From contig JAJPKL010000031.1 in the NCBI GenBank assembly GCA_021323705.1, forward strand, positions 1-41,809: 41,809 nt of DNA, written 5' to 3'. The notes beneath the pieces were generated by a model, which did not search any database, was not told the origin of the DNA, and saw nothing but the letters and a program-made list of their open reading frames with translations. This stretch comes from Nitrososphaerota archaeon. GTDB taxonomy: Archaea > Thermoproteota > Nitrososphaeria > Nitrososphaerales > Nitrosopumilaceae. The stretch's first letter is position 1, and every line of letters starts with the position of its first letter. A program made the position numbers and the translations under genes. Shown piece by piece: positions 1-41,809 of this stretch.

Positions 1-15
1 TGATCAAAATCAGAA

Positions 16-318
16 ATGCCAATAGCAATACTTCCGGACGTCGATGAACAAAGATGTATAGGCTGTGCGCTATGCGTAGAGATCTGTACTTCTCTTGGCC
101 CAGACGTTCTTCGTGTAAAGCCTGTTGAAGGCTGGAAGAGAGGTAAAGCATTTGTTTTCTACCCAGAAAGATGCATCTCAGACGGTGCATGCATCGGTGT
201 TTGCCCAACAAAGGCAATCTTCTGGATGAGACCAATGACTTACACACCTGGTCAACCAGTTCCTCTCCACAAGAATGGTATCTTCGTAAAAGGCTGGGCT
301 GAGGACGCCGCACTTTAA
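16..318 (+). CDS. Ferredoxin, 2x[Fe-S], 100 aa
   Basis: Small soluble electron carrier of the bacterial-type two-cluster ferredoxin family. The first motif is a full CxxCxxCxxxC (Cys14, 17, 20, 24). The second reads Cys53-x2-Asp56-x2-Cys59-x3-Cys63-Pro, so an aspartate replaces the second cysteine. In known families this goes with a [3Fe-4S] or an Asp-ligated [4Fe-4S] cluster, so one normal and one modified cluster is the likely content. About 28 residues separate the motifs, longer than in minimal clostridial ferredoxins. The start is fixed by an in-frame stop at bases 1-3. The redox partner cannot be told from the window; its upstream neighbour lies outside. A perfect 14-base palindrome and T-rich run follow the stop codon. 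Confidence 0.9.
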   Translation: MPIAILPDVDEQRCIGCALCVEICTSLGPDVLRVKPVEGWKRGKAFVFYPERCISDGACIGVCPTKAIFWMRPMTYTPGQPVPLHKNGIFVKGWAEDAAL

Positions 319-320
319 GC

Positions 321-352
321 GAAGAACGTTCTTCCATTTTTTATTATTTTTT
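321..352 (+). terminator. Palindrome plus T-rich run after ferredoxin
   Basis: A perfect 14-base palindrome (321-334) starts just after the ferredoxin stop and is followed by a T-rich stretch to about 352. T-rich tracts terminate archaeal RNA polymerase. The palindrome could form a short hairpin or could be a protein site. The convergent tgtA gene ends at 400, so this is the only separation between the two transcripts. Confidence 0.4.
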
Positions 353-399
353 AAATCGTCTATTAATGCAAATTAAATTTCAAAACTCGAGCTTTAATC

Positions 400-1968
400 T
401 TAGGATTTTGTGGATTTTTTAGATTTCAAATTATCTTTGCCTCTAAAATTAAAGAATTTGATTTTCTTTTTGGCCGCTTTGGTGTAGTGCTTTAAAAAAT
501 CGTCATCTGCTGCATGAATTGTTTTAAACCTGTTCTGCTTGAGAAATGTATTGAATGTAGTTAAAAATTCGGTAAATTCCTCTTTGTTGTGTTGGTAGCC
601 TGACATTACATAATGTGCCGCTGGATAAACATCTGAAAGTTCAAGAGGTATTATGCCAAGATAGGGATTGTATTGGCAGAACTGAGTATCATCTAAAATT
701 CTTGCAAATCTCTTTTTTAATCTGTTATACTCAGGTGATAGGTAAAACGGCCGCATCCCGCCATCTGGAATGATTACTAGATTTTTCTTATTTGTCTTGA
801 ATTTACGTACAGTGTCATGAAATCTTGCCACTTCAGGCCTGAACTGATCTTCTTTTGAAAACAAAAAGATTGCATTTTCCTTGAACCTAGGCGTACCTTT
901 TGCAAGAAACTGTGTATTTGAGATGAAAAGTGGCATAGTTTCAAAGAGTTTTGGATGTGCTCGCACTTTTCTTAGCACGTATTCCCATAACCGTCCTTCG
1001 TGAATGGCTTCCTTTACTCTATCTACTTCTGATTTTATAGAGTAAAGATTGTGTAGCGCAAGTTTGTCTATCTTCTCTTCTTTTGGAAGCGCCAGAATCT
1101 CTCTTGGCTTGAGCCTGCTACAAACCTCACATGTGCAAGAAAAGTATGATATCTCATCAAGATGCGCAGTGCCGTCTTCTGTAATGTACCTGTCGTGTTT
1201 TGCGTACAGCATGTATGATGCAGAGTCAAAGGTGTCACACCCAAGTGCTACCGCTAAGGGAATCGTGAGAGGATGGCCTGCTCCAAAGAGATGAAGGGGG
1301 ATGGAATCTGGCATCTCTTTTTTTGCAGTAATTATCATCTTTGCCAGAAGCTCATACTCATATGATTCCATAAACTCGACTGGGCTTCCTAATGCCAACA
1401 TCTGAAAACCATACTTTACTAGATTTCTTGTAGAATCTTTGACCAGATCAGAATATTCGCTTCCTTGGATTGGCCCAATCCAGATCTGGACGTTGTTGTC
1501 TCTTGCCTCCAAAGTTTCCTTTGAGATTCTTAACGTATGGTTAACGTAATCTATTGCTTTTTTCTTTGCAAGACCAAATCCTGTAGGTCTGTCAAGTGGA
1601 ATGGCAATGTCTGTCGCAATTCCCTTTTCAAACTCTGCCATTTTCTTATAGTCTGTGTCAATGTCTCCATATTCTAAGACCTGATATCCACCCGAGTCTG
1701 TCATGATTGTTCCATCGTAATCGATTATATCGTGAATTCCTCTTTTTATGGCGTCATCGCCATATTGCTTTAGTGTAATGTAGGCATTTGTAATGACAAG
1801 ATCAAATCCCATTTCTTTTATCTTCTTGGCAGGAATTGACTGCCTGACAGGATGAATGACTGGAACATATGCAGGAGTCTCGACCTTGCCGTGGTTTGTA
1901 TGCAGTATTCCTATTCTCCCTGCAAGGTCAGATCTTTTTATCTCAAACATTTCATACTTTGATTTCAT
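400..1968 (-). CDS. tgtA: Archaeosine tRNA-guanine transglycosylase TgtA
   Basis: Exchanges guanine-15 in the D-loop of archaeal tRNAs for preQ0, the first tRNA-bound step of archaeosine synthesis. The TGT barrel covers about residues 5-345: the substrate-binding DSGGYQ motif at Asp91, the second Asp region around 245-249 (CDTFDSA), and a zinc site made by Cys278, Cys280, Cys283 and His306. Residues about 350-510 match the archaeal C-terminal region (DUF5591-like). The protein ends in a Lys-rich tail and I see no PUA domain; Pyrococcus TgtA is about 582 residues with a C-terminal PUA, so that module seems absent here. It lies 16 bases after the adenylate kinase-like gene and probably shares its transcript. 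Confidence 0.93.
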   Translation of the reverse strand: MKSKYEMFEIKRSDLAGRIGILHTNHGKVETPAYVPVIHPVRQSIPAKKIKEMGFDLVITNAYITLKQYGDDAIKRGIHDIIDYDGTIMTDSGGYQVLEYGDIDTDYKKMAEFEKGIATDIAIPLDRPTGFGLAKKKAIDYVNHTLRISKETLEARDNNVQIWIGPIQGSEYSDLVKDSTRNLVKYGFQMLALGSPVEFMESYEYELLAKMIITAKKEMPDSIPLHLFGAGHPLTIPLAVALGCDTFDSASYMLYAKHDRYITEDGTAHLDEISYFSCTCEVCSRLKPREILALPKEEKIDKLALHNLYSIKSEVDRVKEAIHEGRLWEYVLRKVRAHPKLFETMPLFISNTQFLAKGTPRFKENAIFLFSKEDQFRPEVARFHDTVRKFKTNKKNLVIIPDGGMRPFYLSPEYNRLKKRFARILDDTQFCQYNPYLGIIPLELSDVYPAAHYVMSGYQHNKEEFTEFLTTFNTFLKQNRFKTIHAADDDFLKHYTKAAKKKIKFFNFRGKDNLKSKKSTKS

Positions 1969-1984
1969 GCAAGGTAATTTGAAC

Positions 1985-2536
1985 CTAGTATGGGAAAAAT
2001 CGCTTTAGGTCTCTTTTCTTTGAAACTATCTTTAGCCAATCTACATTATCCTCTCTTGTCTTGCCTTTGACAAAAAGGGACTCAATTCTCTTGACCGTAT
2101 CGGCTATGGATTTGTTGGTGGTGTCAAACTGAAAAGTCTTTTTTCGTCCAATGTTTTTTATGGTGTCATAGTAGGTTATTCCAAGAATCTCAGAGCCCAA
2201 ATTCTCAATAGATTTTTGTTTGGAGTATTCTCTCTTCTTGTATATCCGTTCTAAACTATAGGGACTTCGTCTCAATACCACTACAACATCGACCTTGTTC
2301 TTTGATACAACGTAAGGAGCTAGATGCCCAACAAGCAATGTATTTTTTGATGTCTTTTTGTCCAGAATCTTCTTTAGCTTCTTGACATCTACATCTAGTG
2401 CCTGTTTGCCTTTCTTGGCTATTCCTTTGGATATAGCAACTTGGTTTATGTCTACCAGTTCAAGGCCTAGTTTTTTGGCAAGTATTCCTGCAACTGTATG
2501 CTTGCCTGTTCCTGGATTCCCAGTTATTATCTTCAA
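1985..2536 (-). CDS. AK6/Fap7-type adenylate kinase-like NTPase
   Basis: A small P-loop NTPase of the archaeal adenylate kinase AK6/Fap7 family, whose members act in small-subunit ribosome maturation and can convert ATP + AMP to 2 ADP. The N-terminus is a beta strand followed by a P-loop at residues 6-14 (GNPGTGKHT). Family members usually have Thr right after the P-loop lysine to hold magnesium; here it is His13, with Thr14 next. The 183-residue length fits the family. The first ATG is supported by a TTTAATTAAA box centred about 26 bases upstream. It is probably the first gene of a two-gene unit with tgtA. Confidence 0.8.
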   Translation of the reverse strand: MKIITGNPGTGKHTVAGILAKKLGLELVDINQVAISKGIAKKGKQALDVDVKKLKKILDKKTSKNTLLVGHLAPYVVSKNKVDVVVVLRRSPYSLERIYKKREYSKQKSIENLGSEILGITYYDTIKNIGRKKTFQFDTTNKSIADTVKRIESLFVKGKTREDNVDWLKIVSKKRDLKRFFPY

Positions 2537-2556
2537 TGAATGGGATGAAATTAGAA

Positions 2557-2566
2557 TTTAATTAAA
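2557..2566 (-). promoter_or_regulatory. TATA-like box of the AK6-like/tgtA unit
   Basis: TTTAATTAAA, centred about 26 bases before the start codon at 2536, matching the spacing seen at many genes in this window and implying a leaderless transcript. Confidence 0.5.
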
Positions 2567-2592
2567 CACTTCTAACAATGAAATCCTCAATA

Positions 2593-2599
2593 CTAATAA
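2593..2599 (+). promoter_or_regulatory. TATA-like box of ychF
   Basis: CTAATAA, centred about 29 bases before the ATG at 2625. Weaker in sequence than the other boxes but at the expected distance. Confidence 0.35.
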
Positions 2600-2624
2600 G
2601 AGCAAACTTTCAGACTGAAACTGC

Positions 2625-3818
2625 ATGCAGATTGGGTTATTGGGTAAGACAAATGTTGGCAAATCAACATTCTTTTCTGCAGCAACCCAAACAACCGCTC
2701 AGATTGGAAATTACCCATTTACTACTATTGAGCCAAATGTTGGCATAGCATATGTCAAGGCAGATTGTGCATGCAAACATTTTGGCATAAACCACGTCCA
2801 TCAGTTTTGTGTAAAGGGAACCAGATACATCCCAATCAAGTTAATAGACGTGGCAGGCCTTGTACCGGGAGCCCATGAGGGAAAGGGACTTGGAAACAAA
2901 TTCCTTGATGATGCAAGGCAGGCTGAGGTATTGATTCATGTTGTGGATGCTTCAGGTTCAACTGATATACAAGGACAACCAGTTCCTGCAGGAACCCATA
3001 ATCCACTTGAAGATGTAAAGTTTGTAGAAGAAGAGTTTGATCAATGGATGAAACAGATACTTCATAGGGAATGGCCAAAACTAACACGAGAACTGGAAAG
3101 TAAGAGTGGCAAAATTATTCAGGCAATTACTCAAAGATTTAGCGGACTTGGAATAATCGAATATGATGTTGAAACAGTCTTGCATCGCTTGAATCTACAG
3201 ACAAAAAAACCGCTGGAGTGGAACGAAAATGACATACTCTCGTTTGTAAAGGAATTGAGAAAGAGAACTAGGCCGCTCATAATTGCTGCAAATAAAGCTG
3301 ATCTGTGCCATGACCTTGGTATCTTAGACGAACTAAAAAAAATACATGATACAATTGCTTGCAGTGCAGAAACCGAATTATTACTAAGGAAGGCTGCAAA
3401 AGCAGGTCTTATTGACTATTTCCCAGGTGACAAAGATTTCAAGATTAAAGATGGAGTAAATCTTAACGCCCAGCAGCAAAGAGCGCTAGACCTTGCTCAC
3501 AAGATAATGGAAAAGATTGGTGGTACCGGCATTCAGGATATTTTAGATTCTGCATGTTTCAATCTGTTAAAGTTAATTGTGGTCTTTCCGGTAGAGGACG
3601 AATCTAAACTATCAAACAAAAATGGCGAGGTATTGCCAGACGCAAGATTGCTTCCCTCAGGTTCTACTGCAAAAGACCTGGCAAGAACAGTTCACGAGGA
3701 TCTAGCAAAAGGGTTCCTATACGCAGTTGATGCAAAGACAAAACAGCGAGTAGGTGCAGAGCATCAATTAAAAAACGGTGACGTACTAAAGATAGTGTCA
3801 ACTTTAAGCAGGGGATAG
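2625..3818 (+). CDS. ychF: YchF/OLA1-related GTP-binding protein with TGS domain
   Basis: Cytosolic TRAFAC-class, Obg-family NTPase linked to ribosomes and translation in other organisms. The Walker A motif GKTNVGKS is at residues 7-14, the switch II DxxG at Asp75-Gly78, and NKAD at 223-226. NKAD predicts guanine specificity, unlike bacterial YchF, where this position is changed and ATP is preferred; the archaeal branch keeps it. A helical insertion follows, and a TGS domain fills about residues 316-394. The 397-residue length is normal for the archaeal form. kae1 begins 3 bases after the stop codon, so the two are almost certainly co-transcribed. Confidence 0.9.
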
Positions 3819-3821
3819 AGA

Positions 3822-4805
3822 ATGCTTTGTCTTGGAATTGAAAGTACTGCCCACACATTTTCGTGTGCCGTTATTGAAAAAAAAGGAACAAATGGCAAGA
3901 TTCTTTCAGATGTTAGAAAAATCTACAAGCCGTCTGAAGGAGAAGGAATACATCCAAGGGAAGCATCAAGACATCATGCTGAAAACTCTCCTCAGGTGCT
4001 TTCAGAATGTCTAGAAAAAGCATGCGTAAAAATTTCTGATCTTGACATGGTCTCATATGCAGCAGGTCCAGGTCTTGGACCATGCCTTAGAATCGGCGCT
4101 GTTGTGGCAAGATCTCTTGCCTCGTATTATAACATCCCCATATATCCAGTAAACCACGCACTTGGCCATATTGAATTAGGCAAGATGCTTACAGGAGCAA
4201 GAGACCCACTAGTACTGCTTGTATCAGGTGGCCACACCATGATTCTGGCATTTCTGGGAAAAAAGTGGCGAGTGTTTGGTGAGACGCTTGACATTACACT
4301 TGGGCAACTATTGGACCAGATTGGAAGGCATGCAGGCTTTGCATCACCGTGTGGATCAAAGATAGAAGAGCTTGCATCAAGGTCATCAAAATATGAGCCT
4401 CTACCATATGTGGTGAAAGGAAACGACGTCTCTTTTTCTGGTCTTTTTTCTGCTACAAAAAGAATAATGCCAAAAGGGTTAGAGTCTGCTTGTTTTTCAC
4501 TGCAAGAAACTGCCTTTTCTATGATGGGCGAAGCTGTGGAACGAGCTCTGTCTTTCACAGGCAAGAAAGAATTTCTGATTGTTGGAGGAGTGGCTGCTAA
4601 TAAAAGACTTTCAGAAATACTTCAAAGCATATGCAAAAGACACAACTGCAAATTTTTTGTCTCTCCAAAAGAATATGCTGGAGACTGTGGTTCACAGATT
4701 TCGTGGGTGGGACTACTTGAGTCCTCAAAAAAAGCTGGCGCCAAGCTGGAAAATACGTTTGTAAGACAATCCTGGAGAATAGATTCTGTAGAAATTCTTT
4801 ATTGA
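3822..4805 (+). CDS. kae1: Kae1/TsaD, KEOPS threonylcarbamoyltransferase subunit
   Basis: Catalytic subunit of KEOPS that transfers the threonylcarbamoyl group from TC-AMP to A37 of ANN-decoding tRNAs (t6A). It has the ASKHA fold. The metal-binding HxxxH is His112/His116, followed by the VSGGHT nucleotide loop (134-139), the GGVAANKRL motif and the late DCGSQ motif supplying the third ligand. The 327-residue length equals a stand-alone Kae1: the Bud32 kinase is not fused as in many Euryarchaeota but lies 0.4 kb away. The gene follows ychF by 3 bases. Its last 7 bases overlap the 3' end of the convergent PH-like gene. Confidence 0.96.
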   Translation: MLCLGIESTAHTFSCAVIEKKGTNGKILSDVRKIYKPSEGEGIHPREASRHHAENSPQVLSECLEKACVKISDLDMVSYAAGPGLGPCLRIGAVVARSLASYYNIPIYPVNHALGHIELGKMLTGARDPLVLLVSGGHTMILAFLGKKWRVFGETLDITLGQLLDQIGRHAGFASPCGSKIEELASRSSKYEPLPYVVKGNDVSFSGLFSATKRIMPKGLESACFSLQETAFSMMGEAVERALSFTGKKEFLIVGGVAANKRLSEILQSICKRHNCKFFVSPKEYAGDCGSQISWVGLLESSKKAGAKLENTFVRQSWRIDSVEILY

Positions 4806-5128
4806 TCCTTGTAGTTTGAAATTGCTTCGCGTATTGTTTTTTCCCATTTGCTGTTACTAAATACGCCAAACTTGAAAGTTTTTTCACCCTCGTCTGTCTT
4901 TATAATAACTCGAAGTTTTTTGATAAATCTGCCCTCTTTGGACGCTTCAACAATCTGATTGAGTTTTGCTTCCATAACAGTATCGCCAAACTTTTTTGTA
5001 AAATCAACTATTCTTCCTTCCGTCTTATCAAAGGCAATTCTCATGTTTGTCAGAGTGAGAATTCCGGGTCCAAGCTTGTCCTCAGAGCAGTCCTCCTGCA
5101 TGATCTTTTTTTCGTTTGGCAGCATCAC
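4799..5128 (-). CDS. Hypothetical PH/GRAM-like small protein
   Basis: A 109-residue soluble protein that I cannot assign to a named family. The alternating strand pattern with an early T-N-x-R-I segment, a central helix and a final amphipathic helix resembles bacterial PH-like or GRAM-like domains, and nothing more specific is visible. There is no signal peptide or membrane segment. It begins with two adjacent Met codons; a TTATAA box centred about 26 bases before the second favours a leaderless start at 5125. It lies between kae1 (7-base 3' overlap) and the divergent bud32, so it splits the two KEOPS genes. Any KEOPS link is only positional. Confidence 0.65.
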   Translation of the reverse strand: MMLPNEKKIMQEDCSEDKLGPGILTLTNMRIAFDKTEGRIVDFTKKFGDTVMEAKLNQIVEASKEGRFIKKLRVIIKTDEGEKTFKFGVFSNSKWEKTIREAISNYKDQ

Positions 5129-5148
5129 GCTTTCTCTTCAATCCTACA

Positions 5149-5154
5149 TTATAA
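5149..5154. promoter_or_regulatory. Possible shared divergent TATA box (PH-like gene / bud32)
   Basis: The self-complementary TTATAA sits between the divergent genes. Counting about 27 bases each way lands at about 5125 on the minus strand (second Met of the PH-like gene) and about 5178 on the plus strand, a short leader before the TTG at 5192. Confidence 0.45.
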
Positions 5155-5191
5155 TTGTAACTTAAATTGAGTGGAAATATTTGCAATACTG

Positions 5192-5812
5192 TTGAAACTG
5201 GTAAAGAAAGGAGCAGAAGCTGACATCTATCTAACAACATGGAATGGTAAAAAATCTATTTTAAAAATTAGAAAGAGAAAGGAATACCGCAATGAGATTC
5301 TAGACAACAGAATTCGTACACTGAGAACTGTTCGAGAGGCAACAATGATATCCGAAGTAAAGCAGTTTGGTATCAGTACGCCACTAGTCTATTTTGTAGA
5401 CTCGAAGAAATTTGAGATATACATGCAGTTTGTGGAGGGTAGATTGGTTCGAGACTTGCCAAGTAATATGATAATAAAGACTTGTGAAAAAATTGGAAAG
5501 ATGGTGGGTACTCTACACAACAATAGCATAATGCATGGGGATCTTACAACGTCAAACTTTATACTTTTACGCAACAAACTAGTCATTTTGGACTTTGGAT
5601 TATCCCAAAAAACTGAAAGAATAGAAGATCATGCCATAGACCTTAGGTTGTTCAAAGAGGTGCTAAACAGTGCCCATGTCGAGATAGTGAACAAAGCGTG
5701 GTTATCATTTTTGAGGGGTTATGGAAAAATTGTAGGAAGCCAAAGAAGGGAACGTGTTATCTCGCAGGTATCAGTAATAGAAAAGAGGGGAAGGTATGCA
5801 AACGTTGTCTAG
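5192..5812 (+). CDS. bud32: Bud32, KEOPS kinase/ATPase subunit
   Basis: Atypical small protein kinase of the KEOPS complex that binds Kae1 and supports t6A synthesis. The short glycine-poor N-lobe has the KKGAEADIYL motif, the catalytic loop reads HGDLTTSNF, and the metal-binding DFGLS follows; there is no large C-lobe, as expected for the family. The C-terminus ends in a basic, Arg/Lys-rich tail. The frame opens at a GTG at 5171, but homologues begin about two residues before the KKGAEA motif, and the TATA-like box at 5149-5154 would place the transcription start after that GTG. I therefore prefer the TTG at 5192 (206 aa). The 3' end overlaps rdgB by 17 bases. Confidence 0.93.
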   Translation: MKLVKKGAEADIYLTTWNGKKSILKIRKRKEYRNEILDNRIRTLRTVREATMISEVKQFGISTPLVYFVDSKKFEIYMQFVEGRLVRDLPSNMIIKTCEKIGKMVGTLHNNSIMHGDLTTSNFILLRNKLVILDFGLSQKTERIEDHAIDLRLFKEVLNSAHVEIVNKAWLSFLRGYGKIVGSQRRERVISQVSVIEKRGRYANVV

Positions 5813-6365
5813 TCTTTATTTTGCGTCATCAAACAAAAACAAGTTTGAGGAAGCACGGTCTATCTTGTCAGAATTTGGAATATCGCTCAAGTTTTTTAAA
5901 TGCGGCCTTGAGGAGATACAAGCAAAAAGTTTGGAGGAAATAGCTGTCCACAAAGCAAGTCAGGCCTATCTCCTCTGCTCAAAGGCTGTTATAGTGGAAG
6001 ATGATGGGTTGTTTATCAAAGCCCTAATGGGGTTCCCAGGGCCATATTCATCATTTGTATTTGATACCATTGGAAACAAAGGAATTCTAAAGCTATTGTC
6101 CAAACAGCGAAGTGCTATATTCAGATCAATTATTGCATATTGTGAAAAAAAGCAAGATGTCATGATGTTTGATGGTGACGTGCAAGGAAAAATATCCACA
6201 AAATTGCAGGGCAAAAGATGGGGATTTGATCCAATATTTATTCCACAGGGAGAAACTTTGACATATTCACAACTAAAAAACAAGAATCTCATCTCACACA
6301 GATACCTTGCGCTAAAAAAATTCGCTAATTGGTATCTGCATAAGCAGATATCCATCGATCGATGA
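5796..6365 (+). CDS. rdgB: XTP/dITP diphosphatase (RdgB/HAM1)
   Basis: House-cleaning pyrophosphatase that hydrolyses non-canonical purine triphosphates (XTP, dITP, ITP) to the monophosphate and PPi. Family marks are an N-terminal SSNKNKFEE segment, the VEDDGLFI...GFPGPYSS substrate loop and the late WGFDPIF motif. The 189-residue length is typical. The ATG at 5796 is preceded by a purine-rich AGAGGGGAAGGT, a convincing ribosome-binding site, which fits a downstream gene whose start lies inside bud32 (17-base overlap). The last 41 bases overlap the convergent taw1 gene, the longest 3'-3' overlap in the window. Confidence 0.94.
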   Translation: MQTLSSLYFASSNKNKFEEARSILSEFGISLKFFKCGLEEIQAKSLEEIAVHKASQAYLLCSKAVIVEDDGLFIKALMGFPGPYSSFVFDTIGNKGILKLLSKQRSAIFRSIIAYCEKKQDVMMFDGDVQGKISTKLQGKRWGFDPIFIPQGETLTYSQLKNKNLISHRYLALKKFANWYLHKQISIDR

Positions 6366-7356
6366 GTCTTTTTTTGCTCTGCAAGACAACAATTCTTGAA
6401 ACTTCGCTCTCATCCATCATTGAGTAGGCGTCGCTTTGTTTTGCCAGCTCACTTGAAAAATGTCTTACCTCTGACATGTCAAGCATGTCTCCGTATTCTA
6501 GTCTGTTGATCGAGCGGCCTACATGCATGTAAGATTTTATCTCAATAAAGTGAATGTTTGCTCGATTTATCATCTCGGAATATTGCGGAATTAATTTTTC
6601 ATTTTCATTATATCCTCTAATCAGAGTAACACGAAGGACAGACCTTGTATTGTCAAGTTTTGATAGTATGTCAAGACTGGCATTCCATCTTTGCCAGGCA
6701 TCCTTGTACTTTGGCCTGTTGACAAGCTGAAACACCTCTTCATTTGGTGCATTTGTTGATAGATATAGTTGAGTTGGCAGTGCATCTTCGTCACGCAGTC
6801 TTTCAAGCATTTCAGGTTCCTGTCCGTTTGTAACCAAGAACACAGATTTTGTAGTTGGCAGTTGTTTGAGGTACTTTATCAATTCTGGCAGTTGTGGGTA
6901 CATGGTGGGTTCACCAGAAAGCGATATTGCGTAATGACTTGGAAGGAGCGACTCATCAATCTTCTTCCGGTCGCTTTTGACATCTCCATAATGTCCCATT
7001 ATGAGCCTTTCACGCTCTTCCATTAATTTCGAAAGAATAACCTCAGGCGGAGCAACCTTTTCGGTAGGCATCTTCATAGCACTGTAAAATTCCATCGGCC
7101 GCCAACAGTAGACGCATCTATTTTCACAAAACATGCCTGCAGGTGAGAATTCCATGCACCTGTGAGTTGATATTCCGTAAAACTTGTGCTTGTAACAGTC
7201 CCCCTCGTTTCTAAAAGATTTCTTTGTCCAATGGCATAGTTCCACCGTACCATGATCGGCTATGCCATACTTTGCCTTTTTGAGTTGGCTTGAAATTGTT
7301 GGCCTTATCTGGATAAACTCATTTTCTGTTTCTATAGTCTCTCCAGAGCAGCTCAT
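6325..7356 (-). CDS. taw1: 4-demethylwyosine synthase Taw1 (TYW1), radical SAM
   Basis: Builds the tricyclic 4-demethylwyosine base at position 37 of tRNA-Phe from m1G and pyruvate. The radical SAM cluster motif is Cys77-x3-Cys81-x2-Cys84. A second set, Cys41, Cys54 and Cys67, has the same 13- and 13-residue spacing, and the same 10-residue gap to the SAM motif, as the auxiliary [4Fe-4S] cluster described for Pyrococcus TYW1. The glycine-rich SGEPTMYPQL segment follows. There is no flavodoxin domain, as in archaeal forms. A TTTTAATTAAA box centred 27 bases upstream of the ATG predicts a leaderless single-gene transcript. Confidence 0.96.
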   Translation of the reverse strand: MSCSGETIETENEFIQIRPTISSQLKKAKYGIADHGTVELCHWTKKSFRNEGDCYKHKFYGISTHRCMEFSPAGMFCENRCVYCWRPMEFYSAMKMPTEKVAPPEVILSKLMEERERLIMGHYGDVKSDRKKIDESLLPSHYAISLSGEPTMYPQLPELIKYLKQLPTTKSVFLVTNGQEPEMLERLRDEDALPTQLYLSTNAPNEEVFQLVNRPKYKDAWQRWNASLDILSKLDNTRSVLRVTLIRGYNENEKLIPQYSEMINRANIHFIEIKSYMHVGRSINRLEYGDMLDMSEVRHFSSELAKQSDAYSMMDESEVSRIVVLQSKKRLIDRWISAYADTN

Positions 7357-7377
7357 GCAAAATCTTCTACTACTTGG

Positions 7378-7388
7378 TTTTAATTAAA
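7378..7388 (-). promoter_or_regulatory. TATA-like box of taw1
   Basis: TTTAATTAAAA (minus strand), centred 27 bases before the ATG at 7356. It almost abuts the 3' end of the small upstream gene (stop at 7390-7392). Confidence 0.5.
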
Positions 7389-7389
7389 T

Positions 7390-7524
7390 CTACGTAGAAT
7401 TTAGCATTGAGACGCACGGAGCATTTTCCATTGGAACACAGAGTATGTGCCCTAGGTAGAGCATGCTGTAGAAGATCACTGCTGCCGTGACTCCCATCGA
7501 AACATACCACATTCTAAATTTCAT
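7390..7524 (-). CDS. Small single-span membrane protein, 44 aa
   Basis: A 44-codon frame starting at the ATG in 7522-7524 and ending with TAG at 7390-7392. The product has a short basic N-terminus (MKFRMW), one hydrophobic segment of about 20 residues rich in Val, Ala, Ile and Tyr, and a short polar C-terminus with two cysteines and several Met (LCVPMENAPCVSM). I do not recognise a family. Support comes from a GTTTATTA box centred 27 bases upstream of this ATG, the spacing seen at well-defined genes nearby, and from its filling an otherwise empty gap of more than 300 bases between taw1 and the alcohol dehydrogenase. It could still be a chance frame. Confidence 0.5.
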   Translation of the reverse strand: MKFRMWYVSMGVTAAVIFYSMLYLGHILCVPMENAPCVSMLNST

Positions 7525-7548
7525 ATCTGCGAATATTTTTTCTGGTAG

Positions 7549-7556
7549 TAATAAAC
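7549..7556 (-). promoter_or_regulatory. TATA-like box of the 44-aa gene
   Basis: GTTTATTA on the minus strand, centred about 28 bases before the ATG at 7524; this is the main argument that the small frame is expressed. Confidence 0.45.
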
Positions 7557-7693
7557 TTAAGGGTAATTATCAATTATAATGTATTTAGAGTCTTAGGGAC
7601 CGGCGCATTTTTAATTTTTTAATTCCAAAGCAACATGTCATACAATTTTTGGATTTGGGGATAAAATATAGGCACAAGAATCACAAAAACTAT

Positions 7694-7700
7694 CTTATAT
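7694..7700 (+). promoter_or_regulatory. TATA-like box of the alcohol dehydrogenase
   Basis: CTTATAT, centred about 25 bases before the ATG at 7722, consistent with a leaderless or nearly leaderless transcript. Confidence 0.45.
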
Positions 7701-7721
7701 GACATCTTGATAGGCTGAACT

Positions 7722-8774
7722 ATGCAGGCTGCAAGAATAGTCAAAATAAAAGAACCGCTTGAAATCCAAAATCTTGAAACTCCAAAACCGCGTGGCTCTC
7801 AAGTACTAATCAAAGTAGAATCAGCCGGAGTGTGTCATAGTGACATCCATCTGTGGGATGGAGGTTATGAAGGTCCAGGTGGGCAGATAATGAAGACTAC
7901 CGATAGAGGTGTGAAATATCCTTTAACTCCTGGCCATGAAGTTGCAGGTGTGATTGAAAGCATGGGGGAAGAAGTAGAGGGATTTACAAAAAATGAAAAA
8001 GTGCTGGTATTTCCATGGATTGGTGAAGGGCTGTGTCCTGCATGCAGGGTAGGCGAAGAAAATCTATGCGACAAGCCAAGATCACTTGGAGTTTACACTG
8101 ATGGAGGATATGCAGAATACGTCTTGGTTCCAAGTTACAGATATCTTGCCAAATTACAAAATTTGAGTACTGATGTCAGTGCTCCACTGTCGTGCTCTGC
8201 TCTAACTGCATTTGGTGCAGTCAAGAATGCGCAGCTAAAACCTAACGATACTGTTGTGATAGTAGGAGCAGGAGGACTGGGTCTTATGGGAATGCAGTTA
8301 GCAAAAGCAATTACCGGAGCTAGGATAATCGCGATGGACGTTGATGATAACAAGTTAAAGATTGCAAAGGAAAACGGCGCAGATCATACTGTCAATTCAA
8401 AAAGTGAGGATCCTGTAAAAGCTGTAATGGAATTAACGGGAAATCTCGGGACTGAGGCAGTGATAGATTTTGTTAATGCCAGCAAGACCGTTGAAACAGA
8501 CATGCAGATGCTTAGACGAAGGGCACGCGTAGTACTTGTGGGGTTGTTTGGAGGCGCATTACAGCTAAACCTAGTTTCCATGCCTACAAGAGCATACAAG
8601 CTAATTGGTTCCTATACCGGTTCAATGACAGACATGATAGAATTGGTATCTCTTGCAGAACGTGGAGTCATAAAGCCAGTAATTTCAAATAAATTCAAGC
8701 TAAATCAGGCAACAGAAGCACTAACAATGCTAAAACAAGGAAAGATAATTGGAAGAGGAATCATAAACCCGTAA
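7722..8774 (+). CDS. Zinc-dependent alcohol dehydrogenase (MDR), Sulfolobus-like
   Basis: Medium-chain dehydrogenase oxidising alcohols or reducing aldehydes with NAD(H). Catalytic zinc ligands are Cys38 and His72 (GHE). The structural zinc site reads Glu102-x2-Cys105-x2-Cys108-x7-Cys116, with Glu in place of the first Cys, exactly the set known from Sulfolobus solfataricus ADH. The Rossmann motif is GAGGLGLMG, and the second strand ends in AMDVDD, whose acidic residues favour NAD over NADP. The 350-residue length is typical. It stands alone, with its own TATA-like box and tRNA-His about 100 bases downstream. The physiological substrate cannot be read from the sequence; ammonia oxidisers might use it for fermentative or detoxifying alcohol/aldehyde conversion. 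Confidence 0.92.
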   Translation: MQAARIVKIKEPLEIQNLETPKPRGSQVLIKVESAGVCHSDIHLWDGGYEGPGGQIMKTTDRGVKYPLTPGHEVAGVIESMGEEVEGFTKNEKVLVFPWIGEGLCPACRVGEENLCDKPRSLGVYTDGGYAEYVLVPSYRYLAKLQNLSTDVSAPLSCSALTAFGAVKNAQLKPNDTVVIVGAGGLGLMGMQLAKAITGARIIAMDVDDNKLKIAKENGADHTVNSKSEDPVKAVMELTGNLGTEAVIDFVNASKTVETDMQMLRRRARVVLVGLFGGALQLNLVSMPTRAYKLIGSYTGSMTDMIELVSLAERGVIKPVISNKFKLNQATEALTMLKQGKIIGRGIINP

Positions 8775-8878
8775 CACTGCGTTATTGTAAATTTATTCCA
8801 ATTATTCAAAATTAGGTCAAATTGGCAATAAAATTCAGTTAAGATTAATACTGGATTGAAAAGGACTTGTTTTCATGT

Positions 8879-8951
8879 GGCCCTTGTAGTACAGTGGCGA
8901 GTATAGGGGACTGTGGATCCCCGGACAGGGGTTCGATTCCCCTCAAGGGCC
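8879..8951 (+). tRNA. tRNA-His (GTG)
   Basis: Full cloverleaf: a 7-bp acceptor stem (8880-8886 with 8944-8950), an anticodon stem GGGGA/TCCCC around loop CTGTGGA giving anticodon GTG, and a T-arm AGGGG-TTCGATT-CCCCT. The extra G at 8879 can pair with C73 at 8951, so the G-1 identity element of tRNA-His is genome-encoded. No CCA and no intron. A weak AT box (about 8843-8850) lies upstream. Confidence 0.96.
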
Positions 8952-9016
8952 TTTAACCTTAATCTCTGCTATTCTATTGTTGCAAATTTATGTGCAGAAA
9001 AACGCAGGACCGGTTG

Positions 9017-9373
9017 TCAGAATATGCCGTATTTGGTAGATTCCATCTCTTCCTTGATTGCAAATTTCAACCTAAAGTTATCTCGAGGAATCTTTTGATC
9101 AAGCCAATTCAAAAATTTGTGCTCCAAGGTCTTGCCTTTTATTCTCTCAAAGTCAGGTCCTAGCTGTTCAGACAGCTTTCTGACAAGAACCATGTTGACA
9201 CATACAACGTAAAAATGCCACCCAAATGCAAATTCTGAATCAGTCACTATAAAGTCATTTTCTCCATGTACCATCTGTTCTACCTTGCTCAACGTGGATA
9301 TGATTGCCTTGCTTGTTATTTCATAGTCTGTTGCAGAAACATTGATGTTGATTCTTTCTTCCATCCCATTCAT
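9017..9373 (-). CDS. Hypothetical protein, 118 aa
   Basis: Soluble protein of mixed alpha/beta character with no signal peptide or membrane helix. I do not recognise the family. It opens with an acidic strand (EERININVS), has a central hydrophobic strand-rich stretch (FGWHFYVVCVNMVLV) and a basic, charged C-terminal half. The fold could be a small alpha-beta sandwich. Start choice lies between Met1 and Met4. It begins 27 bases after the methyltransferase stop and is probably the third gene of a unit with UPF0147 and the methyltransferase. A role in the methyltransferase's modification pathway is possible but unsupported. Confidence 0.7.
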   Translation of the reverse strand: MNGMEERININVSATDYEITSKAIISTLSKVEQMVHGENDFIVTDSEFAFGWHFYVVCVNMVLVRKLSEQLGPDFERIKGKTLEHKFLNWLDQKIPRDNFRLKFAIKEEMESTKYGIF

Positions 9374-9400
9374 ACTCCATTTACAAATAAAAACATGACT

Positions 9401-10174
9401 CTACAATGCATCCTGATTTAGCAAATGTTCCATTTCTATATTAAAATAGGTCTTGAGTATTCCAAAATAGTTCTTTATTGGTAGTGGAATCTCATCCCCG
9501 CAAGCTATTCCAAGGTTCTTTGCGTTTATCCAGATGATTAGAGTCTGCAGTATTGTCAAGAACCTGTCATTGTATGCATCCTTGGACGCTATTGCTTTTG
9601 AGTATCTCTCCGCAAACTCCCATGCAGTAACAAAATCTATACAATCGGTACCAAATACTGCCACAGTTTGTTCTTTCAAACTACCTGCTCTCTTAAATGG
9701 AACTGTATTCATGATATATGGAAATTCCACCTTGTCAGGAAGGCTGCCTGGCAGTGGGCCCCATATAGTGATAATTTTGCAACCATTCTTTAGCTTAGAA
9801 AATTTACTTGTCATTTTTTCTATTATGTCGTAATCTGAAAACCAAAAGAAAACGACTGTTGCATCGTCCATGTCTGCATCCAAAACATTTTCACATCTTA
9901 AGATCCAATTTGAAATATTCTTGTCTTCTAGCATCTTAGTTGCAAGTGAGATCTTTTTGTTATTGTTGTCCACTCCAACGGCCTTTTTTACGCCAAATTC
10001 TTTCAATGCAATAACAAGACTATGACCATTACCGCATCCAAGATGATAAAAAACATCATCTTTACTTAACGATGCAAACTCGAAAATCTCTCTGAGCGTA
10101 CCATCTTGCAATTCGACGTCCTCGCCTGTTATGATTGATTTGGGCAGGGTGTTTAGGTACTCTTCTATTTTCAC
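9401..10174 (-). CDS. Class I SAM-dependent methyltransferase, substrate unknown
   Basis: Rossmann-fold methyltransferase. Motif I is LGCGNGH at about residues 45-51, followed by the acidic end of strand 2 (VGVDNNNKK) and a motif IV-like VVFFWFSDYD. The motif I variant, in which a helix precedes FYHLGCGNG with no N-terminal RNA-binding domain, resembles DOT1-like and related protein methyltransferases, but the C-terminal part gives no clue to the substrate. No membrane segments. Length is 257 residues. It starts 25 bases after UPF0147 and precedes the 118-aa hypothetical, a probable three-gene operon. A protein-lysine or small-molecule target is equally possible. Confidence 0.82.
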   Translation of the reverse strand: MKIEEYLNTLPKSIITGEDVELQDGTLREIFEFASLSKDDVFYHLGCGNGHSLVIALKEFGVKKAVGVDNNNKKISLATKMLEDKNISNWILRCENVLDADMDDATVVFFWFSDYDIIEKMTSKFSKLKNGCKIITIWGPLPGSLPDKVEFPYIMNTVPFKRAGSLKEQTVAVFGTDCIDFVTAWEFAERYSKAIASKDAYNDRFLTILQTLIIWINAKNLGIACGDEIPLPIKNYFGILKTYFNIEMEHLLNQDAL

Positions 10175-10199
10175 GAATAAATGAGGCTCTATGCTAAAT

Positions 10200-10475
10200 T
10201 TATTCCCTTATTCGCTCAAGGGTGGATACGGCTTGCCATAATGTCACCCTCACATATGACGGCATGTTTGGGTCTTGCGTTATTTCATCTAGAGCACTTA
10301 TGGCATTGGCTGCTCTCACAGAGACAGAGTATTCAGGTTTTTTGAGCTCAACTACAAGATCTGTAAGACTTTTTTTGATATTTTTTGGGGTCGAAGGATT
10401 TGCAGCTACTTCTTCAAGTGTTGTAATTGCCGCGTTAAAAGTTTCAGTGTTTTGATTTTTCTTTTCTACCATCAT
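10200..10475 (-). CDS. UPF0147 family protein
   Basis: A 91-residue, all-helical small protein that matches the archaeal UPF0147 family by its run of short helices and the typical L-x-E-V-A-x-N/D-P-x-x-P pattern, seen twice (EVAANPSTPKNIK and EITQDPNMPSYVR). The function of the family is unknown. The two copies of the pattern about 45 residues apart suggest an internal duplication of a helical hairpin. Two adjacent ATGs are possible; a TTTATAAA box centred about 30 bases upstream supports the first or the second. It leads the operon with the methyltransferase. Confidence 0.88.
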   Translation of the reverse strand: MMVEKKNQNTETFNAAITTLEEVAANPSTPKNIKKSLTDLVVELKKPEYSVSVRAANAISALDEITQDPNMPSYVRVTLWQAVSTLERIRE

Positions 10476-10501
10476 GGATCACGCTAACTAATTGTACTTA
10501 T

Positions 10502-10509
10502 TTTATAAA
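10502..10509 (-). promoter_or_regulatory. TATA box of the UPF0147 operon
   Basis: TTTATAAA, one of the best TATA matches in the window, centred about 30 bases before the ATG at 10475. Confidence 0.55.
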
Positions 10510-10516
10510 GTTTGCA

Positions 10517-10825
10517 TCACACTTCTAAAAAGACGTTGTCTGATTCTACTACTACTTTGTATGAACGTAAATCCTTTATTTTGGCAGGAAAGGCTGAGAG
10601 TTTTCCTGTAGCGCAATCAAATTTTGCTCCATGCCATCCACATGTCACAACATTCCCATCCAAACTTCCCTCCGAAAGACTGGCTCCTGCATGGGTACAA
10701 GTATCATCCGTCGCATAATAGTTGCCATTTATGTTGGCTACTAGAATTTCTTTTCCATCCGCGGTCACTTTTTGCATTTTGCCAGGAAGTATGTCCGAAG
10801 TTTTACCGACAATTATTTTACCCAT
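10517..10825 (-). CDS. Rieske-type [2Fe-2S] ferredoxin
   Basis: Soluble Rieske protein of the biphenyl-dioxygenase-ferredoxin/NirD type. The cluster ligands are Cys43-x-His45 in CTHAG and Cys62-x2-His65 in CGWHG. The glycine-rich turn GKLSAFPAK and a final VYLEV-like strand are normal. There is no transmembrane anchor, so it is not a bc1-complex Rieske. The frame extends 14 residues further up (10867), but a TTATTAAG box centred about 26 bases before the ATG at 10825 and the family's usual beginning favour the shorter 102-residue form. A stand-alone electron carrier; the oxygenase partner is not in the window. Confidence 0.92.
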   Translation of the reverse strand: MGKIIVGKTSDILPGKMQKVTADGKEILVANINGNYYATDDTCTHAGASLSEGSLDGNVVTCGWHGAKFDCATGKLSAFPAKIKDLRSYKVVVESDNVFLEV

Positions 10826-10846
10826 AAAGTGGATGATTTTGAAACT

Positions 10847-10854
10847 CTTAATAA
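10847..10854 (-). promoter_or_regulatory. TATA-like box of the Rieske ferredoxin
   Basis: TTATTAAG on the minus strand, centred about 26 bases before 10825. It lies inside the longer alternative reading frame, which argues against the upstream start. Confidence 0.45.
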
Positions 10855-10887
10855 TTTTAGTGATCAATATGCATCTGACTTGGTTTT

Positions 10888-11748
10888 TTAGACAAACTTG
10901 ACCGTGTTTTCTAATCTTCCAAGTTGTTCAATTTCCATTTCTATCTTATCTCCGTCTTTCAAAAATACTGCATCGGGTTTGTTGAGCATAACTCCTGCAG
11001 GAGTGCCAGTTGATATTATATCTCCTTTTTCTAAAGTCATGACCTTGCTTAAAATGGAAACTATTGAATTTACCTTGAGGTGCATGTTTGAAGTAGATGA
11101 ATTCTGTCGAACTACGCCATTAACCTTGGTCATCATCTTGAGATTCTGCGGATCTGCTATTTCGTCAGAACTAGTTATCCAAGGTCCGCATGGGGCAAAT
11201 GTATCAAATCCTTTTGCACGAGTAAATTGTTTATCCTTTGCTTGAATATCACGTGCGGAGGCATCATTTAATATCATGTATCCAAATATTGCTTTTTTTG
11301 CATCCTCTTCAGAAATGTTTTTACAATCCTTTCCAATTATCAAGGCCAACTCTATTTCATAATCAAGTTTTGAAACAAACGACGGACAAATTATGTCTGA
11401 TTTTGCTCCATTTAGAGTTGATCTTGGTTTTATTATTATGGCAGGTTCATCTGGTGGAATCAAATTTTGTTCCTTTGCGTGGTCTTTGTAATTAAATGCA
11501 AGGCAAATTATTTTTGATGGGTTTGGAATGGGAGGAAGAATTTTGAAATTAGATAATTTACTGTCATAATTCATCTGTGAAGCTTTTTGTTTTATTTCGT
11601 CATACCATCCATCAAACAAAAAGTCCTTAATGCTCTGAGGTATGGGAATTCCACTTTGTGCAGTCATGCTTTCTCTTGTAAGAACCTTGTCGCCGTCTAC
11701 AAATCCATATGTTTCCATATTTTCTTTCATTAATCTGGCAATTCTCAT
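10888..11748 (-). CDS. Fumarylacetoacetate hydrolase family protein
   Basis: FAH-superfamily enzyme, cleaving or decarboxylating 2,4-diketo acids or acylpyruvates with a divalent metal. The fold's signature is present: ICLAFNYKDHA, the metal-binding LDYEIELALIIG acidic pair, the NDASARD segment, GFDTFAPCGPW, and a late ISTGTPAGVM loop. The 286-residue length matches acylpyruvase/FahA-like archaeal members. The frame extends to 11799, but that would overlap gltX by 46 bases; the ATG at 11748 leaves a 5-base gap and begins MRIARL as in homologues. It is the last gene of the rpoN-to-gltX array. The substrate is not predictable from sequence. Confidence 0.9.
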   Translation of the reverse strand: MRIARLMKENMETYGFVDGDKVLTRESMTAQSGIPIPQSIKDFLFDGWYDEIKQKASQMNYDSKLSNFKILPPIPNPSKIICLAFNYKDHAKEQNLIPPDEPAIIIKPRSTLNGAKSDIICPSFVSKLDYEIELALIIGKDCKNISEEDAKKAIFGYMILNDASARDIQAKDKQFTRAKGFDTFAPCGPWITSSDEIADPQNLKMMTKVNGVVRQNSSTSNMHLKVNSIVSILSKVMTLEKGDIISTGTPAGVMLNKPDAVFLKDGDKIEMEIEQLGRLENTVKFV

Positions 11749-11753
11749 TTTAT

Positions 11754-13463
11754 TCACTTGTGCGTGTATATCACTTGATTTGCAGAATCCTTTCTGCAAT
11801 ATCCGTATCTTACGAACTGAATTTCCGTACCCACATTTAATTCTAAGTAGTAAGGCTCAGTCAAAGCCTGCTGAATCTCCAAGCTATTTTCGTTGAATTG
11901 GTCATTTACAAAAAGAATTTTTGGAATTAAGACCTCTATTTTTACAGCATTTTGTGCAGGAACCCATTGAATCTTTGGAATTTCAGGCTTGAAATTGGTG
12001 TCGGTAATCTCTGCCTCAATCTGTGGTCCAGATTTAGTGATCTTGACATTGTATAGCTCAAGCAATCTTACCTCGTCTCCTGCTTTGAGGGATTTGGCAT
12101 CATCGCCTGATATGTAAAAAGTTCCATCAAGTTGAATTTTTCTCTTGCCCATATCCTTCTGGGGATGATTTGGAATCTCAATCTGTGTCATGTTATTGTT
12201 TTTTACTGTTAGCTTTACCGGATTGGTAGCTATGAACAATCGCATGCTGGTAGGGTCGATAATTTTTCTGTTAAAAGATTCGAGGGTTTCAAAAGGCGCC
12301 AAAGTGTCGGATTTTGTAAAACTCAAAGAAAGCACGAATTTCCTTATTGCTTCAGGAACTATTCCTCTTCTTCGCATTGCTTCAAGGGTAGGCAATCGAG
12401 GGTCATCATAGCCAGAAACTTTGCCATCCTGTACCAGCGGCTTTAATATTCTCTTAGATACTGGCATCCCATCAAACTCTAACCTAGAAAATTCGAGAAC
12501 CTTTGGTTTCCTCATCTTAAGCTTATCGAGAATCGCATAATAAAGCTCATTTCTAAGCTCGTATTCTTTTGTTCTAAACGCATGAGTTACCCCATCTATA
12601 CTATCTTCAATTGCTACAGCAAAATCGTAATTTGGCCATACGCGGTATTTGTTTTTGTGGATGGGATGGGGCTCATCTATTATTCTCAAAAGTGTGGGAT
12701 CCCTCATAACCGTGTTCTCTGAACGCATGTCACCGCGAAACCTTACGATTGCTTCCCTTGGCTTGAACTTTTCAAACATGTTTTTCCAGCGCTTGATATT
12801 TTGCGCAGTGTCACCCATACTGCATTTGCAAGCAACCATTTCCCGTCTGTTTTTACTTATGGTTTCCTTATTGCAAGTGCAGACATAGGCATGTCCTGCT
12901 TGAATGAATTCCTCTGCCTTTTTGTAAATCATCTCGATATCGTCTGAAGTGTTTTTTATATGGTTGTATTTTACACCCAGCCAATCAAGACCAACTTTTA
13001 TTGCAGCATAATATTCTAGTCGCTCATTTTCTGGGTTTGTATCATCAAATCTAAAGATGAGCTTTCCACCGTACATCTTTGCATATTCCTCATCAATTAT
13101 TGCAGCTTTTGCATGACCAATGTGCGGATATCCGTTTGGCTCTGGAGGAAATCTAGTGACCACTTTTCCCTGTTCAGCTCCCTCAAGTGCAGGCAAACCA
13201 CTTCTGTCTTGCTTTGGTTTTACCACTAGCAATTCAGGAAAATTGGATTCAAGTTCCGATTTTTGTGTTGGAAGCGGAATTGCGTTTACTTCATTTACAA
13301 TCTCAGAAATTAAAGGTATGATTTCCTTGATTTTTTCTCGAAGTTCGGGTTTGGATCCTATTACCTTTGAGATTACAGCATCATTTCGTGTTTTTCCATT
13401 ATGCTCAGAAGCATTTAACAGGGCAATTCCTCGTATAGTTCTCTTTACATCATTATCATTCAA
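11754..13463 (-). CDS. gltX: Glutamyl-tRNA synthetase, archaeal type
   Basis: Class Ib aminoacyl-tRNA synthetase that charges tRNA-Glu, and in archaea without GlnRS also tRNA-Gln before GatDE/GatCAB amidation. The HIGH motif is PHIGH with its core at residues 114-117, preceded by RFPPEPNGY, and the KMSKS-like motif is PVSKRIL. The N-terminal extension (1-100) and the all-beta anticodon-binding domain make it GlnRS-like, as in all archaeal GluRS. A Cys pair in CTCNKE and CKC may form a zinc site. The start is a TTG directly after the idsA TAA, with no base between; no in-frame ATG fits. 569 residues. Confidence 0.96.
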   Translation of the reverse strand: MNDNDVKRTIRGIALLNASEHNGKTRNDAVISKVIGSKPELREKIKEIIPLISEIVNEVNAIPLPTQKSELESNFPELLVVKPKQDRSGLPALEGAEQGKVVTRFPPEPNGYPHIGHAKAAIIDEEYAKMYGGKLIFRFDDTNPENERLEYYAAIKVGLDWLGVKYNHIKNTSDDIEMIYKKAEEFIQAGHAYVCTCNKETISKNRREMVACKCSMGDTAQNIKRWKNMFEKFKPREAIVRFRGDMRSENTVMRDPTLLRIIDEPHPIHKNKYRVWPNYDFAVAIEDSIDGVTHAFRTKEYELRNELYYAILDKLKMRKPKVLEFSRLEFDGMPVSKRILKPLVQDGKVSGYDDPRLPTLEAMRRRGIVPEAIRKFVLSLSFTKSDTLAPFETLESFNRKIIDPTSMRLFIATNPVKLTVKNNNMTQIEIPNHPQKDMGKRKIQLDGTFYISGDDAKSLKAGDEVRLLELYNVKITKSGPQIEAEITDTNFKPEIPKIQWVPAQNAVKIEVLIPKILFVNDQFNENSLEIQQALTEPYYLELNVGTEIQFVRYGYCRKDSANQVIYTHK

Positions 13464-14447
13464 TTATAGACTCCTCTTTACTACGAAATCTAGCAAGGAG
13501 AGTAAATCCTCTCTTGCAGAATTATCATACTTGGAAATAGATTTTCTTGCAGTATCCAAGTGGTAAGATGCCTTTTTTCTAATTGTATGCTCGATACCAA
13601 GAGTCGATATGGTCTCTACTGCCTTTCCAAGTTCACTCTTTGATATTGCCAAATTGCCAAACGCCTTGAGAATTGCTGTTTTCTCCTTTCCTTTTGCCAC
13701 CTTTATGGCTAAAAGGATTGGCAAGGATTTTTTTCCCTCACGGATGTCGTTTCCTACTGGCTTTTTTGTAATCCTGGGATCTCCAATTACACCAATCAGA
13801 TCATCAACTATTTGAAAAGCAATGCCTAGGTTTTTGCCGTAAATAGAAAGTCTGTTTACATCTGACTGTGTGGTGTTTGCAGAAATGGCTCCCATTGCGC
13901 AAGATGCCACAAATAAAGAAGATGTCTTTTTTTCTACCATCTTTCTATATTGCGATTCGGTAGGAATGGTCTTTGACTGGGCCATGCTTATGTCTAATGC
14001 CTGACCCTCACACACGTCTCTGCATGACTTTGAAAGTGCAACTACAAGTGAAAGACTCACTACTTTTGGGATTTGAATCTTAGAATTTGAAATAACCTCA
14101 AAGGCTTTCGAAAAAAGGAGGTCTCCTGCCAAGATTCCGACTGGAATGCCAAATTTCGTGTGTACGGTGGGCACACCATGCCTTACCTCATCGTTATCCA
14201 TTATGTCATCATGTACTAGTGTGAAATTATGCACCATCTCAATGGCTGCCGCTGCAGGAATTGCCTGATTTATTGAACCGCCTAAAAGCTCGCAACTTTT
14301 TATAACAAGATAAGGCCTGAGACGTTTTCCTCCGTGCTCTATTAGATAACTTGCAGCTTTGTAAAGATTGGAAGGCTCACCTTTGAGATTGGATAAAAGA
14401 AAAGAATCGATTCTCTTTGTGGTCTCTACAATTTTATCTAAATTCAT
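13464..14447 (-). CDS. idsA: Geranylgeranyl/polyprenyl diphosphate synthase
   Basis: Trans-prenyltransferase that condenses IPP with allylic diphosphates to make the C20 (GGPP) chains of archaeal ether lipids. The first aspartate-rich motif is HDDIMDND, the second VDDLIGVIGD, with GGKRLRPYL near the N-terminus. There is no large residue block directly before the first motif to dictate a short product, so chain length is inferred from context. The frame runs to 14531, but the ATG at 14447 forms an ATGA overlap with the IPP isomerase stop and gives a normal 327-residue enzyme. It belongs to the mevalonate/isoprenoid array. Confidence 0.94.
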   Translation of the reverse strand: MNLDKIVETTKRIDSFLLSNLKGEPSNLYKAASYLIEHGGKRLRPYLVIKSCELLGGSINQAIPAAAAIEMVHNFTLVHDDIMDNDEVRHGVPTVHTKFGIPVGILAGDLLFSKAFEVISNSKIQIPKVVSLSLVVALSKSCRDVCEGQALDISMAQSKTIPTESQYRKMVEKKTSSLFVASCAMGAISANTTQSDVNRLSIYGKNLGIAFQIVDDLIGVIGDPRITKKPVGNDIREGKKSLPILLAIKVAKGKEKTAILKAFGNLAISKSELGKAVETISTLGIEHTIRKKASYHLDTARKSISKYDNSAREDLLSLLDFVVKRSL

Positions 14448-15082
14448 TCCTTTTTCAACTCCCACTGATTGCTTGGAAAATGATATTTCAACGGAGATTC
14501 GAGACGATTTTTGATCCCATCCCGGTCCCACATTCTTAGAATTTTTTTATGAGATTCTGATATCTCATCCTTCGATTCGGAAAGAAAGTACAAAGCTACT
14601 AGCATCCAAGGGCAAAAAATTTGCGGTGATTTTTCAATTTCTGAGAATAACTCATCAAATGAAACCCATTTGATTGCAGAGATCTCATCTTCAACAAGTT
14701 TTATCTTGCTTGCATCATCTATTGTACCTATTAGGGTTCCACAGACTTCATTTTCGGAACCAACGTCTTTGTATGGAACATGGTATTCAAACTTGAACAA
14801 GTATTCAAGCTTGCATTTTATTCCAAGCTCTTCAGGCAGTCTTCTTTCCGCTGAAGAAACATATGTTTCAGACTGCCTAGGATGACTTGCAACAGTGCCA
14901 TCCCAGTCTCCAGGCCATAGCATCTTACTCATGCTTCTCTGTGTTAGCAAGAGCTTTCCCTCCTTATTGAATAACAAAATCGTAAATGCCCTGTGCAATT
15001 TTCCATGGGGGAGATGGCACTTTACCTTTTCCTCAGTTCCAATGGGTTTATCGTTACTGTCTACCAGAATCAAATATTCCAT
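14444..15082 (-). CDS. idi: Nudix-type isopentenyl-diphosphate isomerase (type I), atypical active site
   Basis: By sequence and context this is IPP:DMAPP isomerase type I, supplying DMAPP for GGPP synthesis. It keeps the Nudix fold and the metal-site residues: His23, His30, His67 in ASHP, and the Glu110/Glu112 pair in SENEVC. However, the catalytic cysteine (E. coli Cys67, human NTCCSHP) is Ala65 here: the segment reads WDGTVASHP. The protonating residue of the classical mechanism is therefore missing. It lies between isopentenyl phosphate kinase (5-base gap) and idsA (ATGA overlap), the place expected for an isomerase. An AGAGGA sequence nine bases before the ATG is a likely ribosome-binding site. 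It could instead be a Nudix hydrolase with a new role. Confidence 0.82.
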   Translation of the reverse strand: MEYLILVDSNDKPIGTEEKVKCHLPHGKLHRAFTILLFNKEGKLLLTQRSMSKMLWPGDWDGTVASHPRQSETYVSSAERRLPEELGIKCKLEYLFKFEYHVPYKDVGSENEVCGTLIGTIDDASKIKLVEDEISAIKWVSFDELFSEIEKSPQIFCPWMLVALYFLSESKDEISESHKKILRMWDRDGIKNRLESPLKYHFPSNQWELKKE

Positions 15083-15087
15083 GTTTG

Positions 15088-15828
15088 TTATCCTCTGAAT
15101 AATGTCCCTTCAAACTCCTTGCCCTTTATTGCGCTTACTATTCTTTGGGGAATCTTTCCATTGACAAAAAAGACATCTGTTCCGCTCTTGGACATGGCCA
15201 TGGCTTCTTTTATTTTACGGTTCATTCCTCCAGTCACGTCCATGTTTACATCTGTAATTGTAGGTTTTTCAGTAGTTATTTCTCGAATTAGTTTTCCGGT
15301 CTTGATGTCTGAGTATACTCCATCTACGTTTGTGACAAAAATTGCAAGACGCGGCTTGAGAATTTTAGTCAGCATTCCCATTATTTTGTCGCCAGAAAGT
15401 ATGTAGAATTTGTTCTTGCCAAACCACATCACATCACCATATGAGACTGGAACCAATCCAGTTCTGGCAATCTTTGGAATCTCTCTAATTTTTTTAATCA
15501 TCGGTTTGTCTCCAAAAATGAAATCTGTAGGAGGAAGACAGTATGGCCTAAGATCTGATTGAAGAAATGCCTCAAGGACTAGCTTGTTTAACTCCACCAT
15601 GGAATTCTTGACCACTGAGACGCCTTTGATGCTGTATCTGTCTGGCTTTGTGTGCATGTCATACTTGACAGACCAATAATGGCCAAAAGAACCTCCACCA
15701 TGAATTATCATGTATGGCTCCCTTACTCTTCTTAGATGTGTAGCAATTAGTCTAACTGCTGGCACATTTGCTGTCATGGGCCTCTGTTTGTTTGTAATTA
15801 TTGATCCTCCCAGTTTGATAAGAATCAT
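15088..15828 (-). CDS. ipk: Isopentenyl phosphate kinase
   Basis: Phosphorylates isopentenyl phosphate to IPP, the last step of the archaeal version of the mevalonate pathway. An amino acid kinase fold: LIKLGGSIIT at the start, the catalytic/substrate-binding His50 in GGGSFGHYW, the YGDVMW loop, and the nucleotide-binding NVDGVYSD segment. The 246-residue length is normal. A TTTTAAAA box centred about 28 bases upstream of the ATG suggests an internal promoter driving ipk-idi-idsA-gltX-fah separately from mvk. The phosphomevalonate dehydratase and decarboxylase that link mevalonate kinase to this enzyme in archaea are not in the window. Confidence 0.95.
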   Translation of the reverse strand: MILIKLGGSIITNKQRPMTANVPAVRLIATHLRRVREPYMIIHGGGSFGHYWSVKYDMHTKPDRYSIKGVSVVKNSMVELNKLVLEAFLQSDLRPYCLPPTDFIFGDKPMIKKIREIPKIARTGLVPVSYGDVMWFGKNKFYILSGDKIMGMLTKILKPRLAIFVTNVDGVYSDIKTGKLIREITTEKPTITDVNMDVTGGMNRKIKEAMAMSKSGTDVFFVNGKIPQRIVSAIKGKEFEGTLFRG

Positions 15829-15852
15829 GATTTTTAACAGTGATATGGTCGG

Positions 15853-15860
15853 TTTTAAAA
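15853..15860 (-). promoter_or_regulatory. Internal TATA box before ipk
   Basis: Palindromic TTTTAAAA in the 69-base gap between mvk and ipk, centred about 28 bases before the ipk ATG. This is the only sizeable gap in the ten-gene minus-strand array, so it likely marks a second transcription unit. Confidence 0.5.
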
Positions 15861-15897
15861 AGTCTCTCTCATACCTTTGCCTAATAGAAATGAGTTT

Positions 15898-16845
15898 CTA
15901 CAAGTAACGCAGTCCTTCATAGTCAATTTTTGCAACAAAACAATCACTGACTTTTTCCAAATTTTCAAGTGTTCCTACTACATTGGATTGGTCCACCAAC
16001 GAAATTATGCAACCACCTCCCCCAGCTCCAGTTATTTTAGCTCCGTATGACATCTTGGAAGCCATTTCTATTAGCCGATCAATCTTTTCTGTTGAGACAC
16101 TTATTTTCTCTAACATTTCTTGATTCTTTGACATTAGCAAACCAAGGTTACGTAAATCATTTCTTTTCAATGACAAGAGCGCATTTTCAACCAACTTGCT
16201 TTCCTGCTCACACATTTCAGAAAACAGTTTTTCATTTTTGTTTTTGAATTCTCTTACTCTTGAAACAACTTCTCTTGTATTGTGGACCTGTTTTGAATTT
16301 GCTATTATCAAACTCAAATTGTTTTTAAAATCGATCTTCTCCACCCCATCTTTACTGTAGGCTATCAATCCACCAAATGCTGACACGGATGAATCTGCAC
16401 CAGAGGCATCTTCAAATATTATCCGTTCTGATTCGATTGCTTTTTTTAGAATCTCTTCTTTTGATTTTTTTTCAAATAGGCCAGCAACAGATGCGGTTGC
16501 CGCAACGCATGCTGCAGACGACGAACCAAGTCCTATTCCGGCAGGGATTTCAGACTCTAGAACAATCTCCACTCCCTTTTCTTCGTTAAATTCCTTGAGT
16601 GTTTCTCTTGCTATGTATAAAAATAGTTTCATGAAACTAGTTATGGAACCAAGATTAGAAGAAGAATCTAGATCAAGTTCAACACTTCCTATCTCTGACC
16701 TTACGCGTATCTTTCTCTCATCTAATAGTTGGGATGTCGCAGTGATCCTCTTATCTATGGCACAAAGTATGGCCCGTACTCCATATACTACAAAATGCTC
16801 CCCAAAAAGAATGACCTTTCCTGGGGCTGATGCTACAGATTTCAT
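15898..16845 (-). CDS. mvk: Mevalonate kinase
   Basis: GHMP-family kinase making mevalonate 5-phosphate. The motifs in order are SAPGKVILFGEH (7-17), the ATP-binding PAGIGLGSSSA loop (101-111), the catalytic-Asp region GADSSVSAFGG (Asp151), and the C-terminal KITGAGGGGC motif. The 315-residue length fits archaeal enzymes. The start overlaps the MEMO stop by 4 bases, so translation is coupled. MEMO and mevalonate kinase are neighbours in many archaea, which has led to suggestions that MEMO is linked to isoprenoid metabolism. Confidence 0.95.
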   Translation of the reverse strand: MKSVASAPGKVILFGEHFVVYGVRAILCAIDKRITATSQLLDERKIRVRSEIGSVELDLDSSSNLGSITSFMKLFLYIARETLKEFNEEKGVEIVLESEIPAGIGLGSSSAACVAATASVAGLFEKKSKEEILKKAIESERIIFEDASGADSSVSAFGGLIAYSKDGVEKIDFKNNLSLIIANSKQVHNTREVVSRVREFKNKNEKLFSEMCEQESKLVENALLSLKRNDLRNLGLLMSKNQEMLEKISVSTEKIDRLIEMASKMSYGAKITGAGGGGCIISLVDQSNVVGTLENLEKVSDCFVAKIDYEGLRYL

Positions 16846-17678
16846 GAAAAAACGATCGACGCATATCCTACCACTGAACTTTTCTCGCCTGTCACATCTC
16901 CACTAGTAGCATACTTTACCAACGTACCTTTTCTTGCACCCAGTTCTCTGCAGGCTATCATGGTGGAAGCTATCGCTCCATATCCGCAAGCACTTACCTG
17001 ATTTTCTTGCAAAATTCTGTAAAACTTGTCAACATCCATCTGCAATATAGGTTCAATCAAGGACTTGTCTTGCCTGTGCGCAAATTCATTCTCTTCGTAA
17101 TGCGTGAAATCAGACGAGCCTATTATTACAGTTTTTTTATTTTTTGATATACTTGCCATTGCCATACCTATCTTCCTTGCTGAATTGAGGCTCTGGTCCA
17201 TCAAAATTACCGGAAGTATCTTGAATTTATGAGAATAGATCTCTTGTAGCATTGGCAACTGTACCTCCAAACTATGGTCTTTTGTATGTGAAAAAAAATC
17301 TAACTCAACCATCTTTGACACTTTGTGGATCTCAAGAGCAGCATCGGCATCAACTTCAATGTCCCCAAGCGGAGTTTGCCATATTCCTTCCTTCATTGTT
17401 GCCACATTGCAACCAATTCCCCAATGATTTGGTCCCACAATTATTACCAGATCTGGTTTGAGAGCCGATATTGCATAATAAGAATTTGCAGCAACTGGTC
17501 CTGAATACATGTATCCTGCATGAGGGCAAATAACCCCGAATATCTTCTCACTACTTGAAGTAGGATATAATTTTCCAGGGCCAAAATCGTGCAAGAAACA
17601 ATTTTTGATAGTTGATTTTAGCTCTTGCTGAGTTTTTGGATAGAACATCCCAGCCACAGCTGGTGTTCTTATCTGCAT
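16842..17678 (-). CDS. MEMO family protein (AmmeMemoRadiSam system component B)
   Basis: MEMO-like protein related to extradiol dioxygenases. Likely metal-site residues are the His of PHAGYMYSG, the VGPNHWG motif, FSHTKDHSLEVQLP and SSDFTHYE. In other genomes MEMO pairs with an AMMECR1 protein and a radical SAM enzyme; neither is in this window. The biochemical role of the archaeal form is unknown. It lies 4 bases after uS2 and overlaps mvk by 4 bases, the conserved archaeal order rpoN-eno-rps2-memo-mvk. 278 residues, no signal peptide. Confidence 0.92.
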   Translation of the reverse strand: MQIRTPAVAGMFYPKTQQELKSTIKNCFLHDFGPGKLYPTSSSEKIFGVICPHAGYMYSGPVAANSYYAISALKPDLVIIVGPNHWGIGCNVATMKEGIWQTPLGDIEVDADAALEIHKVSKMVELDFFSHTKDHSLEVQLPMLQEIYSHKFKILPVILMDQSLNSARKIGMAMASISKNKKTVIIGSSDFTHYEENEFAHRQDKSLIEPILQMDVDKFYRILQENQVSACGYGAIASTMIACRELGARKGTLVKYATSGDVTGEKSSVVGYASIVFS

Positions 17679-17682
17679 TGTG

Positions 17683-18354
17683 TTATTGCCTCTGACTTCT
17701 CATTCTAAGGGGAGGCATTCTTTCGCTTTCTTCTTCCAGCTCTTCTTCGGTTATCTTTGTCTCAAAGTCATCGATTTCATATTTCATAGGCTCGTCAGTT
17801 TTGAGACTTTCTTTCTGCAGTAATATTTCTCTGGCAAGTAACCAATAGATTGCCGCAAGCGATTTTCTGCCCCTATTGTTTGCTGGAATTACTAAATCAA
17901 CTTTAGATGTGACATTATCTGTATTGGAAATTGCAATGACTGGTATTCCTGCATTTGTAGCTTCCAAAATGGCTTGTTCATCTACTTGTGGATCTGATGC
18001 TACTACAAGCTCTGGTTCGATGTAATATGGCAAAAGCGGATTTGTAAGAGTGCCTGGCATGAATCTTCCAAGCATTGGAGTAGCACCTGTCAACTCGCAA
18101 AATTTCTCAATCGGAGTACTTGCATATTCCCTGCCTGAACAGATGAGCACTTTGGAGATCGTTGCTCTATTGATGAATTTAGCTGCAGTTTGAATGCGCG
18201 ACAGAGTTTTTTTACTGTCTATGATATAGAGACCCTCGTTTGTGGCCTTTGTAATGAAAGGTATCATGAACTTTGTCTTTACTTGAGTCCCAACCCTAAT
18301 TCCTGTAGACAGGACATATTTTTCCATATGCTCTACGTCTTCTTGCTTAGTCAT
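17683..18354 (-). CDS. rps2: Small-subunit ribosomal protein uS2
   Basis: Archaeal/eukaryotic-type S2 (SA) of the 30S subunit. Typical segments are the GTQVKTKFM region, RIQTAAKFI, the GRFMPGTLTNP loop, VVASDPQVDEQAI and IPVIAISNTDN, and NNRGRKSLAAIYWLLAREIL. The C-terminus is an acidic extension (ITEEELEEESER) ending in Arg-rich residues. The frame runs to 18381, inside enolase; the ATG at 18354 leaves a 7-base gap and gives MTKQEDVEHMEKY, a natural S2 beginning. No strong ribosome-binding site is visible, so coupling with enolase is likely. Confidence 0.96.
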   Translation of the reverse strand: MTKQEDVEHMEKYVLSTGIRVGTQVKTKFMIPFITKATNEGLYIIDSKKTLSRIQTAAKFINRATISKVLICSGREYASTPIEKFCELTGATPMLGRFMPGTLTNPLLPYYIEPELVVASDPQVDEQAILEATNAGIPVIAISNTDNVTSKVDLVIPANNRGRKSLAAIYWLLAREILLQKESLKTDEPMKYEIDDFETKITEEELEEESERMPPLRMRSQRQ

Positions 18355-18361
18355 GGTTTTC

Positions 18362-19600
18362 TTAAATCTCTGCCATTCCACGTATTAAATCATGCTCTGA
18401 GATGCGTATCAATTCATTTAGTTTAGCTACCCTTTCTCCTCCTACCACCCCTACCTTGAGCATCTTGGATTTGGTAGCTATTCCTATGTGTGATATGTGA
18501 GAATCCGAGGATTCGCCGGATCTGTGTGAAGTGATTAATCTTATGTTATTTTTGAAAGCCTCTTTTGCAAATTCAAGTGCGTCATAAAGGCTTCCTGCCT
18601 GATTTACTTTTAAAATCGCCGCATTACATGCATTTTTCTTTGCGGCCTTTTTTAAGATCTCAGTGTTGGTTACCAATAGATCATCCCCTGTTATGAGTAC
18701 ATTTGGAAATCTCCTAGTCAAGACAGCCATATCTTCAAAGGCTTCTTCATGAACTGCATCTTCTGCATATGCCAGTTTGAATTTTTTTATTATCTCTGAG
18801 GCAAACTCTATCTGTTTTTCCGGCGTATTCTCAAAGCCCGCCCGGTCATAGATGTATTTCTTTTTCTTCTCATCCCATTGTGTAGTTGAGGCAAAATCGA
18901 CTCCTAATGAAACCTCCTTTCCCAATGTGAATCCTAACTGTTCGCAGGCTCTGGAGCAAATTTCCAATGCCTCGTCATTGTTCAGTTTCGGAGCCCATCC
19001 CCCCTCATCTCCTCTACCATTTGTAAAGGAGGGATCTTTTTTTGCAAGCATCTTCCCAAGTTCTTTATGTACTGCAAAATTGGTCTCAATGGCATCTCTT
19101 ATGGTTTTTGCGCCAGTGGTACATATGAGAATCTCTTGGATGTCTGGAGTGCCTGGCCCTGCATGTGCTCCACCCCCTAAAATATTTCCCAGAGGGATGG
19201 GGAATTTCAGATTGGAATCATTATTTAATAATTTGAACACTGGGACTTTTTGCGATTTTGCCGCACAATCTACTGAAGCTATTGTGAGTGCAAATGCAAC
19301 AGATCCGCCAATTTTTGAATAGTCAGAAGTTGCATCTATAGTCCTCAATGTTTCGTGTACGGATTTGAGATCAGAGGGATCTAAGTTGATAAATTTTTTC
19401 TCATTTGATTTTAAAATCTCAAGGCTTTTTTCAGGCTTATTGTCAGGAAAACTCACGGCCTCATGCTTTCCAACGCTTGCCCCAGACGGAGCGCAAACTC
19501 TTCCCATGTATTCATTATCGGCTATTACATCTACTTCGATTGTTTTACTTCCTCTACTATTGTACAGAAGTCTTCCCTTCACTGAGGTAATCCGTGCCAT
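18362..19600 (-). CDS. eno: Enolase (phosphopyruvate hydratase)
   Basis: Interconverts 2-phosphoglycerate and phosphoenolpyruvate, here presumably in gluconeogenesis. Family residues: the NSRGSKTIEVDV start, the SGASVGKHEA mobile loop, GRGDEGGWAPKL, the acidic metal ligands around YAEDAVHEE and TGDDLLVTN, the catalytic lysine in LKVNQAGSL, and SHRSGESSD. The 412-residue length is standard. It follows rpoN by 3 bases and precedes rps2 by 7, the conserved archaeal arrangement tying an enolase to the ribosome and RNA polymerase genes. Confidence 0.97.
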   Translation of the reverse strand: MARITSVKGRLLYNSRGSKTIEVDVIADNEYMGRVCAPSGASVGKHEAVSFPDNKPEKSLEILKSNEKKFINLDPSDLKSVHETLRTIDATSDYSKIGGSVAFALTIASVDCAAKSQKVPVFKLLNNDSNLKFPIPLGNILGGGAHAGPGTPDIQEILICTTGAKTIRDAIETNFAVHKELGKMLAKKDPSFTNGRGDEGGWAPKLNNDEALEICSRACEQLGFTLGKEVSLGVDFASTTQWDEKKKKYIYDRAGFENTPEKQIEFASEIIKKFKLAYAEDAVHEEAFEDMAVLTRRFPNVLITGDDLLVTNTEILKKAAKKNACNAAILKVNQAGSLYDALEFAKEAFKNNIRLITSHRSGESSDSHISHIGIATKSKMLKVGVVGGERVAKLNELIRISEHDLIRGMAEI

Positions 19601-19603
19601 TCC

Positions 19604-19840
19604 CTATTCTAGCTCGGATTGAACCTCTTGCTCTCTTCTCCTGATTGCTTCGTAGAATGGAATAACTTGGTGTATTGTTTCAACCGATGTTAGCATCATG
19701 GTTCTGCAACAATATCTTTTCAATCCAAAGGAACTCAGAACCTTTGCTGGGTCCTCGCCACTTTTTACACGGGTTTGATATTCCTTGAATTTGTCCGCAA
19801 TTAAATTTCCACAAGTAAAACATCTAACAGGGATTAACAC
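19604..19840 (-). CDS. rpoN: RNA polymerase subunit N (Rpb10)
   Basis: Small zinc-binding subunit of archaeal RNA polymerase. The ligands are the Cys7-x2-Cys10 pair in RCFTCG and the Cys-Cys pair in KRYCCRTM. The 78 residues include a Glu-rich tail slightly longer than the family core of about 65. The start is a GTG, leaderless if the TTATAAAA box centred about 26 bases upstream is used. It heads the long minus-strand array; the ribosomal protein genes that usually precede it in archaea are not here, their place being taken by tRNA-Leu on the opposite strand. Confidence 0.96.
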   Translation of the reverse strand: MLIPVRCFTCGNLIADKFKEYQTRVKSGEDPAKVLSSFGLKRYCCRTMMLTSVETIHQVIPFYEAIRRREQEVQSELE

Positions 19841-19861
19841 GTTTCAAAAAGTAATCAAGGC

Positions 19862-19869
19862 TTATAAAA
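19862..19869. promoter_or_regulatory. TATA box, possibly shared by rpoN operon and tRNA-Leu
   Basis: TTATAAAA lies at the midpoint of the 51-base gap. It is about 26 bases from the rpoN GTG on the minus strand and about 26 bases from the first base of tRNA-Leu on the plus strand. No second box is evident. Confidence 0.55.
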
Positions 19870-19891
19870 ACCATACATGGGTATTGCAACT

Positions 19892-19976
19892 GCGGGAGTC
19901 GCCCAGCCTGGTCAAAGGCGCTAGCTTGAGGGGCTAGTATCTTAGGATTTCGAGGGTTCAAATCCCTTCTCCCGCA
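19892..19976 (+). tRNA. tRNA-Leu (GAG)
   Basis: An 85-base class II tRNA: acceptor stem GCGGGAG/CTCCCGC with discriminator A at 19976, an anticodon stem CTAGC/GCTAG around loop TTGAGGG giving anticodon GAG, a long variable arm, and a T-arm with GGTTCAAATCC. No encoded CCA and no intron. Confidence 0.96.
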
Positions 19977-20068
19977 CTGACACTTTTCTTAACAAACCAA
20001 ATTGACATAATGCATTCATTCATGCCAAATGACAATACCGTATTGCCATTTACTCAAGTGGTAAAGCC

Positions 20069-20075
20069 CTTATTT
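20069..20075 (+). promoter_or_regulatory. TATA-like box supporting the nnrE GTG start
   Basis: CTTATTT, centred about 25 bases before the GTG at 20097. A weaker TTTCTTA near 19984-19990 could serve the longer form starting at 20010. Confidence 0.35.
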
Positions 20076-20096
20076 GACATAAATTTTTGGAAATAT

Positions 20097-20747
20097 GTGG
20101 AGATCACAGTTAAACAAATGATGCAGATCGAGGAGAATGGGCATCAGATGGGGTTTCTGCGAAAATTAATGATGGAAAATGCAGGAGCAGTAACAGCCAA
20201 GTTCCTTGTTGAAAAATATGCTGATTTACAAGTAAAGAAAATAGTTGTATTTGCAGGATTGGGAAACAACGGCGGTGATGCATTTGTGGTCACACGACAT
20301 CTTGCAGGTTATGGCTGTAAACCCACCGTTGTCTTACTTGGAAATCCCGATAAAATAAAGACCGAAGAAGCCATCTCTAACTGGAAAGTATTGGAAAAGA
20401 TGGATTCAATAAATATATTGGTCACATCAGATCCAAGTCACCTTAATCTTGATGCGGACATAATAGTTGATGGCATACTGGGAACTGGAATCTCAGGCAA
20501 GATAAGGGAACCATATTCTACTGCAATAGATATGATAAACAAATCGCAAGCTTTCAAGTTGGCAGTGGATGTTCCTTCTGGTCTAGATCCAGACTCGGGC
20601 ACTGTGACAGATAAATGCGTAAAAGCAGATGTAACAATCACGTATCATAAGATGAAAATTGGAATGCCAAAAAGAATAGACATGTGCGGGAAAGTATTAG
20701 TTGAAAAAATAGGAATACCGCCAGAAGCTGAGGTAGGAGTATTGTGA
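20097..20747 (+). CDS. nnrE: NAD(P)H-hydrate epimerase (YjeF N-terminal domain)
   Basis: Epimerises damaged R-NAD(P)HX so that the S form can be repaired by the ATP/ADP-dependent dehydratase. Family marks are the ITVKQMMQIE start, the AGLGNNGGDAF loop with bound-nucleotide residues, VDGILGTG, and the catalytic DVPSGLDPDSG. There is no fused dehydratase domain (NnrD), so that enzyme must be encoded elsewhere. The frame opens at an ATG at 20010, adding 29 residues without family similarity; the GTG at 20097 gives a normal length of about 217 residues and has a TATA-like box at the right distance. The stop overlaps the next gene's GTG. Confidence 0.93.
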   Translation: MEITVKQMMQIEENGHQMGFLRKLMMENAGAVTAKFLVEKYADLQVKKIVVFAGLGNNGGDAFVVTRHLAGYGCKPTVVLLGNPDKIKTEEAISNWKVLEKMDSINILVTSDPSHLNLDADIIVDGILGTGISGKIREPYSTAIDMINKSQAFKLAVDVPSGLDPDSGTVTDKCVKADVTITYHKMKIGMPKRIDMCGKVLVEKIGIPPEAEVGVL

Positions 20748-21358
20748 GAGTACATCAGCTTGAAGTTGGTAACATGCAAAACTTCACTTATGTACTTGAG
20801 GACGAGCAAACAAGTGAAGCCGTGGTAATAGACCCCTCGTGGGATCTCGATTTGGTATTAAGCATGGTAGAGAAAAATGGACTTAAAGTGAAATATATCA
20901 TAAACACTCACCACCACTTTGACCATACCATTGGTAATGATGCAATGGCGAAAAAAACTGGCGCCAAGATCTTACAACACAGAGCCTCAACTCTAAAAAA
21001 TGACATCACTGTATCTGAAGGAGATAAAATTCGATTTGGAAATTCAGAACTAACCGTTGTTCATACGCCTGGCCATTCTAAAGACAGTATGTGTCTTGTT
21101 GGCGATGGCAAGGTCTTTTCGGGAGATACGCTATTTGTTGGAAACTGTGGAAGAGTAGATCTTCCTGGTGGAAGCGCAAAAGAGCTTTACCGCAGTCTAT
21201 TTGATGTTGTATGCAAGATGGATGATAATTTGATTCTATATCCTGGCCACAATTATGGAAATGCGGTGACTTCTACAATAGGGAGGGAAAAGAAGACCAA
21301 TTTTGTACTTCAACCTAGGACAGAAAGCGAATTTTTAGAATTTATGAGTAGTGATTAG
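20744..21358 (+). CDS. MBL-fold hydrolase, glyoxalase II-like
   Basis: Metallo-beta-lactamase-fold enzyme of the hydroxyacylglutathione hydrolase (COG0491-like) group. Two-metal site residues are His56, His58, Asp60 and His61 in THHHFDH, His111 in TPGHS, Asp128 in SGDTLF and His169 in PGHNYG. The GNCGRVDLPGGS segment is common to glyoxalase II-like and persulfide dioxygenase-like archaeal members, so thioester hydrolysis or sulfur oxidation are both possible. The 204-residue length lacks the extra glyoxalase II C-terminal domain. It starts with GTG in a GTGA overlap with nnrE. Confidence 0.88.
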   Translation: MRVHQLEVGNMQNFTYVLEDEQTSEAVVIDPSWDLDLVLSMVEKNGLKVKYIINTHHHFDHTIGNDAMAKKTGAKILQHRASTLKNDITVSEGDKIRFGNSELTVVHTPGHSKDSMCLVGDGKVFSGDTLFVGNCGRVDLPGGSAKELYRSLFDVVCKMDDNLILYPGHNYGNAVTSTIGREKKTNFVLQPRTESEFLEFMSSD

Positions 21359-21361
21359 TTT

Positions 21362-22417
21362 TTGCAAGACATTGAAATATTGGGAAACACAAGAACAGGT
21401 CTAGACTTTATTGATAAAACAAAACAAAAGAGATTTGCTTTTTCCTTGGTAATATCATATACCGCAACCTCTGAAATTCCAGGTATAACAGTTGCAGGAG
21501 AGCATCCCGATTTGATAAAATATACTGGACCTGCAGATGCAGAATTTATCCATTACGGGCATTGCAAAAGCATATCTGTTATACCTATGACGCCTGATGG
21601 CAAACCTACACCTGCTCTTTTGACGAAAACTGCTTTGGAGGCAGCAAGCATACCAAGCATGGTAATTAATGCTGGAAGTAAGGTAGCACCAAAACTCCCA
21701 TTTGTAGATGTGAGCCTAGAGTATGGAAAAAATATCTCAAATGAAGCAGCACTAACCCAAGAGGAGATAAGAAAAGCAGTAGAGTATGGAAGAATAATTG
21801 GAAGGTTTCTTGGCGCCTCTACCGATTGTCTTGTAATTGGGGAAAGTATCCCGGGAGGAACCACAACAGCGCTTGGCGTGCTTGAAGGCCTTGGCCTAAA
21901 GGCACTAGTAAGTAGCAGCATGCCTAACAATCCCGTCCACCTCAAGAATGAAATTGTAAGTAAAGCCATAAAGAGAGTGCAATCCACTGATCCTTTCGAT
22001 ATTGTTGCACACCTTGGAGATCCTATGATACCAACAGTTGCAGGAATCCTTAGTACTTCGTCTGAGATTACTAACGTGATGCTTGCTGGCGGAACACAAA
22101 TGGCGGCAGTCCTGTGTTTTGCAAAAAGCATAGGTTTTGATGGTAAAAATACGGCAATAGGTACCACCTCATATGTTGTAGATGACAAGACTGCAAATTT
22201 GGAAGAGACGATAAAAAAAATATTTGACATTCCGATACTTGTTGCAAAACTTAAGCTTAGCCAATCCAAGATCCCAGGTCTTCGTTCCTATGCTGAAGGA
22301 TTTGTCAAGGAGGGTGCAGGTGCGGGAGGAGCCTCTATTGCATGCATGTTAAAGACTGGCATAGATGCAGAAAAACTGCTTGCTCTGACAGAAAAAGAGT
22401 ACCAAAGAATTACTTGA
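21362..22417 (+). CDS. cobT: CobT-like nicotinate-nucleotide phosphoribosyltransferase (archaeal)
   Basis: Archaeal CobT (UPF0284/TIGR00303 type), which activates the lower-ligand base of cobalamin by transferring ribose phosphate from nicotinate mononucleotide. Recognisable segments are the IPGITVAGEHPDL start region, EFIHYGHC, VINAGSKVAPKLP, the GESIPGGTTTALGVL loop, and AHLGDPMIP. The catalytic general base expected near the C-terminus lies in the KEGAGAGGAS region. The start is a TTG 3 bases after the MBL gene; no ATG fits. Its last 8 bases overlap glmS. It fits the known capacity of ammonia-oxidising archaea to make B12. Confidence 0.9.
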   Translation: MQDIEILGNTRTGLDFIDKTKQKRFAFSLVISYTATSEIPGITVAGEHPDLIKYTGPADAEFIHYGHCKSISVIPMTPDGKPTPALLTKTALEAASIPSMVINAGSKVAPKLPFVDVSLEYGKNISNEAALTQEEIRKAVEYGRIIGRFLGASTDCLVIGESIPGGTTTALGVLEGLGLKALVSSSMPNNPVHLKNEIVSKAIKRVQSTDPFDIVAHLGDPMIPTVAGILSTSSEITNVMLAGGTQMAAVLCFAKSIGFDGKNTAIGTTSYVVDDKTANLEETIKKIFDIPILVAKLKLSQSKIPGLRSYAEGFVKEGAGAGGASIACMLKTGIDAEKLLALTEKEYQRIT

Positions 22418-24170
22418 CTGTGACTGATTTTGCCAGGTTTCTTGGGTAGTCAGGATCGGTTTCTTTTTCAACCGCTGCATAGTAAGCCAAAAGTTGGACG
22501 GGTATTATTTCTACTAGAGGATACATAGATTCATCTACCTTCGGTATCTCTACCCAATAATCATAGACATCGCTTGGCTTGTCTGAAATTCCGATGACTT
22601 TGGCACCTCTAGCCTTTATTTCGCGTGCGCTGGTCAGCGTATCAGAATAGGTAGAGTCATCCGGATTTATCATGATTACGTATGTGTTGGAATCCATTAA
22701 CGCAAGAGGACCGTGTTTCAATTCTCCACCCGGAAGACCTTCTGCATGTATGTAGGTAAGCTCCTTTAGCTTCAGCGATGATTCAAGTGCAATAGGATAA
22801 TGGATTCCTCTGCCAAGTATGTATATGTCAGAAACATTCTTGAGTTTTTTTGCTATTTCCTGAATCTTAGAGTCATCTGAAAGACTTTTCTTTATGGCTT
22901 CTGACACCTTTGTAAGATCCAATCCTACTGCACCTTCGCATATTTTATCTACTATTTTATACAATATCGCAAGTTGTGCAGTAAAGCTCTTTGTAGCTGC
23001 CACACCTATTTCTGGCCCACAGCCTAGTCCAATGGATATTGATGACAACTGAGCTAGAGATGAGGTCATTATATTTACGATTGAAATGATCTTAGCTCCT
23101 GCCTTCTTTGCAATGTTTACAGCTTCTAACACGTCAGCGCTTTCTCCACTCTGGGATAACGCGATTAGGATGGACTGCTGCTCAAAAATATCGGGAGAAA
23201 AATGCACTTCACTTGATATTATTGGTTCTATCTTGATCTTTGCATATTTTGAAAAAAGAAATTTGGCCACAAGTGCTGCATTGTAGCTTGTACCGCTTCC
23301 AGTTATGTATAGAGTTTTTGCATGTCTAATAAAATCCGTTGCTAAATCAAGCTCAAGTTTTGTGTTGTTGCCAGCATTTATGATGGTTCTAGGCTGTTCT
23401 GAAATCTCTTTGAGAGTAAAGTGTGCAAACTCTCCTTTGTATACGTCAGCAAACTCTTTTGATACCTTGGTAATTTGGTGATGTACTGGATTTGAATCAA
23501 AATCAAAAATTTGAATTCCACCAGAGCTAATAATCACAAATTCCCTGTTGTCCAAATAAATGACCTCGTCTGTATGTTCTACAAATCCGAGCACATCACT
23601 AGAAATGAAATATCCTTCTTTTCCAATTCCAATTAGGAGTGGTTCGTGAAGCCTTGCAGCTGATAACGTCCCATCCTCAAAAACTGCAACAAAAGCATAA
23701 TCTCCCCTAAGATCAGCAACGGTATTTACCATTGACTGTTTTATGTTTCTGGTCTTGTCGTAGTGGTATTGAAGAAGGTTTGCGATTACTTCGCTATCTG
23801 TCTGACTCTTGAAAGCATAACCTTTCTGCTGAAGATCCTTTTTCAGTTCTTCGTGATTTGTTATTATGCCATTGTGTACGATGGCTACTTCTCCACTGCT
23901 AGATGGATGAGGATGGGCATTTGCATCAGTGACCATTCCGTGTGTGGCCCATCTTGTATGTCCTATGCCGACAGTTCCTGAAAGTTCATCTAATCGTACC
24001 GTTTTGTTCACCTCTATTACCTTACCTACTCCTTTTCGCACTAGAATCTGTTTGTTAGTAAATGTGGCAACTCCCACACTATCATATCCACGATATTCCA
24101 TTCGCTTCAATCCCTTTACTATTATAGGTGCGGCCTGATTGAGACCAAGATATCCTATAATTGAACACAT
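22410..24170 (-). CDS. glmS: Glutamine-fructose-6-phosphate aminotransferase (isomerizing)
   Basis: Makes glucosamine 6-phosphate, the entry into amino-sugar synthesis used for surface glycans. The N-terminal glutaminase domain begins with the nucleophile Cys2 (MCSIIGYLG) and includes GHTRWATHG and HNGIITNHEEL. Two SIS domains follow: GSGTSYNAALVAK with SQSGESADVLE, and GRGIHYPIALESSLKLKE with HAEGLPGGELKHGP. It ends in the usual PRNLAKSVTVK, where the last Lys region closes the sugar site. The 586-residue length is normal. A TTATTATTTATC box centred 27 bases upstream implies its own leaderless transcript. It converges on cobT with 8-base overlap. Confidence 0.97.
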   Translation of the reverse strand: MCSIIGYLGLNQAAPIIVKGLKRMEYRGYDSVGVATFTNKQILVRKGVGKVIEVNKTVRLDELSGTVGIGHTRWATHGMVTDANAHPHPSSSGEVAIVHNGIITNHEELKKDLQQKGYAFKSQTDSEVIANLLQYHYDKTRNIKQSMVNTVADLRGDYAFVAVFEDGTLSAARLHEPLLIGIGKEGYFISSDVLGFVEHTDEVIYLDNREFVIISSGGIQIFDFDSNPVHHQITKVSKEFADVYKGEFAHFTLKEISEQPRTIINAGNNTKLELDLATDFIRHAKTLYITGSGTSYNAALVAKFLFSKYAKIKIEPIISSEVHFSPDIFEQQSILIALSQSGESADVLEAVNIAKKAGAKIISIVNIMTSSLAQLSSISIGLGCGPEIGVAATKSFTAQLAILYKIVDKICEGAVGLDLTKVSEAIKKSLSDDSKIQEIAKKLKNVSDIYILGRGIHYPIALESSLKLKELTYIHAEGLPGGELKHGPLALMDSNTYVIMINPDDSTYSDTLTSAREIKARGAKVIGISDKPSDVYDYWVEIPKVDESMYPLVEIIPVQLLAYYAAVEKETDPDYPRNLAKSVTVK

Positions 24171-24191
24171 ATGGTATTCTATGTAGCATCC

Positions 24192-24203
24192 GATAAATAA
24201 TAA
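24192..24203 (-). promoter_or_regulatory. TATA box of glmS
   Basis: TTATTATTTATC on the minus strand, centred 27 bases before the ATG at 24170, in the 40-base gap after rps4. Confidence 0.5.
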
Positions 24204-24210
24204 TTGTGTC

Positions 24211-24753
24211 TTATTCTGCTGGTTGTTCCGGCTTTACTTCTTCAACAACTGGCTGTTGTTTTGTTTTGCCAAGCTCAACATCCGGTGACAAACTAACTTG
24301 ACCTTCTTCTTCTACGGTAACAGTATATGACGGAATGTTTACTATTCTCTCTCCTATCATGACATGTCCATGCACTACTGCCTGTCTTGCAAGATATGGA
24401 CTCTTGATGTTTGCTTTTTTCTGAATCACAGTTTGTAGTCTACGTGCCAACAAATCAGTTACTTTGAGATTTAGAACATCATCTAATGTAGAATTATCCT
24501 TGACTAGTCCTATTCTTGTCAATGATTTCATTAGAGTTGGTTCTTTCTTGTTTCGTACATCTTGCGTTAAAGCCAATAATGATCTTGCTTGATTTCTTAT
24601 TCTGGAAAGCTCCGTGTGTGCTTTCCAAAGCTCTCTTTTATTCTTGAGTCCATAAGTACCAAGAACATAGAGCTCTTCATTTAATAGATCATAATTCAGA
24701 GGTCGCTTTGGCTTTCTCCACATTTTGCGAGAATTCTTTGGATGATCTCCCAT
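24211..24753 (-). CDS. rps4: Small-subunit ribosomal protein uS4
   Basis: Primary rRNA-binding protein of the 30S subunit. It has the archaeal S4 beginning (KMWRKPKRPLNYDLLNEE), the KNKRELWKAHTELSRIRNQAR helix region, and an S4 RNA-binding fold around DLLARRLQT...ARQAVVHGHVMI. The C-terminus after about residue 155 is an acidic/Pro tail (VVEEVKPEQPAE) not needed for the core fold. The 180-residue length is normal for archaea. It follows rps13 by 10 bases, the common archaeal S13-S4 pair; the usual S11 and RpoD genes do not follow here. Confidence 0.96.
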   Translation of the reverse strand: MGDHPKNSRKMWRKPKRPLNYDLLNEELYVLGTYGLKNKRELWKAHTELSRIRNQARSLLALTQDVRNKKEPTLMKSLTRIGLVKDNSTLDDVLNLKVTDLLARRLQTVIQKKANIKSPYLARQAVVHGHVMIGERIVNIPSYTVTVEEEGQVSLSPDVELGKTKQQPVVEEVKPEQPAE

Positions 24754-24763
24754 TCTACTTCAC

Positions 24764-25405
24764 CTATTTGGCCTTCTTTTCAGCAGCTGGTTTTGCAGGA
24801 GCTGGCTTTGAGTCTTTGGCTGGAGCGGCCGCACCCTTTGCGGCTGCTGGAGCTGCTGCACCTTTCTCTGATGCTGGAGCCGCTGCTGGAGCTGCTGCAC
24901 CTTTCTCTGATGCTGGAGCGGCTGCTCCTTCAGCCGGTGCACCAGCTGGTAATACTTTGCCACCCTTACGAACTCCTACGGCTCCACCTTTTCTGCCGGT
25001 TGTACGAGTTCTTTGGCCTCTTACCTTTAGTCCATAAGTGTGACGAAATCCTCTCCAACTGTTCATTCCTTTCTCTCTTTCAACATCATTTCTTACATTG
25101 AAGTCTATATCAGAAGTAATCAAATGTAGATCGTTTCCCGTATCGATGTCCTTTCTCCTGTTAAGAAACCATGAGGGAATATTGACTGAAGATGGATTTC
25201 TCATGGCCTTTTCAATTTCTTCAACCTGAGATTCAGTAAGAAAACCTACATTACTATTGGGATTTATTTTTAATATATCTAAGATAGATTTTGCAAAATT
25301 GTAACCCATTCCCTTCACTTGACTTATACCAATTATTGTCTTTTTGGTACCGGGTATGTCCTTACCCGCAATCCTAACAATGTGTCTAAACTCCTGTGAA
25401 GACAA
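24764..25405 (-). CDS. rps13: Small-subunit ribosomal protein uS13 with Ala/Pro repeat tail
   Basis: Head protein of the 30S subunit contacting tRNA and 5S-side bridges. The core shows [15 protein letters not shown], the helix-turn segment, and the basic [13 protein letters not shown] end. After that it carries a tail of more than 60 residues made of Ala, Pro, Lys and Glu, including two copies of a 13-residue unit ([13 protein letters not shown]). The frame reaches an ATG at 25441, but homologues begin at [12 protein letters not shown]; the TTG at 25405 gives MSSQEFRH and lies about 29 bases after a TTTTTAT box. Co-transcribed with rps4. Confidence 0.95.
24843..24919 (-). repeat. Two tandem 38-base identical units, period 39
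   Basis: Bases 24843-24880 and 24882-24919 are identical; the 39-base period keeps the reading frame and encodes two copies of a 13-residue Ala/Pro/Ser-Glu-Lys unit in the uS13 tail. Perfect identity at synonymous sites suggests recent slippage or unequal exchange. Confidence 0.9.
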
Positions 25406-25430
25406 GTATTGAAAAACCGCTTTTTCCCCG

Positions 25431-25437
25431 ATAAAAA
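25431..25437 (-). promoter_or_regulatory. TATA box of rps13-rps4
   Basis: TTTTTAT on the minus strand, centred about 29 bases before the TTG at 25405. Confidence 0.5.
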
Positions 25438-25459
25438 CCATGCTAAAAACAAATAATGC

Positions 25460-25466
25460 TTTAAAT
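25460..25466 (+). promoter_or_regulatory. TATA box of the AAA+/VWA operon
   Basis: TTTAAAT, centred 28 bases before the TTG at 25491. With the rps13 box it forms two back-to-back promoters in an 85-base gap. Confidence 0.5.
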
Positions 25467-25490
25467 CAGAATTTGATTCTATCTAGTATA

Positions 25491-27125
25491 TTGGCACAAG
25501 ATTTTGAAAATATTGTTAATCGTAGTTATGCCTCAGAACCAAAGTATACCGAAATTATGGCTGGTGTTCCTGAAGACTACAAACAGATAAAGACATTGGG
25601 CGCCCTCTTGGAAATAAATTACAAGATAGTAGGTGCTAAAGAACAACTGCGAAAGAACTTATCTTCAAAGATAAAGGCCAATGACACAAAATATCCAGGC
25701 ATAATCGGTTTTGACAATGATGTTGTACCGGCATTAGACCGAGCAATTCTATCATGTCATGACATGATATTGGTAGGTCAAATTGGTCAGGCAAAAACAA
25801 AGATTGCCCAGACTATTGCAGAAAATTTACTTTCACCGATGCCTGTAATCAGAGGGAGTATAACCAATGACTGTCCTATGGATCTACCGGCCCATAATCT
25901 GACTCTCTTACTACAAGACAAAGAAGATACCATGTCAAGTCCACGGTTTTACATAGATTTTGAGAGCATGGAAAAAATTCGCAATAACAAACTTGAAACT
26001 CCGATAGAGTGGATAGCGGGAAAAAACAGATTCAAATACGTTCTTGCAACTCCCGATGTTTCTGTAAAAGATCTAGTGGGACAGATTGATGCAATAAAAA
26101 TAACAAAAAAAGGAACAGAACTATATGAGATAGAATCTTATTCTCCTGGACAGTTAATGCAGGCAAAACATGGTTTGTTCTGCATTGATGAACTTCCTGT
26201 TCTTGATACAAGAAAACAAGTAGCACTTCTCTCAGTATTGCAAGAGGGGCGTTTCACCACAGGATCTTATCCAGTTATCTTTGAGCCAAAAACTGTTTTT
26301 TTTGCCACTGCTAATCCGATTGACTATACACATGCAGGCAAAATAATAGAACCTCTCTATGATAGATTAAAGAGTCATATCCATACACATTATCCAAAAA
26401 CATTGAACGACGAAATGCTAATAGTTGCCCAAGAGTCCAGAATGCCAAAATCATTCATTCCAATTTTCATGCTCAAAATGTTAGTAAGAGTCACACAAAA
26501 TGCACGTAAGAGTCAGGAAATTAATCAGGATAAAGGTGTCAGTGTTAGAATGAGCGTTCATGGACTCGAATTGTTGGTAGGTGAAGCTGAAAGAACAAGA
26601 GCGCTTTCTCATGGCATACTGCCATTGCCAAGACCAAGTGATATCATGTGCATTGAACAATGTGCCAAGTTTGAGCTTGCCGAATTGGATGACACTTCAG
26701 AGAACCGACAAAAAACACTAAAGAACCTAGTAGAGATGGCTGTCAAAGAGACATCACTAGAATATGTCAAAGACATAGAATCTAATGTTTTTGACATGAT
26801 CAAAAAAGAATTTGTAGGTAAAAACTTCCTAGTATCTCAAACACTTCTAGATTCCAATGGTATGGAATCGTCATATGAAAATCAACTCAAAAATTTCAAA
26901 TCCTTATCAGATGCGGTAGATAAAATCTATCAAAAAGTAATATCAGAACAACATGAATTTGTGAGTCAATCTAAAAAATGTAGCATTCCGCTTGACTCTC
27001 TAGAGTTCTCCGAAATGGCACGTCTTGAACTCAAGGCAGCAACATTAGAATTGGTTCTTGACGGTCTCTGCTTTGTAGAACCTAAAGTTTTGGATAAAAA
27101 AGAGGGCACGTATATTGCCGCATAG
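25491..27125 (+). CDS. AAA+ ATPase, MoxR/ChlI-like
   Basis: An AAA+ ATPase of the helix-2-insert clade that includes MoxR and the ChlI/BchI chelatase subunit. Walker A is GQIGQAKT (residues 96-103; Ala replaces the usual last Gly, as in ChlI), Walker B is GLFCIDEL (Asp233, Glu234), the sensor 1 segment is FFATANP, and EPLYDRL supplies the arginine-finger region. A further 200 or so C-terminal helical residues have no recognised domain and exceed ChlI length. The frame extends to an ATG at 25440 that overlaps the uS13 upstream frame; the TTG at 25491 has a well-placed TATA box and is preferred. It partners with the following VWA gene, whose start overlaps its end. The remodelled target is unknown. 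Confidence 0.88.
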   Translation: MAQDFENIVNRSYASEPKYTEIMAGVPEDYKQIKTLGALLEINYKIVGAKEQLRKNLSSKIKANDTKYPGIIGFDNDVVPALDRAILSCHDMILVGQIGQAKTKIAQTIAENLLSPMPVIRGSITNDCPMDLPAHNLTLLLQDKEDTMSSPRFYIDFESMEKIRNNKLETPIEWIAGKNRFKYVLATPDVSVKDLVGQIDAIKITKKGTELYEIESYSPGQLMQAKHGLFCIDELPVLDTRKQVALLSVLQEGRFTTGSYPVIFEPKTVFFATANPIDYTHAGKIIEPLYDRLKSHIHTHYPKTLNDEMLIVAQESRMPKSFIPIFMLKMLVRVTQNARKSQEINQDKGVSVRMSVHGLELLVGEAERTRALSHGILPLPRPSDIMCIEQCAKFELAELDDTSENRQKTLKNLVEMAVKETSLEYVKDIESNVFDMIKKEFVGKNFLVSQTLLDSNGMESSYENQLKNFKSLSDAVDKIYQKVISEQHEFVSQSKKCSIPLDSLEFSEMARLELKAATLELVLDGLCFVEPKVLDKKEGTYIAA

Positions 27126-28461
27126 TACATCATCGAGCTTTGTCTATTCTCTAAATGAAGAAAAAAGCTCGAAAGGCTCGTCCGAACCCGAGGTATCCAA
27201 TGAGCAACTAAGCAAAATCTTAAAAACAATGGCAAAGCACGTCTTGAAAGAAAAAACCCCCTCTGTACAGGATTTGGAAAAAATACTTCAAGGAGCAATG
27301 CAAGAACAATCAGCGCAATCCAAAACAAGTGAAGAAAAAAACGAACCTGACATTCATGGTAGCAACGAACCTATCACAAAGTATCTTCAAAAAAAAGGCT
27401 ATCTAAAGGACGACAAAAGATGGCTTACCAAGAAAGGATTTTTTGAAATTGGTCAGAGGATGCTTGAAGACATAATCAAAGCAATAAACGAAGGTGGCCT
27501 CGGGCTACATGAAACAAAAAACGTTGGGTCTGGTAGTATATTGCTTGATACTAGCATAAAACTAGAAAGAGGTGACGATATCAAAAATCTCGACATCCCA
27601 ACGACAATACTAAATTCTATACAGAGAGCCAAGAGTAAAAATCTGGAAATAGAATTTCCCATAAAACTTGAGTTTGAGGATTTTGAAAAATTTGAAACAA
27701 GAGAGGAGGTCAAGGTAGGAGTTGTCTATTGCATTGATCTAAGCTCTACAATGAAATACTCTCTTAGTTCTGGTGAGGGAAGCAGGATAGAAGCAGCAAA
27801 AAAAGCTTTATGGGCGTTATACGTTTTAAACAAAAAATTCTTTCCTGGCGACTCAATCTATGTTGTAGGCTTTGGCTCCCTTGCATCCGAGGTCAAACCC
27901 CATGACATACCATATCTTAAGACCTATGATGCAAATGATAATTTCTTACACTATACAAATTATCAAGCTGCGTTTAGGCTAGCACTTAAGATACTAAAAA
28001 AAGACGGCTTACACAATAAAAGAATAGTCATGATCACAGACGGACAACCCTCTGCATGTTTTGTAGATGATGAATCACAAAAAAACGCAATCTTATCGGA
28101 TAAGCCATATTCACATTTCTACAAACCTGATGGTGCAACTCTTGCTAAAATAAGAACTGAGAGAGAAGCAAAACTAGACATAGGAAACGAGATGGTATAC
28201 CTATGTTATAGATATAGACAGGTAGATCCTGCTATAGAAGTTAGAACATTGCAGGAAGCAAAAAAATGTAAACGGGAAGGCATAGAGATAGATACCATCA
28301 TGGTAAGCGAAGAAGCGGAACTTCTAAGTTATGTTGAAAATCTAGAAAAACATCTCAAAGGAAGGGCATACTACATTAATCCAGAAAAAATTGATAAAAT
28401 ACTCATAAACGATTTTATCTTAAACAAAAAAAAGGTACTCAGCTCAAAGCGTGGTTGGTGA
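27115..28461 (+). CDS. VWA-domain protein, partner of the AAA+ ATPase
   Basis: A 448-residue protein. Residues 1-130 are charged and helical, with a low-complexity Ser/Glu/Lys stretch (14-85). A von Willebrand factor A domain follows from about 200 to 400, with a complete MIDAS: Asp208-x-Ser210-x-Thr212 in CIDLSSTM, and a later TDGQPSA. The layout resembles the VWA half of ChlD or other MoxR-VWA pairs but lacks ChlD's AAA-like domain. The TTG start overlaps the ATPase by 11 bases, so the two are translated together. No signal peptide or membrane segment, so the complex is cytosolic. It probably recruits a substrate to the ATPase; a chelatase role is one option. Confidence 0.88.
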   Translation: MPHSTSSSFVYSLNEEKSSKGSSEPEVSNEQLSKILKTMAKHVLKEKTPSVQDLEKILQGAMQEQSAQSKTSEEKNEPDIHGSNEPITKYLQKKGYLKDDKRWLTKKGFFEIGQRMLEDIIKAINEGGLGLHETKNVGSGSILLDTSIKLERGDDIKNLDIPTTILNSIQRAKSKNLEIEFPIKLEFEDFEKFETREEVKVGVVYCIDLSSTMKYSLSSGEGSRIEAAKKALWALYVLNKKFFPGDSIYVVGFGSLASEVKPHDIPYLKTYDANDNFLHYTNYQAAFRLALKILKKDGLHNKRIVMITDGQPSACFVDDESQKNAILSDKPYSHFYKPDGATLAKIRTEREAKLDIGNEMVYLCYRYRQVDPAIEVRTLQEAKKCKREGIEIDTIMVSEEAELLSYVENLEKHLKGRAYYINPEKIDKILINDFILNKKKVLSSKRGW

Positions 28462-28466
28462 CTGCA

Positions 28467-28775
28467 ATGAGTGATTTTGATAAACGGAAAATGTTAGATA
28501 TTTTAGTCAATCCAAACGTTTCTGAAATTTTAGTAGAATTAGAAAATGGAGAAAAAACTTTGAACTATCTGACTGGAAAACTGCAGATATCTGAAAACGA
28601 AATCAAAGATAGACTGTCATATGTCATCGAACATGGGTTTGTTCTTGTAAAACAAGATGGAAAAGATGCAGTCTTTGGCGTAAACATTGAAAAACTAAAT
28701 AAAATCATGGAATCTGATGAAAACTTTGATGGAGTAGTCAATGGATTGACCGAACTGGATCAATTTCTTAACTAG
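28467..28775 (+). CDS. Small winged-helix-like protein, third gene of AAA+/VWA operon
   Basis: A 102-residue protein. The first 75 residues look like an ArsR-type winged helix: a helix over MLDILVNPNVSEILVEL, a turn, LTGKLQISENEIKDRLSYVIEHGFV as helix-turn-helix, and a beta wing (VLVKQDGKDAVFGV). The acidic C-terminal 25 residues form another helix. It may regulate the operon or act as a protein-interaction module. The frame extends to a GTG at 28455 that overlaps the VWA stop; the ATG at 28467 is more natural with a 5-base gap. Its last 8 bases overlap the convergent membrane protein gene. The DNA target is unknown. Confidence 0.75.
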   Translation: MSDFDKRKMLDILVNPNVSEILVELENGEKTLNYLTGKLQISENEIKDRLSYVIEHGFVLVKQDGKDAVFGVNIEKLNKIMESDENFDGVVNGLTELDQFLN

Positions 28776-29274
28776 TTGGTTTACCGCGTCTTTTTATGAA
28801 ATACATCATGCCTATTGCAAGGCCACTTAGACCTACTATCAAAATTATGACGCTAATTACATCAAGCAAGGTAGCGCCTTGAGGATAATACCCAATTATT
28901 CCAAGCACTTGGAGATCGCTTTGTGCAGCATTTTCTATTTTTAACTCGTAGGTACCTGCTGAAGAAATTGTGAAATTTTCCTGAAAGGGGCTTTTTGTTA
29001 TCGATTTTGTGATGATGGAGCTTCCACTGGGGTCTATAACATTAACATTGAGACTCTCACCATTTTTAAAATCTGATATCTGAACTGAATACACTCCATC
29101 TTTACTTTTCATAGGGTCTAAACTCTTACTTACATTCATAGCTGACCCGACAGAAAGACTTTGCTGCGAGGTAGCTATACTACTCATCTCATTCTCAGAC
29201 TGGGAAAATGAAATTAGTATGCCAGCTATTACAAGTATGCCGCTGACTATGAGTATTGCTTTTGGCTTTGCCAC
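28768..29274 (-). CDS. Hypothetical two-anchor membrane protein with extracytoplasmic beta domain
   Basis: A 168-residue protein with an N-terminal hydrophobic segment (residues 5-23, possibly an uncleaved signal anchor), an external Ser/Asn/Gly-rich domain of about 100 residues with beta-strand pattern (VYSVQISDF, SLNVNVIDPSG, GTYELKIENA), a second transmembrane helix at about 137-160 and a short basic tail (KRRGKPTS). The external domain resembles the beta-sandwich of emp24/GOLD-like or pre-peptidase domains, but no family is certain. It faces away from the large S-layer-like gene across a 120-base gap and a possibly shared TATA-like box, so a cell-envelope role is reasonable. Confidence 0.75.
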   Translation of the reverse strand: MAKPKAILIVSGILVIAGILISFSQSENEMSSIATSQQSLSVGSAMNVSKSLDPMKSKDGVYSVQISDFKNGESLNVNVIDPSGSSIITKSITKSPFQENFTISSAGTYELKIENAAQSDLQVLGIIGYYPQGATLLDVISVIILIVGLSGLAIGMMYFIKRRGKPTS

Positions 29275-29298
29275 ATGGAAGCTCCAGCAAATCCCTTA

Positions 29299-29306
29299 GT
29301 TAAAAC
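29299..29306. promoter_or_regulatory. Possible shared divergent TATA-like box
   Basis: GTTAAAAC is about 28 bases before the minus-strand ATG at 29274 and about 23 bases before an in-frame ATG at 29325 of the S-layer-like gene on the plus strand. If used on the plus strand with the ATG at 29397, the mRNA would have a leader of about 65 bases. Confidence 0.35.
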
Positions 29307-29396
29307 TTCGTGCCATTCTTCTATATGAAACATGCCGATGATTATTGGCAGAGGATAATTCATTCGACAAGGTTAATTCCAAGAAATAATTTTCAT

Positions 29397-32300
29397 ATGA
29401 TATTGTACAAAATATGTGCCCTTTTGTTATTGGTGATTCTTGTCTTTCCAAACATGTTGTCACTTGATGTGAAAGCCTATTCGGATCACCCAAACTTGTT
29501 TGTATCTGCAGAAAATAATGTTTTTCAAAATCATTTTGCTGGCGCAATGGTAATAGAAGTTATAGTAAAAGGAAATAACGTGCAATTAGATCAAGCCCAA
29601 GGAGAACCAAACGTTAACGTGAATGGGCGACAACTTCGTATGGCTCAAGCATCAGATGGATATTGGTATGCATTTTTTGCCAATACCAATGCCGCTAAAC
29701 AGGCTGATCAAATAGCTCTTGGGGGTAGTGCTGGCCAGAACCTAGACTTTGGGGTTTTTTGCTCTTCATCAACACCCTCCTCTGTACTTGGAGCTGACTT
29801 TTCACAAACTGATGGGATTGCAATTCCAGACTCCAACGGGCTTTCAGGTACAACTCAAGGTCTTGCATCTTTTGGAACATGCAGCGGTACTCCGCAACCG
29901 CCCTCTGTGAACCAGAATAATGTTGTTAAAAACTCACCCTCATTGAACACGAATTCAAATATATCTTCAGGACAAATTGGCGTCAACCCCAACATATGGC
30001 CAGTCATACAACTTTTTTCATTTAGTAATGATGTCAATGTAGAATACAACGGACCTACAGGAACACAAAGTGTAGATCTCACATACTTTGATATTCCAAA
30101 CATCGCGCTAGAACTTGATAGAAACGTATATTCTGCAGGGTCAGAAGTCTTTGCAACAATAAACGATATCCAATTAGATGAGGATCCAACATCACTGGAT
30201 TCGTGGACATTTAATGTAGATAGCCCTCAAGCAACTTTCTATAATGCGTTTCCACTGTATGGAGGAAGTAATCCATCAGGACTTGTAAATCTCTTGCCAT
30301 ATTTGAATAGCTTGGGATTCAAAGATAATGGCAAAGTAGAAATGAATGTTGGCAACGTTGTTAATCTAAAAACTAACAATCTGCAGACTGCCTCCTCAAT
30401 AACTTCACACAGCATTACCTACAACAAATTAGTAACGTTTGCAGAAACTGGTCCAAATACGGGTATCTTTACTAGTGATTACAACAGCATTTCAACAATT
30501 GGTGTATCATCAAATGCCCCAAGAGGACAATCCTCTACCATAGAGTATAATCTTCAATCTGCATCCATTGTTTCTGGGACTACCACTGCTGGTCTTACTC
30601 TTGGCAGTGGCCAAAAACAGTTTGGACCTGGCCAAAAAGAAACTATTACACTAACCGATAGCGATCAGATTCTAAACTCTGGTATTATTGAAACATTAAA
30701 TGTATTTAGAAGCTCGGCCATAGTGCCCACCCTAAAGATTGGAAATCCAGTCACATTGACTGGAGCTTCAGACGTAAATTTCTATCCTAACCCAAACAGT
30801 TTTTCAAACCCAATCTCTGTTCCCTCAAGTGTTACTGATCCAAACTCTGCCAGATTGATGTTAGATACAAGATCCGCTCCATCCACCAGCTTCTATGCAA
30901 TTACTATGAATCTGGGAATTACAGCTGCATCACTTGACAGTCTGCTTATTGACACTACACAATCCAACTCTGGTGGAACAAATTGGGTTAACTATGATTT
31001 CAGGTCACTCCAACAACAACTAGGTCTAAACTCCTTCTCAGGAGCAAGCATGACTCTTCACTTTGGAAGCGCATCCAGCAGCTCATCTGTTCAAATAGTA
31101 CCGTCGGGCAAGCTCTCTTCTGGAAATGGACTTGTACAAATCAGCAATTCCGCAGTTACTTCAATTGAATCCCAAACGCCATCATCCTCAGTATACCTTG
31201 AAATCAACTTTGGCAGCTCACCTGGCACAATCTCACATGAAACCGACACCCAACCAATCGTTTTTGATATCTTCTCTTTTGGAATGAAAAACAGTCAGAC
31301 AGTAAACAATGCTGTGTATAGAGCTGAATTGCAAGAAACGGCACCAGGCTCTGGAGTATTTACAGGCACGGTTGAATATGTGGTAGCAAATCAACTAAAC
31401 CAATTTGATCCAAATTTCATAAAAACACTACAAACATTTGGTAGCAACATAATATTTTTTGTAAATGGTCAATTAACAGATCAGAACGGAATCAACTTTT
31501 CTATCAAAAGTTCATCAGGTGGTCAACAAACTACCGTCACTTCAAAAAACAGCCTTCCAACACATACTGGTGTGGTAACACTTGATTCAGCAAATTATAG
31601 GATTGGCTCACCGGTCACAATAACATTGTACGATCCGGATCTTGCATCTGATACCATACAATCGTTTACAGCTGTAAGCGATCCAAACTCTCCTATAGCA
31701 GACACTGTGGGAGACTCGAGCGGAAACATACTGCTAGAAGTGTGGATAAAGGGCTTTAGATTTCACCAATGTACAATAAATGGCGTCTTTCACGGTGGAC
31801 TTGCTTCTTCAGGTTTCGCACTCACTCAGACCGCAGCAGGTTCAGGAATATTCAAAGGTGTATTCAAGATGCCATCGTGGATATGCAATCAAGACGGAAC
31901 TGCGTTGATATCTCCAGTCGGAGGAACAGTCCAGGCATGGTATCATGACTATATGGATGCATCAGGCCGTTCAGTCATAATAGGCTCAACAGTTGCTTCC
32001 TCACAAACATCGCAACCAACCCAAACCCAACCGTCTGCAACATCCACACCTGCCACATCGCAGCCTTCCGCGCCTAGCACTACCCAAGCATACAGTTCAA
32101 AAGTTACGCATGTCACACAAATTGGCAATGCCAATGGGATGCCATTGTTGCAAAATCCGAAGGTAGGACAGACAATAACTTTCAATGATATCATTTCGAA
32201 CGGAGACTATCAAAATGATCAAAAAATCTCTTACATTGTTCAAGTAAAAGATAGTCAAGGAAAAGTTGTATTCTTAAAGTGGGTAAGTGATACAGTAAGT

Positions 32301-32447
32301 CCATCAAACCAGATAAAGGCGCAACTCCAATGGACTCCTACAAGTCCGGGAAGCTATTCAGCCGAGGTCTATGTCTGGGACGGTATGGACTCGCTTGTCC
32401 CATTAACTATAAAAAATGGGTATCAATTTCAGGTACTTACTCAATAA
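29397..32447 (+). CDS. Large secreted S-layer-like surface protein
   Basis: A 1016-residue secreted protein. From the ATG at 29397 the N-terminus is a classical signal peptide (MILYKICALLLLVILVF, cleavage probably near VKA-YSDHP); longer starts at 29310 (GTG) and 29325 exist but give an overlong n-region. The mature part begins with a motif typical of Nitrososphaerota surface proteins (HPNLFVSAENN...NHFAGAMVIEV). Beta-rich repeats follow, marked three times by a [T/S]xPGSG[V/I]F-like segment: GPNTGIF, APGSGVF and AAGSGIF. A Thr/Ser/Pro/Gln linker (about 32000-32090) leads to a C-terminal Ig-like domain. No C-terminal anchor or PEFG tail is present. It may be an S-layer or S-layer-associated protein. 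Abundant NxS/T sites suggest glycosylation. Confidence 0.85.
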   Translation: MILYKICALLLLVILVFPNMLSLDVKAYSDHPNLFVSAENNVFQNHFAGAMVIEVIVKGNNVQLDQAQGEPNVNVNGRQLRMAQASDGYWYAFFANTNAAKQADQIALGGSAGQNLDFGVFCSSSTPSSVLGADFSQTDGIAIPDSNGLSGTTQGLASFGTCSGTPQPPSVNQNNVVKNSPSLNTNSNISSGQIGVNPNIWPVIQLFSFSNDVNVEYNGPTGTQSVDLTYFDIPNIALELDRNVYSAGSEVFATINDIQLDEDPTSLDSWTFNVDSPQATFYNAFPLYGGSNPSGLVNLLPYLNSLGFKDNGKVEMNVGNVVNLKTNNLQTASSITSHSITYNKLVTFAETGPNTGIFTSDYNSISTIGVSSNAPRGQSSTIEYNLQSASIVSGTTTAGLTLGSGQKQFGPGQKETITLTDSDQILNSGIIETLNVFRSSAIVPTLKIGNPVTLTGASDVNFYPNPNSFSNPISVPSSVTDPNSARLMLDTRSAPSTSFYAITMNLGITAASLDSLLIDTTQSNSGGTNWVNYDFRSLQQQLGLNSFSGASMTLHFGSASSSSSVQIVPSGKLSSGNGLVQISNSAVTSIESQTPSSSVYLEINFGSSPGTISHETDTQPIVFDIFSFGMKNSQTVNNAVYRAELQETAPGSGVFTGTVEYVVANQLNQFDPNFIKTLQTFGSNIIFFVNGQLTDQNGINFSIKSSSGGQQTTVTSKNSLPTHTGVVTLDSANYRIGSPVTITLYDPDLASDTIQSFTAVSDPNSPIADTVGDSSGNILLEVWIKGFRFHQCTINGVFHGGLASSGFALTQTAAGSGIFKGVFKMPSWICNQDGTALISPVGGTVQAWYHDYMDASGRSVIIGSTVASSQTSQPTQTQPSATSTPATSQPSAPSTTQAYSSKVTHVTQIGNANGMPLLQNPKVGQTITFNDIISNGDYQNDQKISYIVQVKDSQGKVVFLKWVSDTVSPSNQIKAQLQWTPTSPGSYSAEVYVWDGMDSLVPLTIKNGYQFQVLTQ

Positions 32448-32473
32448 ACCACAATGGTTCTAGCTATTAAAAT

Positions 32474-33631
32474 CTAGAAATTGTATTTATTCTTGTAGGG
32501 TGATACAGCGCGTAATTCCTGTACTACCTTCTTTAACACTTCAACGGTCTGGTCTATTTCTTCTTCAGTATTTGTAATTCCTACTGTCAAACGTAGAGAG
32601 CCTGTTATCTGTTCATGTGAAAACCCCATGGCTCCAAGCACATGGGATGCTTTCTGGGTTCGAACCGAACATGCTGAGCCCGTAGAAGCGGCAATTTTAT
32701 TTTCATCGAGTTTTATGATGAGGTCTTCTCCGTTAACACCGAGAAATGTAAAGTGTGTATTGTTCGGAATTCTTTTTTGATGATGCCCATTAAGAGTGGT
32801 CATCGGTATTTCAGACAGAATTCTTGTAACCAGCCAGGAAGTAAGGTTCTTGAAATGTTTTATGTTCTGGTCCATGTTTTCTTTTGCCAACTTGCAAGCC
32901 ATACCAAAACCTGCTATGCTTGTAACATTTTCTGTACCCGACCTCAACCCATTCTCCTGTCCACCGCCCAATATGAGAGGTGATATGTTGACCCCTTTCC
33001 TTATGTATAAGGCCCCAACCCCCTTTGGACCGTTTATCTTATGAGATGAGATGGAAAGCAAGTCAATTCCTAGATCATTTACATTGATTGGAACTTTGCC
33101 AACAGCTTGAACAGCATCTGTATGAAAAACTATCTTGTTTCTATGTGCAATTTCTGCAATTTCCTTTATTGGTTGAATCGTTCCAACTTCATTGTTTGCA
33201 AACATTATGGTGATAAGACACGTGTCTTTTGATATCTGACTCTTCAGGTAATCTACATCTACAAGCCCGTCTTTGTCTACTGGAAGATAGGTGATTTGGT
33301 ATCCTTCTTTTTCGAGGTGTCTACAGGGTTCAAGTATTGCATCATGCTCTATAGAAGATGTTATGATGTGTCTTCCCTTATTCTGCAAAGCTATGCCATG
33401 GATTGCAGTGTTGTTTGATTCAGTTCCTCCAGATGTTAAAAGAATCTCTTTGCTGTCAGCTCCAATCAAGTCGGCAATTCTTTTTCTAGCAGTTTGAATT
33501 GCAGTGTTGGCAGTTCGACCAAACTTGTGTATAGAAGATGGATTTCCATACTGTTCTTTAAAGTAAGGAATCATCTCATCTATGACTTTTTGATGAACTG
33601 GCGTTGATGCCGCATTATCTAGGTAGATCAA
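32474..33631 (-). CDS. iscS: Cysteine desulfurase, NifS/IscS type
   Basis: PLP enzyme that takes sulfur from cysteine as a persulfide. The PLP lysine is Lys198 in SSHKINGPKG, with the conserved YLDNAASTP start, GTESNN, SIEHDAI and the HTDAVQAVGK aspartate. The active Cys321 is in the flexible STGSACSVRT loop of the IscS/NifS class. It is followed by an ASHVLGAMG helix. The 385-residue length is normal. It overlaps larE by 4 bases (ATGA), so it is part of the larC-larE-iscS operon, which suggests that it feeds sulfur to LarE. There is no IscU scaffold next to it. Confidence 0.95.
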   Translation of the reverse strand: MIYLDNAASTPVHQKVIDEMIPYFKEQYGNPSSIHKFGRTANTAIQTARKRIADLIGADSKEILLTSGGTESNNTAIHGIALQNKGRHIITSSIEHDAILEPCRHLEKEGYQITYLPVDKDGLVDVDYLKSQISKDTCLITIMFANNEVGTIQPIKEIAEIAHRNKIVFHTDAVQAVGKVPINVNDLGIDLLSISSHKINGPKGVGALYIRKGVNISPLILGGGQENGLRSGTENVTSIAGFGMACKLAKENMDQNIKHFKNLTSWLVTRILSEIPMTTLNGHHQKRIPNNTHFTFLGVNGEDLIIKLDENKIAASTGSACSVRTQKASHVLGAMGFSHEQITGSLRLTVGITNTEEEIDQTVEVLKKVVQELRAVSPYKNKYNF

Positions 33632-34428
33632 TCGACTATCACATTTAGCTTACCGGGTCGATATCCTTCTTTGTCTATAGATACAGACTCAAAACCAAGT
33701 TCTTTGAGGCGTTCATTTAGTATTGAAACCTTTTGTAAATCTGAAAGCAAATGCAATTCGTCTTGTCCTACTTCAATTCTTGCTTCCTTGCCCAAATCGC
33801 GAACCCTGACCTGTCTTGCACCAAAAAGGTGTTTTACTATGTTTTCTCCTTTTTCAATCCTTGTCAACTTTTCTGCAGTGACCTTATGTCCCCATGGAAT
33901 GCGGGAAGCAAGACATGAATTTGAAGGTCTGTCATAAACTGAAAGGCCTGCATCCCTTGCAAAATTCCTAATCTCTACCTTGCCAAGTCCTATCTCAACA
34001 AGAGGACTTCGAACTCCATTTTCTCGCAAGGCGACTATTCCGGGTCTATACTCTCCTAGGTCATCTGTATTTGTGCCATCAACGATAGTGCCTATCTTCT
34101 CCTTTTCTGATAATTGTATCAAATGTACTGCCAATTCTGTTCTGCAGTGAAAACATCTGTCCTTGTCATTTTTAACAAATTCTGGATTCTCAAGCTCATT
34201 ATACTCTATTATGACATGTCTTATTCCTATCTCGGAGCAGATTTTCCTTGCAGAATCTAATTCCTCTTGAGCTAGAGTCTTATAATCGGCGGTCACGGCC
34301 ACTGCTAGATCCCCAATTGATCTTTGAGCTGCATATGCTACTAGTGCACTGTCTACCCCGCCTGACAAGGCCACCAAAACCTTACCCTTGCCTTCAAACC
34401 ACTTGATTAACTGTTCTAATTTGTTCAT
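33628..34428 (-). CDS. larE: LarE, NPN-cofactor sulfur transferase
   Basis: PP-loop ATPase that adenylates and sulfurates the carboxyl groups of the pyridinium-3,5-dicarboxylate mononucleotide during nickel-pincer nucleotide (NPN) synthesis. The PP-loop is SGGVDSA at residues 22-28. It contains DRCFHCRTEL (Cys92, Cys95) and SNSCLASRIPWG (Cys172, at the position of the sacrificial cysteine in Lactobacillus LarE). CxxC plus Cys172 would make the three ligands of a [4Fe-4S] cluster, as in cluster-dependent LarE and TtuA-like enzymes, which transfer sulfide catalytically rather than losing their own sulfur. Overlaps of 4 bases at both ends couple it to larC and iscS. Confidence 0.94.
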   Translation of the reverse strand: MNKLEQLIKWFEGKGKVLVALSGGVDSALVAYAAQRSIGDLAVAVTADYKTLAQEELDSARKICSEIGIRHVIIEYNELENPEFVKNDKDRCFHCRTELAVHLIQLSEKEKIGTIVDGTNTDDLGEYRPGIVALRENGVRSPLVEIGLGKVEIRNFARDAGLSVYDRPSNSCLASRIPWGHKVTAEKLTRIEKGENIVKHLFGARQVRVRDLGKEARIEVGQDELHLLSDLQKVSILNERLKELGFESVSIDKEGYRPGKLNVIVD

Positions 34429-35657
34429 TTTAGATGCATCTTTTGTTTTACTTCAGCAATAATCAATGCGTTTGCATCTCTAAATGAAATCCCCAATGAC
34501 TCAGATATCATCTTGACATTGTCTGCTTCCACCTTGAAGTTTTTTATTGCATTGTCATTTTTCGCCATCTTGCATTGTACAGTAAAGCTCTTACCGTGAA
34601 TTGTTATTGGCACCGAGACAATTGCTCTTGGTACAATACGGCGGTTGGAGGCTCTGACCCTTACCCCTAAGGTACCAGTCTCAGAGACAATTGTATTTAT
34701 CATATCATTTAGATTCGAGGAATCGCATATAACCGAAACAAGGTTGGTAGGCCTACTTTTCTTTGTAATGGCTGGAGCGACTGTCACATCCTTTGCCCCC
34801 ATTGAAATCAACTTGTCAATCATCTGACCTATGACTTCTCCTGAAACATCGTCAACGTTTGTTTCAATGATCTGAACTGTATCCTGTTCAAACTGATGTA
34901 CAAGTTCGCCTCTAACTATTTTCAAGACGTTTGGAAACCCCTCAAAGTCTTTGCTGCCTGCTCCATATCCGATTGACTTGATTTTCATTGGTGGATAAAA
35001 TTCTGAACACTGGGTGGCAAGGTTAACTAGGAGGCTTGCCCCTGTAGGTGTAGTAAGTTCCTCGCGTGTCTGTCCGCCAACTATTATTATATTGGAATTT
35101 CGAAATATTTCCAAAATTGCGCTTGCAGGATTTGAAGTAATGCCATGTGAAAAGCTCAGGGTTCCGCCACCCACAGCAGCTGGAGTAGATATGACATCTT
35201 CAGAAAAGAGTCTCAAATCATCAAGAGCTATGGCCGAACCAATGACATCAATAACCGTATCCGTGCTTGACGCTTCATGAAAATGAACTGATTCTATAGG
35301 CACACCGTGAATTTTTGACTCTGCCCTGATTAGAGACTTGATGCTTTCTTTTGCAAAGATCTTGGCTTTATCAGACAATCCAATTTGGTCAGACGTTTGT
35401 AATATGCAGTCTTGGACCTCAATTCCTTTTCTTTCATGTTGTTCTTCCTTAATATCCAAAATCAATTTGGTTGCCTCAGTGCCATGCTTCATCGTCTTTT
35501 CAAAATCTATATTTTGAATTTTAGAACCCTTGAAGAAATTTTCAGACATTAGGATTCCTTCTATTATTTTGGATTTGTTGGCCCCCATGTTTACCAAGGC
35601 AGAAAGTAACATGTCTCCTGAAATGCCTGCTACTTGTGCATCTACTACAAGGACCAT
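34425..35657 (-). CDS. larC: LarC, NPN-cofactor nickel insertase
   Basis: CTP-dependent cyclometallase that inserts nickel into the dithio-dicarboxylated pyridinium mononucleotide, giving the finished NPN cofactor. The N-terminal part has the AGISGDMLLSALV start, a VHFHEASSTDTVIDVIG segment that is His/Asp-rich, and TPTGASLLVNL. The C-terminal half (ETNVDDVSGEVIGQMIDKL, KKSRPTNLVSVIC) is the LarC2 metal/CTP domain. It is one uninterrupted frame of 410 residues, unlike the frameshift-split larC of Lactobacillus. A TTTATAT box centred 28 bases upstream of the ATG predicts a leaderless larC-larE-iscS transcript. Confidence 0.93.
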   Translation of the reverse strand: MVLVVDAQVAGISGDMLLSALVNMGANKSKIIEGILMSENFFKGSKIQNIDFEKTMKHGTEATKLILDIKEEQHERKGIEVQDCILQTSDQIGLSDKAKIFAKESIKSLIRAESKIHGVPIESVHFHEASSTDTVIDVIGSAIALDDLRLFSEDVISTPAAVGGGTLSFSHGITSNPASAILEIFRNSNIIIVGGQTREELTTPTGASLLVNLATQCSEFYPPMKIKSIGYGAGSKDFEGFPNVLKIVRGELVHQFEQDTVQIIETNVDDVSGEVIGQMIDKLISMGAKDVTVAPAITKKSRPTNLVSVICDSSNLNDMINTIVSETGTLGVRVRASNRRIVPRAIVSVPITIHGKSFTVQCKMAKNDNAIKNFKVEADNVKMISESLGISFRDANALIIAEVKQKMHLK

Positions 35658-35681
35658 AATCCTGTAAGCAGCGTTGAATGC

Positions 35682-35688
35682 ATATAAA
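35682..35688 (-). promoter_or_regulatory. TATA box of larC-larE-iscS
   Basis: TTTATAT on the minus strand, centred 28 bases before the ATG at 35657. Confidence 0.55.
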
Positions 35689-35747
35689 TTGTAATTCTTC
35701 TAAAAATGGTTTTTTTGACGTTAATATCACTTGAAAAAATAGTGAAG

Positions 35748-35755
35748 TTTAATTA
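35748..35755 (+). promoter_or_regulatory. TATA box of mdh
   Basis: TTTAATTA, centred about 27 bases before the ATG at 35778, so the transcript is predicted to start at the start codon. Confidence 0.55.
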
Positions 35756-35777
35756 GTGATCAAATGGACGCCAAAAT

Positions 35778-36692
35778 ATGATCACAATTGTTGGTTCAGG
35801 CAAAGTAGGAGGAGCGGCTGCACTTTTTACAGCTCTGCGAAAAGTGACAGATGAAATACTTTTGCTTGATGTAGTGCAAGGGCTTCCGCAGGGAGAAGCA
35901 ATGGACCTTAACCATATGTTATCTGAGAAAGGAATTGATGTGAATATTCGAGGCTCAAATGACTATTCAGAGATGAAGGGGTCAGATATAGTAGTTGTTG
36001 TAGCAGGCTCTGGTCGAAAACCAGGAATGACAAGGATGGATCTGCTGAAAATTAATGCGTCAATTGTAAAAGGTGTAGTAGAAAACATAAAGAAATTTGC
36101 AAAAGATGCTATGATAATTCCAGTCACAAACCCTCTGGACCCAATGGCATATCTTACATACAAAATATCGGGATTTCAAAAAAATCGAGTGTTTGGAATG
36201 GGCAACATGCTTGATCTATCGAGATTTGTTCAGTTTATCCATGAATCTACAGGATACTCACGTAACTCAATTCGTGCTTTGGTGATAGGCGAACACGGAG
36301 AGAACATGCTGCCTCTTCCAAGATATTCCACAGTATCCGGCATTCCTCTAACTTCTTTGTTGCCAAAACAAAAGACTGAAGAAATTGTACAAGGAACAAG
36401 GCAGGTGGCAGCCAAAGTTATTGAACTCAAGGGAGCTACAGTACACGCACCAGGAAATGCAATTTCTGCTATAATTGAAGCCGTATTAAAAGACACTAAA
36501 CAAGTCATACCAGTGGCTACTTATCTTGATGGAGAGTACGGCTATTCCGATGTCTCAATTGGGGTGCCTGTAGTTTTGGGCAAAAACGGTGTTGAAAAAA
36601 TTGTCGAGTTGGATCTAGATTCTAACGAAAAAGAATGGTTCAAGAAGGGCATAGAAAGTGTCAAGACAGCTATTTCTGGTCTTGAACTTTGA
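35778..36692 (+). CDS. mdh: Malate dehydrogenase (LDH/MDH family)
   Basis: NAD(P)-dependent oxidation of L-malate to oxaloacetate. Rossmann start [14 protein letters not shown] with an Asp at the end of strand 2 (LLDV) favouring NAD. The substrate loop is [12 protein letters not shown], in which Arg in place of the LDH Gln marks malate specificity. Then [11 protein letters not shown], a DLSRF segment with the substrate-binding Arg, and the catalytic His in GEHGENM. The 304-residue length fits the archaeal/bacterial tetrameric MDH group. It lies 120 bases from larC (divergent) and 32 bases before larB. Confidence 0.95.
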
Positions 36693-36702
36693 TTAAATTT
36701 TT
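36693..36702 (+). promoter_or_regulatory. TATA-like box of larB
   Basis: TTAAATTTTT directly after the mdh stop, centred about 28 bases before the TTG at 36725; larB may be transcribed both from mdh and on its own. Confidence 0.4.
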
Positions 36703-36724
36703 AACCTCACTATAACTACAAGTA

Positions 36725-37507
36725 TTGTTGGAACTAGTAGAGATACTAAAGTCACTTGAGCTTGGAAAGATTAGCGCAAGCAAAGCAAAAAAAATGCTAT
36801 CTCTTTACTCAATTGAAAAAATAGAAGATTTTGCTAAATTTGATGTGGGAAGAAAGATACGAAGGGGAGTACCAGAAGTAATATTTGCTCAAAACAAACA
36901 ACTTGCAGATCTAAAAAAAATAATACTTGGAGCAATATCTCGGTCGGACTGTGTTCTTGTTTCAAGGATCAATAAAGACCACTACAAGAAGATTGTTTCT
37001 TTCTCAAAGAAGAATAGAATTAAGGCACAGGTAGGAAGAAATACGACATCTATTCTATTTTTCAAAAAACTGTCGTCGTCAGGTGGAAAGGTAGGCGTGA
37101 TAACAGCTGGTACATCTGATATTGGTGTTGCAGAAGAAGCCAGATTAATGTGTGAGGCTATGGGCTGCAAATGCATTACTAGTTATGACGTTGGCATAGC
37201 TGGACTGCATAGGATTTTTCCAATTATTAAGAAAATGATATCTGAGGAAGTGGATGTAATTATAGTCGTGGCGGGAATGGAAGGGGCTCTTGCATCTGTA
37301 GTTTCAGCACTGGTTGACATTCCTGTGATTGGCGTTCCTTCATCGGTGGGATACGGTTATGGGGCAAAAGGTGTAGCTGCACTTGCCTCAATGCTCCAGA
37401 GTTGTACGCTAGGGCTTTCAGTTGTAAATATAGACAACGGTATAGGAGCAGGAGCCTTTGCCGCAAATATTGCAAATAGGATTGCTATGCACAGAACTAT
37501 GCCTTAA
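36725..37507 (+). CDS. larB: LarB, NPN-cofactor carboxylase/hydrolase
   Basis: Starts NPN synthesis by carboxylating nicotinic acid adenine dinucleotide at C5 and releasing AMP. The C-terminal two thirds is a PurE-like fold (KVGVITAGTSDIGVAEEA, SYDVGIAGLHRI, VVVAGMEGALASVV, PSSVGYGYG). The attacking cysteine is Cys227 in MLQSCTLGLSVVNIDNG, matching Lactobacillus LarB Cys221. The N-terminal 70 residues are the usual helical extension. 260 residues. The start is TTG (followed by a second TTG); no ATG fits. Its last 11 bases overlap the convergent VIT-type transporter gene. Confidence 0.94.
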   Translation: MLELVEILKSLELGKISASKAKKMLSLYSIEKIEDFAKFDVGRKIRRGVPEVIFAQNKQLADLKKIILGAISRSDCVLVSRINKDHYKKIVSFSKKNRIKAQVGRNTTSILFFKKLSSSGGKVGVITAGTSDIGVAEEARLMCEAMGCKCITSYDVGIAGLHRIFPIIKKMISEEVDVIIVVAGMEGALASVVSALVDIPVIGVPSSVGYGYGAKGVAALASMLQSCTLGLSVVNIDNGIGAGAFAANIANRIAMHRTMP

Positions 37508-38216
37508 TTATCCCAAGATGGCCAAGCTCTGAACCGATTCCGTATCCTATCAGCGCAATACCTGTACCAAGGCCTGCCATTTCTAATCCTCCCCATATTA
37601 TGTTCAGATTGGCCATCTTTGATTTGATTGCTCCAATAACAAATGATGCAGAAAGGCTTGTTCCAACAGCAATAAGGAGAGGTTCGTATCCACTTGCAAA
37701 GAAATATGGAATGATTGGTAAAATCCCTCCTACCAGAAATGCACCAAACATGCGGAAGGCACTCTTCAATGGACTTCCAACTATCTCTATGTTCAATTTC
37801 AGTTCCTCGGTAAGCATTGTATCAAGCCACACTTTCTTATTAGAAGTAATTTTGTTAACTATGTTCTCAAGCTCAATCCCCGCAAATCCTTTTGCCTTGT
37901 AAATATCTTCTATCTCCGTTCTTTCCGCCTGCGGAACATTCTCCATTTCCCATTTTTCTCGTTCGATCTCAGACTGTAGTATCTGTCGTTGTGATCTAAC
38001 TGCTAGATAGTTTTGAACAGCCATAGCTTTTGCACCTGTGAACATTGCTACTATTGCAGCCAAGATAATGACACTTGAGGCCTGATCTGCTCCACCTACT
38101 CCAGCTACCAGTCCTAATGATGTATTTATCCCGTCTCCAAAACCAAATACAAAGTCCCTTATGGAACTGCTCTCTTTCTGATGTCTTTCAACATGTCTTG
38201 GTTCTGATATGCCCAT
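37497..38216 (-). CDS. VIT1/CCC1-family metal transporter
   Basis: Membrane protein of the vacuolar iron transporter family (Fe/Mn transport). The N-terminal marker is FVFGFGDGINTSLGLVAGVGG, followed by a second hydrophobic stretch, a long charged cytosolic helical region (about residues 75-150, Glu-rich and the likely metal-binding domain), and three more membrane spans, making five in all. The frame extends to 38252, but a TTTATAT box centred about 28 bases before the ATG at 38216 would lie inside it, and MGISEPRHVERH is a natural beginning (239 residues). It converges on larB with an 11-base overlap. Whether it handles nickel is unknown. Confidence 0.88.
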   Translation of the reverse strand: MGISEPRHVERHQKESSSIRDFVFGFGDGINTSLGLVAGVGGADQASSVIILAAIVAMFTGAKAMAVQNYLAVRSQRQILQSEIEREKWEMENVPQAERTEIEDIYKAKGFAGIELENIVNKITSNKKVWLDTMLTEELKLNIEIVGSPLKSAFRMFGAFLVGGILPIIPYFFASGYEPLLIAVGTSLSASFVIGAIKSKMANLNIIWGGLEMAGLGTGIALIGYGIGSELGHLGIIKA

Positions 38217-38240
38217 ATGCTGTAGATTATACAATACCAG

Positions 38241-38247
38241 TTTATAT
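38241..38247 (-). promoter_or_regulatory. TATA box of the VIT-type transporter
   Basis: ATATAAA on the minus strand, centred 28 bases before 38216, supporting the internal ATG. Confidence 0.5.
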
Positions 38248-38291
38248 GTCAAAAGCGAATTTTTTGTAAAATAAGGCTAGGGGGTAAACGA

Positions 38292-38298
38292 TTTATAT
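38292..38298 (+). promoter_or_regulatory. TATA box of the radical SAM gene
   Basis: TTTATAT, centred 27 bases before the ATG at 38322; a GAGG directly before the ATG is too close to act as a ribosome-binding site. Confidence 0.55.
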
Positions 38299-38321
38299 CG
38301 TGGTAAAAAAGAATTAGAGGA

Positions 38322-39887
38322 ATGGCAGGTAAGAGAATAGTTCTCACCGCAGATCGCAGCCTAATGACTAATTATCGTGGTAATTTTCTTTATGGTTTCA
38401 TTGCTTGTGGGCCATATGAAGTTGTTCCAGAATGGGTTTTTGACAAAGTGTTTTGTCCTCCAGTGGAAACTGATTTAGCTACTGGAGAAGCAAAAGTAGC
38501 TCAAGTTGGTTTGCGTAGGGTAGAAGCTTCACTATTGCAAGGTTACAAGCGTGATGAGATTTTCATCGCAAACCCTGATCATCTTGAAAAATGTATAGGT
38601 CCTGATACCAAAGTTGTAGGAATAAACGTGATGGATCCGCTTGGCATGGCTCCAGTTACTACTACCATGTCTCCTGAAAAATTATCATACGTAGCTATGA
38701 AATTCAAGCGAATGTGTGCTAAAGTTATTCAGCTCAAGAAAAAATACAATTTCCATGTAGCCGTTGGCGGAAATGGTGCCTGGGAACTTGCAAAAACTGA
38801 AAGAATGAAGATTCACGGAATTGATACAGTCGTAGTGGGAGAAGCAGATGAACTTGCGCTAGATCTATTTCATGATCTTGAAAAAGGTGACGCTCCTGAA
38901 CTCATGCATTGTTTTGTAAAAAATATTCAGAATATCCCTATGATCCAAGGCCCGACAGTAAACTCGCTCATTGAAGCCATGAGGGGATGTGGAAGGGGAT
39001 GTGACTTTTGCGATGTCAACAAAAGATCAAAGAAAGATTTGCCGCTTGAGAGGCTTCAAAAGGAAGCAAAAATAAATCTGGATTATGGATTTGATTCCAT
39101 ATGGTTGCATTCTGATGAAATGTTGCTTTATGGCTGTGACAATAGAGAGTTTAGGCCTAACTATGACGCAATAACTGAACTGTGGAAAGGACTCAAATCT
39201 CTTGGTGCTAGATTTGTTGGAACAACTCACATGACATTTTCTGCTGTATGCGCTGATCCAAAACTATTCCATGATATATCCGAGATTAATGGAATGAGCA
39301 ACGAAAAATGGTTGGCGACAAACCTTGGCATAGAAACAGTAGCGCCAAGAATGGTCAAGAAACATCTTGGAGTAAAAACAAAACCGTTTTCCACAGATGA
39401 ATGGGGATGGGTTGTAAGGGAGGGAGCAAAGATAATGAACCAAAACCACTGGTTCCCTGCTGCTACATTGATCATAGGATGGCCTGATGAAACACCGGAT
39501 GAAACACAGTATACCATAGATCTGATAGATGACTTTAAACGCATGAACATGAGAGGCATAGTGGCACCGCTACTCTATCAAGACTTTAACGAGAAGAACT
39601 CGATGCACTTTGGCAATCTAAATGAGGCACAGTTTACGCTTTTCTGGAAATGTTGGGAACATAATTTGCGAGTGATAAATGATATTATTCCAATAATTCT
39701 CAGAAACAAGACATATGGTCCTCTCATGAAGCCAGTCATGTACAGCATGATAAAAGCTGGAACGTGGGCGATAATGCGTTACCTTCGTGGACTCTGCAAG
39801 GAACTGTTCAATGGAAAGCTTCCTGACGACATCATGGAAAAATACGCACGAAGCAAGTCAGTTAGTGCTCCTGCTTATACTAAGTAG
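38322..39887 (+). CDS. Radical SAM protein with B12-binding-like N-terminal domain
   Basis: A 521-residue enzyme. The radical SAM cluster motif is Cys223-x3-Cys227-x2-Cys230 (RGCGRGCDFCDV). Residues 1-215 form an alpha/beta domain like those in B12-dependent radical SAM enzymes (LTADRSLMTNYRGNF; VVGINVMDPLGMAP; VAVGGNGAW; DTVVVGEADE), but the canonical DxHxxG cobalamin motif is not visible. The TIM barrel follows (IWLHSDEMLLYG, GIETVAPRMVKKHLG, LIIGWPDETPDET), and about 100 helical residues end the protein. Members with this overall shape occur in tetraether-lipid archaea, so a GDGT-modifying role (Grs-like ring formation) is possible but unproven. Its own leaderless promoter is present. Confidence 0.85.
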   Translation: MAGKRIVLTADRSLMTNYRGNFLYGFIACGPYEVVPEWVFDKVFCPPVETDLATGEAKVAQVGLRRVEASLLQGYKRDEIFIANPDHLEKCIGPDTKVVGINVMDPLGMAPVTTTMSPEKLSYVAMKFKRMCAKVIQLKKKYNFHVAVGGNGAWELAKTERMKIHGIDTVVVGEADELALDLFHDLEKGDAPELMHCFVKNIQNIPMIQGPTVNSLIEAMRGCGRGCDFCDVNKRSKKDLPLERLQKEAKINLDYGFDSIWLHSDEMLLYGCDNREFRPNYDAITELWKGLKSLGARFVGTTHMTFSAVCADPKLFHDISEINGMSNEKWLATNLGIETVAPRMVKKHLGVKTKPFSTDEWGWVVREGAKIMNQNHWFPAATLIIGWPDETPDETQYTIDLIDDFKRMNMRGIVAPLLYQDFNEKNSMHFGNLNEAQFTLFWKCWEHNLRVINDIIPIILRNKTYGPLMKPVMYSMIKAGTWAIMRYLRGLCKELFNGKLPDDIMEKYARSKSVSAPAYTK

Positions 39888-40215
39888 ATCTTTCTAGTTC
39901 TTTTAGTGCCGCATCTGCAATAGTATTTCTTTTAGGGGTTAGCACGACAAAGTAGATTTTATCTGCACGCTCTGCCGCGTCTACTGCTTTGAATTTTTTC
40001 AAATTCATATCAAACTCAAGCATTTTTCCATCAAGCTCGCCTTTGGTGTATATTACAAGATAGGTATCTCCTGTGGTGGGATTCAGAGGAATCATGGAAA
40101 ATACGTATCCTTTGTAGGAATTTATTGGCAACATGTTTTTCATCGGAGGTGCCATCGTTGCCATGTAAACAAATATGTCTTCTAGCGACTCAAATTCCTC
40201 AAACTCAAAATGCAT
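39880..40215 (-). CDS. Hypothetical protein, about 111 aa
   Basis: Soluble protein without signal or membrane segment; I do not recognise the family. The N-terminus is strongly acidic (HFEFEEFESLEDIFVYM), the centre has a Pro/Met-rich stretch followed by beta strands (KGYVFSMIPL, TYLVIYTKG), and the end is a helix. The frame extends to an ATG at 40230, but a TATAATAAT box centred about 27 bases before the ATG at 40215 favours the shorter form. Its last 8 bases overlap the radical SAM gene. No function can be proposed from the sequence; conservation in the same place in relatives would suggest a link to the radical SAM enzyme. Confidence 0.7.
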   Translation of the reverse strand: MHFEFEEFESLEDIFVYMATMAPPMKNMLPINSYKGYVFSMIPLNPTTGDTYLVIYTKGELDGKMLEFDMNLKKFKAVDAAERADKIYFVVLTPKRNTIADAALKELERST

Positions 40216-40237
40216 TGCTTGGTTTTTCATCTAGTTG

Positions 40238-40246
40238 TATAATAAT
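40238..40246 (-). promoter_or_regulatory. TATA box of the 39.9-kb hypothetical
   Basis: ATTATTATA (minus strand), centred about 27 bases before the ATG at 40215. The rest of the gap to 40349 holds no gene. Confidence 0.45.
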
Positions 40247-40346
40247 CTAAGTACGATTTTAGCATTCTTGAAAATTTGTCTAGTGATGCAATGCATCTTC
40301 TCTGTAGGAATGCTTGATACAAAGTTAGAGTTTAAAAAAGTAGAGC

Positions 40347-40451
40347 GTTCTAGTATTTTGGCATAAATCTTAGTCCAGTCTTTGCAGATACTGCAATTAT
40401 TGATACAATTGCAATTGCAAGTACTAGAGCTGCGATTGCTCCAAACTCTGG
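40347..40451. repeat. 105-base direct repeat, copy 1
   Basis: Identical base for base to 41703-41807 (offset 1356). It covers the last 34 codons of the first PEFG-CTERM gene, including the PEFG motif, transmembrane helix and stop codon. Confidence 0.95.
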
Positions 40452-41639
40452 CACAGAGACAGTTCCAATAATATCTATTGTGGTGTCTCCTTTATGGAAT
40501 GAAATTCCTAACGTTCTTGAATTTGCATCCTTTGTTTCAGTTACTTTTACGTTCTGACCTCCAACTTGTACTGTAAATGCTTGATCTGGAAGCTCGTTTT
40601 GATTAATTTGTGTAGTTGATGTCTGGTTAGGTCCTGTTGGTACTATTAGTTGTTGTTTAGAGTCCATGAGTGCTCTTGGTATGTCTACGCTGATCGAACC
40701 ATCTGATGGTGCATTAATGGTGATGGTCAGAACATGCTGTTCTCCTTGGAGCTGCATGTTTTGTACTGTTCCGCCACGTATGGTATATGGTATGTTGAAT
40801 GTTCCTGCGCTTGTCTGTAGTGTAAAGGTACTACTTGTAGGGGGTGCAGAAAGTTTTGTTGAACCGTCGCCACCGCCATATTGGAAACTTATGGTGGCAT
40901 TTGTAGCCGGTCCGTATTGTGCAATTATGGTGTAATTACCTGCTTTGGTCCATAGTGGGCCTGTGGCAAAAACCTTGGTAGAAAAGCTACCGTCTGAAGC
41001 AGGAATGAGTTGAGCTATTGAAACCATGTTCTTCAAATCATTTACAATTCTTATTGTTACTGCAGTTTGGTTTGATACATTTTTGACAGCACCGTGTATA
41101 ACTATGGCGTCACCTTGTGAGTAAGATAATGAATCGGTTTGTATTGAAAGGGGGGGCATACTCGTAGCCGACAAGGTGTTGTTGTGTTCCTGCAACAAAT
41201 ATTGGTATGCGGTACCGTTCTTTGTATAAGGAACTGTGGCGTTGGCTCCTACATGAGCTCCAATACTTCCTGTGACTGATATTAAGAATGATTGGGTATA
41301 TGATGTACCGTCTGTAGCATCAACTTCTACGGAACCAGTAAAGTTTCCAGCTGATTGATATGTGTGAGTTCCATTCATTACATTAGTTACTTTGTCCCCA
41401 TCTCCAAAGTTCCAGAGAGCTGTTTTCATTACACTTTTGCCACTAAATGATGCCTTGTAAGAAACTTGCAATGGTGATGAACCAGTGGTCGGGGTTATGT
41501 TGACATTTAACGAGTCTCCTCCTATCACACATCCACTTGCAGGGCAAGCTGCATGTGCTGGAGTTAATACAACAAAATATGATCCAAAAATTGCAATAAG
41601 TGCTACTAGAGTTGCACAAAAGATACTTGACGCTCTCAT
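40350..41639 (-). CDS. Secreted PKD-domain surface protein with PEFG-CTERM tail
   Basis: A 429-residue exported protein. The signal peptide is residues 1-30 (hydrophobic core LVALIAIFGSYFVVL, cleavage near AHA-ACPAS). A PKD-type Ig fold follows (about 45-127, with WNFGDGD and HTYQSAGNFTGSV). Then come two more beta-sandwich regions rich in NxS/T sites. The end is a PEFG motif at 397-400, a transmembrane helix and a short basic tail (AKTGLRFMPKY): the PEFG-CTERM sorting signal of Nitrososphaerota, thought to be processed by an archaeosortase-like enzyme not present here. A mature N-terminal CPASGC could add a disulfide. A second gene with an identical 3' end lies directly upstream. It is probably an adhesin or envelope protein. 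Confidence 0.9.
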   Translation of the reverse strand: MRASSIFCATLVALIAIFGSYFVVLTPAHAACPASGCVIGGDSLNVNITPTTGSSPLQVSYKASFSGKSVMKTALWNFGDGDKVTNVMNGTHTYQSAGNFTGSVEVDATDGTSYTQSFLISVTGSIGAHVGANATVPYTKNGTAYQYLLQEHNNTLSATSMPPLSIQTDSLSYSQGDAIVIHGAVKNVSNQTAVTIRIVNDLKNMVSIAQLIPASDGSFSTKVFATGPLWTKAGNYTIIAQYGPATNATISFQYGGGDGSTKLSAPPTSSTFTLQTSAGTFNIPYTIRGGTVQNMQLQGEQHVLTITINAPSDGSISVDIPRALMDSKQQLIVPTGPNQTSTTQINQNELPDQAFTVQVGGQNVKVTETKDANSRTLGISFHKGDTTIDIIGTVSVPEFGAIAALVLAIAIVSIIAVSAKTGLRFMPKY

Positions 41640-41666
41640 TTGCTAGCCAATACTCAAGGATCATGA

Positions 41667-41675
41667 GTATTTATG
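41667..41675 (-). promoter_or_regulatory. TATA box of the PKD/PEFG-CTERM gene
   Basis: CATAAATAC on the minus strand, centred about 32 bases before the ATG at 41639, giving a leader of about five bases. Confidence 0.4.
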
Positions 41676-41702
41676 TATTGATAAAAGAAAATTTGACTTC
41701 TA

Positions 41703-41807
41703 GTTCTAGTATTTTGGCATAAATCTTAGTCCAGTCTTTGCAGATACTGCAATTATTGATACAATTGCAATTGCAAGTACTAGAGCTGCGATTGCTCCAA
41801 ACTCTGG
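41703..41807. repeat. 105-base direct repeat, copy 2
   Basis: Second copy of the repeat at 40347-40451; identity stops at 41808 (A against C). It encodes the C-terminus of the next gene. Confidence 0.95.
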
Positions 41808-41809
41808 AA
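41706..41809 (-). CDS. Second PEFG-CTERM protein, 3' end only
   Basis: The window cuts this gene; only the last 33 sense codons plus the stop are present. They encode PEFG, a transmembrane helix and the tail AKTGLRFMPKY, all identical in DNA to the end of the neighbouring PKD/PEFG gene and ending at a TAG complementing 41706-41708. The gene extends beyond 41809, so its size and external domains are unknown. The shared end shows a tandem pair of related surface proteins. Confidence 0.85.
   Translation of the reverse strand, partial: PEFGAIAALVLAIAIVSIIAVSAKTGLRFMPKY

Follow-up and report, generated by a model that had tools for sequence, protein, structure and literature searches.

Type I IPP isomerase is the standard case of acid/base catalysis acting on a double bond that is not activated, and its active-site cysteine is held to be essential. 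The enzymes are known for antarafacial chemistry, and both the C67A mutant of the E. coli enzyme and the C139A mutant of the yeast enzyme are inactive; an alanine in place of the cysteine is therefore expected to be fatal unless it is compensated. The same reaction is carried out by an unrelated protein, the type II (FMN) IPP isomerase (IDI-2; TIGR02151). Type I enzymes (IDI-1) in Thaumarchaeota are already known, and haloarchaeal type I enzymes probably read WDGTVASHP, as does the protein described here. The archaeal enzymes, from Thaumarchaeota and Haloarchaea, have been reported as transfers from bacteria (PMC3533463). Our search of the literature, largely of openly available papers, found no mention of a missing cysteine in the IDI-1 of Thaumarchaeota.

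We analysed a stretch of 41,809 nucleotides (the window) in which a type I (Nudix) IPP isomerase of 212 residues without the catalytic cysteine is encoded, from an ATG start, at 14444..15082 of the minus strand. The protein scored above the curated cut-offs of both TIGR02150 (121.9 against 105.8 bits) and NF002995 (140.7 against 127 bits), and the type I enzymes of E. coli, Salmonella and human aligned with it over residues 2-163, with no gap in the motif region. An AlphaFold2 model generated with 29 family sequences had a mean pLDDT of 76, the first 29 residues being poorly predicted, and when the predicted model was compared with the PDB using Foldseek, ranks 1-15 were all type I IDI. Shared with E. 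coli Idi and human IDI1 (TIGR02150) are the Nudix fold, 30% identity, the metal ligands, the Lys/Arg diphosphate ligands and the RRx(L)xxE box. By alignment, the protein also keeps the equivalents of E. coli Glu116 (Glu112, a metal ligand and the acid/base residue; 14747..14749), Tyr104 (Tyr100; 14783..14785) and Trp161 (Trp159; 14606..14608), all on the minus strand, along with Lys19, Arg49, Lys53, Arg81 and Glu85. A preliminary description of this DNA had listed His23, His30, His67, Glu110 and Glu112 as retained, and this metal-site set of three His and two Glu was indeed found, in 131 of 131 family members. Unlike E. coli Idi and human IDI1, the window's protein has Ala for Cys67 and Asp-Gly for Thr-Asn at positions 61-62, and adds Cys157 and a C-terminal extension of about 45 residues (approximately 168-212; 14447..14581, minus strand, from alignment and model). 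The extension, in which Trp185 is invariant across the family, is present in the window's family, whereas E. coli Idi, the bacterial enzymes and the related proteins of another archaeal group (f56) lack it.

The segment WDGTVASHP aligns without gaps on WTNSVCGHP of E. coli Idi, which places Ala65 at the position of Cys67. Codon 65 reads GCA (14888..14890, minus strand), as had been described, and no shifted cysteine was found in the motif of the 212-residue protein. The alignment that had been proposed for judging whether the alanine is fixed gave Ala65 in 131 of 131 family rows (118 distinct sequences from independent assemblies), and takes in deeper-branching members, to 44-55% identity with the query. 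A sequencing error at codon 65 was therefore rejected, and the alanine is neither error nor chance. The motif was [VF]ASHP in 80 loci from named genomes, all Nitrososphaerota, and in the window's locus. Equally invariant (131/131) were His23, His30, Arg49, Lys53, Asp61, Ser66, His67, Arg81, Glu85, Tyr100, Glu110, Glu112, Cys114, Cys157 and Trp159; as judged from this invariance in the alignment, the remainder of the active site is under strong selection. Thus the absence of the cysteine noted in the preliminary description stands, and what it had presented as an oddity of one gene extends to a whole family, and in other archaeal groups the position is likewise Ala or Thr; neither of the explanations that could have removed it, a displaced cysteine or a misread codon, holds. 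The C67A mutant of E. coli Idi (PDB 1OW2/1Q54, 1HX3) reads SVAGHP and so has a laboratory-made alanine at the same place, whereas the alanine of the window's protein is natural, fixed and paired with Asp61. The protein belongs to a natural, fixed, cysteine-less form of type I isomerase that, judging by its context, is very probably functional.

Five bases upstream of the isomerase gene lies a gene for isopentenyl phosphate kinase (IPK; 15088..15828, minus strand; NF040647, 204.2 bits, cut-off 120), and beyond it one for mevalonate kinase (15898..16845, minus strand; TIGR00549, 223.4 bits, cut-off 163). On the other side is idsA, encoding a prenyl diphosphate synthase with DMAPP as starter (13464..14447, minus strand). 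The best model gave 303 bits for this synthase, which is under the strict cut-off, and the product is therefore described as GGPP-type with a provisional chain length. The ATG of idsA (at 14447) overlaps the stop codon of the isomerase gene in a 4-base ATGA, so the linkage to idsA and the 5-base distance from ipk given in the preliminary description were both accurate. The order mevalonate kinase, IPK, IDI and prenyl diphosphate synthase is near-universal in the family: of 100 loci scanned, 88 had IPK and 91 had the prenyl synthase, and eight of those that did not were distant relatives from outside the family. At two loci of one genus (L140 and L141, in genomes G300 and G072), IPK does not adjoin the isomerase gene, and mevalonate kinase is found upstream instead. 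The window's genome also encodes an AcnX protein, in keeping with the archaeal mevalonate route via phosphomevalonate dehydratase.

DMAPP is a building block of the membrane lipids of these ammonia-oxidising archaea, and the preliminary description had offered two options for its origin, namely that the protein is an isomerase in which another residue replaces the cysteine, or that DMAPP comes from a type II isomerase encoded elsewhere. The window's genome, which is 99.83% complete, contains one IDI-1. Its best match to TIGR02151 reached 20.3 bits, far from the cut-off at 281.3, and IspH, the other source of DMAPP, was absent from the same genome, so a type II isomerase or IspH elsewhere in it was rejected. 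The search for a type II enzyme (fni) that had been suggested was extended to a sample of 250 genomes of the phylum, each at least 90% complete. IDI-1 was present in all 43 genomes of the window's family in this sample, and IDI-2 was found in none of them and in none of 25 further ones (68 in total); family members lacking an IDI-1 match were every one less than 85% complete. The type II enzyme occupies the equivalent slot in sister families: six genomes of the same order from outside the family (f2 and f3) have IDI-2 (E<1e-90) and no IDI-1, and nearly all other groups in the sample likewise carry IDI-2 without IDI-1. Among 34 genomes picked mainly for having no IDI-1-like match, 30 had IDI-2. 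The other four were G320 (88% complete), G322 (70%), G347 (family f42), in which a cysteine-less IDI-1-like protein is present, and G181. In G181 (family f40, 97% complete), IDI-1 and IDI-2 were both not found.

In the window's genome and in every family genome tested, the Ala65 protein is the sole candidate for an isomerase of type I or type II. Because IDI-2 and IspH are absent and the gene sits with those for IPK and a GGPP synthase, it is very probably, on sequence evidence, the working IPP/DMAPP isomerase of the organism, a type I enzyme that would not use the classical cysteine. Genomic context favours this predicted activity, and the first of the two options is supported by the presence of IDI-1 without IDI-2, by the operon and by the invariant active site. 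The loss of a residue held essential in type I enzymes could alternatively indicate that the protein is not an isomerase and that a third, unknown type makes DMAPP in these archaea, since a non-homologous enzyme would be invisible to searches for IDI-1, IDI-2 and IspH. We regard this as improbable: loss of IDI-2 coincides with the Ala65 protein in every family genome tested, the operon is conserved, and the metal, diphosphate and Trp/Tyr residues that have been kept would be needless for a new function.

The box that characterises Nudix hydrolases is GX5EX7REUXEEXGU (PMC5389931). The window's protein departs from it, reading RRLPEELGI, with Arg81 where hydrolases have Glu. IDI-like Nudix hydrolases (YfcD, PRK15393) have the fold in common with it, and several of them have Asp at 61 and Ala or Gly at 65. 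The occurrence of this pair of residues in hydrolases, and the adjoining IPK gene, could suggest that the protein hydrolyses IPP/DMAPP and so balances the neighbouring kinase. However, the hydrolases carry Glu at 81 (REUxEE), and Tyr100 and Trp159 are usually absent from them, whereas the window's protein has RRLxEE as in isomerases and retains both aromatic residues; its score with the YfcD model was only 45 bits against a cut-off of 152, and the genome would be left without an isomerase. We therefore hold a hydrolase role to be highly improbable. In four other archaeal groups (f11, f13, f19 and f47), hydrolase-like Nudix proteins carry Glu81 and Ser114 but neither Tyr100 nor Trp159, and are found together with IDI-2.

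If the Ala65 protein is an isomerase, known type I chemistry suggests how most of its active site would operate. A divalent metal would be held by His23, His30, His67, Glu110 and Glu112, and the metal and basic residues would bind the diphosphate. With Trp159 shielding the cation, Glu112 and Tyr100 would together move a proton at one face of the double bond. At the opposite face, in a step particular to this family, Asp61 may do the job of Cys67, whether itself or through a water molecule that it polarises in the room made by the change from Cys to Ala. Codon 61 is GAT (14900..14902, minus strand), and the aspartate was found in 131 of 131 family members. Positions 61-62 are Thr/Ser/Ala-Asn in 12 cysteine-bearing bacterial enzymes; the cysteine-less archaeal candidates have Asp at 61, or Glu in the case of f42, followed by a residue other than Asn. 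In other Nudix enzymes, the residue after the equivalent Trp touches the substrate (Asn33 of MTH1, Gln44 of NUDT15), and by analogy with these contacts Asp61 probably points into the pocket. As one part of the reading of the protein as an isomerase, we tentatively propose that Asp61, or water that it holds, substitutes for Cys67. However, the link between an acid at 61 and a missing cysteine comes from some four or five lineages set against a small, plasmid-biased bacterial sample, and Asp61 is also present in Nudix hydrolases, so that it may have been inherited rather than acquired in place of the cysteine.

Two cysteines could also take the place of Cys67. Cys157 of the CPW sequence (14612..14614, minus strand), just before PW159, and Cys114 of ENExC (14741..14743, minus strand), two residues after Glu112, are both found in 131 of 131 family members. 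Nearly all Cys67-type enzymes have Ser or Thr at 157, and Cys at this position is confined to the window's family; Cys114, a variable position in cysteine-bearing enzymes, is present in all aligned cysteine-less candidates that lack IDI-2. Yet f56/f62, f55 and f42, which are likewise without Cys at 65, have Thr, Ser or Ala at 157, and E. coli also has a cysteine at the 114 position that does not rescue C67A. Replacement by either residue thus appears unlikely. A further alternative, which we consider somewhat unlikely, is that Ala65 is unreplaced and a single acid/base centre (Glu112 with Tyr100) works from one face, as in the flavin-dependent IDI-2. Glu112, Tyr100 and Trp159 are invariant, and residue 65 in the cysteine-less groups is Ala or Thr, never a good acid, all of which would fit; but such a mechanism leaves the conserved acid at 61 unexplained and clashes with the antarafacial chemistry of type I enzymes. 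Our ranking, which is a weak one, places Asp61 or its water first and Cys157 or Cys114 second, with the one-sided Glu112/Tyr100 mechanism as an equal rival. Type I catalysis is probably not confined to the textbook chemistry.

Cysteine-less proteins were also found in other archaeal groups. Those of f56 and f62 have the motif WDVS[YFV]TSHV, with Thr at 65; in six of the loci (L143-L148, in G311, G330, G345, G323, G317 and G338), Thr is at the cysteine site, SHV replaces SHP, and the genomes are without IDI-2. Some f55 genomes encode LDVSATTHV, and one f55 protein reads WDITMAGHP but has a hydrolase-like Glu at 81. No IDI-2 was found in ten genomes of f55, f56 and f62 in which IDI-1-like proteins are encoded. 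A more remotely related Nudix protein with the f42 motif WEFPASH (L183 and L195) is present in two genomes without IDI-2 (G192 and G347), and may be a further isomerase. Except for the protein with Glu81, the f56/f62, f55 and f42 proteins keep Tyr100, Glu-Asn-Glu-x-Cys and Trp159 and have no Glu at 81, and no type II enzyme was found in these genomes. In the flanking sequence read, the genes of the f56 proteins were not part of a mevalonate cluster, and the protein scores fell on both sides of the family cut-off; their function is therefore less secure than the one proposed for the window's protein.

In a tree from which the motif columns were excluded, the window's family formed a clade (support 100/99) that joined the cysteine-bearing bacterial enzymes (98/95), and in another tree, with hydrolases as outgroup, the cysteine-bearing enzymes grouped together (87/82); the trees contain a small, plasmid-derived bacterial sample, and haloarchaea are absent from them. 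With the motif columns excluded, monophyly of the cysteine-bearing enzymes was neither shown nor rejected (p-AU 0.43), and therefore either loss of the cysteine or a primitive lack of it would be compatible with the trees. It is conceivable, though we would not lean on it, that archaea without IDI-2 share a cysteine-independent class of type I enzymes with its own acid/base set (an acid at 61), arrived at in several lineages and possibly predating the cysteine chemistry of the E. coli, yeast and human enzymes.

If the proposed role is correct, a whole family of abundant ammonia-oxidising archaea makes all of its membrane lipids with a natural Ala version of the enzyme, and the reaction is possible without the cysteine. 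The family would then offer natural material for finding the substitute for the cysteine and plainly illustrate how one type of isomerase can take the place of the other, and annotation rules and inhibitor designs based on the cysteine would miss such enzymes.

No relatives were found in viral contigs, phage records gave bacterial-type and hydrolase matches only, and the matches listed in a plasmid search included only bacterial relatives. On conjugative E. coli plasmids, an IDI-like Nudix gene with the motif WSNISCTHP adjoins a class 1 isoprenoid biosynthesis gene and is annotated only as NUDIX (L161, CP056605.1). The idi annotation on a Neorhizobium plasmid (L155, CP030828.1) begins well inside the matching frame, and the protein as annotated appears to be cut short at the N terminus.
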